Part shown: positions 1 through 64,000 of the stretch, piece after piece
Layout of the letters: each line of letters opens with the position of its first letter
Position numbering within the stretch: position 1 is the first letter of the stretch
Source of the DNA: Flavobacterium litorale
GTDB lineage: Bacteria; Bacteroidota; Bacteroidia; Flavobacteriales; Flavobacteriaceae
Assembly: GCF_019613795.1 (NCBI RefSeq)
Contig: NZ_CP080429.1
Location: 2,661,096-2,725,095 of the forward strand
Reading direction: 5' to 3'
Length of the DNA stretch: 64,000 nt
Made by a program: the position numbers and the translations under genes
Notes under the pieces: generated by a model
The model's input: the letters and a program-made list of their open reading frames with translations, nothing else
Database searches by the model: none
What the model was told of the DNA's origin: nothing

Positions 1-115
1 AATACGTCCCAAAGACCAGATTAAATATTTTCACAAGAAAGTTATCATTATTTATTGAAAAATAAATTACTGTAAATCAATTGTTTAAAAAATATAATCA
101 AAATTAAATAAATTA

Positions 116-322
116 TCACGCTACGCTATAATTATTATGCATATATTTGCAACAGACATAATGGATAAAACATATCATTCAGACCACATTAGAGTTGAAG
201 AACTTTGAATACCTCATAAGTATTTTTGAAGTGCGCTTCTTATGTCATTTAACTGTACTGTCTAAGCTAGACACGTTTAATAATTAAATCACTATTAAGC
301 ATTTTAATTATGCGTAGCGTGA
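116..322. repeat. Inverted repeat pair flanking a promoter and a CRISPR-repeat-like element
   Basis: Positions 116-140 and the reverse complement of 299-322 agree at about 22 of 25 positions, including an uninterrupted 11-mer (GCGTAGCGTGA on the guide strand) and, past one extra base, a further 7-base run. The left arm lies just upstream of a TAnnTTTG promoter box. The right arm directly abuts a degenerate CRISPR repeat at 323, exactly where a crRNA spacer would be. Either this is a hairpin-like DNA element, or the right arm is a guide and the left arm its target. Confidence 0.75.
142..149 (+). promoter_or_regulatory. Putative flavobacterial -7 promoter box TATATTTG
   Basis: TATATTTG is a perfect match to the Bacteroidota -7 consensus TAnnTTTG. 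No clear TTG is seen at -33; that position (about 116-126) is occupied by the inverted-repeat arm TCACGCTACGC. Transcription would start near 156 and run rightwards through the degenerate repeat at 323. No open reading frame of convincing length follows, so the product would be an RNA. Confidence 0.5.
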
Positions 323-377
323 GTTGTGAATTGATTTCAAAATTGTTATTTACAAAATTAGGCAGTACAGTTTTTTA
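156..377 (+). ncRNA. Candidate scaRNA/CreR-like guide RNA with a solitary degenerate CRISPR repeat
   Basis: A plus-strand RNA starting after the TATATTTG box would carry at 323-346 a sequence identical at 23 of 24 positions to the crRNA-sense 5' part of the array repeat, the part that pairs with tracrRNA. The bases just before it (293-322) occupy the spacer position; their last 11 bases match the minus strand at 116-126 exactly. Positions 251-265 (AACTGTACTGTCTAA) and 358-372 (TTAGGCAGTACAGTT) form a 15-pair stem with one G-U pair, followed by a T-run at 371-376 that may end the RNA. Short guides of about 11-15 nt direct Cas9 to repress without cutting in Francisella scaRNA and Streptococcus tracr-L. 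Expression and function here are inferred. Confidence 0.42.
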
Positions 378-466
378 AAAACGAAAAACGCGATCCGAAG
401 ACCGCGTTAAATGTTTTCACAACGGAATAATCCTTATTGCGAATTGTTTTCAAAATTGTAGCACAA
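378..466 (-). ncRNA. tracrRNA of the type II-C Cas9 system
   Basis: Read on the minus strand, 460-437 is an anti-repeat (TACAATTTTGAAAACAATTC and on) complementary to the array repeat over about 24 bases, with one G-U pair and one mismatch. It is followed by AAGGATTATTCCG, the short nexus hairpin typical of Bacteroidota II-C tracrRNAs, then TTGTGAAAAC and a strong terminator hairpin. A TATATTTTG box (480-472) could serve as its -7 element, giving a start near 466. The RNA pairs with crRNA, is required for processing and loading, and diverges from cas9. The orientation fixes the transcribed strand of the array as minus. Confidence 0.88.
381..408 (-). terminator. Rho-independent terminator of tracrRNA
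   Basis: On the minus strand AACGCGGTC and GATCGCGTT form a 9-pair stem (one G-U) around a TTCG tetraloop, followed by TTTTCG and further Ts. It doubles as the 3' hairpin of the tracrRNA. Confidence 0.88.
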
Positions 467-620
467 TTATACAAAATATATTTTTAATACTAACTTCATT
501 TTTTGCTTAATTTGGAAAAAATACCCATTATTGGGGATAAAACTTACGAGCTACTTTTATAATTTTATCGTAGTTAAAATTTAGATAATATATTACCCCC
601 TAAAAAATAATTTACTAAAC

Positions 621-3600
621 ATGAAAAAAATATTAGGACTTGATTTAGGCTCTGCCTCTATAGGCTGGGCATTCGTACATGAAGATGATATAGACAAAAA
701 ATCTGAAATTATAAATACTGGAGTTCGTATTGTACCACTAACTACAGAAGAGGAATCGGACTTTAAAAAAGGAAATACCATTTCTATTAATGCCGACAGA
801 ACACTGAAACGTGGAGCAAGGAGAAACTTACAACGTTTTAAACTAAGGCGTGAGGCTTTACTTGAAATTTTTAAAGAAGCTGGATTTATACCACAGGATT
901 ATCATTATGCCGAAGATGGAGAGAATACTACTTTTTCTACTTACGAATTAAGGGCTAAAGCAGCAACCGAGATGATTTCGAAAGAAGAGTTAGTCAAAGT
1001 ACTGCTAATGATTAATAAAAAACGGGGCTATAAAAGCAGCCGTAAAGCAAAATCGGAAGAAGAAGGGCAGGCAATTGACGGTATGGCGATAGCCAAAGAG
1101 CTATATACTAAAAATATCACTCCTGGGCAGTGGGTATATACCAGCCTATCCGAAGGCGGAAAGTACATTCCTGACTTTTACCGTTCTGACCTTATTAGCG
1201 AATTTGAAAAAATTGTACGCTTCCAGAATCAGTTTTATCCTGAAATTTTTAATGATAAACTGTTGGAAGTTATAAAAGTTGAGAAATCCAAAGTTTCCGA
1301 TTATTTCAAGACATTACATATAGAGCTTGCCGAAAATAAAGGTAATTATCAGGAAAAAAGATTACAACAATATGAATGGCGGGCTAATGCTGTAAAGCAG
1401 GAATTAACCCCACAAGAAACTGCTTATATACTAACGGAGATTAAGAAGCAGATTAATAACTCAAGTGGTTATTTAGGCGCTATTAGCGACCGCAGTAAAG
1501 AATTGTATTTTGATAGCCTTACCGTAGGGCAATATCTGTATCAACAACTTAAAGAAAATTCACATAATAGCCTGAAAAACCAAGTGTTTTACCGTCAGGA
1601 TTATATGGACGAGTTTGATAAAATATGGAAAATACAATCAAAGCATCATAAAGAACTCACCGAAGCACTTAGAAAAGAAGTTAGAGATATTACTATTTTT
1701 TACCAAAGGCGTTTAAAATCGCAAAAACACCTGATAAGCCACTGCGAATTTGAAAAACAGCATAGGGTTATCCCAAAATCATCTCCCCTATTTCAGGAGT
1801 TCAGGATATGGCAAAACATTAATGCTATTGTTATTAAAAATACTGAAACAAAAGAAACCTTGCTTTTAGATGAAGATGCTAAAGATAGCCTTAGTGAGGC
1901 ACTAAACTTTAAAGATAATTTAACCGATTTACAGCTTCTTAAATTCTTTAATCTGGATAAACGAGTGCATGAGGTTAACTTTAAAAAAATTGAAGGTAAC
2001 AGAACCAATACAGCATTGTATAAGGCTTTTGAAGCTATTTTACGACAGGAAGGACAGGATGCCCTTGACTTCTCTAAAATGGATGCTGAGGATATAAAGA
2101 GTACAACAGCATTATTATTTAAGGACCTGAATATTGATACCCATATTATAGATTTTAATGCTGAGCTACAAGGTAATGACTTTGACAAACAACCATATTA
2201 CCAGTTATGGCACCTACTCTATTCGGCAGAAGATGATGCTAAACTAAAAGATACATTACAGGAAAAATTTGGCTTTAAGCCAGAACACACGCACCATATT
2301 GCTAATGTAGACCTGCAAGCTGATTATGGTAACTTGAGTGCTAAAGCGATAAAAAAGATACTCCCTGAGTTAAAAGATGGGCATATGTATGATAAAGCAT
2401 GCGATATGGCGGGCTACAATCATTCTTCATCATTAACAAAAGAAGAGAATGAGAACAGACCTCTAAAAGAAAAATTGGAACTTCTAAAAAAGAATAGTCT
2501 TCGTAATCCTGTGGTTGAGAAAATACTTAATCAAATGATAAATCTGGTTAATGCTATTATTGCCGACCCTACAATGGGAACGCCTAATGACATACGCGTA
2601 GAATTAGCTCGTGAACTTAAGGCGAACAGTGAACAGCGTGGGGAAATGACTAGGGCAATAAATAAAGCTACGAAAGAACATGAAGAGATAAGAAAATTAC
2701 TAAAATCGGAATTTGGCATACCAAGAGTAACACGAAATGATATTATACGCTATAAACTATGGAAAGAAACGAATGGTATATCTATATATACAGGTAAGTG
2801 CATAGAGGCATCTAAACTATTTACTAAAGAATACGATATTGAACATATAATACCCAAATCACGATTGTTTGATGATAGTTTTTCTAATAAAACGCTTTGC
2901 GAAAGGCAATTTAATATTGATAAAGCCAACCGTACTGCATTCTCAATCTGTCAAGAGAAACATAGCGAATTTGAGTTCGAACAATATCAAAAACGTGTTA
3001 ATGAATTGTTTACATCTGGTAAGATAAAATATACTAAATACAAAAAGCTCTTAATGGCTGACAATGAAATCCCAGAAGGGTTTATTGAAAGGCAGTTAAG
3101 AGAGTCACAGTATATTGCCAAAAAAGCTAAAGAATTGTTACAGGAAGTTTCAAGAAATGTAACTCCTACTATTGGAAGTATTACCGATAGGCTACGTGAA
3201 GACTGGGAATTGATTGAAGTAATGAAAGAACTTAACTGGGACAAGTACCATAAACTGGGACTTACCAGAGAAGAAACGGGTAAAGGCGGTGAGCGTTTAC
3301 GAAAAATTAATGACTGGACGAAACGTAACGACCACCGCCACCACGCTATGGATGCTCTAACGGTAGCTTTTACAAAACCACAATATATTAATTATTTAAA
3401 TAACCTTAATGCTAGAGATAGAGATGGTAAAAAGATTAATAGTATATTAGGTATCGAAGAAAAATACTTAGAGTATAAAAAGGGTAAACTAAAATTCAAA
3501 TCACCCATTCCAAATTTTAGAGAAGAAGCGAAAAAACATTTAGAAAACATTATTGTTTCGTATAAGGCGAAGAATAAAGTAGTTACTAAGAATAAGAATA

Positions 3601-4670
3601 TTACTAAAACAGCTAAAGGTACCAATAGTAAAATACAACTTACACCACGTGGGCAACTACATAAGGAAACAGTATATGGTAAAATAGTACAGTATAATAA
3701 AAAACAGGTAAAAGTAAATGCAGGCTTTACTGCCGATGTTATTAAGCAGGTAGTTAATGCAGCATATAAAGATGCTTTGTTAACGCGTTTGGAAGCTAAT
3801 GACGGCGATCCTAAAAAGGCATTTACAGGTAAAAACTCACTAACCAAAAACCCCGTTTACTTAAATAATAATACTCAGGTTGTTCCTGATAAAGTAGAAA
3901 TATCGTCCCCCATAGAGGTGTATACGATACGAAAAGAGGTTACTCCTGATAACTTTAAAGATGAGAGAAGCATCAATAAAGTTATTGACGCTAAAGTAAG
4001 AGAATTGCTTTTAAACCGACTAAGGGAATATGGCGATGCTAAAAAAGCTTTTTCAAATCTTACTGAAAACCCTATTTGTTTAAATAGAGAAGAAAATATA
4101 ACTGTAAAACGAGTTACTATAAGTGGTGTTAGTAATGTAGAAGCATTGCATACCAAAAAAGACCATAATGGCAACGAAATTTTGGATAACAAAGGTAAAC
4201 CTATTCCTACTGATTTTGTGAGTACTGGTAATAACCATCATGTAGCCATTTACAGGGATGACAGAGGCAACTTACAAGAAGAGGTTGTTTCTTTTTACGA
4301 GGCTGTAATACGCAAAAATTTAGGGCTTCCTATTATTGATAAAAATCATAAAAATGGGTGGGAGTTTTTATTTACCATGAAACAAAATGAGTTTTTTGTT
4401 TTCCCAAATACTGAAACTGGTTTTGACCCTGAAACTATTGATTTACTTGATCCTAAAAACAGGGAACTAATTAGCCCTAATTTATTTAGAGTGCAAAAAA
4501 TAGCGACAAAAAATTATTATTTCAGACATCATCTTGAAACCACAGTTGAAGATAAAAAAGAGCTGAAAAATATTACCTATAAACCAATACAAAGCCTTAA
4601 ACCTATTGAACCTATCATAAAAGTAAGAGTCAATCATTTAGGACATATAGTACAAGTCGGAGAATATTAA
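621..4670 (+). CDS. cas9: CRISPR-associated endonuclease Cas9, type II-C
   Basis: RNA-guided DNA endonuclease of 1349 aa, the usual size of Bacteroidota II-C enzymes. All nuclease signatures are present: RuvC-I motif LGLDLGSASIGW with Asp8, RuvC-II IRVELAREL with Glu661, the HNH motif YDIEHIIPKS with His742, and RuvC-III NDHRHHAMDAL with His908 and Asp911. An arginine-rich bridge helix (LKRGARRNLQRFKLRRE) follows RuvC-I. The C-terminal third should hold the PAM-interacting domain. No Shine-Dalgarno is evident, as is normal for this phylum. It is the first gene of the cas9-cas1-cas2 operon, with 11 bp to cas1; the absence of csn2 and cas4 gives subtype II-C. The enzyme appears intact and active. 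Confidence 0.97.
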   Translation: MKKILGLDLGSASIGWAFVHEDDIDKKSEIINTGVRIVPLTTEEESDFKKGNTISINADRTLKRGARRNLQRFKLRREALLEIFKEAGFIPQDYHYAEDGENTTFSTYELRAKAATEMISKEELVKVLLMINKKRGYKSSRKAKSEEEGQAIDGMAIAKELYTKNITPGQWVYTSLSEGGKYIPDFYRSDLISEFEKIVRFQNQFYPEIFNDKLLEVIKVEKSKVSDYFKTLHIELAENKGNYQEKRLQQYEWRANAVKQELTPQETAYILTEIKKQINNSSGYLGAISDRSKELYFDSLTVGQYLYQQLKENSHNSLKNQVFYRQDYMDEFDKIWKIQSKHHKELTEALRKEVRDITIFYQRRLKSQKHLISHCEFEKQHRVIPKSSPLFQEFRIWQNINAIVIKNTETKETLLLDEDAKDSLSEALNFKDNLTDLQLLKFFNLDKRVHEVNFKKIEGNRTNTALYKAFEAILRQEGQDALDFSKMDAEDIKSTTALLFKDLNIDTHIIDFNAELQGNDFDKQPYYQLWHLLYSAEDDAKLKDTLQEKFGFKPEHTHHIANVDLQADYGNLSAKAIKKILPELKDGHMYDKACDMAGYNHSSSLTKEENENRPLKEKLELLKKNSLRNPVVEKILNQMINLVNAIIADPTMGTPNDIRVELARELKANSEQRGEMTRAINKATKEHEEIRKLLKSEFGIPRVTRNDIIRYKLWKETNGISIYTGKCIEASKLFTKEYDIEHIIPKSRLFDDSFSNKTLCERQFNIDKANRTAFSICQEKHSEFEFEQYQKRVNELFTSGKIKYTKYKKLLMADNEIPEGFIERQLRESQYIAKKAKELLQEVSRNVTPTIGSITDRLREDWELIEVMKELNWDKYHKLGLTREETGKGGERLRKINDWTKRNDHRHHAMDALTVAFTKPQYINYLNNLNARDRDGKKINSILGIEEKYLEYKKGKLKFKSPIPNFREEAKKHLENIIVSYKAKNKVVTKNKNITKTAKGTNSKIQLTPRGQLHKETVYGKIVQYNKKQVKVNAGFTADVIKQVVNAAYKDALLTRLEANDGDPKKAFTGKNSLTKNPVYLNNNTQVVPDKVEISSPIEVYTIRKEVTPDNFKDERSINKVIDAKVRELLLNRLREYGDAKKAFSNLTENPICLNREENITVKRVTISGVSNVEALHTKKDHNGNEILDNKGKPIPTDFVSTGNNHHVAIYRDDRGNLQEEVVSFYEAVIRKNLGLPIIDKNHKNGWEFLFTMKQNEFFVFPNTETGFDPETIDLLDPKNRELISPNLFRVQKIATKNYYFRHHLETTVEDKKELKNITYKPIQSLKPIEPIIKVRVNHLGHIVQVGEY

Positions 4671-4681
4671 TCTATCAAGAT

Positions 4682-5918
<1,237 letters not shown>

Positions 5919-5955
5919 TTCAGGATTGGAAAAATTTATAGTACTAAAAGAACAC

Positions 5956-5977
5956 ATAGAGGTTGCCTCTATATTTT
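5956..5977. terminator. Short hairpin between cas2 and the array
   Basis: ATAGAGG, loop TTG, CCTCTAT, then ATTTTC on the plus strand and GTGTTCTTTT on the minus strand. It could end the cas operon from one side and the convergent minus-strand array transcript from the other. The stem is only 7 pairs, so it is a weak terminator candidate. Confidence 0.45.
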
Positions 5978-5978
5978 C

Positions 5979-6032
5979 ATATTCAAAACTTTATCATAAT
6001 TACCAACATACCAGTTATTTAAATATAGGTAT
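5979..6032. promoter_or_regulatory. CRISPR leader with an inverted repeat at the leader-repeat junction
   Basis: AT-rich leader on the cas side of the array. CCAACATACC (6003-6012) and GGTATGTTGG (6028-6037) are a perfect 10-bp inverted repeat whose right arm runs into the first array repeat. This end has intact repeats while the far end is degenerate, so it is the adaptation end. The inverted repeat may position Cas1-Cas2, or fold at the 3' end of the minus-strand transcript. Confidence 0.5.
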
Positions 6033-7441
6033 GTTGGGAATCATGAGTAAAAATACAATTTTGAAAGCAATTCACAACTTTAAAGATAACGATAAAAGTA
6101 CGAATTTTGTTGGGAATCATGAGTAAAAATACAATTTTGAAAGCAATTCACAACCAGCACGTCCTTTTTAATTTCATCGGCGTGGTTGGGAATCATGAGT
6201 AAAAATACAATTTTGAAAGCAATTCACAACTCAATTATATTTCTAATACTTTTCATAAATGTTGGGAATCATGAGTAAAAATACAATTTTGAAAGCAATT
6301 CACAACATAACCTCCGGTAATGCTACAGTATGTAATGTTGGGAATCATGAGTAAAAATACAATTTTGAAAGCAATTCACAACACGACGGGCGAAGCGGAT
6401 AACCTTAAACTCGTTGGGAATCATGAGTAAAAATACAATTTTGAAAGCAATTCACAACTCTTTTACAATGTAAGAACCAGGCTTCCACGTTGGGAATCAT
6501 GAGTAAAAATACAATTTTGAAAGCAATTCACAACAATCTCGTCATTGAATATTTTATCCACTAAGTTGGGAATCATGAGTAAAAATACAATTTTGAAAGC
6601 AATTCACAACGTACCTTGTTAGGGAATCGAACCCAACCCGTTGGGAATCATGAGTAAAAATACAATTTTGAAAGCAATTCACAACGGAGGCAGGCGCAGG
6701 AACGGCAGCCGAAAGTTGGGAATCATGAGTAAAAATACAATTTTGAAAGCAATTCACAACGGAATGATAGCAGGCAAGACAATAGATGCAGTTGGGAATC
6801 ATGAGTAAAAATACAATTTTGAAAGCAATTCACAACAGTCAATTAGTTTTTCCATTTTGAATATAGTTGGGAATCATGAGTAAAAATACAATTTTGAAAG
6901 CAATTCACAACTCAATGATACCTAACACAGTAATACCTTCGGTTGGGAATCATGAGTAAAAATACAATTTTGAAAGCAATTCACAACAGTACTATAAACT
7001 ACAAAAACATATATCTAGTTGGGAATCATGAGTAAAAATACAATTTTGAAAGCAATTCACAACAAATAAATAATCATCAATCTCATTAATCTCGTTGGGA
7101 ATCATGAGTAAAAATACAATTTTGAAAGCAATTCACAACTGTAAAGGTTAGCTTTGTCTATTTTATGGTGTTGGGAATCATGAGTAAAAATACAATTTTG
7201 AAAGCAATTCACAACAAGAACCTTATTTATTTTACGTATGAGTCGTTGGGAATCATGAGTAAAAATACAATTTTGAAAGCAATTCACAACGACAATTGAG
7301 CGAACATTTGAGCAAAAATAGTTGGGAATCATGAGTAAAAATACAATTTTGAAAGCAATTCACAACATAGATTTTATGCTACATTTTATCCATTAGTTGG
7401 GAATCATGAATAAAAATACAATTTTGAAAGCAATTCACCCT
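6033..7441 (-). CRISPR. Type II-C CRISPR array, 19 repeats and 18 spacers
   Basis: Repeats of 46 bp start at 6033, 6109, 6185, 6261, 6337, 6413, 6489, 6565, 6640, 6715, 6791, 6866, 6942, 7018, 7094, 7170, 7245, 7321 and 7396. In crRNA sense (minus strand) the repeat begins GTTGTGAATTGCTTTC and ends GATTCCCAAC. Spacers are 29 or 30 bp and all different. The 18 inner repeats are identical by eye; the last one (7396-7441) has G-to-A at its base 15 and a diverged end. This fits II-C biology, in which the degenerate repeat lies at the upstream end of transcription and the adaptation end faces cas2. Spacer 6611-6639 resembles the 3' part of a tRNA gene. Confidence 0.98.
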
Positions 7442-7724
7442 CCCCTCCGCATGTTAAGACCGTGACATCCCTCTATGAGTCCTGATAATCTGGCTAACCA
7501 AAATAACAGCAAGAAACTTAATACGGAATCTAATAACCTTATCAGTCCTCTAAGATCAAGAGCAAGCTTTATAAAGTCATATGATTTAATATGGATAAAC
7601 CACCTCTTTTTTATATCAAAAGGAATCATTTTAAGGTATAAAAGCCCCCTATTTGTTTAACCATTGTTTAACCCTTAAAAATAAAAAAGGCTTTCCGATT
7701 TCTCGGAAAGCCCTTATTTTACTT
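7442..7724. other. Intergenic spacer between CRISPR array and island junction
   Basis: Two overlapping reading frames of about 61-64 codons on opposite strands show no recognisable family and are not called. The only clear element is a terminator-like hairpin at its right end. This sequence should be the original chromosomal flank downstream of the tRNA-Met gene. Confidence 0.5.
7689..7720. terminator. Rho-independent terminator (bidirectional)
   Basis: GGCTTTCCGA (7689-7698), loop TTTC, TCGGAAAGCC (7703-7712), with CTTATTTT to the right and A-runs to the left that read as Ts on the minus strand. It sits immediately 3' of the tRNA fragment, so it is probably the original terminator of the tRNA-Met transcript before island insertion. 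Confidence 0.8.
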
Positions 7725-7846
7725 GTAGCGAAGACGGGGTTTGAACCCGTGACCTCAGGGTTATGAATCCTGATTTATTGCAAAATTTAGCGCTTTTTAA
7801 GATTGATTTTCAGAAAATCGTGTACTGTTTCGTGTACTGTTATTAA
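7725..7846 (-). repeat. Island attachment site (left end of island A): tRNA-Met 3' fragment plus element end
   Basis: 7725-7772 repeats the last 48 bp of the tRNA-Met gene at 41215-41262 with one mismatch, starting in the anticodon arm. The next 74 bp have no tRNA match but are nearly identical to 28385-28458, so they are the conserved end of the integrated element. Two direct copies of CGTGTACT (7819-7826, 7831-7838), 12 bp apart, match a similarly spaced pair inside the integrase gene and are probable arm-type integrase sites. Confidence 0.85.
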
Positions 7847-7983
7847 AGTGCAAAATAATTATATTTTCTATTATCTTGACATGTTTTTTCGGATATTTCA
7901 CTTCTAGTTATGTGCTATTGAAATTACGATTTAGATGCGATATTGGAAATAGTGTTTAAGACAAAAAGAAAAATATTACCAAA

Positions 7984-8706
7984 CTACATATCGAGACACA
8001 CATACTTATTAATCATATAATTAGTTATTGGTTTTAATGTTTTACCTGTTCCTGGGTGTAACCCTACTGAGGTAAAAAACTCCAACTCCTTTCTTGCATT
8101 CTTTCCATACCAAATTTTAACTTTCCCTGTTGGGTCAAAAAACTCAGTATCACAATCAACAGATATCTTTCTAAGATTGTCAACCCGATCTTCACTATAT
8201 AGTTTTAATTGCGAAAGATTATATTTTTCCAAATCAAAGCTTACTTCAATATATCTATCATTCTCCCATATCATCCAACGCTCATTGTTGGAAAAATGGA
8301 GAATTAATAAAATTACAGCCATACAAATTGTACTACTTATTATAAGGAGTACCTTATTACTCTTCAAACTTGTTAATGTGCTATTTAATTTTTTAGGAGA
8401 GTATTCCCCTGCAGAATTTCTAATTTTATTAGCTTCTTTAAAACTTTCAAAGTTATCATAACCCAAATAGCTACAAAGTGCTTGTACTACTTCTGACCTG
8501 TTAATTAGCAATTCATCTTCATTTTGATTTAATGCCGATTTATAGTATTTAGTAAGGCTTCTTTCTCCAAAAGGGAATTTCTGATTTTCACCGATAAAAT
8601 CAGACAACACTTTGGCAGCAGCGGTATCTGAGGTCGTTGTACCATTTTTATCCTTCTCTCTTGCTTTTACTTCTTGAAAAGCACTAATTATCAAATTCCT
8701 GTGCAT
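7984..8706 (-). CDS. Hypothetical single-pass membrane protein
   Basis: 240 aa, not assigned to a named family. The first 110 residues are soluble and charged, with a helical pattern (AAKVLSDFIGE, SLTKYYKSAL, VVQALCSYLGYDNFESF) that looks like a small DNA- or protein-binding module. A membrane segment follows at about 116-137 (VLLIISSTICMAVILLILHF), then about 100 residues, probably outside the cytoplasm. Anti-sigma-like regulators have this shape, but no signature supports that. It is the first gene inside island A and divergent from the lipoprotein/kinase operon. Confidence 0.6.
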   Translation of the reverse strand: MHRNLIISAFQEVKAREKDKNGTTTSDTAAAKVLSDFIGENQKFPFGERSLTKYYKSALNQNEDELLINRSEVVQALCSYLGYDNFESFKEANKIRNSAGEYSPKKLNSTLTSLKSNKVLLIISSTICMAVILLILHFSNNERWMIWENDRYIEVSFDLEKYNLSQLKLYSEDRVDNLRKISVDCDTEFFDPTGKVKIWYGKNARKELEFFTSVGLHPGTGKTLKPITNYMINKYVCLDM

Positions 8707-8832
8707 AATTCAAATATAATTTACTGGTTATTAATTTAATAGAAATTTTATCGAAAATAAAATTCTTAAAATTTTCCGCTTCTTTTCAACCGTATTTCCA
8801 TTACCTAAATAGAAGAATCACTTCATTTGCTT

Positions 8833-9026
8833 CAGAATTGATTATGGCCTTACACGCAATAAGGTTTGCGAAAATCAATTCTGTTGGAGCTATAAGGTAA
8901 AGCTGTGTAACACCCGAGAAGTAATTATACCTCTTTACTTATTAGATCCTACTTCTCAACTAAGGAGAGACGTCCTCCCATTTTTCAATGTGTAATAATA
9001 TCCGAATACTAAACTCGGACAGCTAC
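8833..9026 (+). promoter_or_regulatory. Hairpin-rich leader upstream of the small lipoprotein gene
   Basis: The 348-bp gap between 8706 and 9055 holds several clean inverted repeats: CAGAATTGATT (8833-8843) with AATCAATTCTG (8873-8883), CCTTA/TAAGG nested inside it, GAGAAGTA (8916-8923) with TACTTCTC (8950-8957), and CCGA/TCGG near 9002-9018. AGCTGTGTAACACCC (8901-8915) is partly repeated as AGCTACACCC (9021-9030). It does not match a riboswitch class that I recognise. It could be a structured 5' leader or a separate small RNA. Confidence 0.4.
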
Positions 9027-9054
9027 ACCCATGTTTAATTTTAAATAATTCAAA

Positions 9055-9246
9055 ATGAATAAAATAAATTTATTATTGCTTATGGTTTTCCTCAATATAA
9101 CATTTTCTTCGTGTTCTACGGATGACCTACCGAACTCAAAAAGTAATGCAGCCGAGGCAACCACCTTATGTTGTGGTGAAGATGGCGATTTGCCTCCTCC
9201 TCCTCCTCCGCCACCACCTCCTATAGATACGGGATTGAAAAAGTAA
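9055..9246 (+). CDS. Small lipoprotein with a poly-proline tail
   Basis: 63 aa. An N-terminal lipoprotein signal (MNKINLLLLMVFLNITFSSC) puts the lipid-bearing cysteine at residue 20. The mature part is only about 44 residues and contains a CC pair and ten consecutive prolines (DLPPPPPPPPPPIDTGLKK). It is not a family I can name. It lies 33 bp upstream of a sensor kinase gene on the same strand and is probably cotranscribed with it, which suggests a secreted signal or accessory factor for the two-component system. Confidence 0.68.
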   Translation: MNKINLLLLMVFLNITFSSCSTDDLPNSKSNAAEATTLCCGEDGDLPPPPPPPPPPIDTGLKK

Positions 9247-9279
9247 CTGATATACAAAAAGATTAATTAATTTAGAGGG

Positions 9280-10932
9280 ATGAAAGCAATAAAGCTATTA
9301 TCCCTCTTTTTTTATCTAGTAATGTTAGGTTGTTGTATAATACCTAAACACTTGTGTGCACAGCAAGCAATTGATAGTTCATGGTACCACTATAACAAAG
9401 CACTTAATCCAACTAATAATAAAGATTTAGCGAATTCTTACTTGTTCTATAAAGATGATATAGAGCAGTCATTAAAAAAGCATGATACTTTATCTGTAAT
9501 ACAAAGTATAAGAATGCTCGCAATTATTGAGTATGACTTAGGGCTATTAGAGAATAGTGAGAAGACTTCTGTATCGGGGTTAAAGTTACTTGATAACTTA
9601 AAAGATACTCCTGAATCTAGAGCGGCTAAAGTGGGGTTTTATAATCAATTAGGTAAAATATATAGAGGTTTAGATAATCAAAACACTGCACTTTATTATT
9701 ATGATAAAGCATTATCTTTTTCTACAAAACTTAAGGATAGCCTTATATTATATAACAATAAAGGAAACATTTATAGTGACTTAAATAAGTATAACAAAGC
9801 CATTGATTATTTTTCTAAATCATATCAAAAAGGTTTAAAACTGCAGGACACTATTTTAATAGCTAGGGCTTTAGATAATTTAGGTTTTGCACAATCAAAA
9901 ATGGCTATTCCTGAGGGTATAATAAATCTAGAAAAAGCATTAAGTTCTAGATTAGAAATAGGTGATACCAAAGGCTTATATGCTAGTTTAAAACATCTTT
10001 CAGATTATTATAAGATACAAAAAAATAAACCTTTAGCAATTACATATGCAGAAAGAGCTTATAAAATAGCACAGGAGATTAATAGTAGTAGTTTTATTGA
10101 AGATGCACTATCTCGCTTATTAGAACTTCATGATGATGAAACAATTGTACAATATGTAAAGCTAAAAGATAGCATTACAGGAAGTAAAAACAAGATACAA
10201 AACAGGTATGTTTCGATGAAATATAACTTTGTTAAAGAAAAGCGTAGAGCAGATAAAAATGAGCTTTTAAGTGAAAAAGAGAAAAGGAGAGCTCAAATAT
10301 TTTTACTGTTAGGTATTTCAACTTTCTTATTAGGAACACTATTAATTTTGTACCTAAGAGCGAGGCACAAAAGAGAAAAACTGTTACAGGTTTATAATAC
10401 GGAAACAAGAATATCAAAAAAAATTCATGATGAAGTCGCTAATGATATGTATCATGTTATCTCAAAAATACAATCAGAAGATTATAATATTTTAGATAAC
10501 TTAGAAAGTATTTATAATAAAACAAGAGATATTTCCAGAGAAAATAATACCATCGATTTAAAAGAAAATTTTAATGATTGCTTATATGATATGTTATTAA
10601 GCTTCAGGAATGATAACACTGTAGTAATTACTCAGAATTTTAATAAAGTAAATTGGAAGCAGTTATCCGAAATTAAAAAAAATACTATTTACAGAGTGTT
10701 GCAAGAGTTAATGATAAATATGAAAAAGCACAGTAATGCAACCCATGTAGTACTTAAATTCAACAAGGAAGGTAACAAATTAGCAATATACTATAAAGAT
10801 AATGGTAAGGGTTGTACGCTGAAAAAAACTGGAGGTTTGCTTAATATGGAAAACCGTATAAAAACAATAAATGGGACTATTATATTTGACTCTACAATAA
10901 ACAATGGTTTCCAAGCCAGTATAAAAATGTAA
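9280..10932 (+). CDS. TPR-containing sensor histidine kinase (HisKA_3/LytS-NarX type)
   Basis: 550 aa. Signal peptide to about residue 29, then a periplasmic region of tetratricopeptide repeats (about 60-290, for example NQLGKIYRGLDNQNTALYYY), one membrane segment near 345-362 (IFLLLGISTFLLGTLLILYL), and a cytoplasmic kinase. The phospho-acceptor is probably His383 (KKIHDEVAND); the ATPase domain has the N box ELMINMKKHSNA and the G box DNGKGC with GGLLNMENRI. Such kinases usually sense an envelope ligand by the TPR solenoid. The partner response regulator starts 3 bp downstream. The neighbouring lipoprotein may be the ligand or a modulator. Confidence 0.88.
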   Translation: MKAIKLLSLFFYLVMLGCCIIPKHLCAQQAIDSSWYHYNKALNPTNNKDLANSYLFYKDDIEQSLKKHDTLSVIQSIRMLAIIEYDLGLLENSEKTSVSGLKLLDNLKDTPESRAAKVGFYNQLGKIYRGLDNQNTALYYYDKALSFSTKLKDSLILYNNKGNIYSDLNKYNKAIDYFSKSYQKGLKLQDTILIARALDNLGFAQSKMAIPEGIINLEKALSSRLEIGDTKGLYASLKHLSDYYKIQKNKPLAITYAERAYKIAQEINSSSFIEDALSRLLELHDDETIVQYVKLKDSITGSKNKIQNRYVSMKYNFVKEKRRADKNELLSEKEKRRAQIFLLLGISTFLLGTLLILYLRARHKREKLLQVYNTETRISKKIHDEVANDMYHVISKIQSEDYNILDNLESIYNKTRDISRENNTIDLKENFNDCLYDMLLSFRNDNTVVITQNFNKVNWKQLSEIKKNTIYRVLQELMINMKKHSNATHVVLKFNKEGNKLAIYYKDNGKGCTLKKTGGLLNMENRIKTINGTIIFDSTINNGFQASIKM

Positions 10933-10935
10933 TTT

Positions 10936-11601
10936 ATGTTTTCAAAAGTGATAATTGCAGATGATTTAGGTAGTATAAATCAGGGAGTAATAAGTGTATT
11001 AACTAGTTTAGGAATACAGGATATAGAACAGGTTCAGTATTGTGATGATGCTTATTTAAAGATTAAAAAAGCGATTATGATTAATGAGCCATACAAACTT
11101 ATTATAACTGATTTATCTTTTAAAAAAGATCATAGAGAACAAAAATTAACCTCTGGCGAAGCATTAATTGAGGCACTTAGAAATGATTCAATAGATATTA
11201 ATATAATTGCATACTCAATTGATGATCGATTGCAAAAAGTAAGAAGCCTTTTCCTTAATTTTAACATTAACGCTTATGTTTGTAAAGGGCGTAAGGGTTT
11301 GGATGAATTAGCAATGGCAATTAAAGACAATTATGCTGAAAAGCAATACCTCTCCCCCTCTGTTAAAAATGCATTAAGTGAAAAACTCGATTTGGAGATT
11401 TCTGATTACGATATACGAATAATGACGGAATTATCTAAAGGGATGTCCTATGAACAGATTAGCATTTTATTTAAAGAACAAAAAGTATCCCCTTCTAGCG
11501 TAAGTTCTATAGAAAAGAAAGCAAATAAGCTAAGAGATCAATTTCAGGCTATTAATACAACACATCTTGTTATTATAGTAAAAGATATAGGTTTAATATA
11601 A
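10936..11601 (+). CDS. Response regulator with receiver domain and C-terminal HTH
   Basis: 221 aa. An N-terminal receiver domain has the acidic pocket (IADD), phospho-acceptor Asp59 (LIITDLSF) and conserved Lys117 (YVCKGRKG). The C-terminal part (about 150-221) has a helix-turn-helix pattern (MTELSKGMSYEQISILFKE) diverged from LuxR/FixJ. It lies 3 bp after the kinase gene, so this is the cognate pair. Targets are unknown; the small protein at 11768 and the operon from 12029 are the nearest candidates on the same strand. Confidence 0.87.
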   Translation: MFSKVIIADDLGSINQGVISVLTSLGIQDIEQVQYCDDAYLKIKKAIMINEPYKLIITDLSFKKDHREQKLTSGEALIEALRNDSIDINIIAYSIDDRLQKVRSLFLNFNINAYVCKGRKGLDELAMAIKDNYAEKQYLSPSVKNALSEKLDLEISDYDIRIMTELSKGMSYEQISILFKEQKVSPSSVSSIEKKANKLRDQFQAINTTHLVIIVKDIGLI

Positions 11602-11728
11602 TTGGTTTAGCACCATTATAGCTTAAATATTAAGGATTTAGAAAAATTCCTACACTGGCTTTTAGGATAATCAAGGTAAATAATTTTTAGAATGAGGTTT
11701 GCCGTAATGTTTAGGCAAGTATTGACTT

Positions 11729-11736
11729 TAACTTTG
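11729..11736 (+). promoter_or_regulatory. Putative -7 box TAACTTTG upstream of the YjzC-like gene
   Basis: TAACTTTG matches TAnnTTTG and lies 31 bp before the ATG at 11768. No TTG at the expected -33 distance, so strength is uncertain or an activator is needed. Confidence 0.4.
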
Positions 11737-11767
11737 GGGTATTATTAATCTTTAAATTAAAATCAAT

Positions 11768-11938
11768 ATGGCTAAAAAACCATTAGGTACAACAGCAAAG
11801 ACAGGGGAAAAATGCCCTGAATCAGGAGTTTGGGAAGTAGTTGGTACCCCTTCAACAACAGCCCCCATAAGTGAAGGGGAAAAAATACCTCCATACAGAG
11901 ATAAAGCAGTTACTTGGAAATTAATTCAATACGCTTAA
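11768..11938 (+). CDS. Small YjzC-like protein
   Basis: 56 aa, beginning MAKKPLGTTAKTGEKCPESG and ending AVTWKLIQYA. The pattern of a Gly/Thr-rich start, a (C)PESGVWEV turn and a GEKIPPYRDKAVTW end resembles the YjzC family of small bacterial proteins of unknown function. It stands alone between its own promoter candidate and a strong terminator. It is one of the few genes here short enough to be missed by automatic callers. Confidence 0.7.
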   Translation: MAKKPLGTTAKTGEKCPESGVWEVVGTPSTTAPISEGEKIPPYRDKAVTWKLIQYA

Positions 11939-11956
11939 AATCTTCAACAAATCTCC

Positions 11957-11984
11957 AAAGCCTTACGGTTTTCCGTAAGGCTTT
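11957..11984 (+). terminator. Rho-independent terminator
   Basis: AAAGCCTTACGG, loop TTTT, CCGTAAGGCTTT: a perfect 12-pair stem 18 bp after the YjzC-like stop codon. Confidence 0.88.
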
Positions 11985-12028
11985 ACTATGTAATAGATTT
12001 AAGTTTGACGCAACAAAATACTGAAACT

Positions 12029-12424
12029 ATGAAAGTAAAACTGATATCCTTTTTACTAATACTATTTATATTGAGTTCTTGCTGCTCAAAGTACTATATA
12101 TGCGAAACTGATAGCGCAACACCACTCTATTTTAAAAAATCTATTAATAGCGAACAAATTACTATAATCCCAAAAGACAAAAAAGTTATTATCAGAGGTA
12201 AGTCTACCTCCAAATATCAAAAAATAAAGTACAACGACACTATTGGCTGGGCTTACATACCATTACTAAAAAATAAAAAAGAGTATGATTATTATGGAAG
12301 CTTTAAGGTACTAAAGAAAAAGTCTTTAAAACGACAAAGTTCAGGTAATAGAGTACACGTTAAGGGATATTATAGAAAAGATGGTACATACGTGCGTCCG
12401 CATACAAGAAGAAAACCTAAATAA
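12029..12424 (+). CDS. SH3-like lipoprotein
   Basis: 131 aa from the ATG at 12029; an in-frame upstream ATG at about 12005 is less likely because the signal peptide starts at MKVKLISFLL. Lipoprotein signal LFILSSCC puts lipidation near residue 19. A bacterial SH3-like region follows (PLYFKKSINSEQITIIPKDK, then YQKIKYNDTIGWAYIPLL). The C-terminus VHVKGYYRKDGTYVRPHTRR is a basic tail seen on many exported or phage-encoded Bacteroidota proteins. First gene of a tightly spaced run to 15411. Function unknown; perhaps cell-wall binding. Confidence 0.68.
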   Translation: MKVKLISFLLILFILSSCCSKYYICETDSATPLYFKKSINSEQITIIPKDKKVIIRGKSTSKYQKIKYNDTIGWAYIPLLKNKKEYDYYGSFKVLKKKSLKRQSSGNRVHVKGYYRKDGTYVRPHTRRKPK

Positions 12425-12431
12425 ACTTATT

Positions 12432-12569
12432 ATGACAAGAAAAACAGTACCCGTTAAGCCTCATAAAAGGTCAACGCCTTCACCTGTACCCAGACCCAAT
12501 CCAAATAAACCTAAACCAGGTCCTAAAACAGTACCTGTTAAACCTCATAGAAGGCAACCTCCAAAATAA
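12432..12569 (+). CDS. Small proline- and lysine-rich protein
   Basis: 45 aa from the ATG at 12432, 7 bp after the previous stop. Low complexity, built from two copies of KTVPVKPH(K/R)R around a PSPVPRPNPNKPKPGP stretch. No signal peptide. It could be a linker-like structural peptide, or not be expressed; its place inside a close-packed operon gives moderate support. Confidence 0.45.
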   Translation: MTRKTVPVKPHKRSTPSPVPRPNPNKPKPGPKTVPVKPHRRQPPK

Positions 12570-12575
12570 AACTAC

Positions 12576-12833
12576 ATGGGATTACGATTTCAAAAAAGAA
12601 TAAAACTTAGTAAAGGATTAGGTCTTAATATTAGCAAATCTGGAATATATCCAAGTTATAGAACAAAAAGAGGTACAATTAGCTCAAAAGGTTATTCTGT
12701 CAGGTCAGGTATTCCAAGTGTAACTTATAAAAAAACTTTTTCTAAGTCATCCAATAAGGGGTGTCTCGGAGTATTCCTATTTTTTTTAGTTATAAGTATA
12801 TCATTATTAATACTAACCACCATACAATTATGA
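12576..12833 (+). CDS. DUF4236 domain protein
   Basis: 85 aa. MGLRFQKRIKLSKGLGLNIS followed by KSGIYPSYRTKRGTIS is the DUF4236 signature, a short glycine-rich beta domain often at the N-terminus of membrane proteins in accessory regions. A hydrophobic helix at about 64-83 anchors the C-terminus. The stop overlaps the next start (ATGA at 12830-12833), which implies translational coupling to the TerB-like gene. Function is not established. Confidence 0.72.
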   Translation: MGLRFQKRIKLSKGLGLNISKSGIYPSYRTKRGTISSKGYSVRSGIPSVTYKKTFSKSSNKGCLGVFLFFLVISISLLILTTIQL

Positions 12834-13222
12834 TTTCTACTGAGTTAAAAAGTCATTTTCTAAGACTATATCAAATGGCATTTTCAGATGACAATTTTGA
12901 TGTTTTAGAAATGCAGATGCTATACAGGTTTGCTGAGGAAAGAGGACTGACAAGAGAACAATTAAACGATATTTTATTAAATCCATCACACGATTCTTCA
13001 ATACCAGAATCGTTAGAACAAAGAATAGAATATCTGTATGATTTGGCAGTAATGATTTGGGCAGATAAAAAAGTAACAGATGATGAATACATAACACTTA
13101 AAAAATACTGCAAGAAGTTTGAATTCCTTGACGAGAACATTACAGCCTTAGCAGATTATTTACTGGATTGTGCTAAAAAGGGTTTAAAAAAAGAAGATAT
13201 AATCAATGAAATAAACCAATAA
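12830..13222 (+). CDS. TerB-like domain protein
   Basis: 130 aa from the ATG that overlaps the DUF4236 stop; the frame is open further upstream, but the coupled ATG gives the natural N-terminus MISTELKSHFLRLYQ. It is all-helical with acidic repeats (FSDDNFDVLEMQMLYRFAEE; IWADKKVTDDEYITLKKYC), the pattern of the TerB tellurite-resistance family, a likely metal-binding module found in stress and conflict systems. No membrane segment. It is followed 4 bp later by a large membrane protein. Confidence 0.62.
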   Translation: MISTELKSHFLRLYQMAFSDDNFDVLEMQMLYRFAEERGLTREQLNDILLNPSHDSSIPESLEQRIEYLYDLAVMIWADKKVTDDEYITLKKYCKKFEFLDENITALADYLLDCAKKGLKKEDIINEINQ

Positions 13223-13226
13223 TAAA

Positions 13227-14495
13227 ATGGATTCAATTAAAAACTTATTTAAACTAAAGCATAGTTCCGAGCCTATTACTGAAGGAGATAACACTGAAAA
13301 TGCTAGAGAGCAGGCAAGAATTACCTATTACCAAAGTGGGTATGGTGCTTCTATAAAAGCAAGTGGAGGAGCGGTTACATTTGGAGTTTGTTTAAGAAAC
13401 CTTTATTTCGCTTTTGAAGACCTATGCAGGAAACAGGTAAATGAACAGGGAATGCTTAAGCAACCTTATAAAGAAGAGCAGGAAGAACAAAGAACTGAAC
13501 TAAAAAAGCGAGAAACAGCTTTAGCAATATATGAAGAGCAGAAAGACGAAATCAACAATAATATTGAGGGGTTAAAATTTGAAATTGTTAATGTAAAACA
13601 AACTCCCGAAAAGTATGGTGTTGATATTAGTAAGCGACCCAAAGCACAATTTTACATAGGCTTGTTAATCCTTTTACCCATAACTATATACCTATTTGTA
13701 TTTTACATATCCGCATCATACTCCGCATTTTTCAAGGATTTTGAAACGGATAGCTTAACCGCAGCAATTTTTGATGCAGATGCATTGGGCAAAGCAGCAC
13801 GCGACGGATGGTTGGAAGTTATATTTGTGGGTACAATACCCTTTGTGTTTATGGGGATGGGCTATTTAATACATATGTTCCAAAAAACAAAAGGTAGCCG
13901 AAAGCTAAATTTTAAACTTTATATGATTGTAGCACTTACATTTGTTTTTGATGTAATACTTGCCTACATAATTGAAAACAAAATTCACAATTTTGATAGA
14001 GTTTTGGGAGACGAGTTTTCTATCATAATTGCAATAACCAGTGCAAATTTTTGGGGAATAATATTCGCAGGCTTTTTGGTTTATATTATATGGGGGGCAG
14101 TATTTGATTTTGTAATGAAAGAACATGAGAATATGGACAAAATAAAGGAATTCATTCGATATAAAAATGAAGAGCTGAGTAATGAATCTGTTAAGAAGAA
14201 TAATATTATATCTAAAATAGAAAATGTAAAGCAGGAAATAGTATCTATTAATGGTAAAATATCTGAATTGCAATCTAAGATTGAGGGTTTTATTTTTCCT
14301 ATTAAAGAATATTTACATTACCATTATCAATATAAAGAGGGTTGGTATCAAGCTATAAATGCTGAATTAGCGCTTCCCATCAAAGAAAAAAATGAATTGA
14401 TGAGTAGGTGTGATGAAATATCTGAAAAACATCTTTCCCAGTTGAGTTTAAAAGAAGAAATGGATTACCAACACTTGGTTTACACTAAAAACTAA
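13227..14495 (+). CDS. Multi-pass membrane protein with coiled coils
   Basis: 422 aa of unassigned family. The N-terminal 140 residues are cytoplasmic with a coiled coil (EEQEEQRTELKKRETALAIY). Four hydrophobic segments follow at about 140-165, 195-217, 231-250 and 268-292, then a second coiled coil to the C-terminus (NEELSNESVKKNNIISKIEN). Membrane proteins flanked by coiled coils are typical sensors or effectors in TerB/vWA conflict operons. Spacing is 4 bp on each side, so it belongs to the 12029-15411 operon. Confidence 0.65.
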   Translation: MDSIKNLFKLKHSSEPITEGDNTENAREQARITYYQSGYGASIKASGGAVTFGVCLRNLYFAFEDLCRKQVNEQGMLKQPYKEEQEEQRTELKKRETALAIYEEQKDEINNNIEGLKFEIVNVKQTPEKYGVDISKRPKAQFYIGLLILLPITIYLFVFYISASYSAFFKDFETDSLTAAIFDADALGKAARDGWLEVIFVGTIPFVFMGMGYLIHMFQKTKGSRKLNFKLYMIVALTFVFDVILAYIIENKIHNFDRVLGDEFSIIIAITSANFWGIIFAGFLVYIIWGAVFDFVMKEHENMDKIKEFIRYKNEELSNESVKKNNIISKIENVKQEIVSINGKISELQSKIEGFIFPIKEYLHYHYQYKEGWYQAINAELALPIKEKNELMSRCDEISEKHLSQLSLKEEMDYQHLVYTKN

Positions 14496-14499
14496 AATT

Positions 14500-15411
14500 A
14501 TGAAATTTACACTATTTAAAATTTTTGTAATACTGATTATTTCTGTTTCACCTTCATGTAAAAGCAATGATGAAACTAATTACAATATACAAGAAACTAC
14601 AGAAGAACAAGAAAAAGTTAAATCAGATGAGAAGTTAAATATAAGTTTTCTTTTAGACCTTTCTGATAGGATTGACCCTGAAAAGCACCCAAACGAATCT
14701 ATGGAATATTATTTAAGGGATGTCGCTTACATTAAATCAGTAGCAAAAGCGTTCACTATTCATTTAAAGAGCAAAAAAGTCAAGAATATGAATGATAGAA
14801 TGCAATTATATTTTGACCCTATACCGAAAAGCAAGAATATAAACAAACTATCTAATGATTTAAAATTTCATGTAAATCAGAAAAATGTAACGTTAAAATT
14901 ATTGGATAAAATAGACACATTTTACTCTAAGAAACCTTTAGAAATTTATAAAGCTGCAATAAAAGATAATGATTATGTAGGCTCGGATACTTGGCGGTTT
15001 TTTAAAACTAACATTAAAGATTATTGTATTCGTGAAAACCATAGAAATATTTTAGTGATTTTAACGGATGGTTATATTTTTCATGAAAACTCAAAAATTA
15101 CTCAGGGAAATAAGACTACTTTTTTAACCCCTAAATTAATTAAACATTTAAAATTGAATGATGAAAATTGGAGAACCAAAATTGAGAAGGAAAACTATGG
15201 TTTTATAACAGCAACTGATAGTTTAACAAACTTAGAAATACTTGTTCTTGGGATTAATCCAAATAATATAAACCCATATGAGGAAGACGTAATACGATAT
15301 TACTGGGAAAACTGGTTTAAAAGCATGAAGGTCAAAAAATATAAAGTAGAAACTACAGCTCTACCATCAAATACGAATCAGGTCATAAAAGAATTTATTT
15401 TAAAAAATTGA
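14500..15411 (+). CDS. vWA-like lipoprotein
   Basis: 303 aa. Lipoprotein signal (FVILIISVSPSC, lipidation at about Cys20), an acidic linker, then a von Willebrand factor A-like fold: strand and metal motif ISFLLDLSDRID at about 50, and the strand ILVILTDGYI at about 185. The MIDAS is only partly canonical (DxSxR). vWA proteins bind ligands through a metal ion and often couple to TerB proteins or AAA ATPases. Last gene of the operon; no terminator hairpin is obvious after it. Confidence 0.66.
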   Translation: MKFTLFKIFVILIISVSPSCKSNDETNYNIQETTEEQEKVKSDEKLNISFLLDLSDRIDPEKHPNESMEYYLRDVAYIKSVAKAFTIHLKSKKVKNMNDRMQLYFDPIPKSKNINKLSNDLKFHVNQKNVTLKLLDKIDTFYSKKPLEIYKAAIKDNDYVGSDTWRFFKTNIKDYCIRENHRNILVILTDGYIFHENSKITQGNKTTFLTPKLIKHLKLNDENWRTKIEKENYGFITATDSLTNLEILVLGINPNNINPYEEDVIRYYWENWFKSMKVKKYKVETTALPSNTNQVIKEFILKN

Positions 15412-15684
15412 TATAGTTAGTTAAGTATTTCAATTTCTAATCAGCAAACTGAGACAAAGTATAAAATCTCAATCTTTGAATCCCAAAGGCTATTGTAAAT
15501 TTTTCAATATATAAAATCGCGTTAGAATAAAATAAAGCATCTAGTTTTTATACTCACTCCATTCATTTTTCTTCTATTATTTTTTAGAGCATTTTACTAT
15601 AAAATATTTACTTTATTCTTTTCAATGAGAATTAGCAGAATCGCTAATTCTATAAATTGTCTCTTCGGTTTATATTGATATAAA
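15412..15684. other. Gene-free AT-rich gap
   Basis: No open frame, repeat or hairpin that I can support. It separates the vWA operon from the IS1 remnant. Confidence 0.5.
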
Positions 15685-16340
15685 TTATTCCCAAAAATAA
15701 ATTTTCAAGTATATTTCTATATGGATTATACTTTTTGAAAAACATATCGTTTTTTTGCTTGATCTTTTAATGTGTATCCTTAAAGTAAGATTTGTTCTTT
15801 CAATGATATTGGTACAATATTGAAATCGTTTACGAATTGCTTTCGAAATCAAACCTGGATAGATATTCAATCTGTTAGTATAAATACTACTGGGATTTAA
15901 TGATAATACGGTATTAACTAAAGGTTTGACATTTTCTTTTATCTTATTACTAATATGAAATACAATTACTTTTTTAGTGGTTCGTTCTATGGCATAGGTT
16001 ATCTATATTACACGGGTTTTAATACCTATGAAACTTCACAGTTTATGAATTTCAAATTTATAGCCAAGTGTGATGAAACTTACAGGTTTTACTTTCGTAC
16101 TTATTTTTAACATTCTTGAAAGTACGGTTGTTTTGGATATTTTCAGGATTCTTGAGATACTTCGTATACCGCAATCTTCTTCTAACAGTCTTTTTATTAA
16201 TGCGTTTGTTCCTAGTCGATATGCTTTATACTGGTATGTACTTTGAAAACTTTTTTACAATTTTTACAGTAATATCGTTGTTTTCCACTGGGTTGTTTTC
16301 CATTTTTTACAGCTGAGATTTTACAGGATGTACATTTCAT
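15685..16340 (-). pseudogene. Degraded IS1-family transposase
   Basis: Read on the minus strand from 16340, MKCTSCKISAVKNGKQPSGK then QRYYCKNCKKVFK is an IS1-type zinc-finger N-terminus, broken by an in-frame stop after about 42 codons. The C-terminal end survives in another frame at 15870-15685 (IIERTNLTLRIHIKR, KTICFSKSI), closely matching the intact IS1 transposase at 28482-29159. The middle has stops and frame changes. It is inactive, and it lies next to the gsp promoter block in island A. Confidence 0.85.
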
Positions 16341-16528
16341 AGTTTTCTGTCAACTAATTTAAACCACGAAGATCGAAAAAATACATTTTAAAGCGCTTAA
16401 TTCCATTTAAGATAAGAAAGATGCACAATTAAGTACACCTCTTTCAAATTCTATTTACTTTTTAGTTTACTGATTTTCAAAAAAATAAATAATATTTATT
16501 GACCATCAACTAATTTGACCTATTACCT

Positions 16529-16650
16529 AAAAATATAATTGATTTGGAAAAGCTTTTTTATGCGGCACAAAAGTATCTCAATTAATACTATTTGATAATT
16601 AACTAACGTTAACTGTATATTAATAATTGTATTTTAGTGAATAGACTTTT
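16529..16650 (+). repeat. gsp promoter block, duplicated at 37581-37702
   Basis: About 122 bp that recur at 37581-37702 with two substitutions. It begins AAAAATATAATTGATTTGG and ends GTGAATAGACTTTT, contains the palindromic TTAACTAACGTTAACTG, and lies 62 bp upstream of the first pseudopilin gene. It is presumed to carry the operon promoter and a regulator site. The rest of the gap 16341-16711 is AT-rich, with nothing else recognisable apart from a partial repeat of CAACTAATTT (16352 and 16506). Confidence 0.85.
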
Positions 16651-16711
16651 TCTACAAGTTGATATTAGTAACTATTTTTCACTATGTTTACGAAATTTTT
16701 AAAAATGAAGA

Positions 16712-17125
16712 ATGGCAATGGATAAGCAGATAAAAAAACTACCTTCTTTCAATTTACAAGAAATGCTTATTGTACTGGCTATAATAGGCATACTATTATT
16801 AATTGCATTACCTAACCTAATGCCACTCATTACGAAAGCTAAAAGTGTAGAAGCACAAACACAGCTAAAAGCTATATATAATGCCGAAAAGCAATATTAT
16901 TTCATGTACTCTAAATACAGTATGGAGTTTAGCGAGATAGATTTTGAAGCTCCTAAAACAGTGCAAGAAAACGGTACTGCCAATTATACTTATGAGATAA
17001 TACAAGCTACCAATAGCGAGTTTAAAGCACGTGCTACCGCTGTTACAGACTTTAATGGTAACGGAATCTTTAATGTGTGGGAAATTGACCAAGACGGAAA
17101 TCCAAAGCAGGTGGTTAATGATTGA
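16712..17125 (+). CDS. Major pseudopilin-like protein (GspG/PilA family)
   Basis: 137 aa. A short basic leader and the prepilin motif S|FNLQEMLIVLAIIGILLLIA, with Glu at +5 and a hydrophobic N-terminal helix; the residue before the cleavage site is Ser rather than Gly. The globular end contains a DFNGNGIFNVWEIDQDG loop that resembles the calcium-binding end of GspG. It would be cleaved by the peptidase encoded next and polymerise in the periplasm. ATG at 16718 is an alternative start. First gene of a twelve-gene operon; its end overlaps the next gene by 8 bp. Confidence 0.88.
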   Translation: MAMDKQIKKLPSFNLQEMLIVLAIIGILLLIALPNLMPLITKAKSVEAQTQLKAIYNAEKQYYFMYSKYSMEFSEIDFEAPKTVQENGTANYTYEIIQATNSEFKARATAVTDFNGNGIFNVWEIDQDGNPKQVVND

Positions 17126-17606
17126 CGCTACGCTTAAAGTTTTCATTATCTTAATTTTTTTGATAATTTTTTATCAAGATGTAAAGGACAGACAGGTGTA
17201 TTGGTTTTTATATCCTGTTTTAGGTATTATAGCTTTTACAATTAACACCATAAATACCAACTTAATCATAGCTAGTATAAATACTGCTATTAATACAATT
17301 ATAGCATTAACTGTACTTATTGTTGCAAAAATATATTCAGACATTATTCTAAAAAAGAAGTTCCTAAATGCAGCAATTGGGATGGGGGATATTTTAATGT
17401 TTCTATTCTTATCTGCTACATTTGCAACGGTTAGCTATAGCATATTATTGGTTTTCTCACTCATATTTTCGTTACTAATGCATTTAATTTTAAAAAATAA
17501 ATCCACTTTTAATACAGTTCCTTTAGCAGGTTATATGGCTTTATTTTTTGCAAGTGTATACGGAGCTTCTTTTTTCATTGTGCCTAAACTTCTATTCTCT
17601 TATTAA
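17118..17606 (+). CDS. Prepilin peptidase (A24 family, GspO/PilD-like)
   Basis: 162 aa inner-membrane aspartic protease, starting at the ATG that overlaps the pilin stop. The two catalytic aspartates are Asp21 (YQDVKDRQV) and Asp91 in the GMGD motif (AAIGMGDILM). About six hydrophobic segments cover the length. It lacks the cytoplasmic cysteine-rich methylase domain of long PilD proteins, so it corresponds to the short peptidase form. It processes the pseudopilins of this cluster. Confidence 0.9.
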   Translation: MIDATLKVFIILIFLIIFYQDVKDRQVYWFLYPVLGIIAFTINTINTNLIIASINTAINTIIALTVLIVAKIYSDIILKKKFLNAAIGMGDILMFLFLSATFATVSYSILLVFSLIFSLLMHLILKNKSTFNTVPLAGYMALFFASVYGASFFIVPKLLFSY

Positions 17607-17609
17607 ATC

Positions 17610-19019
17610 ATGAGTCAAAATTTTACCATCCCTACAGAAGTGCAACAGCTTATAAATGCAGAGCAGGCATACCATTATCGTATTATACCAGTAAATAATA
17701 CTAATGATGAATTGGTATTACTCACCGACAACACCAATTTTCTGCAATTAAAATCAGAGCTTTTAATACTACTTGGGTTAAATGTAACCCTAACCGAGGA
17801 AACTCCTGAAAACATAAACAAATACCTATCTACAAATTACCGAAAGTCATCATCAGATAGAGTATCCGAAATACATTATTCCAACGATTTTCTCGAAAAA
17901 ATATTAGTAAGTGCTAAAGAAGTAGGCAGTAGCGATATTCATTTTGAACCTTATGAACTCAAAGCGCGTGTTCGTTTTAGGTTAGACGGTAAATTAAAAG
18001 AACAGTTTTTTATAGATAACGATGAATACCCAATTATTGTAAACAAAATAAAAATACGTGCGCAACTGGACATATCAGAAAAGCGATTACCACAAGACGG
18101 ACGTATTACGGTTGCTACAGATTACGAAGATTTCGACATTCGTGTTTCGGTACTGCCCACATTACACGGAGAAAAAGTAGTATTAAGGATTTTGAGTAAA
18201 GACACAAGCCACATCGATTTGGCTTCTGTTGGTTTTACCGAAAGCGAACTTACAACCTACCTAGAAGGAATTAAAAAGCCAAATGGTATAGTACTTATAT
18301 CAGGACCAACAGGTTCGGGAAAAACAACAACACTATATGCTACATTAAAAAAATTAAACCAGTCCAATACCAACATACTTACTGTAGAAGATCCTATTGA
18401 GTATACCCTTGAGGGTATTAACCAAGTACAGTTAAAAGAGAATATCGGGCTTGATTTTGCAGCGACCCTACGAACTTTTTTACGACAAGATCCTGATATA
18501 ATTATGGTGGGTGAAATTAGAGATGTTGATACTGCTAACATGGCTATACGTGCAGCACTAACAGGTCACTTAGTGCTATCTACCATACACACTAATTCAG
18601 CATGGGCTACCATTTCCAGATTAATTGATATGGGAGTCCCACCCTTTCTTATTGCTAGTACATTAAATGTTAGTATTGCACAACGATTGGTTAGAAAACT
18701 TTGCAACCATTGCAAATTAGAGCAGCCTATACAAAATGCTATATTCCCATCGGGGTTTATTATTCCTACTACCCTTACCACGCATTATACCGCTATGGGT
18801 TGCGAACATTGCTACCAAACAGGATACCAAGGAAGAAAAGCAGTATATGAAATATTACCTATAGATAAAACGTTAATGGATTTAATTAAAACCAACACGT
18901 TAAGTATTGATGAGTATATAGATGAAAAGAATATTTATACTTTGAAAAAAAATGCTATTGACTTGGTAAAAAGCGGAGTTACATCAGTTGAAGAGGTTTT
19001 TGCCTTGTTGATGGAATAA
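17610..19019 (+). CDS. Secretion/pilus assembly ATPase (GspE/PilB family)
   Basis: 469 aa hexameric ATPase that powers filament extension. Walker A GPTGSGKTTT begins at residue 232, the Asp box includes LTVEDPIEY, Walker B is DPDIIMVGEIRD, and the His box is LSTIHTNSA. A tetracysteine zinc site (CNHC and CEHC, about 366-395) marks it as an extension ATPase, not the retraction ATPase PilT. The N-terminal domain is short. It sits 3 bp after the peptidase gene. Confidence 0.95.
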   Translation: MSQNFTIPTEVQQLINAEQAYHYRIIPVNNTNDELVLLTDNTNFLQLKSELLILLGLNVTLTEETPENINKYLSTNYRKSSSDRVSEIHYSNDFLEKILVSAKEVGSSDIHFEPYELKARVRFRLDGKLKEQFFIDNDEYPIIVNKIKIRAQLDISEKRLPQDGRITVATDYEDFDIRVSVLPTLHGEKVVLRILSKDTSHIDLASVGFTESELTTYLEGIKKPNGIVLISGPTGSGKTTTLYATLKKLNQSNTNILTVEDPIEYTLEGINQVQLKENIGLDFAATLRTFLRQDPDIIMVGEIRDVDTANMAIRAALTGHLVLSTIHTNSAWATISRLIDMGVPPFLIASTLNVSIAQRLVRKLCNHCKLEQPIQNAIFPSGFIIPTTLTTHYTAMGCEHCYQTGYQGRKAVYEILPIDKTLMDLIKTNTLSIDEYIDEKNIYTLKKNAIDLVKSGVTSVEEVFALLME

Positions 19020-19065
19020 AACGTTTAAATTTGCCAACTATTACCCAATATTGGAATATAAAGAT

Positions 19066-21198
19066 ATGATAAGGAAACTTTTATTTTGCTGTATGCTATT
19101 CACTTTTACCCTTATTTATGGGCAGGAAGATAATCGTATAGCACAAATTAGGAATAATATTGAAGTAATTGTGCCCGATACACCTGGGTTAGCAGAAAAA
19201 GTTAATATTAATATTAAACAAGCAGCACTATCCGATTTCCTGCTTGCTGTTTCTGAGGTTCATAAGGTAAATATTAGTGTAGACCCTGCACTTAAACAAA
19301 TAAATATTGTAAATAATTTTACCGATGTAACAGTAGCCGACTTGCTAGTGTTTCTGTGTAAACAATATAAACTCAGTATTAATTTTACAGGGAATATATT
19401 GGCAATTAAACCTTATACAGAACCCACACCAATACCCGAAACAAAGGAAATTGATGTAAATTACGATTACGATAACGGCTTACTTTCATTAAACCTTAAG
19501 GATGACAAACTATACGATTCTTTCAAAAAAATAATGGATGAGAGTGGTAAAAACCTTGTTTTTACTCCTGGTATGGAAAACCAGTTACTTACAGTATATA
19601 TAAAAAATATGCCTTTTGATGCCGCTTTAAACAAGTTAGCATACGCCAATAATTTGTATGTAACAAAATCCAGAGATAACTTTTATTTGTTTGATAAGTT
19701 GGATGGCCCAGCACCTAGTGGTAGTACAACAATAAGTGAAAGCCGACCACAAAGACAACGCAGATCGAACTTCTTTTTTAATGTATTAGATAAAGAAAGA
19801 AAACTATTAGAAGTAGATTTTGAGGATACAGCCATAGCCAGCATTGTTTACGATATTGGTACTGAACTAGAGATTGATTTTTTTGTAGCCAGCCCGTTGG
19901 AAAATGCAGGCAATGCAACAGTAAAGGCAAAAAATATAACTTTTGATGAGTTACTGATAAAAATATTCGAGTCGGGTTTACAAGCACAACCAACAGCGCA
20001 ACAATCCCGTCAGCCAATTAATAATGGTAACTCTAATTTACAAGGAGTGGGTAACGAAGCATATACTTTTTTAAAGGAGGACGACATATATTATTTTGGT
20101 ACAAAAACACAATTAACGGTGCGCAATGTAAAATCGGTATCACTAATGCACCGCTCTATAGAATTATTGGGCGACCCCGATACATCGCGAACTATAGGGA
20201 GAACATCACAATCTACATTTACGAGTTTCAATGGTTCTTTTAACAACAACCTTAGCAATACAGGACAAAACAACCAGAACCAAAGAAACAACGAAAACAG
20301 CAGAGACACAGAATCAATACTAACAATTATTCCTGATGAGGTTAAAGCAGACCTTGATATTAAAATAGATAAAGAGTTAAACAGCTTTATTGTTAATGGT
20401 CCTGCCGAAGCTATTAAGCGTTTTGAGTCGTTTATAAAATATATTGACAAGCCTGTACCCGTAATACTAATAGAGGTAATGATTTTAGAGGTAAACAGGA
20501 GTTCGCTTATAGAAACAGGTATTGATGCAGGTATTGGCGATAAGCCTGTAACCACCTCGGGTAGTGTTTTCCCGTCTGCTGATATAACACTCGGTGCACA
20601 AACAATAAACAAAATAATCAATCGTTTTGATGGTTTTGGTTCATTAAACGTAGGCAATGTAATCCCTAATTTTTATTTAAGCCTAAAAGCTTTAGAGGCC
20701 AATGGCAATATAAAAATACGCTCTACTCCTAGACTTTCTACGCTAAATGGGCACAGAGCACAACTATCTATTGGCGAAACAACGTACTATGTAGTAACCA
20801 ATCAGAACTTTTACGGTTCACAAATACCGCAAACATCCGAGATACGAAATTACCAACCCATAGATGCTGAACTCTCAATATCCATAAAGCCATTGGTATC
20901 AGGAGACGGACAAATAACTTTAGATATACGCGTTATACAATCAAGTTTTAATAGCGAGCGTATTGAAGACGACGCGCCTCCAGGAATTAACTCAAGAGAG
21001 TTTACCTCTATAATACGTGTTAGGGACCAAGATTTAATTGTGTTGGGAGGACTTGACGAGAAAGTAAAAAACGATTCTGGCTCTGGAGTACCGCTTTTGT
21101 CAAGAATCCCTATTTTAAAATGGTTTTTTAGCTCACGAAAAAGAGAGGACTCTAACAAAAAGCTAACTGTACTTATAAAACCTACTGTTATTTATTAA
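19066..21198 (+). CDS. Secretin (GspD/PilQ family)
   Basis: 710 aa outer-membrane channel. The ATG at 19066 gives a clean signal peptide (MIRKLLFCCMLFTFTLIYGQ). N-domains cover about 30-400, with a Gln/Asn-rich linker around residue 400. The C-terminal secretin domain includes VPVILIEVMILEVNRSS and the conserved end LIVLGGLDEKVKNDSGSGVP with LLSRIPILKWFF. It forms the exit pore for the filament or substrate. Next to the PilM/N-like gene with a 1-bp overlap. Confidence 0.94.
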   Translation: MIRKLLFCCMLFTFTLIYGQEDNRIAQIRNNIEVIVPDTPGLAEKVNINIKQAALSDFLLAVSEVHKVNISVDPALKQINIVNNFTDVTVADLLVFLCKQYKLSINFTGNILAIKPYTEPTPIPETKEIDVNYDYDNGLLSLNLKDDKLYDSFKKIMDESGKNLVFTPGMENQLLTVYIKNMPFDAALNKLAYANNLYVTKSRDNFYLFDKLDGPAPSGSTTISESRPQRQRRSNFFFNVLDKERKLLEVDFEDTAIASIVYDIGTELEIDFFVASPLENAGNATVKAKNITFDELLIKIFESGLQAQPTAQQSRQPINNGNSNLQGVGNEAYTFLKEDDIYYFGTKTQLTVRNVKSVSLMHRSIELLGDPDTSRTIGRTSQSTFTSFNGSFNNNLSNTGQNNQNQRNNENSRDTESILTIIPDEVKADLDIKIDKELNSFIVNGPAEAIKRFESFIKYIDKPVPVILIEVMILEVNRSSLIETGIDAGIGDKPVTTSGSVFPSADITLGAQTINKIINRFDGFGSLNVGNVIPNFYLSLKALEANGNIKIRSTPRLSTLNGHRAQLSIGETTYYVVTNQNFYGSQIPQTSEIRNYQPIDAELSISIKPLVSGDGQITLDIRVIQSSFNSERIEDDAPPGINSREFTSIIRVRDQDLIVLGGLDEKVKNDSGSGVPLLSRIPILKWFFSSRKREDSNKKLTVLIKPTVIY

Positions 21199-22379
21199 TG
21201 GCATCCTATCTGCAAAATATTCTCTTAGGAAATAACTATGTTGGTATCGAATGTTTTTCGGTAAACAACGAGGAGCAGTATGCTTTTTTACAAGTAAATC
21301 GTAAAAAAGGAAGTTTAGAGACAGCAGAAAAAGATATTTTTAAAAATACAGATGCGTTAGCAACAGTAAAAAGCAAGCTCCCTGCAGTACTTATAATTAA
21401 CAATAGTTACGTATTGCAAAAAGAGGTAATGAGTACCGATAGTAATGATAAAAAATTAGTTCATAAAAGTTTTCCGAACATAAAATTGGACGATTTTTAT
21501 TACGAAATATGGCGCAGAGAAACATCGTCTGTAATTGCAGTATGCCGTAGGAGTTATGTAGATGAGCAAATAAACATACTCGGTAAATACTTTAGGATAA
21601 CGGGTATTAGTTTAGGAGTATGTTCGCTTAGTACCGTTTCAGGTTTTATCAATACACCCTCCATTATAACCAATACACACCAAGTAAATACATCCGAAAC
21701 AGAAAATAGCTTACTACCACTAACGAGTACCGAAAACGTAGTTTACAATGTAAACGGTCTGGCAGTAGAAAGCAGTTGGATAGTATCTTTTGGAAGTGTT
21801 TTAGGAATTATACTAGGCAATAAAACATCGGGTAGTATAACCGATTTAAGGAATACCGTTAACGAAAGCTTTAAGCAAAAAGCCTTTTTCGAGAAAACAC
21901 TCCAATACGGAATTGGACTTATATTGGGTTTACTGTTAATTAATTTTTTGCTTTTTAGTCATTACTTTAAAAAAGCAAATAATGCCGATGTAGTGCTTTC
22001 TGCCAATAAAGTTGAAATTGAAAAAATAAACCAGTTAAAAAAACGGATTAAAAATAAAGAGGATAAACTGCAAAGTTTTGCAGGCAATACAGCCTCAAGG
22101 AGTTCATTACTCATCAATAAAATTACATCTAGTTTACCCGCTTCAATATCGTTAAACGAATTTATTTATCACCCCATAGAGAGGCGCATAAAAGAAGGCA
22201 AAACAATACAGCCTCAAGACAGCATTATTACGGTTTCGGGTAGTCTATTAAGCAATCAGGAGTTTACCGATTGGGTATCGGATATTGAACGATTAAATGA
22301 AGTTAGTAATGTAACTATTACTGCTTTTGGTAAAGAGAATAAAAAAACAACATTCTCGGTAAGTATAGCAACAAAATGA
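21198..22379 (+). CDS. GspL/PilM-PilN-like assembly platform protein
   Basis: 393 aa. The N-terminal 220 residues resemble a diverged actin-like cytoplasmic domain (PilM/GspL); a single membrane helix follows at about 234-255 (YGIGLILGLLLINFLLFSHY), then a coiled coil and a small periplasmic ferredoxin-like domain as in PilN. It would recruit the ATPase to the inner-membrane platform. Overlaps the next gene by 4 bp. Assigned by architecture and position, since sequence identity in this family is low. Confidence 0.72.
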   Translation: MASYLQNILLGNNYVGIECFSVNNEEQYAFLQVNRKKGSLETAEKDIFKNTDALATVKSKLPAVLIINNSYVLQKEVMSTDSNDKKLVHKSFPNIKLDDFYYEIWRRETSSVIAVCRRSYVDEQINILGKYFRITGISLGVCSLSTVSGFINTPSIITNTHQVNTSETENSLLPLTSTENVVYNVNGLAVESSWIVSFGSVLGIILGNKTSGSITDLRNTVNESFKQKAFFEKTLQYGIGLILGLLLINFLLFSHYFKKANNADVVLSANKVEIEKINQLKKRIKNKEDKLQSFAGNTASRSSLLINKITSSLPASISLNEFIYHPIERRIKEGKTIQPQDSIITVSGSLLSNQEFTDWVSDIERLNEVSNVTITAFGKENKKTTFSVSIATK

Positions 22380-22912
22380 AACTAAACAGAAATAATAAAT
22401 TATTACTGTTAGGGTTGGTTGTTACCCTATACATTTGCTATGTTTTTGCATTTGCTAACACTATTAAATACTATAAAGCGTATAACGATAAAAACACCTT
22501 AGTACAAAGTGCTATAAACAACCCCAATATTGTAAAAAAACTTGTTATTAAAGAAAAACAACTCGATACCATTTTAAAACAGTATTCGATTATAGAAAAG
22601 GAGTCGTTCCAGAATGAATTACTGAAAAAGATAACAGTACTAAGCAACCGTAACGATTTAAAAATTACCGATTTTAAAGAACCACATAGTATTACAGAGA
22701 ATGGGGTTAAAACATCCAGTTACATATTTACATTGCAAGGAAGTTATAATGGTATGCTTTTGTTAATAAATGCAATAGAAAACGATGTTACGCTGGGTGC
22801 TATAAAACACGTTGCATTCCAGAAAAAGAAAAATTATAAATACAATACCAATTATTTAACGGGACAAATAATTATGCAAAAAAATGAAACCGTTAAAGAG
22901 GGTACAGATTAA
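22376..22912 (+). CDS. GspM/PilO-like protein
   Basis: 178 aa, one N-terminal membrane helix (LLLGLVVTLYICYVFAFA), a coiled coil and a periplasmic alpha-beta domain: the PilO/GspM layout. It normally pairs with the PilN-like partner encoded upstream. The stretch YNGMLLLINAIEN is the usual PilO-like core. Position between the PilM/N-like gene and the lipoproteins supports the call. Confidence 0.7.
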   Translation: MKLNRNNKLLLLGLVVTLYICYVFAFANTIKYYKAYNDKNTLVQSAINNPNIVKKLVIKEKQLDTILKQYSIIEKESFQNELLKKITVLSNRNDLKITDFKEPHSITENGVKTSSYIFTLQGSYNGMLLLINAIENDVTLGAIKHVAFQKKKNYKYNTNYLTGQIIMQKNETVKEGTD

Positions 22913-22945
22913 AATTTTAGCTCTTAAATGTTTATTTTTACAATA

Positions 22946-23683
22946 ATGAAAAATAGTATAAAGTACACGTTCCTAATAGCATTAGTGCTCCTAACAAGCT
23001 GCCAAACCGCTAAAATCAACGATGTTAAATACAACGTGTCTTCGGCTACTACCGAGCTAGGGAGTATAGGTCGTGCAAAATCGCTATTTAAATTAGATAA
23101 TGATTTTAGTACGCACTCTTTCCCTATACTTCAAAATAAAGTTAGGCTGAATGTACAAGTACACCCGTTTAACCAAAAGTTGTACAATGTGTACCAAGAT
23201 AAGAATAAAGCAACACAGAAAAAGCAACAATTACAGTACATAGATAGTATTGCTACGAAACCCGAATTGGTAACCATTAGTATATTGGATGTAAAAGGTT
23301 ATATTGGCGAAATTAATAGTAGCTACAATACTAATGTTGTAACCTATTTAAAAGATACTGAAGATAATGCTGTAGTTACAGGGCTTGTAGTTACATTACC
23401 CAAAGAGTTGATAGCAAACATAAAAATGGCCGATGCCTATTACCTTACCAACAACCAAGATAAAAAGTATGTTATTAGCTTATATAAATTAGGCAAAAAA
23501 ACGAGCGAAATAGATATAACTACAGCTACTGTTTTAGGTTATACACTTGGTAAATTCTGTTGGGCAATTAACGATAGAAATAAGTGGTACATTGCCGATA
23601 TTGTTAAAGATAACAAAGGCTGTGAAGGCAACACCAAAGCCAAGATAAAAAAAGAAGAACAAAAGCGTTTATTTAAAATGTAA
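22946..23683 (+). CDS. Lipoprotein of the gsp-like cluster
   Basis: 245 aa from the ATG at 22946, chosen because it begins a lipoprotein signal (MKNSIKYTFLIALVLLTSC). No family recognised. The mature part looks like beta-rich repeats (SISILDVKGYIGEIN). Placed between platform and pilotin-like genes, it may be an outer-membrane pilotin or accessory protein specific to Bacteroidota. The stop overlaps the region of the next start. Confidence 0.65.
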   Translation: MKNSIKYTFLIALVLLTSCQTAKINDVKYNVSSATTELGSIGRAKSLFKLDNDFSTHSFPILQNKVRLNVQVHPFNQKLYNVYQDKNKATQKKQQLQYIDSIATKPELVTISILDVKGYIGEINSSYNTNVVTYLKDTEDNAVVTGLVVTLPKELIANIKMADAYYLTNNQDKKYVISLYKLGKKTSEIDITTATVLGYTLGKFCWAINDRNKWYIADIVKDNKGCEGNTKAKIKKEEQKRLFKM

Positions 23684-23688
23684 TGGTT

Positions 23689-24633
23689 ATGAAGAAGATA
23701 GTGTTATACGTATTACCCCTACTCCTCATACTATCGTGCGAGGAAATTGTATTGGAAGACGATATATCTGATAAAACAGTAGTATTACTAGCCCCTGCAA
23801 ATAACGCGCAGTTTTTTTCTACAGGAATTACATTTACTTGGGATGCTGTTGAGTATGTTGAAGAGTATCGGATACAAATTGCCCGACCAAACTTTAATAA
23901 TCCACTACAAATAGTAACTGATGCTGTTATTAATACCACTTCATTTACTACTCAACTTGCAATTGGCGAGTACGAGTGGCGGGTACAAGGCGTTAATAGC
24001 AGTTACGAAACTCCGTTTACTACACGCTCGTTAACTGTAGTAAGCAATGAGGATTTTCAGAGTAATACGGTTGTATTAACATCACCAACCGATAATTTAA
24101 TTACTAATACTACTACTCAAAATTTGGTATGGCAACCCATATTGGGTACTGTAAATTACGATGTGCAAATTTTTAACACCAGCAGTAATGCTTTAGTAGA
24201 GGAGCAAGAAGTAACAATAACCACGTTTAGTTATGCTTTTCCTGATGGAAATTACCAGTGGCGCGTTAGAGCTAGTAATGGCGACCAAAACACATTGTAT
24301 TCATCAAGAAATTTACTAGTAGATACTACCGAACCTAACAAGCCTATACTCAACACACCCGCGTCATCAACGGAAATACCCGATAATGAAGATATAACAT
24401 TTACTTGGACCAGAACTACTATTGAGGGTAGTATCGAAACAGATGTTATTTATATTTATAATAACAGCGGGTTAACAGGGTCGCCAATACATGAAAGTGA
24501 AGAAGAAAGCCCTTACGAGTATGATGCATCTGCATTAATAAGTGGCAATACCTATTATTGGTATGTTCAGTCGTTTGATGAAGCAGGTAACGAAGGGTTA
24601 CAAAGTGATACTTACCAGTTTACGATTCAGTAA
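23689..24633 (+). CDS. Lipoprotein with fibronectin type III-like repeats
   Basis: 314 aa. Lipoprotein signal MKKIVLYVLPLLLILSC, then three related beta-sandwich repeats of about 90 residues, each with a pattern like VxLxxPxNNxxF...FTWDAVEYVEEYRIQI and YEWRVQGVN. This is the FN3-like module common in Bacteroidota surface proteins. It may be a surface-exposed substrate-binding part of the machine or a co-secreted adhesin. An ATG 6 bp earlier is possible. Confidence 0.75.
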   Translation: MKKIVLYVLPLLLILSCEEIVLEDDISDKTVVLLAPANNAQFFSTGITFTWDAVEYVEEYRIQIARPNFNNPLQIVTDAVINTTSFTTQLAIGEYEWRVQGVNSSYETPFTTRSLTVVSNEDFQSNTVVLTSPTDNLITNTTTQNLVWQPILGTVNYDVQIFNTSSNALVEEQEVTITTFSYAFPDGNYQWRVRASNGDQNTLYSSRNLLVDTTEPNKPILNTPASSTEIPDNEDITFTWTRTTIEGSIETDVIYIYNNSGLTGSPIHESEEESPYEYDASALISGNTYYWYVQSFDEAGNEGLQSDTYQFTIQ

Positions 24634-25103
24634 TGAAAAAGAAAAAATCGATATACATACTCTTACCCGTAGTACTATTAATATGGGCTATGGTTATATA
24701 TCAGTTTTTTTCGTTTTCAAGCCCCGACTTACCTAATACTGTAACCAGTACAAACTATGCTGTAAAACCCATAGCAGTACCTAAAAGAGATACGTTTACC
24801 ATAGATGTGAACTACCGCGACCCATTTTTGGGTAAAATGTATTTGCCTAACAAAGCAAAAAAAAACACCAAAAAACCAAAACCAAAAGTTACAACTCCAA
24901 TCATATTCCCTCGAATAGTATATAAAGGGATTGTGTCAGACAATAAAAACGAGGTAAAAGTATTCATGGTAATTATAAACGGACAAACGTTTTTAATGAA
25001 AGAAAATGATACCGAGCTTGACGTTACCCTGAAAACAGGTAACAGAGAGTACGTAGAGGTTATATACAAAAAGCAAAAAAATAAAATACCAATACAACAG
25101 TGA
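24633..25103 (+). CDS. GspC/PilP-like inner-membrane protein
   Basis: 156 aa. N-terminal membrane helix (IYILLPVVLLIWAMVIYQFF), a Pro/Lys-rich linker, and a small beta domain starting with the DPFLG motif shared by PilP and GspC; it ends in strands that include EVKVFMVIINGQTFLMKEND. In both systems this domain links the inner-membrane platform to the secretin N0 domain. Overlaps the previous stop by 1 bp. Confidence 0.72.
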   Translation: MKKKKSIYILLPVVLLIWAMVIYQFFSFSSPDLPNTVTSTNYAVKPIAVPKRDTFTIDVNYRDPFLGKMYLPNKAKKNTKKPKPKVTTPIIFPRIVYKGIVSDNKNEVKVFMVIINGQTFLMKENDTELDVTLKTGNREYVEVIYKKQKNKIPIQQ

Positions 25104-26383
25104 TATTTAAATGGAGGCATAAGCTAACTTCAGGCGCTTTGCAGTTTACACTGTTTATAGCTGTTGTTATAGCATTATTACTAGCTGCTGCTGTTATTTT
25201 ATTTTACACACACCGATTTTTCTTAGAACAATCAAAATCTTCAATACAAAACATACAATTATCCAACTCTGGTATTACACTATTGTTAGAACAGCAAAGC
25301 ACGGATACCGATACGTTACAACTCAGCATTCCAGATAACGAAATTAATCAATCAATATACACGCATCTATCACATTGGGGCATTTACGAAAAAGCGTGGG
25401 TAAAGAGCAAGCATCGAAAAAAAGAATTTACTAAATGTGCATTGTTAGGTACATCAATACCCAGTAACAACCGTTTGTCACTCTACCTAAAAAACATGTT
25501 CAGACCTTTAGTAGTTGTGGGTAATACTAAAATAGAAGGTAAAGTAATGCTACCCCAAAAAGGAGTTAAAACAGGCAGTATAAAAGGGCATAGTTATTAC
25601 GGCAATAAATTAATATATGGAACGGTTGAAGAGAGTGATTCAGAACTTCCTAAATTTAAGTACAACTACAAAAATATCTTGAGTTATTATATTAACGACT
25701 ATGTACCAAAACAAGAAAACACTATTGCGCTACCCCCAGGCACCACTATTACTAACTCCTTTAATAAACCCACTAAAGGCATAGCCTCTCAGCAAAATAT
25801 TGTACTAGATAATATAACTATTACAGGTAACGTAATAATACGTTCAGCCAATAAAATTATAGTTCGTAATACCACAACGCTAAACGATGTAATACTGGCT
25901 GCGCCCACTATAGAGGTTGAAGATGGCTTTGTTGGAAATTTCCAGGGTATAGCTACAACTACCATAAAAATTGGTAAGCAATGCAAATTAAACTACCCAT
26001 CTGCACTTATAGTATTAGAAGAACCTATAACCCCAAATCAGGAATACGATAAATTAAGAAATAGAATTCACATAAATGGTGGTGCAACTGTAAAGGGTAG
26101 CATATGTTTTATAGGACGCTCAAAAGAAAGCGACTATAACGTAAATACCTATATCGGTTCGGGTGCTACAGTTAAAGGAGAATTATATTGTGATGGTAAT
26201 TTGGAGTTAAAGGGCAGGGTTATTGGTACAGTATATACCAATCAGTTTATCGCTACCGAAGATGCAACCATATTTGTAAACCACCTGTATAACGGCACTA
26301 TTTCGAGTGAGGCATTACCCGAGGTTTTTGGAGGGTTACTTTTTGAAAATGAAAATAAAACAACGGTACAATGGCTTTATTAA
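25100..26383 (+). CDS. Large membrane-anchored protein with bactofilin-like beta region
   Basis: 427 aa, apparently starting at a GTG that overlaps the preceding stop. One N-terminal membrane helix (LQFTLFIAVVIALLLAAAVI) resembles GspK/PilX without an obvious prepilin site. From about 130 on there are repeated short strands (GKVMLPQKG, GNVIIRSANKIIVRNTTTL, GATVKGELYCDGNLELKG) that resemble a bactofilin or polymer-forming beta-helix. In position it corresponds to the minor tip pseudopilin or its scaffold. The combination is unusual for this system. Confidence 0.6.
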   Translation: MIFKWRHKLTSGALQFTLFIAVVIALLLAAAVILFYTHRFFLEQSKSSIQNIQLSNSGITLLLEQQSTDTDTLQLSIPDNEINQSIYTHLSHWGIYEKAWVKSKHRKKEFTKCALLGTSIPSNNRLSLYLKNMFRPLVVVGNTKIEGKVMLPQKGVKTGSIKGHSYYGNKLIYGTVEESDSELPKFKYNYKNILSYYINDYVPKQENTIALPPGTTITNSFNKPTKGIASQQNIVLDNITITGNVIIRSANKIIVRNTTTLNDVILAAPTIEVEDGFVGNFQGIATTTIKIGKQCKLNYPSALIVLEEPITPNQEYDKLRNRIHINGGATVKGSICFIGRSKESDYNVNTYIGSGATVKGELYCDGNLELKGRVIGTVYTNQFIATEDATIFVNHLYNGTISSEALPEVFGGLLFENENKTTVQWLY

Positions 26384-26712
26384 AAAAAGTAAAATCGGCT
26401 ACGTTGATGGAAACCCTAGTGGCAACCGTACTTATTGTAATTGTTTTTATAGTTGCCAGTTTAATACTCAATAACCTTTTATTCAACTCTTTTTCAAAAA
26501 GAACACATGATATCGAAACTAGAATTTATGAGCTTGAATATCAGGTCAAAAATGATAATATTCAATTACCGTATCAAGAAACATTTAATAACTGGGAAAT
26601 TGAGTTAAAAATAGAAAAAGACAATGAAAAAATATGGCTATATGCAGATGCAAAAAACAAGCTAAATAAAAAAGAAGTAAGTAAAAGCAGTATATATGGT
26701 ACAGCCCGCTAA
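26371..26712 (+). CDS. Minor pseudopilin-like protein (GspI/PilV-like)
   Basis: 113 aa. Class III prepilin-like start SA|TLMETLVATVLIVIVFIVAS with Glu at +5; the short globular part has few features. Overlaps the previous gene by 13 bp and the next by 17 bp, in keeping with a compact operon. Confidence 0.75.
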   Translation: MALLKKVKSATLMETLVATVLIVIVFIVASLILNNLLFNSFSKRTHDIETRIYELEYQVKNDNIQLPYQETFNNWEIELKIEKDNEKIWLYADAKNKLNKKEVSKSSIYGTAR

Positions 26713-27166
26713 AATAAAATCGTTTACACTATCTGAAATGCTGGTTGTAATGATTATTACTGCCATAGTAGTGGGTATTGCTTTTAGCGTACTTAGGTTA
26801 GTACAAAAGCAAATTATAACTGTAGAACGAAATTTCCAGAAAACGACTGAAATAAGCCTTTTTGAGCAGCGTATATGGCAAGATTATAATCAGCACAACA
26901 AAATAGTGACTACCAACAATAAAATCATATTAACATCGGTTACAGATACGGTTATATACAATTTTAGTCAAAATTATGTTTTACGAAATACCGATACTAT
27001 AAATGTAAAACTTGCAATTGACAAATTTTATTACCTTGGCAAGGAAGTAAAATCTGGATTTATCGATGCTGTTAGCATCTCGGCAGAGAACGAAATTCCA
27101 AATCACACTCTATTTGTATCAACGCAGTATGATGCAACACATTATATGAATAACGATGGCATTTAA
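26696..27166 (+). CDS. Minor pseudopilin-like protein (GspJ-like)
   Basis: 156 aa. Prepilin motif S|FTLSEMLVVMIITAIVVGIA with Glu at +5. The globular part has alternating strands (IWQDYNQHNKIVTTNNKIIL). With the preceding gene it probably forms the filament tip complex. Overlaps the platform gene downstream by 11 bp. Confidence 0.78.
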   Translation: MVQPAKIKSFTLSEMLVVMIITAIVVGIAFSVLRLVQKQIITVERNFQKTTEISLFEQRIWQDYNQHNKIVTTNNKIILTSVTDTVIYNFSQNYVLRNTDTINVKLAIDKFYYLGKEVKSGFIDAVSISAENEIPNHTLFVSTQYDATHYMNNDGI

Positions 27167-28289
27167 ATTAGATAATATACCAAAATCCAATTCCGAAAAA
27201 TCAGGAATGAGCGATATCGAAAAGTTACTCAAAACAGAGATTACACTTTTTGGTGGTGGATTTTCTAATAAGAAAAAGCAAGCTTTCTACTTAGAGTTAT
27301 CTGTGCTTTTAAAAGCAGGCATCACTATAAAAGAAGCACTAACATTACTGATAGAATCATTTAAAAAGGAAAAAGACAAGGAGTTACTCAACGGTATATT
27401 ACAACAAGTAATCAACGGAAAACCATTCTCCGAGGCGTTATACGATACTAAGCAATTCTCTGAATACGAATACTTTTCTATAAAGATAGGTGAAGAAACA
27501 GGCACTACAGATAGGGTATGTAAGGAGTTGGGCATTTTTTACGAACGTAAAAACGAACAAAAACGTATTGTAGTGGCAGCGTTAACTTATCCAGCCATAG
27601 TATTATCTACAGCAATTTTAGTAGTTATTTTTATGCTTAGTTACGTAGTACCCATGTTTCAGGACATCTTTAAGCAGAATAATATGGAGCTGCCCTATCT
27701 AACCCAGCTCATTGTTAAGTTGTCTGAAGCAACACAATCATATGGAGGCTTTTTAATAATAGCTATAGTATTACTTTTTGTTGTTAGCAGATTTTTGAAA
27801 AATAATTATACTTACCGCAAAATCAGCCATAAATTCATGCTTAAAGTTCCCATTTTAGGACCTTTTATAAGTAAAATATACTTAGCACAATTTACGCAGG
27901 CAGTTACGTTACTTACTACATCAAAAGTTCCTATACTAAACAGCATCCAGATGGTTACTAAAATGATACGTTTTGTACCATTACAAGAGGCTCTGGTTAA
28001 GGTAGAAGCAAATATTATGAAAGGTGAAAGCTTGAGCGACAGTTTAAAAAATAATAAACTATTTGATAACAGAATTATTTCGCTTGTAAAAGTAGCCGAA
28101 GAAACCAACCAAACAGAGTATATATTCAATCAACTTAACGAACAGTATAATAGTGAAGTTATGCAAAAATCAAAAATTCTATCTACCGTTTTAGAACCAT
28201 TTATCATATTATTCGTAGGCGTATTGGTTGCTGTTTTGCTTGTAGCGATGTATTTACCAATGTTCCAATTAAGTAGTGCTATAGGATAA
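27156..28289 (+). CDS. Inner-membrane platform protein (GspF/PilC family)
   Basis: 377 aa with two GspF domains (about 40-160 and 230-360) and three membrane segments (about 140-165, 195-215, 350-372). Typical motifs: FYLELSVLLKAGITIKEAL and, in the second domain, FTQAVTLLTTSKVPILNSI. It couples the cytoplasmic ATPase to filament assembly. Last gene of the cluster, followed 9 bp later by a strong terminator. The last 80 codons have a diverged second copy at 37703-37934. Confidence 0.93.
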   Translation: MAFKLDNIPKSNSEKSGMSDIEKLLKTEITLFGGGFSNKKKQAFYLELSVLLKAGITIKEALTLLIESFKKEKDKELLNGILQQVINGKPFSEALYDTKQFSEYEYFSIKIGEETGTTDRVCKELGIFYERKNEQKRIVVAALTYPAIVLSTAILVVIFMLSYVVPMFQDIFKQNNMELPYLTQLIVKLSEATQSYGGFLIIAIVLLFVVSRFLKNNYTYRKISHKFMLKVPILGPFISKIYLAQFTQAVTLLTTSKVPILNSIQMVTKMIRFVPLQEALVKVEANIMKGESLSDSLKNNKLFDNRIISLVKVAEETNQTEYIFNQLNEQYNSEVMQKSKILSTVLEPFIILFVGVLVAVLLVAMYLPMFQLSSAIG

Positions 28290-28297
28290 AACACTAA

Positions 28298-28330
28298 AAA
28301 AGGCTTTTGGATTTGTCCAAAAGCCTTTAT
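28298..28330 (+). terminator. Terminator of the gsp-like operon
   Basis: AAAGGCTTTTGGA, loop TTTG, TCCAAAAGCCTTT: a 13-pair stem with T-rich flank, directly between the gspF-like stop and the island junction. Confidence 0.88.
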
Positions 28331-28336
28331 ACTGTA

Positions 28337-28458
28337 GTAGCGAAGACGGGATTTGAACCCGTGACCTCAGGGTTATGAATCCTGATTTATTGCAAAATTT
28401 AGCCCTTTTTAAGATTGATTTTCAGAAAATCGTGTACCGTTTCGTGTACTATTATTAA
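28337..28458 (-). repeat. Island attachment site (A/B junction): tRNA-Met 3' fragment plus element end
   Basis: 28337-28384 is identical to the 3' part of the tRNA-Met gene at 41215-41262, and 28385-28458 is the same element end as at 7773-7846 with a few substitutions. Paired CGTGTAC sites lie at about 28431 and 28443. It is in the same orientation as the intact tRNA, so it is the boundary between two tandem integrations. Confidence 0.86.
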
Positions 28459-28481
28459 AAATTAAATTTACAATTTATTAC

Positions 28482-29159
28482 TCAAATCCAAAAGTAAATC
28501 TTCAAAATAGAAGTTAAAACTATCATACTTTTACTAAAACAAATTGTTCTACGGTTTAATCTTTTAAGATGAGTTCTCAGCGTTAGATTCTTCCTCTCGA
28601 TGTGATTTGTACCGAACCTTTTTATAGAATGTAGTCTTTCATCAATCAAGTACTTGTAATTTTTTAATCTGTCTGTAAATATCTTTTTAGCTTCTGACAA
28701 TTTTAAAGCATAAAGTACGTAATTTAATGTCTTATTGGTTCTTTTACCAACTCTAAAACTAACTATCCTTTTTGATTCTTTCTCCAAAGCATACACTAAC
28801 CAAATAAAATTCTGTTTATGTTTAATATAAGTACATATTTCATCAACTTCATAGGTTTTTCCTTTGCTAATTATTGGCTGTTGAATGTTTTTAGCAATCA
28901 ATACTATCCTCTTTAATAATGTTGTGGTTGAAATTTTCAATACTCTTGCAGTGCTTCTTATTCCCAAACCTTCTTTTGTTAGTTGAATGATACTTTTATC
29001 AATATCAGGCTTGTATGCTTGATAAGCATAATTTTCAACTCTTGTTTTCCTGCACAATTTACAAATGTATCTCTGGTTACCTGAACTTGTTTTTCCATAT
29101 TTTATCATGTTACTAATTTCACCAACACATCTGTAACACCAAGTTTGGTTTGAAGCCAT
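28482..29159 (-). mobile_element. IS1-family transposase (apparently intact)
   Basis: 225 aa from the ATG at 29159 (a further in-frame ATG lies 9 bp upstream). N-terminal zinc finger (WCYRCVGEI, QRYICKLCRK), a helix-turn-helix (IRSTARVLKISTTTLLKRIV), and the catalytic DDE set: YEVDEI, IFTDRLKNY and NHIERKNLTLRTHLKRL. Encoded as one frame without the programmed frameshift of classical IS1. No clear terminal inverted repeats are seen, so the insertion ends are undefined. A degraded relative occupies a comparable place in island A. Confidence 0.9.
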
Positions 29160-29190
29160 TTTTTCCAATTTAAAATATTATAAAATAAAA

Positions 29191-29214
29191 AAACAACCCG
29201 AAGGTTGTTTTAGT
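29191..29214. terminator. Hairpin between IS1 and RHS tip fragment
   Basis: AAACAACC, loop CGAA, GGTTGTTT, flanked by A-rich and T-rich runs. It may end transcription of the RHS region on the minus strand before the transposase gene. Confidence 0.7.
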
Positions 29215-29256
29215 TTAGTTGCAATATTACTATAAATACCTGATTATCTGTATATG

Positions 29257-29580
29257 TTAGATAGAATTATTAGCCATCAACATGTCTGATACATTACCCT
29301 TCTTCTTCTTTCCACCTCCACCTCCAGAAAGGTCATCATGTCCTTGTATTGCTCCTCTCTCGATGAGTTCTTGATCACTTATATGACCCACTTGAGAAAA
29401 ACCTCCTGAATCATTACTTGTATACGTAGTAACACCACTACCTGCATTATTAAAGGCTTCTCCAAAAAAGTCCATACCATCGACACTATCTGCTCCACTT
29501 GGGTCTGCCCAGTATATTGGGTTGTTATCAAAAGCATTGTAAAGCGAATAATCGTAATTTACTATAGATCAATAACTATA
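29257..29580 (-). pseudogene. Displaced RHS C-terminal cassette (orphan tip)
   Basis: On the minus strand this repeats the end of the RHS core (VNYDYSLYNAFDNNPIYWAD) and the start of a tip (MDFFGEAFNNAGSGVTTYTS) found in the intact RHS protein at about 30500-30780, with a stop after VID where the core should continue. The tip then ends quickly in SGGGGGKKKKGNVSDMLMAN. It has no start of its own. Such orphan core-plus-tip fragments are typical remains of RHS tip exchange. Confidence 0.8.
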
Positions 29581-29587
29581 AACGACC

Positions 29588-29971
29588 CTAATTAAGTTTA
29601 TCGTACCTTAACTCTTTAGAAATTAAAAGGTAAAACTCAATATCGTCTTTAATTAATTTTAAAGTATCATTGTTTTTTCTTTTTTTCAATGTAAATGGAG
29701 TAGAAATATCTTCAAAAAGCACAATACTATCTCTGAAATGAAACTCGGAATACCAGCTAATGCCACCAGAGTTATATTGTTTGTTGTTTAGAAACAAGCC
29801 ATTTCTTTCAAAAGATATTTTTTTTACATTTATATTTTTTAGCCCAAACTCTTTTCTAATTTTTGGAGCGTGAACAAGGTCTTCTCGATTTTTTTTATTC
29901 ATTAGAATAACGAAAACTAAACCTATAATAACCACGATAGTTAAATACAATAATTTATTTTTCTTATACAT
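29588..29971 (-). CDS. Putative RHS-associated immunity or accessory membrane protein
   Basis: 127 aa: one N-terminal membrane helix (LYLTIVVIIGLVFVILM), then about 100 residues of alternating strands and helices. No family recognised. It starts 1 bp after the RHS gene stops, on the same strand, exactly where immunity genes follow RHS toxins. The call rests on position only. Confidence 0.5.
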   Translation of the reverse strand: MYKKNKLLYLTIVVIIGLVFVILMNKKNREDLVHAPKIRKEFGLKNINVKKISFERNGLFLNNKQYNSGGISWYSEFHFRDSIVLFEDISTPFTLKKRKNNDTLKLIKDDIEFYLLISKELRYDKLN

Positions 29972-29972
29972 C

Positions 29973-32900
29973 TTAATCCATTATTAATGTTTCACCCCAA
30001 TTTATATTTATGTCTAACAGCGTTGCAGAAATGCCAACACCGAATGATGCCCCGAGTCCATATACCGTATTATTACCTACTTGTGCATATGTAACTGATA
30101 CACCCGCGCTCAATAGAAGATCACCTGACACCGCAATATTAGTTCGATCACCTTTAAAGGTGTTAGGTCCCATATCACTTACTGAACCACTAAAATAAAA
30201 AACATCTAAAGACAGACCTGTCGATACGTACATAGATGTTGATCCACCGCCATAATCACTAAAATAATATAGTCCTGCTTTATCACCTCTCAAAATCTGG
30301 AACCCACCAGTTCCTGCAACTCCCCCCATTGAAATACCACCTTCTACTGATAGTGATATTGCAATAGCATCAGGTCCGTACTTATGCCTCTCTTGTCCTG
30401 TTAATAAAGCCATCGCATCATTTGTCAAGTTTATCATTGTACCATGAGGCGTAGCATAATTTGCAATTCGTATTAATCTTTCGGCAAGAGTGGGAGTATA
30501 TCCTCCACCAGAACCGCCGCTTCCAGAAAGATCAGCGTGCTTTTCTATAACCCCTCTTCTAATAAGCTCCTGGTCGCTCTCACGACCTGTTTGATAAAAA
30601 CCTCCTGAACCATTACTTGTATACATAGTAACACCGCTACCTGCGTTATTAAAGGCTTCTTTGAAAAAGTCCATACCATCAATACTATTCGCACCACTTG
30701 GGTCTGCCCAATATACTGGATTATTATCAAAAGCACTGTATGGGGAATAATTATAATGCACTATAGGGTCTATAACTACCCAGCGGGCTATGGCTGGGTC
30801 GTACTGCCTCATGTCCATTTCGTACATGTTTATGCCTAAGGCTTCTTCGTATTCTATACCATTGTACTTCCATTGTTGGGCTACGCTATTAGCTGCTTGT
30901 ACGTTGTAGGTAGTGTTGTAGCCTTTGTGCTTCATACCAAAGGCGTAATAGTTATTTTCTTCTATAACTTCTATGTCTAGTTTTTTTATCGCAAAGTCTA
31001 ACACTTCAAAATTAGTGGTTAGCCCAGCTATAACACTGGTTTCTGTTATGTCAATTGTTAACGATAGTCCGCTTGCTTCTGTTACGGTATATACAAAGTT
31101 AAGGTATTGTGATCCTGCTTGCAAATCGGCTATTTGGTATTCTGTCCATGTACCAGTGTTTGAATCTGCTTCGGACATGAATACACGTACTTTGTTGCTT
31201 GTACCTCTGTCTACTAATATACTTATTTCGTATTTATCACCAGGCATGGCATTGGTAGCAATATCTTTACGTACGCCTGCTAAAACGCCTCCTGTTATTA
31301 CCATAGCACTGTTTTGCAGTTGTTTGGTTGCTCCGCCTTTGGCTACAAATCCGCCATAACTGGTATCAAAGGTGCTGCTTGCTACTTCGGTTGGGTTTTC
31401 GAGGTAGCTTAGCCTTACGTTACCCAAGTGGTCTTTGTACTGGTACACGTAGGCAAATTTGCCTTGGTTGTTGGTTACATAACCCTCTTCGGTGGGGAAA
31501 AATTGTAGGTTAGTGTCACCATCGTTTACTTGTTGGTATACAAAACCACTATTGTATTGGGTAGTGGTTATGGTACTGCCATCGGTTACTGTTTTTTGTA
31601 GTTTGGTTCCTGTAGCGGTGTATATGTAATTTATGTAGTGGGTGGCATCTATAGTTACCTCGGTAGGGAGGTTAAGGTAGTTGTAGCGTATGTTGGCTAT
31701 GCCTTTGTTTCTGTCTAACGTTAGGTTACCATTGGCATCGTACTCGTAATCGATGCCATTTGTATTTCCGTCTGTAAAGCCCTCGCTATAGCCGTTGTCT
31801 GTAACACTTTCTAGCTTGTTACTGTAAGGTTCGTAACTGTATGTTAAAACATCAATAATATCTATTTGGTCGGTTCCTTTTAGTCCGTAACGTTCTAAAT
31901 GCAATATGTTACCATTTTTATCGTAATTAATACCTGCTTCGTTGTAACTTTCAAATACTGTAGGGTTAGTTACCAAACCATAATCATTAGGGGTGGTATA
32001 ATTGGCATCGGTTAGGCGGTTCATATCATCGTAATCGTACCTGTAACTCCGTAGTTTATTATCGGTTTTGGTTTTCCAGTGGGTTTCGGCTATGTTGCCA
32101 TTGTATAAAGATTTTGATGTTGTTAATGCAGTGGTATTGTAATTTATACCAAAGGTAAACAGGTCGTCGCTTGTGCTTAAATCGGTTGTAGTGTCGTTTA
32201 TGCCTTTTAGCCAGCCACGTATGTTAAAACTGTAATCTACGGTTTGTAGCCCTTGGGTAGCATAGTAACTGGCTCCCATTACGCCACCTACCTTTTTTTG
32301 TATGAGTTGCCCTAGTTCGTCGTACTTATTGTATACTATCATTTCTACATGGGGCATGTTTACTTCCTGCTGGGTATGGGCCAGCAGGCGGTGCATATGG
32401 TCGTAGGTATAAAAATCGTCAATTGTAGTTACTTCCCAAAAGGTAGAACTGTTACCGCCTACATTGGTAACTATTTTTTTGCGGTGTGCTGTTCGGGTTT
32501 GTACGGGTGCTCCTGTAAAATCCAGATCCATCCTTAGGTATTGGTTATACTCCAAATAATCGTCTTTGGTGTAGTTGAATATAGGTTCTGCCCTATCGTT
32601 ATACGCTGCTAACGAGAATACCCAGTCGTTAGTATCGAGTACGCGTACGTACGAGCCTGTAGGTAGCATTTTGGTATTGGTGGTAACCGTTTCATCAAAC
32701 ACGGTAGTGGGTAAAAGCGAGCCTTGACTTACGGAATCGTAATTGTAATCATCATAATAATTTATGGTAAGTACCTCAACATTATTAGCGTTATTGGGTA
32801 GGCGTTGTGGGTAAGCGTTATCGGTGTACCAAACTTTTCTGCTTCCGTCTGAAAAATAACTTTGGGTACGGCTTTCGTTGAGTACGGGGTTTGTTGCTGT

Positions 32901-34835
32901 GTTAATGTTGTTTTGTATATCGGCTCGTGTAAGGGTTTCTGTTACCTGACCTGTGTATACGGGACGATTGAATTTATCGTATTTGGTAAATAGCCATTTG
33001 GAGTCGGGTGCCAGGTTTTGGTCCTGCGCCATAACCAGTCGGTTTAACTTGTCGTATACCATGTACTCCCAGCCTTTACCAGGTATCTTTTTTTCGATAA
33101 CGCGATTACGATAATCGTAATGGTAAATATAACAGAGTCCTTCCAGCGCTGCTTGTTCAATTTCTAAGTCAGGTTGTGCTTCGTTAAATACCCCCGTAAA
33201 GTTAATGGTCTCAAAAGTACCATTACCTGTAATGTAAATGTAATTATCGCGTAATTCTGCGTAGTATTTGTAACCGTTACCTTCTATAATTCCTAGGGAA
33301 CGATTGGTTAATCGGCGTTGTATACCTAACGGAAAAGTCATACCTTGCTGTAACGATAGTGCTTGTGTTGCTGATATACTTAACGATAAGGTTAGCGCAT
33401 TATCGGTATCTACGCTTACGGCTATACCGCCCGATGCGCCATAGCTATTTGGTGTATAAGTAGTAAGTATGTCGGCGTTATCTAATGTTGCAATATCTTT
33501 TTCATACAGTGCTGCTACCTCTGGAGCTATATCGCATAGCGATGTCCAAGGGTAATTTTGGTTGTACTCAAGTCTTGCATCGCCCATAAAGCTAGTGTTT
33601 GTTGATGGTATTTTTCCACTACCCGTTACCATAAGGCTATTACTTTGAATAGAAAATATATAACTATATCCAGTACCTTGCAGTCTACCTAGTTCTTTAT
33701 CTTGTAACTGTCCAAAATCTCTCAAATCAGCTATTATACCGTTTTTTAATTCCATATCATTCGTAAAACTCATATTGAGATTTAAGATGACACTATCTGT
33801 ACCGTTTGGGATTAGTGAGAATCCACCCTGACCGCCATATTGATCTATTAAATCGACATTTAGTATAGCAGCGTTATCATATGCCTGTAAGTCCCTTTCA
33901 TAGTCTGTTGCTAATTTACTATCTACTACCGCCAAATCCGTCCATGGGTAATTCCTACCCGCGTAGATTACAGGGTCGTTCCCAATAACAATTTGGTCTG
34001 AAGCTAGTGGCGGGATAACGTAGGTTAGGTTATCATATTTATCGTATACGTAATACGTATCGTGAGCTTGATTATCATCAAAAGTTCGCTTTAGAATGGT
34101 TTTCCCTTGTAAATCGGTAAACTCTTGTGTGGTTTTATTGTTGCCGTCAGCAGCAGTCCAGTTTTCATCTTTAGTTGTGTTTTTTATTAACGACCAAGGT
34201 TCGTAATAACCATCAATTCCTAATTTTGGTTTTTCGGTACTAGTATCAGGAAAAGTAACAGTAAAATTGCGTACCTCGTTAGTTTGGTTAGTATCATAAC
34301 CAAAACGTATGGTGTGGTCTTTATCATTAACAGTACTTCCCTTCCAAGCTTCGCCAGGTGCTGCTTGCTTTAATACCCTGTTTAATGGTGAAGCTTCGTA
34401 AAAAGTTTCGCTATAGGGGTTGAGTGAAGTGGTAGTAATATCTTCGGGATATTTATTGAGGTATAAGGTATTAACCGCAGGGATAAGGCTATTGTTATCA
34501 CGATAATCAAGCGACGAATCGGGCAAGGTTCCACTGTTACGAGGCGGCGTTTGATGGGCAAAAGGCAGATAGCTGCGAGTTTGTTTACCTGTTGTAGCAT
34601 CGTATACTATAGGGGTTACAATATCTTGTTTGTCGCCACCTGCTCTTGCAGCTATGGTTTGTATTGGTCTACCCAAACCATCGTAGTATTGTACGGTAAC
34701 TAAAGTATCATCTTCTGTAAGAATACCAGCGGTAGTAGGTTTAATGTAGGTTATAGTTTTTACGTAGTTTTGATCCTGACTTTGCGCGATTACTAAAACA
34801 GGTAGTAATAGTAATATATATAGTAGCTTCTTCAT
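29973..34835 (-). CDS. Large secreted RHS-repeat protein, DUF6443 type
   Basis: 1620 aa. Signal peptide MKKLLYILLLLPVLVIAQ; N-terminal DUF6443 domain (YYDGLGRPIQTIAARAGGDK); a long series of YD repeats (YDKYDNLTYVIP, YDKLNRLVMAQD, YDANGNLTLDRN) that build a hollow beta shell; then the conserved RHS core end (GINMYEMDMRQYDPAIARWV) and DP(S)G cleavage-type motif at WADPSGAN. The last 190 residues are the variable tip, rich in glycine and alternating strands, with no catalytic motif visible. A carbohydrate-binding-like insert lies near residue 1160. Cargo may be a toxin or adhesin; export route is Sec plus an unknown outer-membrane step. Confidence 0.88.
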   Translation of the reverse strand: MKKLLYILLLLPVLVIAQSQDQNYVKTITYIKPTTAGILTEDDTLVTVQYYDGLGRPIQTIAARAGGDKQDIVTPIVYDATTGKQTRSYLPFAHQTPPRNSGTLPDSSLDYRDNNSLIPAVNTLYLNKYPEDITTTSLNPYSETFYEASPLNRVLKQAAPGEAWKGSTVNDKDHTIRFGYDTNQTNEVRNFTVTFPDTSTEKPKLGIDGYYEPWSLIKNTTKDENWTAADGNNKTTQEFTDLQGKTILKRTFDDNQAHDTYYVYDKYDNLTYVIPPLASDQIVIGNDPVIYAGRNYPWTDLAVVDSKLATDYERDLQAYDNAAILNVDLIDQYGGQGGFSLIPNGTDSVILNLNMSFTNDMELKNGIIADLRDFGQLQDKELGRLQGTGYSYIFSIQSNSLMVTGSGKIPSTNTSFMGDARLEYNQNYPWTSLCDIAPEVAALYEKDIATLDNADILTTYTPNSYGASGGIAVSVDTDNALTLSLSISATQALSLQQGMTFPLGIQRRLTNRSLGIIEGNGYKYYAELRDNYIYITGNGTFETINFTGVFNEAQPDLEIEQAALEGLCYIYHYDYRNRVIEKKIPGKGWEYMVYDKLNRLVMAQDQNLAPDSKWLFTKYDKFNRPVYTGQVTETLTRADIQNNINTATNPVLNESRTQSYFSDGSRKVWYTDNAYPQRLPNNANNVEVLTINYYDDYNYDSVSQGSLLPTTVFDETVTTNTKMLPTGSYVRVLDTNDWVFSLAAYNDRAEPIFNYTKDDYLEYNQYLRMDLDFTGAPVQTRTAHRKKIVTNVGGNSSTFWEVTTIDDFYTYDHMHRLLAHTQQEVNMPHVEMIVYNKYDELGQLIQKKVGGVMGASYYATQGLQTVDYSFNIRGWLKGINDTTTDLSTSDDLFTFGINYNTTALTTSKSLYNGNIAETHWKTKTDNKLRSYRYDYDDMNRLTDANYTTPNDYGLVTNPTVFESYNEAGINYDKNGNILHLERYGLKGTDQIDIIDVLTYSYEPYSNKLESVTDNGYSEGFTDGNTNGIDYEYDANGNLTLDRNKGIANIRYNYLNLPTEVTIDATHYINYIYTATGTKLQKTVTDGSTITTTQYNSGFVYQQVNDGDTNLQFFPTEEGYVTNNQGKFAYVYQYKDHLGNVRLSYLENPTEVASSTFDTSYGGFVAKGGATKQLQNSAMVITGGVLAGVRKDIATNAMPGDKYEISILVDRGTSNKVRVFMSEADSNTGTWTEYQIADLQAGSQYLNFVYTVTEASGLSLTIDITETSVIAGLTTNFEVLDFAIKKLDIEVIEENNYYAFGMKHKGYNTTYNVQAANSVAQQWKYNGIEYEEALGINMYEMDMRQYDPAIARWVVIDPIVHYNYSPYSAFDNNPVYWADPSGANSIDGMDFFKEAFNNAGSGVTMYTSNGSGGFYQTGRESDQELIRRGVIEKHADLSGSGGSGGGYTPTLAERLIRIANYATPHGTMINLTNDAMALLTGQERHKYGPDAIAISLSVEGGISMGGVAGTGGFQILRGDKAGLYYFSDYGGGSTSMYVSTGLSLDVFYFSGSVSDMGPNTFKGDRTNIAVSGDLLLSAGVSVTYAQVGNNTVYGLGASFGVGISATLLDININWGETLIMD

Positions 34836-34841
34836 AGCTGA

Positions 34842-37580
34842 TTAATTTTGCATTTTGTTATGGTACTCGTTTTCTGAAAGGATATTTCCTTCGTGGTCTA
34901 CTACTTGTTTAAGCCTATTTTCGGTATCGTAAATGTAAGTGGTACGGCGTTTTCTAGCATCAGTAATAGTAGAAACACCTACTAAAGGAATATGAGTATA
35001 AGTGGTAATTACAGTATCTGCCAATGCAGGAAGATTTCTCAAATTATCTAGCTCAGTAAGTAATTGTGCTTCTGTACCTGTATCAGATTCTGATTTAATT
35101 GTGCTGAGTAAAGTCGAATCAATATCACTGTAAGAATTTATTCCCTCTATTTTGGCGATGATTTGACTGTCTTGATACCCCCAAATGTAAGCCACTTTTA
35201 ATCCGTCTTCTTGCGTAAATTCAAGCAGGTGCCCGTATTCGTCATAACGGTCAAAATGTACGGTAATGGTAAAGGCATCATTACCTTTTGCTACTTGCGT
35301 AGAAGAAGGTAGGTAGGAATTATTTATTAGATTTCCTTGTGAATTTATCCAATTATTATTATGGTTGATTCTACTAATACTCAACAACTCACTATTTCGG
35401 TATTCCTCCACGCTTTCAGGCTGGATACGATTTTTAAAATTACTATCACTATTTAGTTCATGATAGTAATATTTCGTGGTTAGCTCATCACCTTTACTAT
35501 CAGTAAAAGTATGCGTTTTTATCTTTCTATTCGGATAATAAGTATAGTTATCGATTGTGTTTACCATACCCGAAGGATGATAAAACTTTTTATCTACTTT
35601 GGTTATGCCTGCCCATCCCAACTCGTAACCAAATGACGACTGACCATCACCAATGGTACCTATCTCATTAAAATCATAAGTATATGTAGTTTCTTGCTGC
35701 AAAACATCTTCTGAATTATAGACTTTTTTATTTAGTAACTTTCCTATTTTATATGAAGGTTTTCTGGCATCTGCAGCTTCATGAGGCGTTAGACAATCTT
35801 CCACTTCGTTATTCGTAATAAATGAATGATCAATATACCCCCCGTTATCAGCCGTAGAAGTTACACGAACATTACTGTAAACCACAGGTGAATTAGAACT
35901 TTTAACTAAACTTGAAAGGCTATAGTTATAGTTTGAGCGACTAGGCCAATGGTTCATTGTTAATGATCCACTACTCATGTCAGGCTCATCAGGTAGTGTA
36001 TAGTCATAATTTATTTCTTTAATAGGAATATATTGTGATGAAAGGTCATCGTCGTAATACTCTTTCGGTACATCATCGGTAACAAAGTGAGCTATACTTT
36101 TTATGCGGATACCTGGACCCTTATACCACTTCTTTATCGGAGTAGGATTAAAAGGATCCTGATTTTGATTATGATCATTAAAATCAGAACTATCGTTTTC
36201 AAAAAAGTTCTCATCAATATTTCCTCTTGTATTAGAGTCCCCTCCTACACAATCAATTCTTTTTCCATTTTTGAAAGAATAAGTATTAAGTTCATAATCA
36301 TAAATAACGCAACCACCTGTAGGCAATGTTACTTTTTGTAATACGCCTTGCTTTGCTAAATTGTTAGATTTGAACTGTGAAAAATCACTTATAAGTGATG
36401 CATTTACATAACCGTAATTATTCCAACTATAACCATCAAGAGAAGGTCCCGTATAATGATAAGAGAAAGTATATTTATCTCCTGAAGGACCTTCTGTAAA
36501 ACTTTTTAACCTAATATTGGGAGTAGAACCCGCTAATTGATCAGTTAAAAGCTCTGTAGTAAAAGCGTATCCTTTAATGTATTGCCCAAAAGCATTTGTA
36601 ACATACATAGAGGAGTACGTATATGTCATTACTGGAGTATTTTGCCCAACATGGTTACCTGAAAAAGTAACTGAGCCTACACCAGGGACATTTATACTAG
36701 ATAACATTTTTATATGATTGGCTTCACCCTCATCTGTATCATGATAACTAAGCTGATTTGGGAGGTCGGTATAATTAAAAACTGCTAAAGGCTCACCTGG
36801 TGTAGGTGATGATACAGTAAAGTTGAGAAAAGGATCAAAATTTAGTGCATTAGTATCGTATATGTGACTCATATGATAAGCAGAAGGTGTATTAATACGT
36901 CTTTCTATTTCTTCAGGTTCACCAGTATACGGATTTATTTCATCTAACTCTTCTGTAAAAACATTTACATAAGTATCTTTTATAGAAAAAACATAAGCAT
37001 AACCTTTTATATCGTAAAAAATAAAGGCTCGTATTTTATAAGTACTCGGAATATAAACAACCTTCATTTCAACTATTTCACTGTCATTTTCACTGACTTT
37101 ACCTTTTAATTCATAATTTGTTAAATCCATTTCAACTGTAAATCCCCCCGAATAACCCATAAAGTTAAAGTTTCCAGATACAGGAAGTCCTGAAGGGTTT
37201 ACTGGTGCATTTGTATCATCATCATGAAGAGAATCGTAAAGAGATTTCCATTTACGACTCTTACCATCGTCAAAAGATACTGTACCACCTTTAGAAAGTG
37301 TCCAGCCACGACCACAATTTCCTTCCTTCTCTCTAAATACAGCAACACTTAATGGATGGTAACTAAGACTTAAGTTAATTGAGATATCTTTGGATCTTGT
37401 CGGCATACTATATAGTGGAAATGATATATTGGGGATACCTGTATATAAATCTACAGGATTACTGCCATAAACCATCAAGCCTGATACCGAAGGACTTTGT
37501 GGAGCCTCTGTTTGAGAATAAAGAGTGAATCCGCAAAGTAAGAGACACTGAAGAAGAAACGTGAAAATTGGTTTTTTCAT
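34842..37580 (-). CDS. Secreted RHS/YD-repeat partner protein
   Basis: 912 aa from the ATG at 37580, which begins a signal peptide (MKKPIFTFLLQCLLLCGFTL); the frame is open 42 bp further. The N-terminal part (YGSNPVDLYTGIPNISFPLY) is typical of SpvB/RHS-partner proteins in Bacteroidota; YD-type repeats appear near the end (YDEYGHLLEFTQEDGLKVAY, YIYDTENRLKQVVDHEGN). It lies 6 bp upstream of the DUF6443 RHS gene, so the two form an operon and probably one particle. The start codon abuts the duplicated gsp promoter block, which would drive this gene divergently. Confidence 0.82.
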   Translation of the reverse strand: MKKPIFTFLLQCLLLCGFTLYSQTEAPQSPSVSGLMVYGSNPVDLYTGIPNISFPLYSMPTRSKDISINLSLSYHPLSVAVFREKEGNCGRGWTLSKGGTVSFDDGKSRKWKSLYDSLHDDDTNAPVNPSGLPVSGNFNFMGYSGGFTVEMDLTNYELKGKVSENDSEIVEMKVVYIPSTYKIRAFIFYDIKGYAYVFSIKDTYVNVFTEELDEINPYTGEPEEIERRINTPSAYHMSHIYDTNALNFDPFLNFTVSSPTPGEPLAVFNYTDLPNQLSYHDTDEGEANHIKMLSSINVPGVGSVTFSGNHVGQNTPVMTYTYSSMYVTNAFGQYIKGYAFTTELLTDQLAGSTPNIRLKSFTEGPSGDKYTFSYHYTGPSLDGYSWNNYGYVNASLISDFSQFKSNNLAKQGVLQKVTLPTGGCVIYDYELNTYSFKNGKRIDCVGGDSNTRGNIDENFFENDSSDFNDHNQNQDPFNPTPIKKWYKGPGIRIKSIAHFVTDDVPKEYYDDDLSSQYIPIKEINYDYTLPDEPDMSSGSLTMNHWPSRSNYNYSLSSLVKSSNSPVVYSNVRVTSTADNGGYIDHSFITNNEVEDCLTPHEAADARKPSYKIGKLLNKKVYNSEDVLQQETTYTYDFNEIGTIGDGQSSFGYELGWAGITKVDKKFYHPSGMVNTIDNYTYYPNRKIKTHTFTDSKGDELTTKYYYHELNSDSNFKNRIQPESVEEYRNSELLSISRINHNNNWINSQGNLINNSYLPSSTQVAKGNDAFTITVHFDRYDEYGHLLEFTQEDGLKVAYIWGYQDSQIIAKIEGINSYSDIDSTLLSTIKSESDTGTEAQLLTELDNLRNLPALADTVITTYTHIPLVGVSTITDARKRRTTYIYDTENRLKQVVDHEGNILSENEYHNKMQN

Positions 37581-37702
37581 AAAAATATAATTGATTTGGA
37601 AAACTTTTTTTATGCGGCACAAAAGTATCTCAATTAATACTATTTGATAATTAACTAACGTTAACTGTATATTAATAATTGTATTTTAGTGAATAGACTT
37701 TT
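37581..37702 (+). repeat. Second copy of the gsp promoter block
   Basis: Matches 16529-16650 with two substitutions. It begins directly at the start codon of the divergent RHS gene and ends where gspF-like sequence begins, about 62 bp short of where a first pseudopilin should start. All genes between promoter and gspF tail are missing. Confidence 0.87.
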
Positions 37703-37934
37703 CGATAATCGAATTATTTCGCTAGTAAAGGTAGCCGAGGAAACCAACCAAACGGAGTACATATTCAATCAATTGAATGAACAGTATAATAATGAGGCTA
37801 TGCAACAATCTAAAGTGTTATTAACTGTTTTAGAGCCGTTTATTATATTGTTTGTAGGTGTATTGGTTGCTGTTTTATTAGTGGCAATATACTTACCAAT
37901 GTTCCAGTTAAGTAGTGCTATAGGGAAAATTTAG
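37703..37934 (+). pseudogene. gspF-like 3' remnant
   Basis: Encodes FDNRIISLVKVAEETNQTEY and on to MFQLSSAIGKI, the last 75-80 residues of the GspF/PilC protein at 27156-28289. Protein identity is very high, while many third positions differ (roughly four-fifths nucleotide identity by eye). A GTG at 37689 in the promoter block is in frame, but the product would be only the last membrane helix. It is a deletion scar of a second gsp cluster. Confidence 0.85.
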
Positions 37935-38062
37935 TTATAGAAGATGAAACCCCGAACTTCCTTATCATTCTAATCTCAGAATAGTAATAAAAATGCGACA
38001 TAGTTTTTGATAAAATCCTAATGGCTATTTTACTTGTATTTTATAAGTTTACACGTTAAGTG

Positions 38063-38257
38063 TCAATTTTTAGGCTTAAAAACTGTTGCAAGCAAATACT
38101 CTATTGCATCCTGTTTTGTAAACCTAATCTTTTTACTCTTTTGTCTATTCATTTTGGAAAAAGCTCCAGTATTTTGTGCTTTTACTAATACAAAGAATTT
38201 TTCCTTTTCTTCTTCAGAAAGTGCTAGGAAAACTTCATATACTGTATTAGCATTCAT
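38063..38257 (-). CDS. Small hypothetical protein of island B
   Basis: 64 aa: MNANTVYEVFLALSEEEKEK is a helical, acidic start; RFTKQDAIEYLLATVF near the end looks like a helix-turn-helix. Similar small proteins occur in Bacteroidota mobile elements, but I cannot name a family. It could be an excisionase-like or regulatory factor for the integrase upstream on the same strand. Confidence 0.5.
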   Translation of the reverse strand: MNANTVYEVFLALSEEEKEKFFVLVKAQNTGAFSKMNRQKSKKIRFTKQDAIEYLLATVFKPKN

Positions 38258-38349
38258 TTACTTAGATTTATTACAAATCTATCGTGCTATAAAATAAAAA
38301 TTCAATCTTACTGTTTGAAAATGGTATAATTAAAGTACTTTAAAATAGT

Positions 38350-39225
38350 TTACAATGTTTTGAAGTAATCGCTTAGAATTATTTCTAATTCATTTGCTAT
38401 TCTTAAATAATCAGAATCTTTACTTTCGTTTACTTTATATCCAAAAATTGATGGATAGGTTCCGATATTGCAGTCAAATGTTTTTTTCATAGCATGATAT
38501 AGTTCAGTCTGCGTACCATAAGTTATGGTCAAGATTCCCTTCTTTACAAAAAATTCAATAATATATCTCAATTTTTTGCCCTTGATAATTGGATATTTTT
38601 TTAAAATAATAGTTTCGATTTCTAAGTTTCTGTCATGAGAAATAAAATCTTTGAAAGATTTTTCTTTTTTAAAAAAAGTAGGTGAAAATTTTTTGTAAAT
38701 TTTACTGTTTGTTACTTCTTCAACTATGGTTTCTTGATTGAAAATTTGGGGTTTCAAACCTGTAATCCTATTAATTTCATCTAAATGATTGTTGAAATAG
38801 AAATTTTGATAATGAAATATGGCTTTAGTATTTAGATCCTTATTAGGTGAATTTTTCTCAAAGTGAAGCAATAACTGATTTGATATGTAAGTGTAAGTCT
38901 CAACTTGTTTTAGATAGTTTTCAGCCAAATAATTAAAACTATTTTCGCTTAAAGTTTCTTTATACTCCATTAATTGAAAACAATTGTTTTGCAACGCACC
39001 CGATTTTAGTAAACATATTGCAAATGTGATATTATTACCATTAATAAAATTTAAACTATCATCAATATAAATTATTTGATTAAACCAGTCTTCAACTAAT
39101 TTTGGATCAATAGATAAATTTTTGAAAACTTCTTTATCGAAGATTGAAAGGGGGATATAGAATACAAAATTTTTAAATATCTCATTGGTTAATTTTTGAT
39201 ATTTTGAATTTAAATCAATAGGCAT
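38350..39225 (-). CDS. Hypothetical protein
   Basis: 291 aa, mostly helical, soluble, rich in Asn, Lys and Phe, with no signal peptide or membrane segment. No motif recognised. The higher A+T content and lack of a family suggest an island-borne accessory gene. Followed at 38337 by a T-rich stretch but no clear terminator. Confidence 0.6.
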   Translation of the reverse strand: MPIDLNSKYQKLTNEIFKNFVFYIPLSIFDKEVFKNLSIDPKLVEDWFNQIIYIDDSLNFINGNNITFAICLLKSGALQNNCFQLMEYKETLSENSFNYLAENYLKQVETYTYISNQLLLHFEKNSPNKDLNTKAIFHYQNFYFNNHLDEINRITGLKPQIFNQETIVEEVTNSKIYKKFSPTFFKKEKSFKDFISHDRNLEIETIILKKYPIIKGKKLRYIIEFFVKKGILTITYGTQTELYHAMKKTFDCNIGTYPSIFGYKVNESKDSDYLRIANELEIILSDYFKTL

Positions 39226-39787
39226 TTTAATTACAAAATCATATTTATTAATAATTATAGTTAATCTCTTCTACATAGGCATGGTTGTGTAGCTGTTAAA
39301 AACAAAGTGAGTAGAAGGCGCTATTCATGCAATATATGATAGCTTTTTTCATCAAACAAAGTAAGCTATCTAATTTAGACATTTATTTGAGTTTTTCAAA
39401 ATACATTATGCTGCCGTTATTAATCTTTTTCGTCTATATTTTTATGAATTATCGTTAAAAAAAATTGCAAGCAAAGTATTTTTACAATAATATTAGATTT
39501 GTTATAGTTGACTATTTTAAATACTATGATGAGTAATGAATATTTTTCATAATGTATTGCAATTTGAACCCAACCTTTACAATGATAGTTTACAAAACTG
39601 TCTTGATCACTTAAATCGAACGTATGATTAATAGTACTAATTTAACTGATAACACTTAGTTTTCTTGAATTTATATGCTTTTAGCACATTGCATTAATAT
39701 TGCAATACTTTAGTCTCAACAATTGCAAACTCAGCGAGATTCAAAAAAATAGCAAAAAAATTTAATTTTATATGATATGTAAGTGAT
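39226..39787. other. Gene-free gap in island B
   Basis: 562 bp, AT-rich, no convincing frame or hairpin found. It may contain the promoter of the 38350 gene and remnants of decayed genes. Confidence 0.5.
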
Positions 39788-41161
39788 TTATCGTAACAAA
39801 TCTGAGTAATCTTCTGGCAATTCTGCATCAATATCCCTTAGATACTTTTCTAATGCAGATATGGTAGTATGTCCTGTAATGAGCATTAACTTGCTCTTAG
39901 TTTCAAATTGAGAAGTCGTTTTACGCATTTCCTTGTACAATTTCGTTATGAAAGTATGTCTAAAGCTATACATTCCATAATCTTTACTAAGGTTAAAATA
40001 TTTTTTAACAACTCTATTAAATCGCTTAGAAAAATAGTCTCTCTTATTGTTGGGTTCAGTTGCCCATGCTTGACCTAAACCATCAGGAGTAAAGAGAAAA
40101 CTATCAGAATCAAACTGGGAAAGATCGGGCAAATCATACATCAATATATCAGGTAGAATTTTAATTTTTATGGCTTTATTTTTAGTTCTCAAATAAAGTT
40201 TCTTTTCTACCGTGTCGATGTCTTTAATCTTTAACTCACAAACTTCAACTGGTCGCAAAAAATTGTAAGATACAAACTTAATGAATAATAAAAGTAATGG
40301 ATCTTTTTTCTCTAAATGAGAGTAAATATCTTTCTGCATTTCAGAGGTGTAGGTTTTATTTCGCTCTGGCTTGGACTTTAAAATATTTATTCGTTTGACG
40401 ATATTATCTGGAATTTTTTCGTTGTCTTCTAAAACTTGAAATAGAGTACTGATGTCAGCTCTTGTATTGTTTCTATTTCTAGCACTGGATTTTGAAAGTA
40501 TTTCATTTAGATAATCATTTATAACTTTTTTAGTTATATGGGTAATGGGTTTACTTTCATCTAACGATTTTCTAAATTTTCTAATTCGCAACTCAAAATT
40601 TTTATATGAGATGGCTTTAATGGTATTCTTTTTTATGTTTAACCCAAAATCAAAAGCTTCTTTAATTGATAGTATTTTAGGGGTTGCAATGGTATTTTTG
40701 GAAATTGCAATAGTATCTGGTTTTACCATTGCAATGGTATTTTCATCCGCTTTTAAAGCATTGGAATCCTTATTATTATTTAATAATTCCTCAATATTGT
40801 TGTCCGTATTAGGATTGAAACCTTTTTCTAACAAAAATTCAAGTGCATCGCGCATTGCAACTAGATAAGCTATTCTTTCACTTTTCGTTTTCAGCCTATT
40901 TGCATTACCCTTAATATTAGGCATTCTTTTAAGTTTACCCGTTTCTATATCTCTAAAACTATAATATATGTACCAGCTTTTTGATAATGCTTTTCTTTTT
41001 TCTGCTTCGCTAAGCTTACTCCATAACAATATATTTACGCCACCAGTAAAGATTTTTGGAACCGAAAAATTTTTCTTTTGTAACAAAGTTTTGGGGGAAT
41101 TAATGTCAGAATCGTGTACTAAATCGTGTACTTTTAGTAAATGTAAAAAAATTTTAGACAT
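39788..41161 (-). CDS. int: Tyrosine recombinase (island integrase)
   Basis: 457 aa. The N-terminal SAM-like core-binding domain covers about 170-270 (SYKNFELRIRKFRKSL); the catalytic domain has Arg303 (NFLRPVEVCELK), Arg401-His402 (MYSFRHTFITKLYKE, Tyr replacing the first His), His431 (LITGHTTISALEKY) and nucleophile Tyr440. It inserts the element into the 3' end of the adjacent tRNA-Met gene. The ATG follows the tRNA terminator directly, without a ribosome-binding site, so expression may need read-through from the tRNA. Residues 11-17 (VHDLVHD) are encoded by the paired CGTGTACT arm sites. Confidence 0.93.
   Translation of the reverse strand: MSKIFLHLLKVHDLVHDSDINSPKTLLQKKNFSVPKIFTGGVNILLWSKLSEAEKRKALSKSWYIYYSFRDIETGKLKRMPNIKGNANRLKTKSERIAYLVAMRDALEFLLEKGFNPNTDNNIEELLNNNKDSNALKADENTIAMVKPDTIAISKNTIATPKILSIKEAFDFGLNIKKNTIKAISYKNFELRIRKFRKSLDESKPITHITKKVINDYLNEILSKSSARNRNNTRADISTLFQVLEDNEKIPDNIVKRINILKSKPERNKTYTSEMQKDIYSHLEKKDPLLLLFIKFVSYNFLRPVEVCELKIKDIDTVEKKLYLRTKNKAIKIKILPDILMYDLPDLSQFDSDSFLFTPDGLGQAWATEPNNKRDYFSKRFNRVVKKYFNLSKDYGMYSFRHTFITKLYKEMRKTTSQFETKSKLMLITGHTTISALEKYLRDIDAELPEDYSDLLR
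41113..41132. promoter_or_regulatory. Paired arm-type integrase sites inside the int gene
   Basis: CGTGTACT at 41113-41120 and 41125-41132, the same 12-bp period as at 7819-7838. In the circular form the pairs would flank the tRNA-derived core at about 83 and 47 bp, as P and P' arms of an attP. Confidence 0.6.
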
Positions 41162-41192
41162 AAAAAAACGGTTTAGTGTACACTAAACCGTT
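41162..41192 (-). terminator. tRNA-Met terminator, perfect 26-bp palindrome
   Basis: AACGGTTTAGTGT joined to its complement ACACTAAACCGTT, then seven Ts on the minus strand ending at the int start codon. It would terminate the tRNA transcript; its central GTGTAC also resembles the arm-site core. Confidence 0.82.
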
Positions 41193-41215
41193 GACTTTCT
41201 AATTTTTCTATCTTG

Positions 41216-41289
41216 TAGCGAAGACGGGATTTGAACCCGTGACCTCAGGGTTATGAATCCTGCGCTCTAACCAACTGAGCTACCTCGCC
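41216..41289 (-). tRNA. tRNA-Met (anticodon CAU)
   Basis: 74 nt cloverleaf on the minus strand: acceptor GGCGAGG/CTTCGCT (with G-U pairs), D arm GCTCAGTTGGTTAGAGC, anticodon loop TTCATAA, T arm ACGGGTTCAAATCCCGT, discriminator A. The 3' CCA is not encoded. CAU in an elongator-type body suits tRNA-Met; an Ile2 tRNA with a modified C34 cannot be fully excluded. It is the integration target of both islands. Confidence 0.95.
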
Positions 41290-41443
41290 ATTTGTGGTTA
41301 TGCATCGTTATTCCTGCAATGCGGGTGCAAATATATAACTTTATTTAACGACTGCAAATATATTTTTTTCAAAAAATTATTTTACCAAAATACTTTTTTT
41401 TAACTGTATATTATTCTATATTTCGCGAAAATATTATAGACCG

Positions 41444-41836
41444 ATGGACGAAAAAACGAAATATGAACTCGAATTCCCTATAACCTCATCACCACAACTT
41501 TTATATCAATACATTTCTACACCATCGGGATTATCAGAATGGTTTGCAGATAACGTTAACTCTAGAGGCGAGTTTTACACCTTTATCTGGGACGATTCTG
41601 AAGAAAAAGCCAGAATGTCCTCTAAAAAAAGTGGAGAACGGATAAAGTTTAGATGGGTTGACGAGGATAATAATGACGGGGATTACTATTTTGAATTAAA
41701 AATAGTGGTAGATGAAATTACTAAAGACGTATCGTTAGTAGTAACTGATTTTGCTCCAGAAGATGATATAGAGGAGGCAAAACAACTTTGGGAAAACCAA
41801 ATATCCGACCTTAAACATGTTATAGGCTCAGTTTAG
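41444..41836 (+). CDS. START-like domain protein
   Basis: 130 aa of the START/AHSA1-like fold (YELEFPITSSPQLLYQYIST, LSEWFADNV). This is a conserved Bacteroidota core protein of unknown ligand. It is the first chromosomal gene beyond the tRNA and lies upstream of a class IV aminotransferase. Confidence 0.82.
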   Translation: MDEKTKYELEFPITSSPQLLYQYISTPSGLSEWFADNVNSRGEFYTFIWDDSEEKARMSSKKSGERIKFRWVDEDNNDGDYYFELKIVVDEITKDVSLVVTDFAPEDDIEEAKQLWENQISDLKHVIGSV

Positions 41837-41863
41837 GATATAAGACCTATTACAACTATATTT

Positions 41864-41888
41864 GCCCTATTAATAATAGGGCTTTTTT
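41864..41888 (+). terminator. Terminator that abuts the next start codon
   Basis: GCCCTATTA and TAATAGGGC followed by TTTTTT at 41883-41888; the ATG of the aminotransferase begins at 41889. It leaves no room for a leader, so either the real start is downstream or the hairpin acts as an attenuator. Confidence 0.75.
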
Positions 41889-42734
41889 ATGATTAGTTAT
41901 AACGGAAATTTAGTAGCACAATCGGGTATTACCATACAGGAAAATAGAGGTTTTTTATATGGCGATGCTATTTTTGAAACACTTAAAATTCTGGATAGCA
42001 GAGTACTATTTTTAGAAGACCATTATTTTAGATTAATGGCATCTATGCGTATTGTACGAATGGAAATTCCCATGGATTTTACTATGGAATACATGGAGCA
42101 AAAAGTACTGGAACTCGTTAGTAGTTTAGAGATTAACGCATCTGCTCGTGCGCGAATTACGTTTTTTAGAAAATCTGGTGGCTTTTATTTACCTACTGAC
42201 AATACTACTGAATTTATAATAACAGCTAGTGCCCTTGAGAATACGATATATCAATTTATGGATGATGCTTATGAGGTAGACCTTTTTAAAGATTTTTACG
42301 TAACTAAACAATTGCTTTCTACGCTAAAATCGACCAATAAAATGGTACAAATTACAGGTAGTATTTTTGCAAACGAAAATGGCTTACATAATTGTTTGCT
42401 ATTAAATGATGATAAAAATGTAATAGAAGTACTACAGGGTAACCTGTTTATGCTGAAAGACGGCAAATTAACAACCCCTCCAATATCAGATGGGTGTTTA
42501 AATGGTATTATGAGAAAGCAACTGTTAGCAATTACAGGTAAAGATGAAGATATTATGGTTGAAGAGGCTTCAATATCGCCGTTTGACCTCCAGAAAGCTG
42601 ATGAGTTGTTTATTACCAACGTAATTATGGGTATACAACCTATAACAAAATATAGAAAGAAAACGTACGGTAACGATTTGTCATCAAACCTACTTAAAAA
42701 GCTGAATACACAATTACGACTAGGGTTAGTTTAG
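41889..42734 (+). CDS. Class IV PLP-dependent aminotransferase (PabC/IlvE-like)
   Basis: 281 aa. Typical features: RGFLYGDAIFETLKI near the start, a lysine in LLSTLKSTNKM for PLP, and the end LFITNVIMGIQPITKY. It is either aminodeoxychorismate lyase (folate pathway) or a branched-chain or D-amino acid aminotransferase; the sequence alone does not decide. Its end overlaps the convergent YqgE gene by 9 bp. Confidence 0.88.
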   Translation: MISYNGNLVAQSGITIQENRGFLYGDAIFETLKILDSRVLFLEDHYFRLMASMRIVRMEIPMDFTMEYMEQKVLELVSSLEINASARARITFFRKSGGFYLPTDNTTEFIITASALENTIYQFMDDAYEVDLFKDFYVTKQLLSTLKSTNKMVQITGSIFANENGLHNCLLLNDDKNVIEVLQGNLFMLKDGKLTTPPISDGCLNGIMRKQLLAITGKDEDIMVEEASISPFDLQKADELFITNVIMGIQPITKYRKKTYGNDLSSNLLKKLNTQLRLGLV

Positions 42735-43286
42735 TGTAGGGTTTTCGGGAGCGTTAGACCAGATTAAATAAGTTCCTCCAAGTTCCATTATCTTCTCTTT
42801 CCAAAAAGAGTCACTTGGCTTACCTATAATCTTGTTTTCATAACTGTTTTCAGATACTATCCAAGAGTCTTCTTCAAGCTCATCATCAAGCTGATTGGCA
42901 TCCCAACCTGTATAACCTAAAAAGAAACGGATGTTGTTTGCTTTTATCATACCTCGGTTGATAAGGTCTTTGGTCGACTCAAAGTCGCCTCCCCAATAAA
43001 TACCATTTGATATTTCTATACTGTTCGGTATCAAATCGGGTACGTTGTGAATAAAGTACAAATTGTCTTGTTCTACAGGACCACCGTTATACACTTTAAA
43101 CGAACCGTTTATTTCTGGCATAAGATCTTGTATTGTAAACCCAAGTGGTTTGTTTAAAATAAACCCTACGGAACCTTCTGTATTATGATCGGCTAATAAA
43201 ACCACAGACCTATTAAAAGATAGATCTCCTATGGTAGAAGGCTCTGCTATAAGCAGGTGTCCTTTTTTGGGTTTTAGTGAAATCAT
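42726..43286 (-). CDS. YqgE/AlgH family protein
   Basis: 186 aa: GHLLIAEPSTIGDLSFNRSV and VGFILNKPLG are the family signatures, as is GGPVEQDNLYFIH. Conserved in Gram-negatives, role unclear. Normally monocistronic; convergent with the aminotransferase. Confidence 0.93.
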   Translation of the reverse strand: MISLKPKKGHLLIAEPSTIGDLSFNRSVVLLADHNTEGSVGFILNKPLGFTIQDLMPEINGSFKVYNGGPVEQDNLYFIHNVPDLIPNSIEISNGIYWGGDFESTKDLINRGMIKANNIRFFLGYTGWDANQLDDELEEDSWIVSENSYENKIIGKPSDSFWKEKIMELGGTYLIWSNAPENPTLN

Positions 43287-43359
43287 ACATAAGCAATTTG
43301 AACTAAATTTAGTTAAAAAAAACAGACATCCAAAATAAATTTAGAAAGTTTTACAAAAA

Positions 43360-43383
43360 AAAGCCTCTCAAATGAAAGGCTTT
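43360..43383 (-). terminator. Terminator of the HU gene
   Basis: On the minus strand AAAGCCT and AGGCTTT form the stem, followed by a run of Ts; 23 bp after the HU stop codon. Confidence 0.8.
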
Positions 43384-43406
43384 ATATACGTAGTATGATT
43401 ATGCTA

Positions 43407-43682
43407 TTATTTATTAACCGCACCGTCAAGTTCAGCACCTGGCTTGAATTTAACAACATTTTTTGCAGCTATTTGTATAGGAGCTCCTGTCTGTGGGTTT
43501 CTTCCTTCTCTTGCTGCTCTGTTGGTTACAGACCATGAACCGAAACCTACCAAAGATACTCTGTTACCTTTGTTTAGTGAGTCGCCCACATTGCTAATAA
43601 AAGACTCTAATGCTTTTTTTGCTGCACCTTTAGAAATTCCTGCGTCTGCAGCCATTGCGTCGATTAATTCTGATTTGTTCAT
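43407..43682 (-). CDS. hup: DNA-binding protein HU
   Basis: 91 aa, full length: MNKSELIDAMAADAGISKGA, the arm motif GRNPQTGAPIQIAAKN and VKFKPG are diagnostic of HU. It bends DNA and compacts the nucleoid; it could also assist the integrase and Cas1-Cas2 as an IHF substitute. It has its own terminator. Confidence 0.97.
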   Translation of the reverse strand: MNKSELIDAMAADAGISKGAAKKALESFISNVGDSLNKGNRVSLVGFGSWSVTNRAAREGRNPQTGAPIQIAAKNVVKFKPGAELDGAVNK

Positions 43683-43869
43683 AATAATTGTTATTAATTG
43701 TTTTGTTAAAATTAATGCTTTTATATATCCCGTCCTACAAATTTAGCAGGAAATACATACTATGCAAGTGTTTTTTAACTATTTCAATTTAATTGTTAAT
43801 AACTTTACCTAAAATGTTAACAATAGTGCTTGGAATTTATAATTCCTTGTAACAATGCGTATTTACTGG

Positions 43870-44817
43870 TTATTTTGCAAGTGCATTATCCGAGAACTTC
43901 ATTCCGTTAAGTAATTGGCTTGCTTCCATTTTTTTCTTTCCTGGAAATTGTAGCTCCAATAACTCTAAGCAGCCATCAGTAACACATACCTTAATTTCTT
44001 TTTTATTGGCTATAATTTTACCTATAGGAAAATCATGATTTTCCTCTATAAACTGCGCCTTATATATTTTTACGTTCCACTTTTGGTCCTTATCTGTAAT
44101 AAATGTCCAAGCAGCAGGGTAAGGGCTTAGTCCACGTATTAAATTGTAAATCGTTTTCCCCGATTTTGTCCAATCTATCTTACAATTATCTTTATCCAGC
44201 TTGTAAGCCGTTTTTATAGCACCAGTTGTTGGTTGTATTGTTGTTTCAGCACTTCCGTTTGCTATTTGAGATAGCGTTAGTAAAACAGCATCTACACCCA
44301 ATAACATTAATCTATCGTGGAGTTCTCCAGCCGTTTCCTCTGGTTTTATTGCTATTTGTTGTTTTAAAATAATAGCACCTGTATCTATTTTTTCGTCAAT
44401 AAAAAACGTTGTTACGCCTGTTTCCTGTTCTCCATTAATAATAGCCCAATTTATAGGTGCTGCTCCTCTGTATTTTGGTAATAGTGATGCATGGAGGTTA
44501 AACGTACCCAATTTTGGCATTTGCCATACCTGCGTTGGTAACATCCTAAAAGCTACTACTACTTGCAAATTGGCGTTTAATGCTGCTAATTCCTTTAAAA
44601 AAGTTTCGTCTTTTAAGTTTGTGGGTTGCAGTAAGTGTAAGTCTTTCTTTAGCGCATATTCCTTAACGGCAGAGTATTTTACTTTTTGCCCTCTACCTGC
44701 AGGTCGGTCAGGAGCTGTTATAACTCCTACTATATCGTAGTTATTTTGGTATATAGCATCCAGAATACCCACTGCAAACTCAGGGGTACCCATAAAAACA
44801 ATTCGTAAACGTTCCAT
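43870..44817 (-). CDS. fmt: Methionyl-tRNA formyltransferase
   Basis: 315 aa. Formyl transfer to initiator Met-tRNA. Motifs: FMGTPEFAVGILDAI, the catalytic LHASLLPKYRGAAPINWAI, and the C-terminal OB-fold domain. It starts at the stop codon of recQ (1-bp overlap), so the two are cotranscribed. Confidence 0.97.
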   Translation of the reverse strand: MERLRIVFMGTPEFAVGILDAIYQNNYDIVGVITAPDRPAGRGQKVKYSAVKEYALKKDLHLLQPTNLKDETFLKELAALNANLQVVVAFRMLPTQVWQMPKLGTFNLHASLLPKYRGAAPINWAIINGEQETGVTTFFIDEKIDTGAIILKQQIAIKPEETAGELHDRLMLLGVDAVLLTLSQIANGSAETTIQPTTGAIKTAYKLDKDNCKIDWTKSGKTIYNLIRGLSPYPAAWTFITDKDQKWNVKIYKAQFIEENHDFPIGKIIANKKEIKVCVTDGCLELLELQFPGKKKMEASQLLNGMKFSDNALAK

Positions 44818-46709
44818 TACTTTAGTGTGTATTGGTTGTTGGTATTTATTTTAATTTTTTCGTTATCCAAAAGTAGTCGCAATGTAGTAATAGTTTCTTG
44901 TGCTGTAAGTGCTAATTCACTTTCTATTTTACGTGATGTGCAGGGGGCTTCTGATATTAATTTGAGTACATCGTTTGCTACATCAACTATATTCTTGGGT
45001 TTGTTATTTTTACGTATACAATAGGAACAGATACCACAATTGGTACTATCTGTTTCGCCAAAATAATCGAGTAATAGTCTGCTCTTACATCTATCGGTGT
45101 TTGTTGCATAGTGCTCAATAGCACTAAACTGCTGCACTTTAATTTTATTTTGTTGCTCTAAAAAAGCAGCTATACGGTTTATGGTATGGTCGTCCTCTCT
45201 AACTTCGTTAAATGTAAGTGTACTGTCTGTGCCTTTACTTGTATAGTTAATAATCTGTTTTTCCTTTAATCGTTGCATTAATGCCAATAACTCTTTTTCG
45301 GTAGCTTTTGTTTTTCTAATAATCAGGTCGGAATTAATTGACGATTCCATATCGAATATCCCAGGATAGTTTCTTAGTATTGCTAATAGCATCGCTTCAT
45401 CGGCAGGGTTCAAACTAATATAACGTAGTACCTCTTTACTAGGAACTAAGAACTGGAGCGTAATTTGCTCCGAAAATTGTTTGGATAGTGTTACAATACC
45501 TTGCCTATCTAAAAACTGTAATGCATGGTATGTTTTAACAACATTAAAATTGTATTGATTGCAAAATGCATTAATATTAAATGGGAAGGTTTGCCCTATC
45601 CCCTCGCCGTAGGCTATTTGAAGGTAGTTATTTAAACGAACGTATACATTTTTTAAAAACTTCTTATCGGGTAGTACGGCTATAAATTGGTTTTCGGTAG
45701 CAGTAATATCAGATTTGTTGAGTAAGAGTAGGGCAAACGATTTTTCGCCATTTCGCCCTGCCCTACCCGCTTCCTGATAGTAGCTTTCAATATTCTCGGG
45801 CAATTGTATGTGCAGTACTGTTTTTACATTGGGTTTGTCTATACCCATTCCAAATGCATTGGTGGCTACTATTACCTGTACTTTTTCGTGCAACCAATTT
45901 TTCATGTTGGTTGCCTTCTCCCCTTCCTTAAGCCCTCCGTGGTAATACGTTGCTTTATAACCAAGCGCATTTAACTGTTGCGAAACGTTATGACAGGATT
46001 TACGATTGCGTACATATATAATAGAGGGTTCTGGATTTTTGGTAAGTATCTGCTGAATTTTATGTAGCTTATCTTCCGTTTCAAAAACCATATAAGCTAT
46101 ATTCTCCCTAGCAAACGATTTTTTGTATACAGCGGGGTTTTCTAATCCAAGTTGTTTTATAACGTCGTCCTGTACGCGTTTGGTTGCCGATGCTGTTAAT
46201 GCTAAAAATGGTACTGATGGAAAATGTTGTTTTAAATAGGCTATTTTTAAATAGGCAGGCCTGAAATCGTGCCCCCATTGCGATACACAATGTGCTTCGT
46301 CAATAGCTATACTATTTATAGGTAATTCTTTTATACGGTCTACAATCCAATCAGCCTGTAATCGTTCTGGCGAAATGTATAAAAATTTATAATCTCCAAA
46401 TTTACAATTGTCCAACTGGTCGCTTATAGCTTCAGCAGATAATCCTCCTGCTAATGCAATAGCTTTAATGTCTCTTGAGGCTAAATTTGCAACCTGATCT
46501 TTCATTAATGCAATTAGCGGTGACACTACCAAACAAATTCCTGGTAAAAGCATAGCAGATATCTGGAAGCATACTGACTTTCCTCCTCCTGTAGGCATTA
46601 ATCCAAAAGTATCTTTACCGTCCAGTACCGATTGGATTATTTTATCCTGAGGATCACGAAAATTATCGTATTGCCAATATTTTTTGAGGATTTCTAGCGG
46701 TTGTTGCAT
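44817..46709 (-). CDS. recQ: ATP-dependent DNA helicase RecQ
   Basis: 630 aa, 3'-5' helicase in recombination and repair. Walker A MPTGGGKSVCFQ, DEAH box IDEAHCVSQWGHDFRP, motif VI QEAGRAGRNGE, the zinc site (CKSRLLLDYFG, CGICSYC) and a winged helix at the C-terminus. No HRDC domain, as is common in Bacteroidota paralogues. Cotranscribed with fmt and the ATPase gene upstream. Confidence 0.96.
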   Translation of the reverse strand: MQQPLEILKKYWQYDNFRDPQDKIIQSVLDGKDTFGLMPTGGGKSVCFQISAMLLPGICLVVSPLIALMKDQVANLASRDIKAIALAGGLSAEAISDQLDNCKFGDYKFLYISPERLQADWIVDRIKELPINSIAIDEAHCVSQWGHDFRPAYLKIAYLKQHFPSVPFLALTASATKRVQDDVIKQLGLENPAVYKKSFARENIAYMVFETEDKLHKIQQILTKNPEPSIIYVRNRKSCHNVSQQLNALGYKATYYHGGLKEGEKATNMKNWLHEKVQVIVATNAFGMGIDKPNVKTVLHIQLPENIESYYQEAGRAGRNGEKSFALLLLNKSDITATENQFIAVLPDKKFLKNVYVRLNNYLQIAYGEGIGQTFPFNINAFCNQYNFNVVKTYHALQFLDRQGIVTLSKQFSEQITLQFLVPSKEVLRYISLNPADEAMLLAILRNYPGIFDMESSINSDLIIRKTKATEKELLALMQRLKEKQIINYTSKGTDSTLTFNEVREDDHTINRIAAFLEQQNKIKVQQFSAIEHYATNTDRCKSRLLLDYFGETDSTNCGICSYCIRKNNKPKNIVDVANDVLKLISEAPCTSRKIESELALTAQETITTLRLLLDNEKIKINTNNQYTLK

Positions 46710-46715
46710 GTGGTA

Positions 46716-47252
46716 TTATGAAAGATGACCCAATATAAAAAGAATTCTGTTATCAACAGTATCTTTAGGTACTTCTATCAAATCGTAACCATAAGCTTTG
46801 TAGGTTTCTTGCAAGTGGTCTGCAATTAAAGTTGCCTGCTCGTAACTTTCATACCGTGCTTCATCAGCAGTATATATCTCCCTCCAAGGTGGTAAAAAAA
46901 ATATTTTGGTATATTGGTGTGCTTTGCAAACAGCATCAAAAACAGCAGGGTACGAGTCGCCTATATAGTGCATGTACGCTAGTACATCGGGCAATCCCCT
47001 ATCAATAAAAACAACTTCACTATCATCTGCTACAGCAGCTGCATGTTGTTTTTTTCTGCCTTCTAATAGTAACTCACTAAACAGTAGTGGTTTTTCTAAA
47101 AAAAGCTGTTCTATACCTTGTTTGCGTGCCTCTAAAGTAACCTCACGAGAAATTTCAGGATAACAAGTATATCCCCTATGCTGTAGTTGCTCAATTAAGC
47201 TCGTTTTTCCAGAGCCTGGTCCACCTATAATTACTACTATTTCTTTAGCCAC
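46716..47252 (-). CDS. AAA/P-loop ATPase
   Basis: 178 aa. Walker A GGPGSGKTSLIEQL, a Walker B-like VVFIDRGLPDVLAYM, and the typical family end. A conserved Bacteroidota AAA_28-type protein, similar to the NadR kinase fold; substrate not established. 6 bp upstream of recQ. Confidence 0.88.
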   Translation of the reverse strand: MAKEIVVIIGGPGSGKTSLIEQLQHRGYTCYPEISREVTLEARKQGIEQLFLEKPLLFSELLLEGRKKQHAAAVADDSEVVFIDRGLPDVLAYMHYIGDSYPAVFDAVCKAHQYTKIFFLPPWREIYTADEARYESYEQATLIADHLQETYKAYGYDLIEVPKDTVDNRILFILGHLS

Positions 47253-47488
47253 AATTTTTTATAAAGTGCAAATTTACTTAAAGACGTGCTATAATAAAAG
47301 CATTATACGCAGCGGATTCATCCAGAAGATGATTCATTTTGTAAATACTAACAATTATTTGTTATTAAATAAAACCTAAAATTACATTGTATCGTATATA
47401 TAATCAGGCATTTACACCCAATGAATTAGTTTACATATTGTTAACTCAAAAAAAATATTTGTTTATTTTTTATTTTGGAAATAATATA

Positions 47489-47496
47489 TATTTTTG
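47489..47496 (+). promoter_or_regulatory. Putative -7 box TATTTTTG
   Basis: Matches TAnnTTTG 25 bp upstream of the ATG at 47521. No well-spaced TTG is seen. The gap 47253-47488 otherwise shows nothing. Confidence 0.45.
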
Positions 47497-47520
47497 CTTC
47501 CAGAATTAAATCCCAAAAGT

Positions 47521-47754
47521 ATGAGAAAATTATTTTTAAATCTGTATGTTTTTATTTTCCTGATTGCCAGCGATTATGTAATGCTTGCACAATCACCTGG
47601 TGACGAAGATGGTAGTGGACCTGGTGGTGTAGAGGGTGATGACCCCGTAGCACCAATTAATGGTAAAATAATACTACTTGCTGTTGCTGCAGTAGCATTT
47701 GCTTATTACTATTTTGCTAAAAAGAAAGAAGAGAAACAACTTATGTCAAACTAA
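47521..47754 (+). CDS. Small exported membrane protein
   Basis: 77 aa from the ATG at 47521, which begins a signal peptide (MRKLFLNLYVFIFLIASDYV). An acidic Gly-rich stretch (SPGDEDGSGPGGVEGDDP) precedes a membrane helix and a KKKEEK tail. A familiar small Flavobacteriia protein of unknown role. Followed by a strong terminator. Confidence 0.72.
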   Translation: MRKLFLNLYVFIFLIASDYVMLAQSPGDEDGSGPGGVEGDDPVAPINGKIILLAVAAVAFAYYYFAKKKEEKQLMSN

Positions 47755-47776
47755 TAACTGGTTTGTAATAAGTAGT

Positions 47777-47815
47777 AATAAAAAAGAGAAGTTTAATAAA
47801 CTTCTCTTTTTTATT
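47777..47815. terminator. Bidirectional terminator
   Basis: AATAAAAAAGAGAAGTTT and its complement around a 3-base loop; it serves both 47521-47754 and the convergent gene at 47836. Confidence 0.88.
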
Positions 47816-47835
47816 GGTTATGGTGGAGGTTTTGC

Positions 47836-48135
47836 TTAGTCGGCAAAACGTTGTAAAATACTGTACTCATTACTCAGTTCAACATAATAACAGTCTTGCG
47901 GTACTTCCACATCTAGAGCTGCTATTTGAGAAGCAGAGTACCCTCGTTGCTTCAACTCGTTGCTGGTATGTACTAACACAGGCTGATCGCCTACATAGTA
48001 TAAATTTTCATCAGAACGTATAATTTCAGATATACTACCCGAAATTCCGTAATCCATTACGTTGTAACGCAATTCTTTTTCAAGCTCATCTTCAGACAGC
48101 TTGTTTACCCAAGATTTGAGATCTTTTAATTTCAT
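47836..48135 (-). CDS. Conserved hypothetical protein
   Basis: 99 aa, soluble: MKLKDLKSWVNKLSEDELEK, then strands (DENLYYVGDQPVLVHT). No named family. Codon use and flanking terminator support a real gene. Confidence 0.65.
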   Translation of the reverse strand: MKLKDLKSWVNKLSEDELEKELRYNVMDYGISGSISEIIRSDENLYYVGDQPVLVHTSNELKQRGYSASQIAALDVEVPQDCYYVELSNEYSILQRFAD

Positions 48136-48333
48136 CTGCTAATAAATAAAGTTAATTTTTATAGGTAGCTGGGGAGCTAACATTATAATAAGGGATAAAT
48201 ATAGTTAATATAATTATTTATCAAAAAAAACTTATAACTTATTGTTTATCAATATTTATTTAGTAGATATATAACTTTTTTTTGATTGTTATAATGCAAG
48301 TCGTAATTCAGAAAAATAATACAAAAACAATTA

Positions 48334-48364
48334 TTTGTAATATTTGCCTACGGCATTAATTTTG
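48334..48364 (+). promoter_or_regulatory. Flavobacterial promoter TTTG-N19-TAATTTTG
   Basis: -33 TTTG at 48334-48337 and -7 TAATTTTG at 48357-48364 with 19-bp spacing, 19 bp before the ATG at 48384. One of the best consensus promoters in the window. The rest of 48136-48333 shows nothing. Confidence 0.7.
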
Positions 48365-48383
48365 TAGGATACAACTATAGATT

Positions 48384-48692
48384 ATGGGAAGATTAGATTA
48401 CAAGCATATCGCATTTCATATTATTGTAGCCTTTTATTTTATATGGCTACTTGTTTTTATAGCATTGGTTGTACTAACGTTAGTTAACTTTTTTAGTATA
48501 ATGGATACCACATTAAACAACATGCTAACAACCATGATAGTATTAAACCTATTTATGGGTACAGCCTTATATTTGGTATTTAAACTATTCCGAAATAAAT
48601 CCGTGCTAAATAAAGTGGTAAAGTATAGTTTCGGGTTCATATCTGTAGTATCGTTAACCGCAGTTGCAATAATAAAAATAAAGTCATTTTAA
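48384..48692 (+). CDS. Three-helix membrane protein, hypothetical
   Basis: 102 aa with hydrophobic segments at about 8-33, 48-70 and 80-98. No family recognised. Confidence 0.65.
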   Translation: MGRLDYKHIAFHIIVAFYFIWLLVFIALVVLTLVNFFSIMDTTLNNMLTTMIVLNLFMGTALYLVFKLFRNKSVLNKVVKYSFGFISVVSLTAVAIIKIKSF

Positions 48693-48778
48693 TTCTCTCA
48701 AACAAACCTAATAGCAATTATAGCAAAGCAATACCAATATGCAAAGTGGTTTTTTAGGCAACTTATGCTGGTAAAACG

Positions 48779-48786
48779 TATATTTG
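48779..48786 (+). promoter_or_regulatory. -7 box TATATTTG of the DUF493 gene
   Basis: Perfect TAnnTTTG, 25 bp before the ATG at 48812. No clear TTG at -33. Confidence 0.55.
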
Positions 48787-48811
48787 CTTATAATTACAGT
48801 TAATTACAGTC

Positions 48812-49096
48812 ATGGACAAGAAAAGTAAAGAATTTTACGATAGGTTAAAGCAAAAATTATCGGAATCGACAATATGGCCAGCAGGATATTTATTTAAATT
48901 TATAGTACCAACGGATACAGAAAAGATATTGCATATAGAGAATGCTTTTAATGGAATGGGAGCTGTAATAAAAACTACAAAATCTAAAAACGGAAAATAT
49001 ACCAGTGTATCTATAGATGTACGAATGAAAAGCTCGCAAGCAGTAATAGATAAGTACATAGAATTATCTGATGTTGAAGGTATTATTTCACTATAA
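48812..49096 (+). CDS. DUF493 (YbeD-like) protein
   Basis: 94 aa. WPAGYLFKFIVPTDTEKILH and YTSVSIDVRMKSSQAVIDKY fit the small ACT-like DUF493 family, possible regulators. Upstream of the DUF4290 gene and murA, a conserved Flavobacteriia order. Confidence 0.82.
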   Translation: MDKKSKEFYDRLKQKLSESTIWPAGYLFKFIVPTDTEKILHIENAFNGMGAVIKTTKSKNGKYTSVSIDVRMKSSQAVIDKYIELSDVEGIISL

Positions 49097-49110
49097 TTTT
49101 TAAACAAAAT

Positions 49111-49803
49111 ATGCAATATAATTCACAAGAAGGCGTCAATTCATTAGAATATAACTCTGAAAGAACTCACTTAATAATACCTGAATACGGAAGGCATTTA
49201 CAGAAGCTAATAGACCAAGCCGCTGCAATAGAGGATAGAGAGGAACGTAACAAGGCAGCTAAATATATAATAGCGGTTATGGGTAACTTAAACCCGCACT
49301 TGCGTGATGTACCCGATTTTCAGCATAAGCTATGGGATCAATTATTTATAATGTCGGACTTCAATTTGGATGTCGACTCTCCTTACCCTATCCCTTCTAA
49401 AGAATTATTGGAGCAAAAGCCTGATAGGCTCGCCTACCCGCAAAACTTCCCTAAATATCGTTTTTACGGTAACAATATTAAATACATGATAGATGTTGCG
49501 AACAAATGGGAAGACGGTGAGCTTAAAGATGCCTTAATTATGGTAATTGCCAACCACATGAAAAAATCGTATCTGAGTTGGAATAAAGATACTGTTAAGG
49601 ATGATGTTATTTTTTCGCATTTACTAGAATTATCTGAAGGTAAAATAAACTTACTTACAACAGAGGAAGAACTCTCTACCTCATCCGATTTAATGAAGGT
49701 AAACAAGAAAATGAGTAATAAACACCAGTTTAACAACAACTCAAAACAAAAGTCGCACCGCTCTAATTCTGGTGGAAAAAATAACAAAAACCGAAAATCC
49801 TAA
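49111..49803 (+). CDS. DUF4290 family protein
   Basis: 230 aa: EYNSERTHLIIPEYGRHLQK is the signature; the C-terminal 40 residues are basic and low complexity (NNNSKQKSHRSNSGGKNNKN). Restricted to Bacteroidota and always near murA, so a cell-wall related role is suspected. 14 bp upstream of murA. Confidence 0.88.
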   Translation: MQYNSQEGVNSLEYNSERTHLIIPEYGRHLQKLIDQAAAIEDREERNKAAKYIIAVMGNLNPHLRDVPDFQHKLWDQLFIMSDFNLDVDSPYPIPSKELLEQKPDRLAYPQNFPKYRFYGNNIKYMIDVANKWEDGELKDALIMVIANHMKKSYLSWNKDTVKDDVIFSHLLELSEGKINLLTTEEELSTSSDLMKVNKKMSNKHQFNNNSKQKSHRSNSGGKNNKNRKS

Positions 49804-49817
49804 TTCTTTACGGCAGC

Positions 49818-51128
49818 ATGGGAACATTTAAAATTGAAGGAGGAATACAGCTAAAAGGAGAAATTACCCCACAGGGTGCAAAAAACGAAGCTTTACAGGT
49901 TTTATGTACCGTATTACTTACCCCAGAAAAGGTAACTATTACTAATATACCCGATATTATTGATGTAAATAAACTCATTAATTTACTTAAAAATCTTGGT
50001 GTAAAAGTAGAGAAGTTAGCACATGGTGCTTACAGTTTTCAGGCAGATGAAGTAAACCTGAGTTACCTAGAATCGGAAGCATTTAAGGAAGAAGGAAAAG
50101 CTTTAAGAGGCTCTATAATGTTAGTAGGACCACTATTAGCCCGCTTTGGTAAAGGGTATATACCAAAACCTGGAGGCGATAAAATAGGGCGCCGTAGGCT
50201 AGATACACACTTTGAGGGCTTTATTAGCCTTGGAGCAAAATTTCGTTATAACAGAGAGGAGTATTTTTATGGCGTAGAAGCCAAAAAACTAACGGGTACG
50301 TATATGTTATTAGATGAAGCATCGGTAACGGGTACTGCCAATATTGTTATGGCGGCTGTACTTGCCGAAGGTAAAACTACCATATACAATGCCGCCTGCG
50401 AACCTTACCTACAACAATTGTGTAAAATGCTAAATAGCATGGGGGCAAAAATTACAGGTATAGGATCTAACCTGTTAACAATTGAAGGTGTAGACAAGCT
50501 AGGTGGATGTGAGCACCGTATACTACCTGATATGATTGAAATAGGAAGCTGGATAGGGCTTGCTGCCATGACCCAAAGCGAGATAACTATTAAAGATGTT
50601 AGCTGGGATAGCTTAGGGCTTATACCCAATACGTTTAAAAAATTAGGCATTACGTTAGAAAGACGTGGCGATGATATTTACATACCCAAACACCCCGATG
50701 GTTATGAGATACAAAACTATATAGATGGCTCAATACTCACAATATCCGATGCGCCATGGCCAGGCTTTACGCCCGACCTTTTGAGTATTGTATTGGTGGT
50801 AGCTACACAAGCTAGAGGTAGTGTACTCATCCACCAAAAAATGTTTGAAAGCCGCCTTTTCTTTACCGATAGGCTTATTGATATGGGTGCAAAAATAATA
50901 TTATGCGACCCACACAGGGCTACTGTTATTGGTCACGACTTTAAATCGCAATTAAAAGGCATCCAGATGTCATCACCCGATATACGCGCAGGAGTTTCGT
51001 TACTTATTGCTGCACTTTCTGCCAAAGGCACTAGTATTATACAAAATAGCGAACAGATAGATCGTGGGTATGAAAGAATTGACGAAAGGCTACAGGCACT
51101 AGGTGCTAAAATTGAACGGTTAGATTAA
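49818..51128 (+). CDS. murA: UDP-N-acetylglucosamine 1-carboxyvinyltransferase
   Basis: 436 aa, first committed step of peptidoglycan synthesis (enolpyruvyl transfer to UDP-GlcNAc). Family motifs QGAKNEALQVL, RGSIMLVGPLLARFG and SPDIRAGVSLLIAAL. The loop residue normally Cys115 is Asp121 here (PKPGGDKIGRRRL), the variant known to make MurA insensitive to fosfomycin. The enzyme is otherwise complete. Confidence 0.97.
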   Translation: MGTFKIEGGIQLKGEITPQGAKNEALQVLCTVLLTPEKVTITNIPDIIDVNKLINLLKNLGVKVEKLAHGAYSFQADEVNLSYLESEAFKEEGKALRGSIMLVGPLLARFGKGYIPKPGGDKIGRRRLDTHFEGFISLGAKFRYNREEYFYGVEAKKLTGTYMLLDEASVTGTANIVMAAVLAEGKTTIYNAACEPYLQQLCKMLNSMGAKITGIGSNLLTIEGVDKLGGCEHRILPDMIEIGSWIGLAAMTQSEITIKDVSWDSLGLIPNTFKKLGITLERRGDDIYIPKHPDGYEIQNYIDGSILTISDAPWPGFTPDLLSIVLVVATQARGSVLIHQKMFESRLFFTDRLIDMGAKIILCDPHRATVIGHDFKSQLKGIQMSSPDIRAGVSLLIAALSAKGTSIIQNSEQIDRGYERIDERLQALGAKIERLD

Positions 51129-51143
51129 GTTTTATTTATATAC

Positions 51144-51180
51144 AACAAAAAAGCACCACTAGTAGTGGTGCTTTTTTGTT
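51144..51180. terminator. Bidirectional terminator between murA and the DUF5686 gene
   Basis: AACAAAAAAGCACCACT and its exact complement around AGT: a 17-pair stem with T-runs on both strands. Confidence 0.93.
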
Positions 51181-51196
51181 ATGGTTAAAATTGCCG

Positions 51197-53677
51197 TTAA
51201 TCAATAACATCTAAAAATTTCAGACCAAAAATAATACCATCGGTTTTAAAACCACTCTGATACGAGCGCACATAGTCTATACGCAACATCCTGAATTTGC
51301 CAATTCCAATATTATCAAAACCTGCGGTAAACTCGCTGTACGGCTTGTAGTCGGGTGTGGAAATTTGGTGATATCCCAGCACTAAATTCCACTGCAGCTT
51401 ATTTAACAAAGGTACTTTGTTCATTATATACCCTTTAAAGTTATGCTCGGTATGCATTTCAAAATACTGGTCGTTAGTACTATGGGTATAATACGGTAGT
51501 AAGTTAAATACATTTAAATAACTTTGCCCGCTGCCTACATGGGTTTGATTACCGTTAAAGTGTTTGTAATCGATAAACGAAATACCATCGGCATTAAAAA
51601 ATTTACCACCTTTTAAATTAATATCAAAATCACCCTTGTTACCCAACGTAGTACCATAATAAACACGTGCAGCAACAAAATCATATTCATATTCGCTTTC
51701 ACTTGCTGCAAAACCTTTTTGGTATTGCAAGTGTATTGTGGGGTAGTTGGCATCGCTTACCATAACCCTACTATAGGGGCGTGTTATGTATTTCTGACCA
51801 AAATTAATACGAGCGTAAACACTTGCTTTCATTAAATTGTGGGTTTCAAAAGCAAGTGCATCATTCGTTGGGTCCAGCGGGTTGTTGGAAAGGTAAGCAT
51901 CTTTGTTTTTAATAAGTACGTAATCGGTATTATTTTGTAAAGCACGTCGGCGGGTATATTGTACATTACCCATCATAAATAGCCCTGTTGCTACGCGTTG
52001 TTGGTACTGTGCCGATGCAAATGTATTATCGTACAGCTTCATATAATTATCTTTAAAAAACAATGAGCTTACCATATTTTGCAGCTTTGTTATAGGCTCT
52101 GCACTATTAAATTGTGCTACCTCGTTCCCTCCTGATAGGTATAATGATGCATTATTAATCCTGTTAAAAGTGTGCGAGAAAAAACCACGAACCCTAAGCC
52201 TGTCTTCGGCAATACCATAGTTAAATACAGCACCCATAGTAGTATATTTTCCAGTTACCTCATCGTATTTTCTAAACGATAAATCGGTGTTAAAATTCCA
52301 CCCTTGTACGGTATTAAAACTAGCCTGTGTAGGATCTAAAACGCCACCGTAACTATAGGATGTTTTATTTTTAGAATTGCGGTAGGTATACCCCGTTAAC
52401 ACATCAAACACACCAAACTTATTGCTCTTTTTATCAATAGAGTCCAAGTAAACCTCAGATGTATGCAGGGTTTGTATACTATCTTTCTTTATATAATCGG
52501 TAACCTCTTCTTCCGTAAGGGGTACAGGGCGCATTTTGTTCCAATACAAGGAGTCTTTCTTATTAGAATCTTTTTCTATGTAAACAATCTCTTTCCCAAA
52601 AACACCTTCATCAAAACTATCCTTAAACACATAATTGTTATACACATGTGTAAACTTTCCCATAAATTTAATACCAAAGGCTCCTGCTTTAAAATCAAAG
52701 GTTTGCGAGTTTTTAGCCCACACATTATTTTTAGTATTATACGTAAAGTTTTGTTTTAAATTTAAAACGTCTAGCATAGGCTGTTGCATTCTATATCCCT
52801 TAATATCAAAATCAATAGCCGATATTGCCCAACTATTCTCTACAATATAAATATAGCCTTCAAAAACAGGCTCTTTATCACGGCGTGGTATTACCTTTAT
52901 TTTATTAATCTGAGTTTCATTTTCATCAAAAAAACTACCCTCAAAAGAAAATTTATAGTAATTAAAAGCATTATCAGCTAATGGCGATACCATATTAATA
53001 TCAAGATCGATATAATCGTTGTAAAAATTGTAAAATGTTCCGCGTGCAGTATTGTAACTAAAACCATTATCGTTACCACTTATTTTAGAGGCTACAATGC
53101 GTTCTTTTAGCTTATTGGGTTGCTCAAATTTTATTTTAGATACGGTTTCAGATAAGTATATAATACCGCTCCCCGTACTATCCAAAATACTTTCTTCTTC
53201 ATCCTCTACCTTTATTCCCATAATACGTTCGGGCACATCTTCTACTTTAAAAATTCCTTTAGAGTAAAAATCAGCTTCAAAACGTCCTGTTTTAGCCGAA
53301 TTCTGTTTCTTGTTGGCAATAGCACTTCGCATTATAGCATAGGCAGGATCTTCTTTATTGGATATTACCACCTCATCAAGCTGATAGGTTTCATCTTGTA
53401 ATACCACATCAAGCTGGTGCGGAAATGCAGTAACAGTAACAGCTTCTTTTTTTGTTTTATACCCTATAGATTGGAAAAGCAATGTATACCTACCTTTTTC
53501 TTGAACGTTTATTGCATATTCCCCCTTATCGTTGGCCGTAGTACTTTTATACGTATTTTCTAAAATAACGTTAGCAAAAGGTATAGGTACCCCATCTTCA
53601 GACGTTACTTTACCTCTAATTTGTGCGTGTACAGTACCACACATCAGCAATAATAATACTGCAATAAACTTGTGCAT
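51197..53677 (-). CDS. DUF5686 outer-membrane protein with carboxypeptidase-like N-domain
   Basis: 826 aa from the ATG at 53677, which starts the signal peptide MHKFIAVLLLLMCGTVHAQ; an ATG at 53686 is equally possible. A CarboxypepD_reg-like beta-sandwich (GKVTSEDGVPIPFANVILEN) is followed by DUF5686, a barrel-like region ending in the typical aromatic outer-membrane C-terminus. Common in Bacteroidota, function unknown, perhaps adhesion or transport. Confidence 0.88.
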   Translation of the reverse strand: MHKFIAVLLLLMCGTVHAQIRGKVTSEDGVPIPFANVILENTYKSTTANDKGEYAINVQEKGRYTLLFQSIGYKTKKEAVTVTAFPHQLDVVLQDETYQLDEVVISNKEDPAYAIMRSAIANKKQNSAKTGRFEADFYSKGIFKVEDVPERIMGIKVEDEEESILDSTGSGIIYLSETVSKIKFEQPNKLKERIVASKISGNDNGFSYNTARGTFYNFYNDYIDLDINMVSPLADNAFNYYKFSFEGSFFDENETQINKIKVIPRRDKEPVFEGYIYIVENSWAISAIDFDIKGYRMQQPMLDVLNLKQNFTYNTKNNVWAKNSQTFDFKAGAFGIKFMGKFTHVYNNYVFKDSFDEGVFGKEIVYIEKDSNKKDSLYWNKMRPVPLTEEEVTDYIKKDSIQTLHTSEVYLDSIDKKSNKFGVFDVLTGYTYRNSKNKTSYSYGGVLDPTQASFNTVQGWNFNTDLSFRKYDEVTGKYTTMGAVFNYGIAEDRLRVRGFFSHTFNRINNASLYLSGGNEVAQFNSAEPITKLQNMVSSLFFKDNYMKLYDNTFASAQYQQRVATGLFMMGNVQYTRRRALQNNTDYVLIKNKDAYLSNNPLDPTNDALAFETHNLMKASVYARINFGQKYITRPYSRVMVSDANYPTIHLQYQKGFAASESEYEYDFVAARVYYGTTLGNKGDFDINLKGGKFFNADGISFIDYKHFNGNQTHVGSGQSYLNVFNLLPYYTHSTNDQYFEMHTEHNFKGYIMNKVPLLNKLQWNLVLGYHQISTPDYKPYSEFTAGFDNIGIGKFRMLRIDYVRSYQSGFKTDGIIFGLKFLDVID

Positions 53678-53831
53678 TGTAGCCATGTATTGTGTTTTAT
53701 TTAATTGGTTTATAGTTACAGACGATGTTGCAGCCAAAATAGTTGCATCATTCTGTTGGTTTGTGTTGCGTTATAACGCAATTTATAACTTGTTCGTGTA
53801 CTAATAAGCTATTTTATTACATTTACTAGCT

Positions 53832-54032
53832 ATGGACGATTTACTAGCTGAGTTTATTGGCGAATTATTTTTAACTTACATAAGATACCCCGGTGCCTTA
53901 ATATATTGGTTGCTTTTTAAACGGCAATATACCTACAAACAGGTTGTAAAAAAATACCGAAAAACAAGTTTAGTAGTATCGTTACTGTTATACGTTGGTA
54001 TTGGTTGTATAGTATACCAAATTATACAATAA
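53832..54032 (+). CDS. Small membrane protein, hypothetical
   Basis: 66 aa, with segments FLTYIRYPGALIYWLLF and LVVSLLLYVGIGCIVYQII flanking a basic loop. No family recognised. Confidence 0.6.
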   Translation: MDDLLAEFIGELFLTYIRYPGALIYWLLFKRQYTYKQVVKKYRKTSLVVSLLLYVGIGCIVYQIIQ

Positions 54033-54039
54033 TGCAATG

Positions 54040-54067
54040 TTGCTACCACAGATTTAGTGTATCTTTG
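54040..54067 (+). promoter_or_regulatory. Flavobacterial promoter TTG-N17-TATCTTTG
   Basis: TTG at 54040-54042 and TATCTTTG at 54060-54067, 15 bp before the ATG at 54083. Good fit to the TTG/TAnnTTTG consensus. Confidence 0.65.
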
Positions 54068-54082
54068 AGTAAATAATTTAAT

Positions 54083-54850
54083 ATGAATACCATACAAGAT
54101 TTAAGACTTGCTGTACTTATAGATGCCGATAATGTACCCTACGCTAACGTTAAGGGAATGCTACAGGAAATAGCAAAATACGGTACACCTACATTTAAGC
54201 GCATTTATGCCGATTGGACAAAACCAACGGTATCGGGCTGGAAAAAAGTATTACTAGAAAATGCCATTACACCAATACAACAATACAGCTATACCAGAGG
54301 GAAAAATGCTACTGATAGTGCCATGATTATTGATGCCATGGACATACTTTATTCGGGTAAGGTAGACGGTTTTTGTATTGTATCGAGCGATAGCGATTTT
54401 ACCCGACTTGCTACCCGACTTAGAGAGGCAGGCATGAAAGTAATAGGTCTTGGCGAGAAAAAAACACTAATACCATTTATCACAGCCTGCGATAAGTTTA
54501 TATACTTAGAAATTTTAGAGGAAGACGATAACGCTTCTGATGCTAAAAAAGAAGCCACGCAAAACAAAGCAGAGAAAACGGCAGCTAAACGAAAAGAAAC
54601 ACTTAGTGAAATTGATAAAAAATTGCTCCGATTAATACGTAACAGTGTTAACGATTTAGGTGATGAGGACGGATGGGCATTTTTGGGCGATTTAGGTAAT
54701 ATTATTCTGAAAAAGCAACCTGATTTTGACCCTCGTAACTACGGATTCAATAAAATGCTACCATTAATAAAAAGTATTGACAGTTTTATAGTAGACGAAC
54801 GCAATACTGGAAAAAGCAATATTAAACACGTTTTTGTAAAGAACAAGTAG
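54083..54850 (+). CDS. NYN-domain protein with C-terminal OST-HTH/LOTUS
   Basis: 255 aa. PIN-like NYN nuclease domain: AVLIDADNVPYANVKGML with the first Asp, ATDSAMIIDAMDILYSGKVD, and FCIVSSDSDFTRLATRLRE with further acidic residues. A Lys/Glu linker (about 150-180) leads to an OST-HTH/LOTUS domain (WAFLGDLGNIILKKQPDFDP) that binds RNA. A likely RNA nuclease or RNA-directed regulator. Followed 2 bp later by a small gene. Confidence 0.9.
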   Translation: MNTIQDLRLAVLIDADNVPYANVKGMLQEIAKYGTPTFKRIYADWTKPTVSGWKKVLLENAITPIQQYSYTRGKNATDSAMIIDAMDILYSGKVDGFCIVSSDSDFTRLATRLREAGMKVIGLGEKKTLIPFITACDKFIYLEILEEDDNASDAKKEATQNKAEKTAAKRKETLSEIDKKLLRLIRNSVNDLGDEDGWAFLGDLGNIILKKQPDFDPRNYGFNKMLPLIKSIDSFIVDERNTGKSNIKHVFVKNK

Positions 54851-54852
54851 TA

Positions 54853-55110
54853 ATGAAAAAGCTTAAAGAAGAGTTACTACGTAAGGATAGTAGCATAAGC
54901 AAAATACAGTACGACAAAGAGTGGTTTTACAATATTAAAGATATGGCACACTATTTAAGTGAGGACTTAACAAATGTAGATTACATACATTTACCTATAG
55001 TAATAAATGGCATACAACGTACTGTAAAATGTGCTACGCTAGAGGACATAAAACGTGCCCTTAAAAAAAATGCCTTGCAAGATTTTAGTAGTAGCCGAAT
55101 AAAACGATAA
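54853..55110 (+). CDS. Hypothetical protein downstream of the NYN gene
   Basis: 85 aa, basic, no membrane segment. Immediately after the NYN gene, so likely cotranscribed. No family recognised. Confidence 0.6.
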   Translation: MKKLKEELLRKDSSISKIQYDKEWFYNIKDMAHYLSEDLTNVDYIHLPIVINGIQRTVKCATLEDIKRALKKNALQDFSSSRIKR

Positions 55111-55177
55111 AACCAACTATTTACACAATTACTATTACCAATGTTTTAATTGGAACACTATTTGAGATTGCTATAGT

Positions 55178-55825
55178 ATGGATTTTAATAAACTAATACA
55201 TAAAGTTACTCCTGCCTACCACAACGTAAAACAAAATGTATACAAACTACGGTACACAAATGCAGGTAAACCCGCTAACGAACTATCTCAACTATACATT
55301 AAACGCATCAGGAACAAATACACATCTGTAGGTGCGGTAACGGCTTTACCTGGTATTATTCCAGGTTTGGGTACTGCCACACAATTTGCTGTAGAGGCGA
55401 GCTCAGTATCTGCCGATTTAATTTTAATGCTACGCTGGATGGCAAGTATTTGCTACGGTACAGCCCTAATATATGGTAAGGATATTGAAAAAGAGTTTGA
55501 AAACGAATTTGCAACAGTACTCGGTATATGGTCGGGCGTACTTAAAGATGATAATGCAGTAATGGTAAAAAGTAGTGCTATTACAACATCACATTTTAAT
55601 AAGCATATTAACGATAAACTAAAAAACCGAATCAACCAGAAAATAGGGCAAAAATTAATAGCGCAATATGGTGGTAAACGCGGTACAGCAGCACTCGGTA
55701 AGTTTATTCCGTTTGGTGTAGGAGCTGTTGTTGGCGGTGCTTTTAATTATACAACCATGAAGAGCTTTGGGCGTGTTGCCGATAACTATTTTAAATCGTA
55801 TAAAAACACTATATACCACACTTAG
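55178..55825 (+). CDS. EcsC-like protein
   Basis: 215 aa. An amphipathic Gly-rich region (VGAVTALPGIIPGLGTATQF) and IPFGVGAVVGGAFNYTTMKS are typical of the EcsC family, peripheral membrane proteins of unknown activity. Single gene with its own upstream gap. Confidence 0.75.
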   Translation: MDFNKLIHKVTPAYHNVKQNVYKLRYTNAGKPANELSQLYIKRIRNKYTSVGAVTALPGIIPGLGTATQFAVEASSVSADLILMLRWMASICYGTALIYGKDIEKEFENEFATVLGIWSGVLKDDNAVMVKSSAITTSHFNKHINDKLKNRINQKIGQKLIAQYGGKRGTAALGKFIPFGVGAVVGGAFNYTTMKSFGRVADNYFKSYKNTIYHT

Positions 55826-55889
55826 CAGCAATACAATATAAAAAGTGTAGCCGTTTGTTTTTAGTATCTTTACCTATAAAATTGTAATT

Positions 55890-56513
55890 ATGAAACACCT
55901 ACATACACTACTATTACTTTTTGCCATGGCAATAACAAGTTGTAGTACTAAAAACAGTAATGCAGCTCCCGAAACGTTTACCACAGCATCGGAAACAGGA
56001 CTTGCCATAGGTACAATAACCTTTGAGGGAGAAAAACCTGTAAACGACATCTATCGTTTTTTTTATGAGCCTACTTCGGGCGAAAAGAAGTTTATCCGCA
56101 AAAATAAAGGTAAAGTAGAAATTAAAGCCCGCGTAAAAAGCGAACCTTCATATACTGGCGATTTTAATGGTAAAAAAAGCTACCTGTTTGTTATAAAGGG
56201 TGCACCGGGTAATTATGCCTTTAACCAATACAACTACCTCGACCATATTGGTTACACAGGTATGGTAAGTAGTAGTAATAAATTTGCCATACCCTTTACT
56301 ATTAAAAAGGGAGCTATTAACTATGTTGGAGAACTTACCTACATTGAAAAAGCAGAAAAAGGAACACCCAGAATTGTTATTTGGGATAAATTTGAGCGTG
56401 ACATAACCGAATTTAAAAAGAAGTTCCCGAATATCAATTGGGATATGGTTAGTAATAAAACCGTTAAAAAAGGGGATACAGGTAATGGTATTATCGACTT
56501 TATGGAGGAATAA
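55890..56513 (+). CDS. Lipoprotein, hypothetical
   Basis: 207 aa with a lipoprotein signal (LLLLFAMAITSC). The mature domain is beta-rich (YRFFYEPTSGEKKFIRKNKG); no family recognised. TATCTTTA at 55865 may be its -7 box. Confidence 0.7.
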   Translation: MKHLHTLLLLFAMAITSCSTKNSNAAPETFTTASETGLAIGTITFEGEKPVNDIYRFFYEPTSGEKKFIRKNKGKVEIKARVKSEPSYTGDFNGKKSYLFVIKGAPGNYAFNQYNYLDHIGYTGMVSSSNKFAIPFTIKKGAINYVGELTYIEKAEKGTPRIVIWDKFERDITEFKKKFPNINWDMVSNKTVKKGDTGNGIIDFMEE

Positions 56514-56665
56514 AATCTAAATTATAGATAATATATTTTTTACCTACATTCTGTACATTATTGATTAATAAAATAGTAAACACATGTTAAATTGATAAAT
56601 TTTAACATGCGCGATAATATATTATTCAATCGACTTTTCTACTTTTATAAGAACTAAACTTATAA

Positions 56666-56902
56666 ATGCTTATGGAAAAAATTACTTATGACGGAATGCG
56701 CAACTTCATTATTGAAAATGAATTAACCGACAGCGTAGCAATTACATTGCACCCAGACAATTTTGACGACCTTGTTATGGATTATCTGGACATTAATGGT
56801 AACCAAATAGAACGTCCGTTCGAGATTTTGGGAATCGAAATTTTGCAAGACAACACGGGAGGTGTCACAAAAAGCAAAATCAACCTAATGAATGTAGTGT
56901 AA
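56666..56902 (+). CDS. Small conserved protein, paralogue 1
   Basis: 78 aa. Shares FIIENELTDSVAITLHPDNF and ERPFEILGIEIL with the next gene. Bacteroidota-specific, function unknown. It lacks a Shine-Dalgarno, unlike its paralogue. Followed by a strong terminator. Confidence 0.78.
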   Translation: MLMEKITYDGMRNFIIENELTDSVAITLHPDNFDDLVMDYLDINGNQIERPFEILGIEILQDNTGGVTKSKINLMNVV

Positions 56903-56944
56903 AAGCATTTGAAAAACTTGTAAACCATTTACACACAAGGAATT

Positions 56945-56975
56945 ATCCCGTCAGTAATATCTGACGGGATTTTTA
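56945..56975 (+). terminator. Terminator after paralogue 1
   Basis: ATCCCGTCAG, loop TAATAT, CTGACGGGAT, then TTTTTA. Confidence 0.93.
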
Positions 56976-57025
56976 TTTAACATCATCTATACAAAAATAT
57001 AATACTCAAATGCAATAAAAACAAT

Positions 57026-57048
57026 TACCTTTGACCACTTAAAGGAGG
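57026..57048 (+). promoter_or_regulatory. -7 box TACCTTTG and an unusual strong ribosome-binding site
   Basis: TACCTTTG at 57026-57033 fits TAnnTTTG. AAAGGAGG at 57041-57048, 7 bp before the ATG, is a near-perfect Shine-Dalgarno, rare in Bacteroidota. The leader would be about 15 nt. Confidence 0.75.
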
Positions 57049-57055
57049 ATTTTAT

Positions 57056-57286
57056 ATGCAAAGAGAGAAGATGAACGTTGATAAAATGATGCGTTTTATA
57101 TTGGATAATGAGCTTACAGATGATATTGCCATAGTACTACACCCAGACAGTTTTGATGCGCTAGCTATAGATTATATTACGATTAATGGTAACATAGAAA
57201 GACCTTTTGAAATTTTGGGTATCGAAATAGTAGAGGATACATCTGGTAAGGTTTCTAGAAACAAAATACATACCATAAAAATTTAA
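57056..57286 (+). CDS. Small conserved protein, paralogue 2
   Basis: 76 aa, clearly related to the previous gene (FILDNELTDDIAIVLHPDSF, ERPFEILGIEIV). Start set by the Shine-Dalgarno; an internal ATG at 57071 aligns with paralogue 1. Function unknown. Confidence 0.8.
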   Translation: MQREKMNVDKMMRFILDNELTDDIAIVLHPDSFDALAIDYITINGNIERPFEILGIEIVEDTSGKVSRNKIHTIKI

Positions 57287-57300
57287 AATCAACACATAAA

Positions 57301-57328
57301 AAAATCCTACCATTAAGCAGGATTTTTT
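57301..57328. terminator. Bidirectional terminator before hisS
   Basis: AAAAATCCT and AGGATTTTT around a 10-base loop, between convergent genes. Confidence 0.75.
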
Positions 57329-57331
57329 TAT

Positions 57332-58705
57332 TTAACTATCCAATTGTTGTATTAATTCATCTAAGGATACACTTTTTTGTGCTCCAGTAGTAAGATTTTT
57401 TACTGTAAACTGGTTGCTCTCCATTTCAGCCTCACCTGTTAGTACAGCATACGGTATACCTCGTTTATCGGCATGCTGAAACTGTTTGCCTATTTTGGCA
57501 GCGTCTGGGTATAACTCTACCTTATACCCCATAGTACGGAGCTTTGTAATTGCCTTCATACTATACAAAGCCTCTGTAGTACCAAAATTAATAAACAATG
57601 CTTTGGTAGCTTCGGTTACTGTTTCGGGAAAAAGGTTGAGTGCTTCCAATACAAGGTAAATTCTATCAAGCCCGAACGATATCCCTACACCACTCATATT
57701 TTTAAGTCCAAAAATACCCGTAAGGTCGTCATACCTGCCCCCACCACCTATAGAGCCTAAAGCAACTTCTTTAGGTGCTGTAACTTCAAATATGGCTCCT
57801 GTATAATAGTTAAGCCCGCGTGCTAAGGTAACATCCAAATCTAGGATTGATTTATCTAGCCCCATTTCGGTAATGGTATCGCAAATAAAGCGTAGTTCTT
57901 CTACCCCTTTCATACCTTCTTCAGAGGTAGCAAGCAAGTCCGATAATTTTTCGAGCTTCTCACTTATACTACCCGTAAAATTAAATAGGGGTTGTACTTT
58001 GGCTATCGCTTCGGCAGTAATCCCTTTTTCGAGCATTTCTTTTTTAACACCGTCCTCGCCTATTTTATCAAGTTTATCTAATGCTACCGTAAAATCAATC
58101 AGTTTATCTTTTGCACCAATAACGTCTGCAATACCCGATAGTACTTTACGGTTATTTATTTTAATAGTAGCTCCCGATAGCCCAAGTGACGAAAATACAT
58201 TATCGTACAACTGCACCAACTCTACCTCTTGCCATAACGATTTACTCCCCACAACATCGGCATCGCATTGGTAAAACTCTCTAAAACGCCCTTTCTGTGG
58301 GCGGTCGGCGCGCCATACGGGTTGTATTTGGTAACGCCTAAACGGAAATTCAATATCATTTTGGTGCTGTACTACATAACGGGCAAAAGGCACCGTAAGG
58401 TCATATCGTAATGCTTTTTCAGTTATTTGGGAGGTTAACTTCAAACTATCCTTATTGGCTAATAATGCTTCGTTAGCTTTTGCCAAATAGTCACCGCTAT
58501 TTAGTATTTTAAAAATAAGTCTATCGCCTTCTTCACCATATTTACCCATAAGGGTATCCGAGTTTTCAAAAGACGGTGTTTCGATAGGCTGAAAACCAAA
58601 AGTCTCAAAATGATGCTTTATAGTCGATATTATGTATTGACGTTTAGCCACCACTTCGGGCGAAAAATCTCTGGTACCTTTTGGAATTCCTGGTTTTTGT
58701 GCCAT
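57332..58705 (-). CDS. hisS: Histidine-tRNA ligase
   Basis: 457 aa class II synthetase. [10 protein letters not shown] at the start, motif 2 [20 protein letters not shown] with [12 protein letters not shown], the histidine A motif [15 protein letters not shown], and motif 3 [17 protein letters not shown]-terminal anticodon-binding domain. Monocistronic. Confidence 0.97.
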
Positions 58706-58854
58706 ATTTTTAAATCTTGTTTTTAATTACGCAAATATACACATTGGGGCTCTAAGATTTCAAGTTTCCAATTCAAGATTGTGTATTATACTGTAATTTT
58801 CATCCTAAAACCTAAAACTAATTATGTATTTTAGTGGCTTTAAAAAACCAGTAT

Positions 58855-60099
58855 ATGTTTAACCTGTTTAAGGAGAATACCAAAATTGCACTGGGCTCTA
58901 TACGCAGCCAATTACTACGTACCATACTAACCGTATGTATTATAGGTATTGGTATTTTTGCATTAGTAGGCATACTGGCTGTTGTAGCCGTTTTACAAAA
59001 CACTATTACAGGTAATTTTGCCAGTATGGGCACCAATACGTTTACCATTAGTCGTTACGACTTCTCTGACCAAGTAGGGCGAAATAACAATAATGTAAAG
59101 GTAAATGCCATTATATCGTACCCGCAGGCGAAAGAGTTTCAGGAAAAATACAACTTTCCGAGTGCTGCCGTATCGCTATCGTTTACCGCAGCTAGCAATG
59201 CCGAAGTAAAGCACAAAGGCGAAAAAACAGATCCTGAAATAACCATACTTGGCGTAGATAACTACTTTTTACCCAACTCGGGTTTACAAACTACCAAAGG
59301 GCGTAACTTTAATACGTTTGATATTAGCAACAACAATTATGTATGTATTGTAGGTTCTGATTTTGAAAAAGGACTACTTAAAGATGTGAACCCTATTGGG
59401 CAAACCCTATCTATTAGGGGAGCACGTTTTAAAGTTATCGGTGTACTTAAAGAGCAGGGCTCTACGTTTGGTAACCGTCAGGATTTACGGGTAATGGTCC
59501 CAATACAATTGGCACGCTCGTTATTTACGGCACCCAATATTAATTACGAAATTAAAGTAATGATGGGCAATAGTAATATGTTAGATTCGGGGGTAGATGA
59601 GGCTATTATTACAATGCGCCGTGTTAGAAAATTAAACCCCGTAGAAGATGATAATTTTGGTATAGAGCGTAGTGATGAGCTATTGGAAACATTACTATCA
59701 CAAACCGAAACGCTAAATATAGCCGCTTGGGTTATTGGTATTATTACGGTGTTTGGTTCCTCTATTGCATTAATGAATATAATGTTGGTATCGGTTACGG
59801 AGCGTACGCGCGAAATTGGGGTACGTAAATCGTTAGGGGCTACAAAGCTTACTATAGCAATGCAGTTTTTTACCGAAACACTTATTATTAGCCTTATAGG
59901 AGGTGCACTTGGTATTATTTTAGGCGTACTTGCTGGTGGTGTAGGGGTATCACTCCTCATGGACACATCGTTCCCTATGCCCTGGACGGCAATTGGAGCA
60001 GCACTCTCTACTATATTGATAGTAACACTATTTTCGGGCTCCTACCCTGCCGTTAAGGCTGCAGCGCTCGATCCTGTTGAGGCATTACGCTACGAGTAG
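58855..60099 (+). CDS. ABC transporter permease (MacB/FtsX type)
   Basis: 414 aa from the ATG at 58855; a GTG at 58834 is possible. MacB-type N-terminal helix (SIRSQLLRTILTVCIIGIGI), periplasmic MacB_PCD domain (about 45-280), then three FtsX helices ending SYPAVKAAALDPVEALRYE. The ATPase partner is not adjacent. Probable lipoprotein or drug export, exact substrate unknown. Confidence 0.92.
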   Translation: MFNLFKENTKIALGSIRSQLLRTILTVCIIGIGIFALVGILAVVAVLQNTITGNFASMGTNTFTISRYDFSDQVGRNNNNVKVNAIISYPQAKEFQEKYNFPSAAVSLSFTAASNAEVKHKGEKTDPEITILGVDNYFLPNSGLQTTKGRNFNTFDISNNNYVCIVGSDFEKGLLKDVNPIGQTLSIRGARFKVIGVLKEQGSTFGNRQDLRVMVPIQLARSLFTAPNINYEIKVMMGNSNMLDSGVDEAIITMRRVRKLNPVEDDNFGIERSDELLETLLSQTETLNIAAWVIGIITVFGSSIALMNIMLVSVTERTREIGVRKSLGATKLTIAMQFFTETLIISLIGGALGIILGVLAGGVGVSLLMDTSFPMPWTAIGAALSTILIVTLFSGSYPAVKAAALDPVEALRYE

Positions 60100-60116
60100 A
60101 AAAGTAAGTACATAAG

Positions 60117-60965
60117 CTATAAAGTAGCTTTTACCATTCTGTTATTCCCATATATATCTTTACGCAGCTCAATATTTTTAAAGTTATAGTCTTGTAGCAT
60201 TTGTGTAGTTTCGGCACCTAAATACTGATTAATCTCAAAGTATAAGATTCCATTATTTGTAAGATATTTTTGTGCGAGTAGTGCTATCTTTTTATAAAAA
60301 AGTAAAGGGTCGTTATCTTGTACAAACAATGCTAAATGCGGCTCATAATCCAATACATTACTTTTAATTTCATGCTTTTCCAAATTACGTACATAAGGCG
60401 GATTCGAAACAATAATATCAAACTGTTGCGGTAAACTAGTAGTAGTAAGAATATCCTGCTGCCAAAAAGTAACGGTAACACTATTATTAATAGTATTTTC
60501 TTTGGCTACAGCAAGGGCTTCTCCAGAAACATCTATAGCATGTACCGTTGCATTGGGTAAGTTTTTAGCCAGTGCAATAGCAATGCAACCACTACCTGTA
60601 CCAATATCTAAAATAGATATATCTTTTTTATCGGAATTTTCATTTACAATCCAATCCACCAACTCCTCTGTTTCGGGGCGGGGAATTAAAGTATTTTCGT
60701 TTACTTGTAAATCCAACCCATAAAAATGCGTATTCCCAAAAATATACTGTATTGGTTTTTGAGTTATTAGTTGTGCCAATACCTCATCCCATTTTTCAAT
60801 CTCATCGGGAGTTAATTCATAATCGGGGTTCATTGCAAAATCAACACGTTGCCACCCTTTTAAATTTTCTAATGCAATAACAAAAAACTGTGCTGCCTCC
60901 ATACTATCGTACAAAGGAGTTAGTTTCTCTATAAAATGGGTTCTGTATATTTTTAATTTCATCAT
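60117..60965 (-). CDS. prmC: Peptide chain release factor N(5)-glutamine methyltransferase
   Basis: 282 aa. Methylates the GGQ glutamine of release factors. SAM motif DIGTGSGCIAIALAKNLPNA and catalytic NPPY; N-terminal substrate-binding domain intact. Convergent with the permease gene. Confidence 0.96.
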   Translation of the reverse strand: MMKLKIYRTHFIEKLTPLYDSMEAAQFFVIALENLKGWQRVDFAMNPDYELTPDEIEKWDEVLAQLITQKPIQYIFGNTHFYGLDLQVNENTLIPRPETEELVDWIVNENSDKKDISILDIGTGSGCIAIALAKNLPNATVHAIDVSGEALAVAKENTINNSVTVTFWQQDILTTTSLPQQFDIIVSNPPYVRNLEKHEIKSNVLDYEPHLALFVQDNDPLLFYKKIALLAQKYLTNNGILYFEINQYLGAETTQMLQDYNFKNIELRKDIYGNNRMVKATL

Positions 60966-61075
60966 TTTTATTTTCCTGCTGCAATTACAACCAATTAAGG
61001 ACTATTTTGCGAATGCCTATTGGGCAAAGCTACTACTATTTACGGATTTTGTAACTTTACACTTTTACAATTATA

Positions 61076-62158
61076 ATGAATCACGAAGTTTATATAAAGC
61101 GATGCTTAGTGCTTGCTAAAAAAGGGCTACGCACAGCTATGCCCAACCCATCGGTTGGTGCGGTATTGGTACACCGTAACCGTATTATTGGCGAAGGGTG
61201 TACGTCGCCGTATGGCGGACCTCATGGCGAAGTGAATTGCATAAACTCGGTACTTGTAAAAGACAGACCCTTAATACGAGAAGCTACACTATATGTGAGT
61301 TTAGAACCCTGTAGCCACTATGGTAAAACACCGCCTTGTTGTGATTTAATTATACAAAACGAAATACCTACTATTGTTATTGGCACTACCGACCCGCACG
61401 AGAAGGTAGCGGGCAATGGCATACGCAAACTACAAGATGAAGGTAAAACCGTTATTGTTGGTGTACTAGAGCAAGAGTGCCGCGATTTTAACCGCCGTTT
61501 TTTTACCTTTCATGAGCAAAAACGCCCCTACATTATACTTAAATGGGCACAAAGCGCCGATGGTTATCTTAGCCCCAAAAACGAAAGATTGGCAACTGAT
61601 GGTATTGAAAGTAAAAAACCCATTTGGATAACCAATAGCTATTCCCGCCAACTGGTACACAAATGGCGTAGTGAGGAAATGGCAATTGCAGTGGGCACAC
61701 AAACGGTTATAGACGATAACCCAAAATTAGATGTACGGAACTGGACGGGGAAAAACCCTGTACGGGTAGTTTTGGACCGTAATAACAGAATTGACACCCA
61801 TTATGCAGTTAAGGATAAAAGCATAAAAACAATATGCTTAACCGAAAAAACAGGTTTAACCAATACTGATAACCTAGTATACGAAACTGTGGTTTTTGAT
61901 GAGAATCTTGCTAAAACAATTTGTGATGTATTGTATAAGCACAATTTACAATCGGTTATTATTGAAGGGGGTGCTAAAACCTTACAAACCTTTATAACAG
62001 CTACTATATGGGACGAGGCTAGGGTTTTTAAAGGAGCTACTTTTTTTGGTTCGGGAACTAAAGCACCTGTTTTACAAGCACCTATTGAAAGTACGCAGAC
62101 TATTTTAACCGACGAACTTGTATACTATAAAAACAAAAACCAGCATACTACTAAATAA
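61076..62158 (+). CDS. ribD: Bifunctional riboflavin deaminase/reductase
   Basis: 360 aa. The N-terminal zinc deaminase has HGEVNCI and PCSHYGKTPPCCD; the C-terminal reductase domain starts near 150 (RPYIILKWAQSADGYLS) and includes the EGGAKTLQTFI motif. Second and third steps of riboflavin synthesis. Complete. Confidence 0.96.
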   Translation: MNHEVYIKRCLVLAKKGLRTAMPNPSVGAVLVHRNRIIGEGCTSPYGGPHGEVNCINSVLVKDRPLIREATLYVSLEPCSHYGKTPPCCDLIIQNEIPTIVIGTTDPHEKVAGNGIRKLQDEGKTVIVGVLEQECRDFNRRFFTFHEQKRPYIILKWAQSADGYLSPKNERLATDGIESKKPIWITNSYSRQLVHKWRSEEMAIAVGTQTVIDDNPKLDVRNWTGKNPVRVVLDRNNRIDTHYAVKDKSIKTICLTEKTGLTNTDNLVYETVVFDENLAKTICDVLYKHNLQSVIIEGGAKTLQTFITATIWDEARVFKGATFFGSGTKAPVLQAPIESTQTILTDELVYYKNKNQHTTK

Positions 62159-62170
62159 TATGCTGGTTTT
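62136..62170 (+). terminator. Terminator overlapping the ribD stop
   Basis: AAAACCAGCATA and TATGCTGGTTTT; the left arm lies inside the last codons of ribD. It also faces the convergent gene at 62192. Confidence 0.85.
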
Positions 62171-62191
62171 TAAACTTATTGAAACGAAAAA

Positions 62192-62650
62192 CTATTCTTC
62201 TGCCTCCTCTTTTGTCTCTTTTTTGGTTTTTATAGCAGCCACAAGCGTATCATGGTCGTCCGTGTAAAATAATAATTTTCTTTCTTTTGGTAATCTACCA
62301 TTAAAATCATTTTCCAATAATAAGCAGCTTACTTTTTCTACTACCTCTTGGTCGTCTGCTGTTATAACATATATGCCTATCGTTTTGTCGTCTTTCATAA
62401 AAAACGAAAATTTAACCGCATCTTCTGTTCCTAATTTTTCGTTTACGGCATCCATCATGTCGCCAGCAAGTGCTTTATCTTCTTTGGTGTAGGTATACCC
62501 TTTACCCTTCATGGTTTTTAAATCCATTACCTCAAACCCAGTAATTTCTATACCACAATATTTTTCCTGTGGTGTAGCAGGGGTTTTATTACAATTGGCA
62601 AGCGTTAAACAGGTTACTACTACTAATAATGTTTTAATTGTTGTTCTCAT
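62192..62650 (-). CDS. Lipoprotein, hypothetical
   Basis: 152 aa, signal TLLVVVTCLTLANC with lipidation near residue 20. Small alpha-beta domain, acidic tail. No family recognised. Confidence 0.7.
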   Translation of the reverse strand: MRTTIKTLLVVVTCLTLANCNKTPATPQEKYCGIEITGFEVMDLKTMKGKGYTYTKEDKALAGDMMDAVNEKLGTEDAVKFSFFMKDDKTIGIYVITADDQEVVEKVSCLLLENDFNGRLPKERKLLFYTDDHDTLVAAIKTKKETKEEAEE

Positions 62651-62716
62651 TGTTGTTTAATTTGTGTCTTACAAAACTAGTCAATAAATCAATTACTTCC
62701 ATAATATTTATTCCAG

Positions 62717-62748
62717 TTTGCTTTTGCTTTTTCAATAAAATACCTTTG
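62717..62748 (+). promoter_or_regulatory. Flavobacterial promoter TTTG-N20-TACCTTTG
   Basis: TTTG at 62717-62720 and TACCTTTG at 62741-62748. The start codon of the IMPACT-family gene follows 19 bp later, so the leader is very short. Confidence 0.65.
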
Positions 62749-62767
62749 TAGCAAAATACTACGCTTT

Positions 62768-63373
62768 TTGGAAAACGATATTTATAAAACACTTGCTGCA
62801 CCCTCTGAAGAAACACTGTTTAAAGAAAAAAACAGTAAGTTTTTTGGCTATGCTTTTCCTGTTACTACTGAGGATGAAGTGAAAACAGTTTTGGAGGAGT
62901 TGCGCAAAAAGCACCATTCGGCACGCCATTGGTGCTATGCTTTCCAACTGGGTACTGATGCAGATAGGCTATATTATCGTGCTAACGATGATGGCGAGCC
63001 TAATAATTCGGCAGGAATGCCTATTTACGGACAAATACAATCGTTTGATGTTACTAATGTACTCATTGTAGTAGTACGGTATTTTGGCGGTGTTAAGTTG
63101 GGAGTAGGCGGGCTTATTACAGCTTATAAAACATCGGCACAAATGGCGTTGGAAGCTTCGGAGATTATTGAGAAAACGATTAACGTAGCATACACCTTAA
63201 AGTTTGGTTACCAAAACATGAACAAGGTAATGCGGGTTATAAAAGAAAAAAGTTTGGATATTGTTACCCAAACTATGGAAATGGATTGCGAAATAGTTGT
63301 TAGCACACGCAAAAAAAATGCCCCAGCAGTACTTGAGGCATTTAAAAATTTATACGAGGTTAAGGTATCTTAA
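62768..63373 (+). CDS. YigZ/IMPACT family protein
   Basis: 201 aa from a TTG start at 62768, the only start that gives the normal N-terminus (ENDIYKTLAAPSEETLFKEK). IMPACT motifs: HWCYAF, DDGEPNNSAGMPIYGQI and VVRYFGGVKLGVGGLI. Conserved translation-related or nucleotide-binding fold; exact role not established. Confidence 0.92.
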   Translation: MENDIYKTLAAPSEETLFKEKNSKFFGYAFPVTTEDEVKTVLEELRKKHHSARHWCYAFQLGTDADRLYYRANDDGEPNNSAGMPIYGQIQSFDVTNVLIVVVRYFGGVKLGVGGLITAYKTSAQMALEASEIIEKTINVAYTLKFGYQNMNKVMRVIKEKSLDIVTQTMEMDCEIVVSTRKKNAPAVLEAFKNLYEVKVS

Positions 63374-63410
63374 CTTAGATTATATTTTTACTACTAAATA
63401 GTAATTTAAA

Positions 63411-63809
63411 CTAAAATTGTAGCTTCTCTTTCATGTAATTTGGTGGTGTTACAGGGCGTCCTGTTTTCATGTCTACAAACACTAAAACAGAGTTTCCAAT
63501 TGTTAACAACTCCCCATTTTCATTACAGATTTCGTAGTCAAATTCTATCTTAACAGACTCTTGTTTTTTAAATATTGTTTTTATTGTTAACAAGTCATCA
63601 TATCGGGCTGGTTTTTTAAAATTTAACGTTAAGCTAACAACAGGTAGCATAACTCCATTTTGCTCCATAAACCTATAGCTAAGTCCCAGATTTCTAAGCC
63701 ATTCCACGCGCCCCATTTCGAAATATTGTGCGTAATTACCATGGTACACTACCCCCATTTGGTCGGTTTCGGCGTAGCGTACTCTAACCTTAAATTGATG
63801 AATTTTCAT
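63411..63809 (-). CDS. Acyl-CoA thioesterase (YbgC/4HBT family)
   Basis: 132 aa hot-dog fold protein: VRYAETDQMGVVYHGNYAQY with the catalytic Asp, and FKKPARYDDLLTI. Hydrolyses short acyl-CoA or acyl-ACP. In several flavobacteria a gene of this family neighbours dnaA. Confidence 0.9.
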   Translation of the reverse strand: MKIHQFKVRVRYAETDQMGVVYHGNYAQYFEMGRVEWLRNLGLSYRFMEQNGVMLPVVSLTLNFKKPARYDDLLTIKTIFKKQESVKIEFDYEICNENGELLTIGNSVLVFVDMKTGRPVTPPNYMKEKLQF

Positions 63810-64000
63810 ATTTTTATAACGTTAATTTTATCTTAATTTTTCTTAAAGAATACTTACGATTTTTTTTTAAAAAAATCAATATCGTAAAGTTTTTTTTTAA
63901 GAAAATTTGTTCACATATTTGTTCTCCCGAATTGGAACGATTCCCTAGTCGTTTCTTTTGTAAGACATCTATTATAAAAAAAGTTTAATAACCAGGATTT
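63810..64000. other. AT-rich non-coding end of window
   Basis: T- and A-runs and an inverted repeat CTTACGAT...ATCGTAAAG around 63853-63888. No open frame. It may hold the promoter of a gene beyond the edge; a replication origin is possible from gene context, but no DnaA-box cluster is seen. Confidence 0.3.

Follow-up and report, generated by a model that had tools for sequence, protein, structure and literature searches.

A predicted guide RNA matching its own promoter in a type II-C CRISPR locus of Flavobacterium litorale, with candidate counterparts in other Bacteroidota

RNA-guided repression by CRISPR effectors is known from type II-A (tracr-L), from type II-B (scaRNA) and from types I and V, where the CreR RNAs come from mini-CRISPRs. 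Whether a type II-C system may carry an RNA of this kind is the question raised by a solitary half-repeat beside the predicted tracrRNA gene of Flavobacterium litorale, near the start of the 64-kb stretch of DNA analysed here (the window).

The candidate guide RNA and its target in the window

The window opens just upstream of a type II locus in the order tracrRNA, cas9, cas1, cas2 and array. The only cas genes found were cas9 (621-4670, plus strand, 1349 aa, TIGR01865), cas1 (4682-5575, plus, type II Cas1, TIGR03639) and cas2 (5568-5918, plus, TIGR01573), which is a II-C layout; the list of open reading frames holds no further same-strand gene between cas9 and the array, so the locus is not of the II-B type. 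The array (6033-7440) has 18 spacers of about 30 nt between 46-nt repeats, its crRNA sense being taken as the minus strand. The tracrRNA was predicted on the minus strand at 380-460 from its anti-repeat (437-460) and a conserved tail that adjoins cas9 in most of the loci compared; a terminator-like hairpin lies near 389-408 and is followed by T-runs.

The candidate guide RNA, which resembles CreR and scaRNA, would be read from the plus strand at 156-377, both ends being placed from a promoter box, the fold and a hairpin with a T-run. The box TATATTTG at 142-149 (plus) fits the TAnnTTTG consensus given for the Bacteroidetes -7 box in the available text of PMC10309648. In the minimum-energy fold of 156-377, a terminator-like hairpin of 15 pairs (251-265 with 358-372) encloses the guide (299-322) and the half-repeat (323-346) and ends in a T-run at 371-376. 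Of the 24 positions of the half-repeat, 23 agree with the array repeat, and a 23-nt motif of the repeat (one position A or C) recurs exactly at 324-346, the remaining exact matches in the 64 kb all being array repeats. The complement of the tracrRNA anti-repeat (437-459) shows two mismatches to this motif, and shuffled windows gave zero matches. These parts had been named in the original prediction, made from the letters alone; alignment confirmed the repeat identity, and fold and sequence together bore out the hairpin and its T-run. When duplexes with the tracrRNA anti-repeat were predicted, the half-repeat gave -25.9 kcal/mol and the array repeat -27.5 kcal/mol, compared with a mean of -6.0 and a lowest value of -14.7 kcal/mol for 200 shuffled half-repeats; by this prediction the solitary element would pair with the tracrRNA nearly as strongly as an array repeat. 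No repeat was found upstream of the guide. With one half-repeat only, there are no full repeats flanking a spacer of about 30 nt, and the element lacks ordinary array-spacer anatomy.

The match between the guide and the region 116-140, also part of the original prediction, was reproduced by alignment. Eleven exact bases adjoin the repeat (seed 312-322 in the guide), followed by a one-base indel and then partial pairing; in the target, read on the minus strand, these correspond to the seed GCGTAGCGTGA (116-126), identical to the guide 3' end, and to a PAM-distal part (127-140). The target is inverted relative to the guide and its seed ends 15 nt before TATATTTG. It occupies the -33 region of the promoter that would drive the guide RNA itself, with the seed at about -40 to -30 relative to the predicted transcription start. 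The target does not lie directly in front of cas9; the partial match of the guide is instead to the promoter of the RNA that carries it. Within the 64 kb the 11-mer GCGTAGCGTGA occurs exactly twice, in guide and target, and with one mismatch allowed there are 3 matches against 0.30 expected by shuffling; guides placed at random in the neighbourhood find a match of at least 11 nt in 1.25% of cases.

On its PAM side the target carries TAATT (111-115, minus; flank TAATTTATTT), which fits NNRTT. Two of the 18 window spacers match the Croceibacter phages P2559S (a 34-nt match at 100% that covers the full 30-nt spacer) and P2559Y (30 nt, 96.7%), and the flanks of these protospacers, GCGTTTGCGC and CAATTTTTTA, have GCGTT and CAATT in the PAM place. 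The motif NNRTT therefore fits both protospacers and the self-target, as a rule that rests on two protospacers (2 of 18 spacers). The exact seed with an NNRTT flank is found at a single site in the 2.73-Mb genome, and that site is the guide RNA's own promoter.

The region to the left holds a degenerate copy of the tracrRNA tail (9-52, minus, 75% identical to 395-438), which indicates that the region has probably been duplicated. A possible -7 box, TAATTTTG, at 99-106 (minus) points leftward from the self-target, as a consensus match only; together with the degenerate tail it is perhaps a relic of a duplicated tracrRNA. The idea that 323-346 belongs to a second, minus-strand tracrRNA was considered and rejected on the absence of the conserved tail there, though the degenerate tail at 9-52 is noted.

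Recurrence in cas9 loci of Bacteroidota

The survey covered 199 cas9 loci, 76 of them from named genomes, or 191 after removal of 8 duplicates, some of them partial and without their upstream region. Half-repeats were sought outside arrays and tracrRNA genes at a minimum of 14 of 16 positions, a threshold by which degenerate elements would be missed. Seventeen intergenic solitary half-repeats were found in 16 loci; the other 175 of the 191 loci gave none, a count that includes the loci without an upstream region and would include degenerate elements. A credible seed match of 8-12 nt lies near 12 of the 17, the window included. The seeds are 12 nt in Bacteroidia PG1894_40 (L032), L222 (genome G112) and L234 (G618), 11 nt in the window, Litoribacter ruber (L005), Massilibacteroides vaginae (L010), L121 (G480) and L236 (G583), and 10 nt in F. 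suaedae (L001) and L103 (G206); L104 (G152) and L122 (G507) have 8 and 9 nt, both with further pairing beyond an indel.

Seeds of at least 10 nt were thus seen at 10 of the 17 elements, where about one would be expected, and seeds of at least 11 nt at 8 of 17, while none of 14 half-repeats inside genes reached a match of 8 nt. When guides were shifted by 8-28 nt, 48 of 187 still found at least 8 nt, 22 at least 9, 9 at least 10 and 2 at least 11; decoy motifs reached at least 9 nt in 89 and at least 10 nt in 30 of 1817 cases. Since shifted guides often reach 8 or 9 nt, such seeds prove little alone and, given the shifted-guide and decoy rates, only those of at least 10 nt speak for themselves; the short seeds of L104 and L122 accordingly rest on the pairing beyond the indel and on their position. 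Binomial probabilities are 9e-10 for 10 of 17 at 10 nt or more and 4e-12 for 8 of 17 at 11 nt or more, the elements being treated as independent despite the orthology of L234 and L236. When the motif was relaxed to 12 of 16 positions, the excess became small (24 of 253 elements at 9 nt or more against the 89 of 1817 decoys). A search of 329 genomes of the family for the pattern GTCCAAAC..TTGTGAATT was uninformative, as 10 genomes matched and a reversed control gave a similar 14 matches; one of the matches (G1453) looks like an array spacer.

The original prediction would have been refuted if guide and target arms drifted independently while the half-repeat persisted. Judged on the set, matching arms are kept by the 12 elements just described, and five elements (those of L076, L100, L102 and L111, and one at 1443 in L104) have no credible seed match; the first three of these resemble array members, and the 8-nt match of the last sits in a T-run. 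At 1443-1458 of L104, just before cas9, there is besides the self-targeting guide RNA an apparent full-length single repeat with TATCTTTG inside.

Fourteen loci were laid out for comparison, namely the twelve with seed matches and L257 and L258, which were found by homology to L234. In all 14 the target is inverted and lies upstream of the guide RNA's own TAnnTTTG box, these boxes being consensus matches. The gap from target to the next box, obtained by subtracting offsets, is 12-20 nt in 11 loci and, with two more counted, 12-31 nt in 13; L032 has a gap of 43 nt. This shared geometry supports the proposal that Cas9 with guide RNA and tracrRNA would sit on the promoter of that guide RNA. A divergent cas9 or cas1 also has the target at most 160 nt upstream of its start in 11 of these loci. 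The start of the target lies at most 75 nt from the cas9 start in L001, L032, L103, L121, L222, L234 and L236 (53-73 nt in the first five), where the promoters are again consensus matches only, and 158 nt from it in L104; in L010 it lies 42 nt before a cas1-like start. L234 and L236 have the same order, with the target upstream of divergent cas9. L257 and L258 carry two tandem targets before cas9, and this order holds there for the nearer one. The guide RNA reads toward cas9 in three loci, the window, L005 and L122. L122 is arranged like the window, where the target is followed by the guide RNA, the opposite-strand tracrRNA and cas9. In L005 only about 20 nt separate the end of the guide RNA's T-run from the start of cas9, so that the guide RNA promoter may also serve cas9.

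Guides and targets vary between loci and match within each, giving 11 pairs that differ in sequence among 12 loci, of which two are orthologous. Among the orthologous Chryseobacterium-group loci L255 (= L234), L256 (= L236), L257 and L258, GTGCAGAGTTA is present in both guide and target of L256 and GTACAGAGTTA in both for the other three. An old self-targeting spacer was thought unlikely as the source of these matches, because they are only 8-12 nt long and because the single position that sets L256 apart from L255, L257 and L258 is changed in both its guide and its target.

Some loci hold further copies. The inverted seed of L103 is present a second time, inside the RNA, and the same locus carries at about 1261-1305, in the stretch from tracrRNA to guide RNA, an apparent short copy of a cas9 5' end. 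This copy precedes the longer cas9 frame and suggests that cas9 was replaced by recombination at that site. In L032 a guide-like sequence appears a second time at about 2734-2775 (TTTATTGTGTACAGTAGGT), and the half-repeat that follows it on the opposite strand is a poor one.

The flanks of the self-targets, whose motifs were read off after the targets had been seen, fall into more than one type and mostly agree with the PAM wherever one could be judged. NNRTT fits L001 (GAGTT), L005 (AGGTT), L032 (GAATT), L103 (GAGTT) and L104 (GGATT), and L010 has GAGTC. In a group with another Cas9 (L222, L234, L236, L257 and L258) the targets carry NNAAAT, and AAAAC in L121 and TAAAC in L122 fit neither motif. 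The PAM given for F. columnare Cas9 in the available part of PMC8092290, NNNNNTAAA, agrees with the targets of L222 and L234 and not with those of L236, L257 and L258; for Fp2Cas9 the accessible text of PMC12609912 gives NNAAAG, refined to SNAAAG. One spacer of G152, the genome to which L104 belongs, has a match in F. columnare phages (29 nt, 93.1%), and the flank there is TAATC. The Cas9 of G201, a genome in which no element was found, is 68% identical to that of the window and has two protospacers with GAAAC and GAGAC (GARAC), which indicates that the PAMs of relatives differ. For the arrays of L175, L001 and L172 the phage matches were weak only, besides repeat-like matches in Riemerella phages. 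Phage CRP19 (L211, about 2500-2750) carries a II-C-type mini-array with two identical spacers and phage RAP44 (L316, about 400-515) a shorter II-C-type repeat unit, both near a dinD-like gene and with matches at like places in related phages; these are possibly a phage mini-array or an RNA anti-CRISPR.

The part of the RNA before the guide differs among loci. A 5' hairpin with the loop GUCCAAA is found in L001, L121, L222 and L255-L258 and as a variant in L032, and the window is without it. Across the 8 sequences its 5 pairs comprise 40 cells, of which 95% form standard pairs. The covariation score of 0.85 compares with 0.27 for shuffles and was reached by 0 of 500; four of the five pairs vary in both partners, a number also attained by 108 of 500 shuffles. 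The rows were chosen, and cut at the loop, by hand, so this covariation serves as supporting evidence only. The window and L104 have GACCACATTAGAGTT in common in the same part of the RNA, with a local score of 35 where the best of 300 shuffles reached 30, a weak sign because a stretch of L016 scores higher (40). Partly by eye, a long hairpin enclosing guide and half-repeat with a T-run at its end was recognized in the window, L005 and L104, and a hairpin and T-run directly after the half-repeat in L010, L103, L121, L222 and L255-L258; no clear terminator was seen by the same means in L001, L032 and L122.

Proposed feedback and the rival explanations

The anatomy of the element, its seed, the PAM-like flank, the locus-wise matching of guide and target and the position at the RNA's own promoter are established at the level of sequence. 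We infer from them transcription of the guide RNA, its loading into Cas9, repression and sensing. With a probability of roughly 0.8, the plus strand of 156-377 would encode a small, tracrRNA-dependent II-C counterpart of CreR, scaRNA and tracr-L, with which Cas9 would bind without cutting and limit the guide RNA and, in most loci, cas9; these odds rest on the seeds of at least 10 nt and on the geometry. The half-repeat would pair with the opposite-strand tracrRNA (380-460) and so enter Cas9, and the 11-nt seed with its NNRTT flank would bring Cas9 to 111-126. Given the one-base indel and the mismatches beyond the seed, Cas9 should bind there and block RNA polymerase and not cut. The outcome would be negative feedback, in which the RNA, and the divergent cas9 or cas1 in most relatives found, would be made only while free Cas9 is scarce; abundant array crRNA or an anti-CRISPR would lift the block. 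By analogy, the loop should report free Cas9. In the window cas9 at 621 may respond as well, by read-through.

A more specific reading, which we consider slightly better than an even chance, is that these elements form a so far undescribed family of self-limiting Cas9 guide RNAs in II-C systems of Bacteroidota. Their aim would be their own -33 region, mostly shared with divergent cas9 or cas1, and the RNA level would report free Cas9 and thereby sense crRNA supply and anti-CRISPR load; several members would have a second role in the GUCCAAA-loop 5' domain.

The 5' part of the RNA underlies the rival explanation of a CreTA-like addiction module, in which the repressed promoter would make a harmful 5' product (an RNA or tiny peptide from 156-250) and the guide would be a Cas9-dependent antitoxin. 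A 5' part of about 140 nt does stand behind the targeted promoter, a 15-codon frame starts at 161 (by eye), and the sharing of GACCACATTAGAGTT with L104, weak as it is, and of the GUCCAAA hairpin among other loci would suit such a product. It is nevertheless improbable: L103 and L122 leave hardly any space for such a product, their -7 boxes lying 35 and 51 nt before the seed, the reading frame through GACCACATTAGAGTT is not the same in the window as in L104 (by eye), and the closeness of the target to cas9 or cas1 in 11 of 14 loci points elsewhere. An ordinary trans-acting RNA would have a precedent in the Neisseria II-C scaRNA, which is reported to act after transcription and for which the available text of PMC13431127 reports no sequence-guided DNA target, and an inverted repeat might alternatively be the operator of a protein. 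An operator, however, would need neither an arm fused to a tracrRNA-pairing half-repeat nor a PAM-like flank at the other arm; a protein operator or chance inverted repeat was rejected on recurrence, orientation and flank, and we regard this pair of explanations as the least probable of all.

Only a little less improbable than these is a decoy or sponge, whose half-repeat would only titrate tracrRNA or Cas9, much as Cas proteins are bound by phage Racr RNAs, while the guide match is incidental. The strong predicted pairing with the anti-repeat agrees with it, but the seed match, its orientation and its position recur in the 11 guide/target pairs of different sequence. Equally improbable is a remnant, that is, a decayed array unit or debris of a tracrRNA duplication with a chance inverted repeat, to which the degenerate tail at 9-52 would point; against it stand a P of about 1e-9 over the survey, a half-repeat that still fits the anti-repeat, and the same architecture with different sequences in other loci.

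If the self-repression reading is true, guided self-repression would extend to the II-C systems of Bacteroidota, and Cas9 sitting on its own locus without cutting would be explained. The loci would serve as natural examples whose sequences reveal seed length, bulges and PAM, and it would become directly testable whether a self-repressed guide lets bacteria measure their free Cas9.

Relation to known systems

The original prediction knew of no such arrangement in II-C loci of Bacteroidota, and the literature searched, a partial coverage without subscription papers and preprints, likewise contained no II-C promoter-targeting guide from this phylum. The element was not filed as scaRNA (II-B), tracr-L or CreR, because a defining feature of scaRNA and one of tracr-L are absent and in the window the target is the promoter of the guide RNA, not directly cas9.

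The scaRNA of Neisseria meningitidis resembles it as a II-C CRISPR-associated small RNA, one that is bound by Cas9, and differs in that no sequence-guided DNA target was found for it, as far as the available text of PMC13431127 goes. The Racr and other solitary repeat units of phages share the single repeat, often right behind a promoter, but Racr is a virus-borne inhibitor without association with cas genes (PMC10651486, in the part available), whereas the window element stands in a host cas locus. The likeness to tracr-L (II-A) is that of a Cas9 repressing its own locus, here predicted; tracr-L, as the accessible part of PMC11417352 describes it, is one long tracrRNA serving as a natural single guide, whereas the window would use a separate RNA and a tracrRNA, and its guide and tracrRNA lie on opposite strands, which does not allow a long-form-tracrRNA guide.

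Closer is the scaRNA of Francisella (II-B), with which the element shares a separate RNA in need of tracrRNA, a repeat-like part pairing with the tracrRNA (by the predicted duplex), short complementarity and, as predicted here, repression of transcription. That scaRNA represses with 9-15 bp next to the PAM at most 20 bp from the transcription start, as quoted in the available text of PMC13431127. The window offers 11 bp and a TAATT flank, but its seed is further upstream, over the -33 region, at a distance from the predicted start that does not clearly agree with the 20-bp rule; the Francisella target is a regulon of four other genes, whereas the target found here is local. CreRs, finally, mediate autorepression in types I-B, I-E and V-A (PMC13131331), which is relieved by crRNA competition or anti-CRISPRs (PMC12737573), both according to the accessible portions of these papers. 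Alike are a crRNA-like gene beside cas genes (323-346 adjoins tracrRNA and cas9) and autorepression, here predicted; a partial match to a cas promoter may be shared by the relatives whose targets start at most 75 nt from cas9. Unlike CreR, the window element belongs to a II-C system, would depend on a tracrRNA and has a single half-repeat at its 3' side, and its constant target is its own promoter, with cas9 or cas1 usually nearby.
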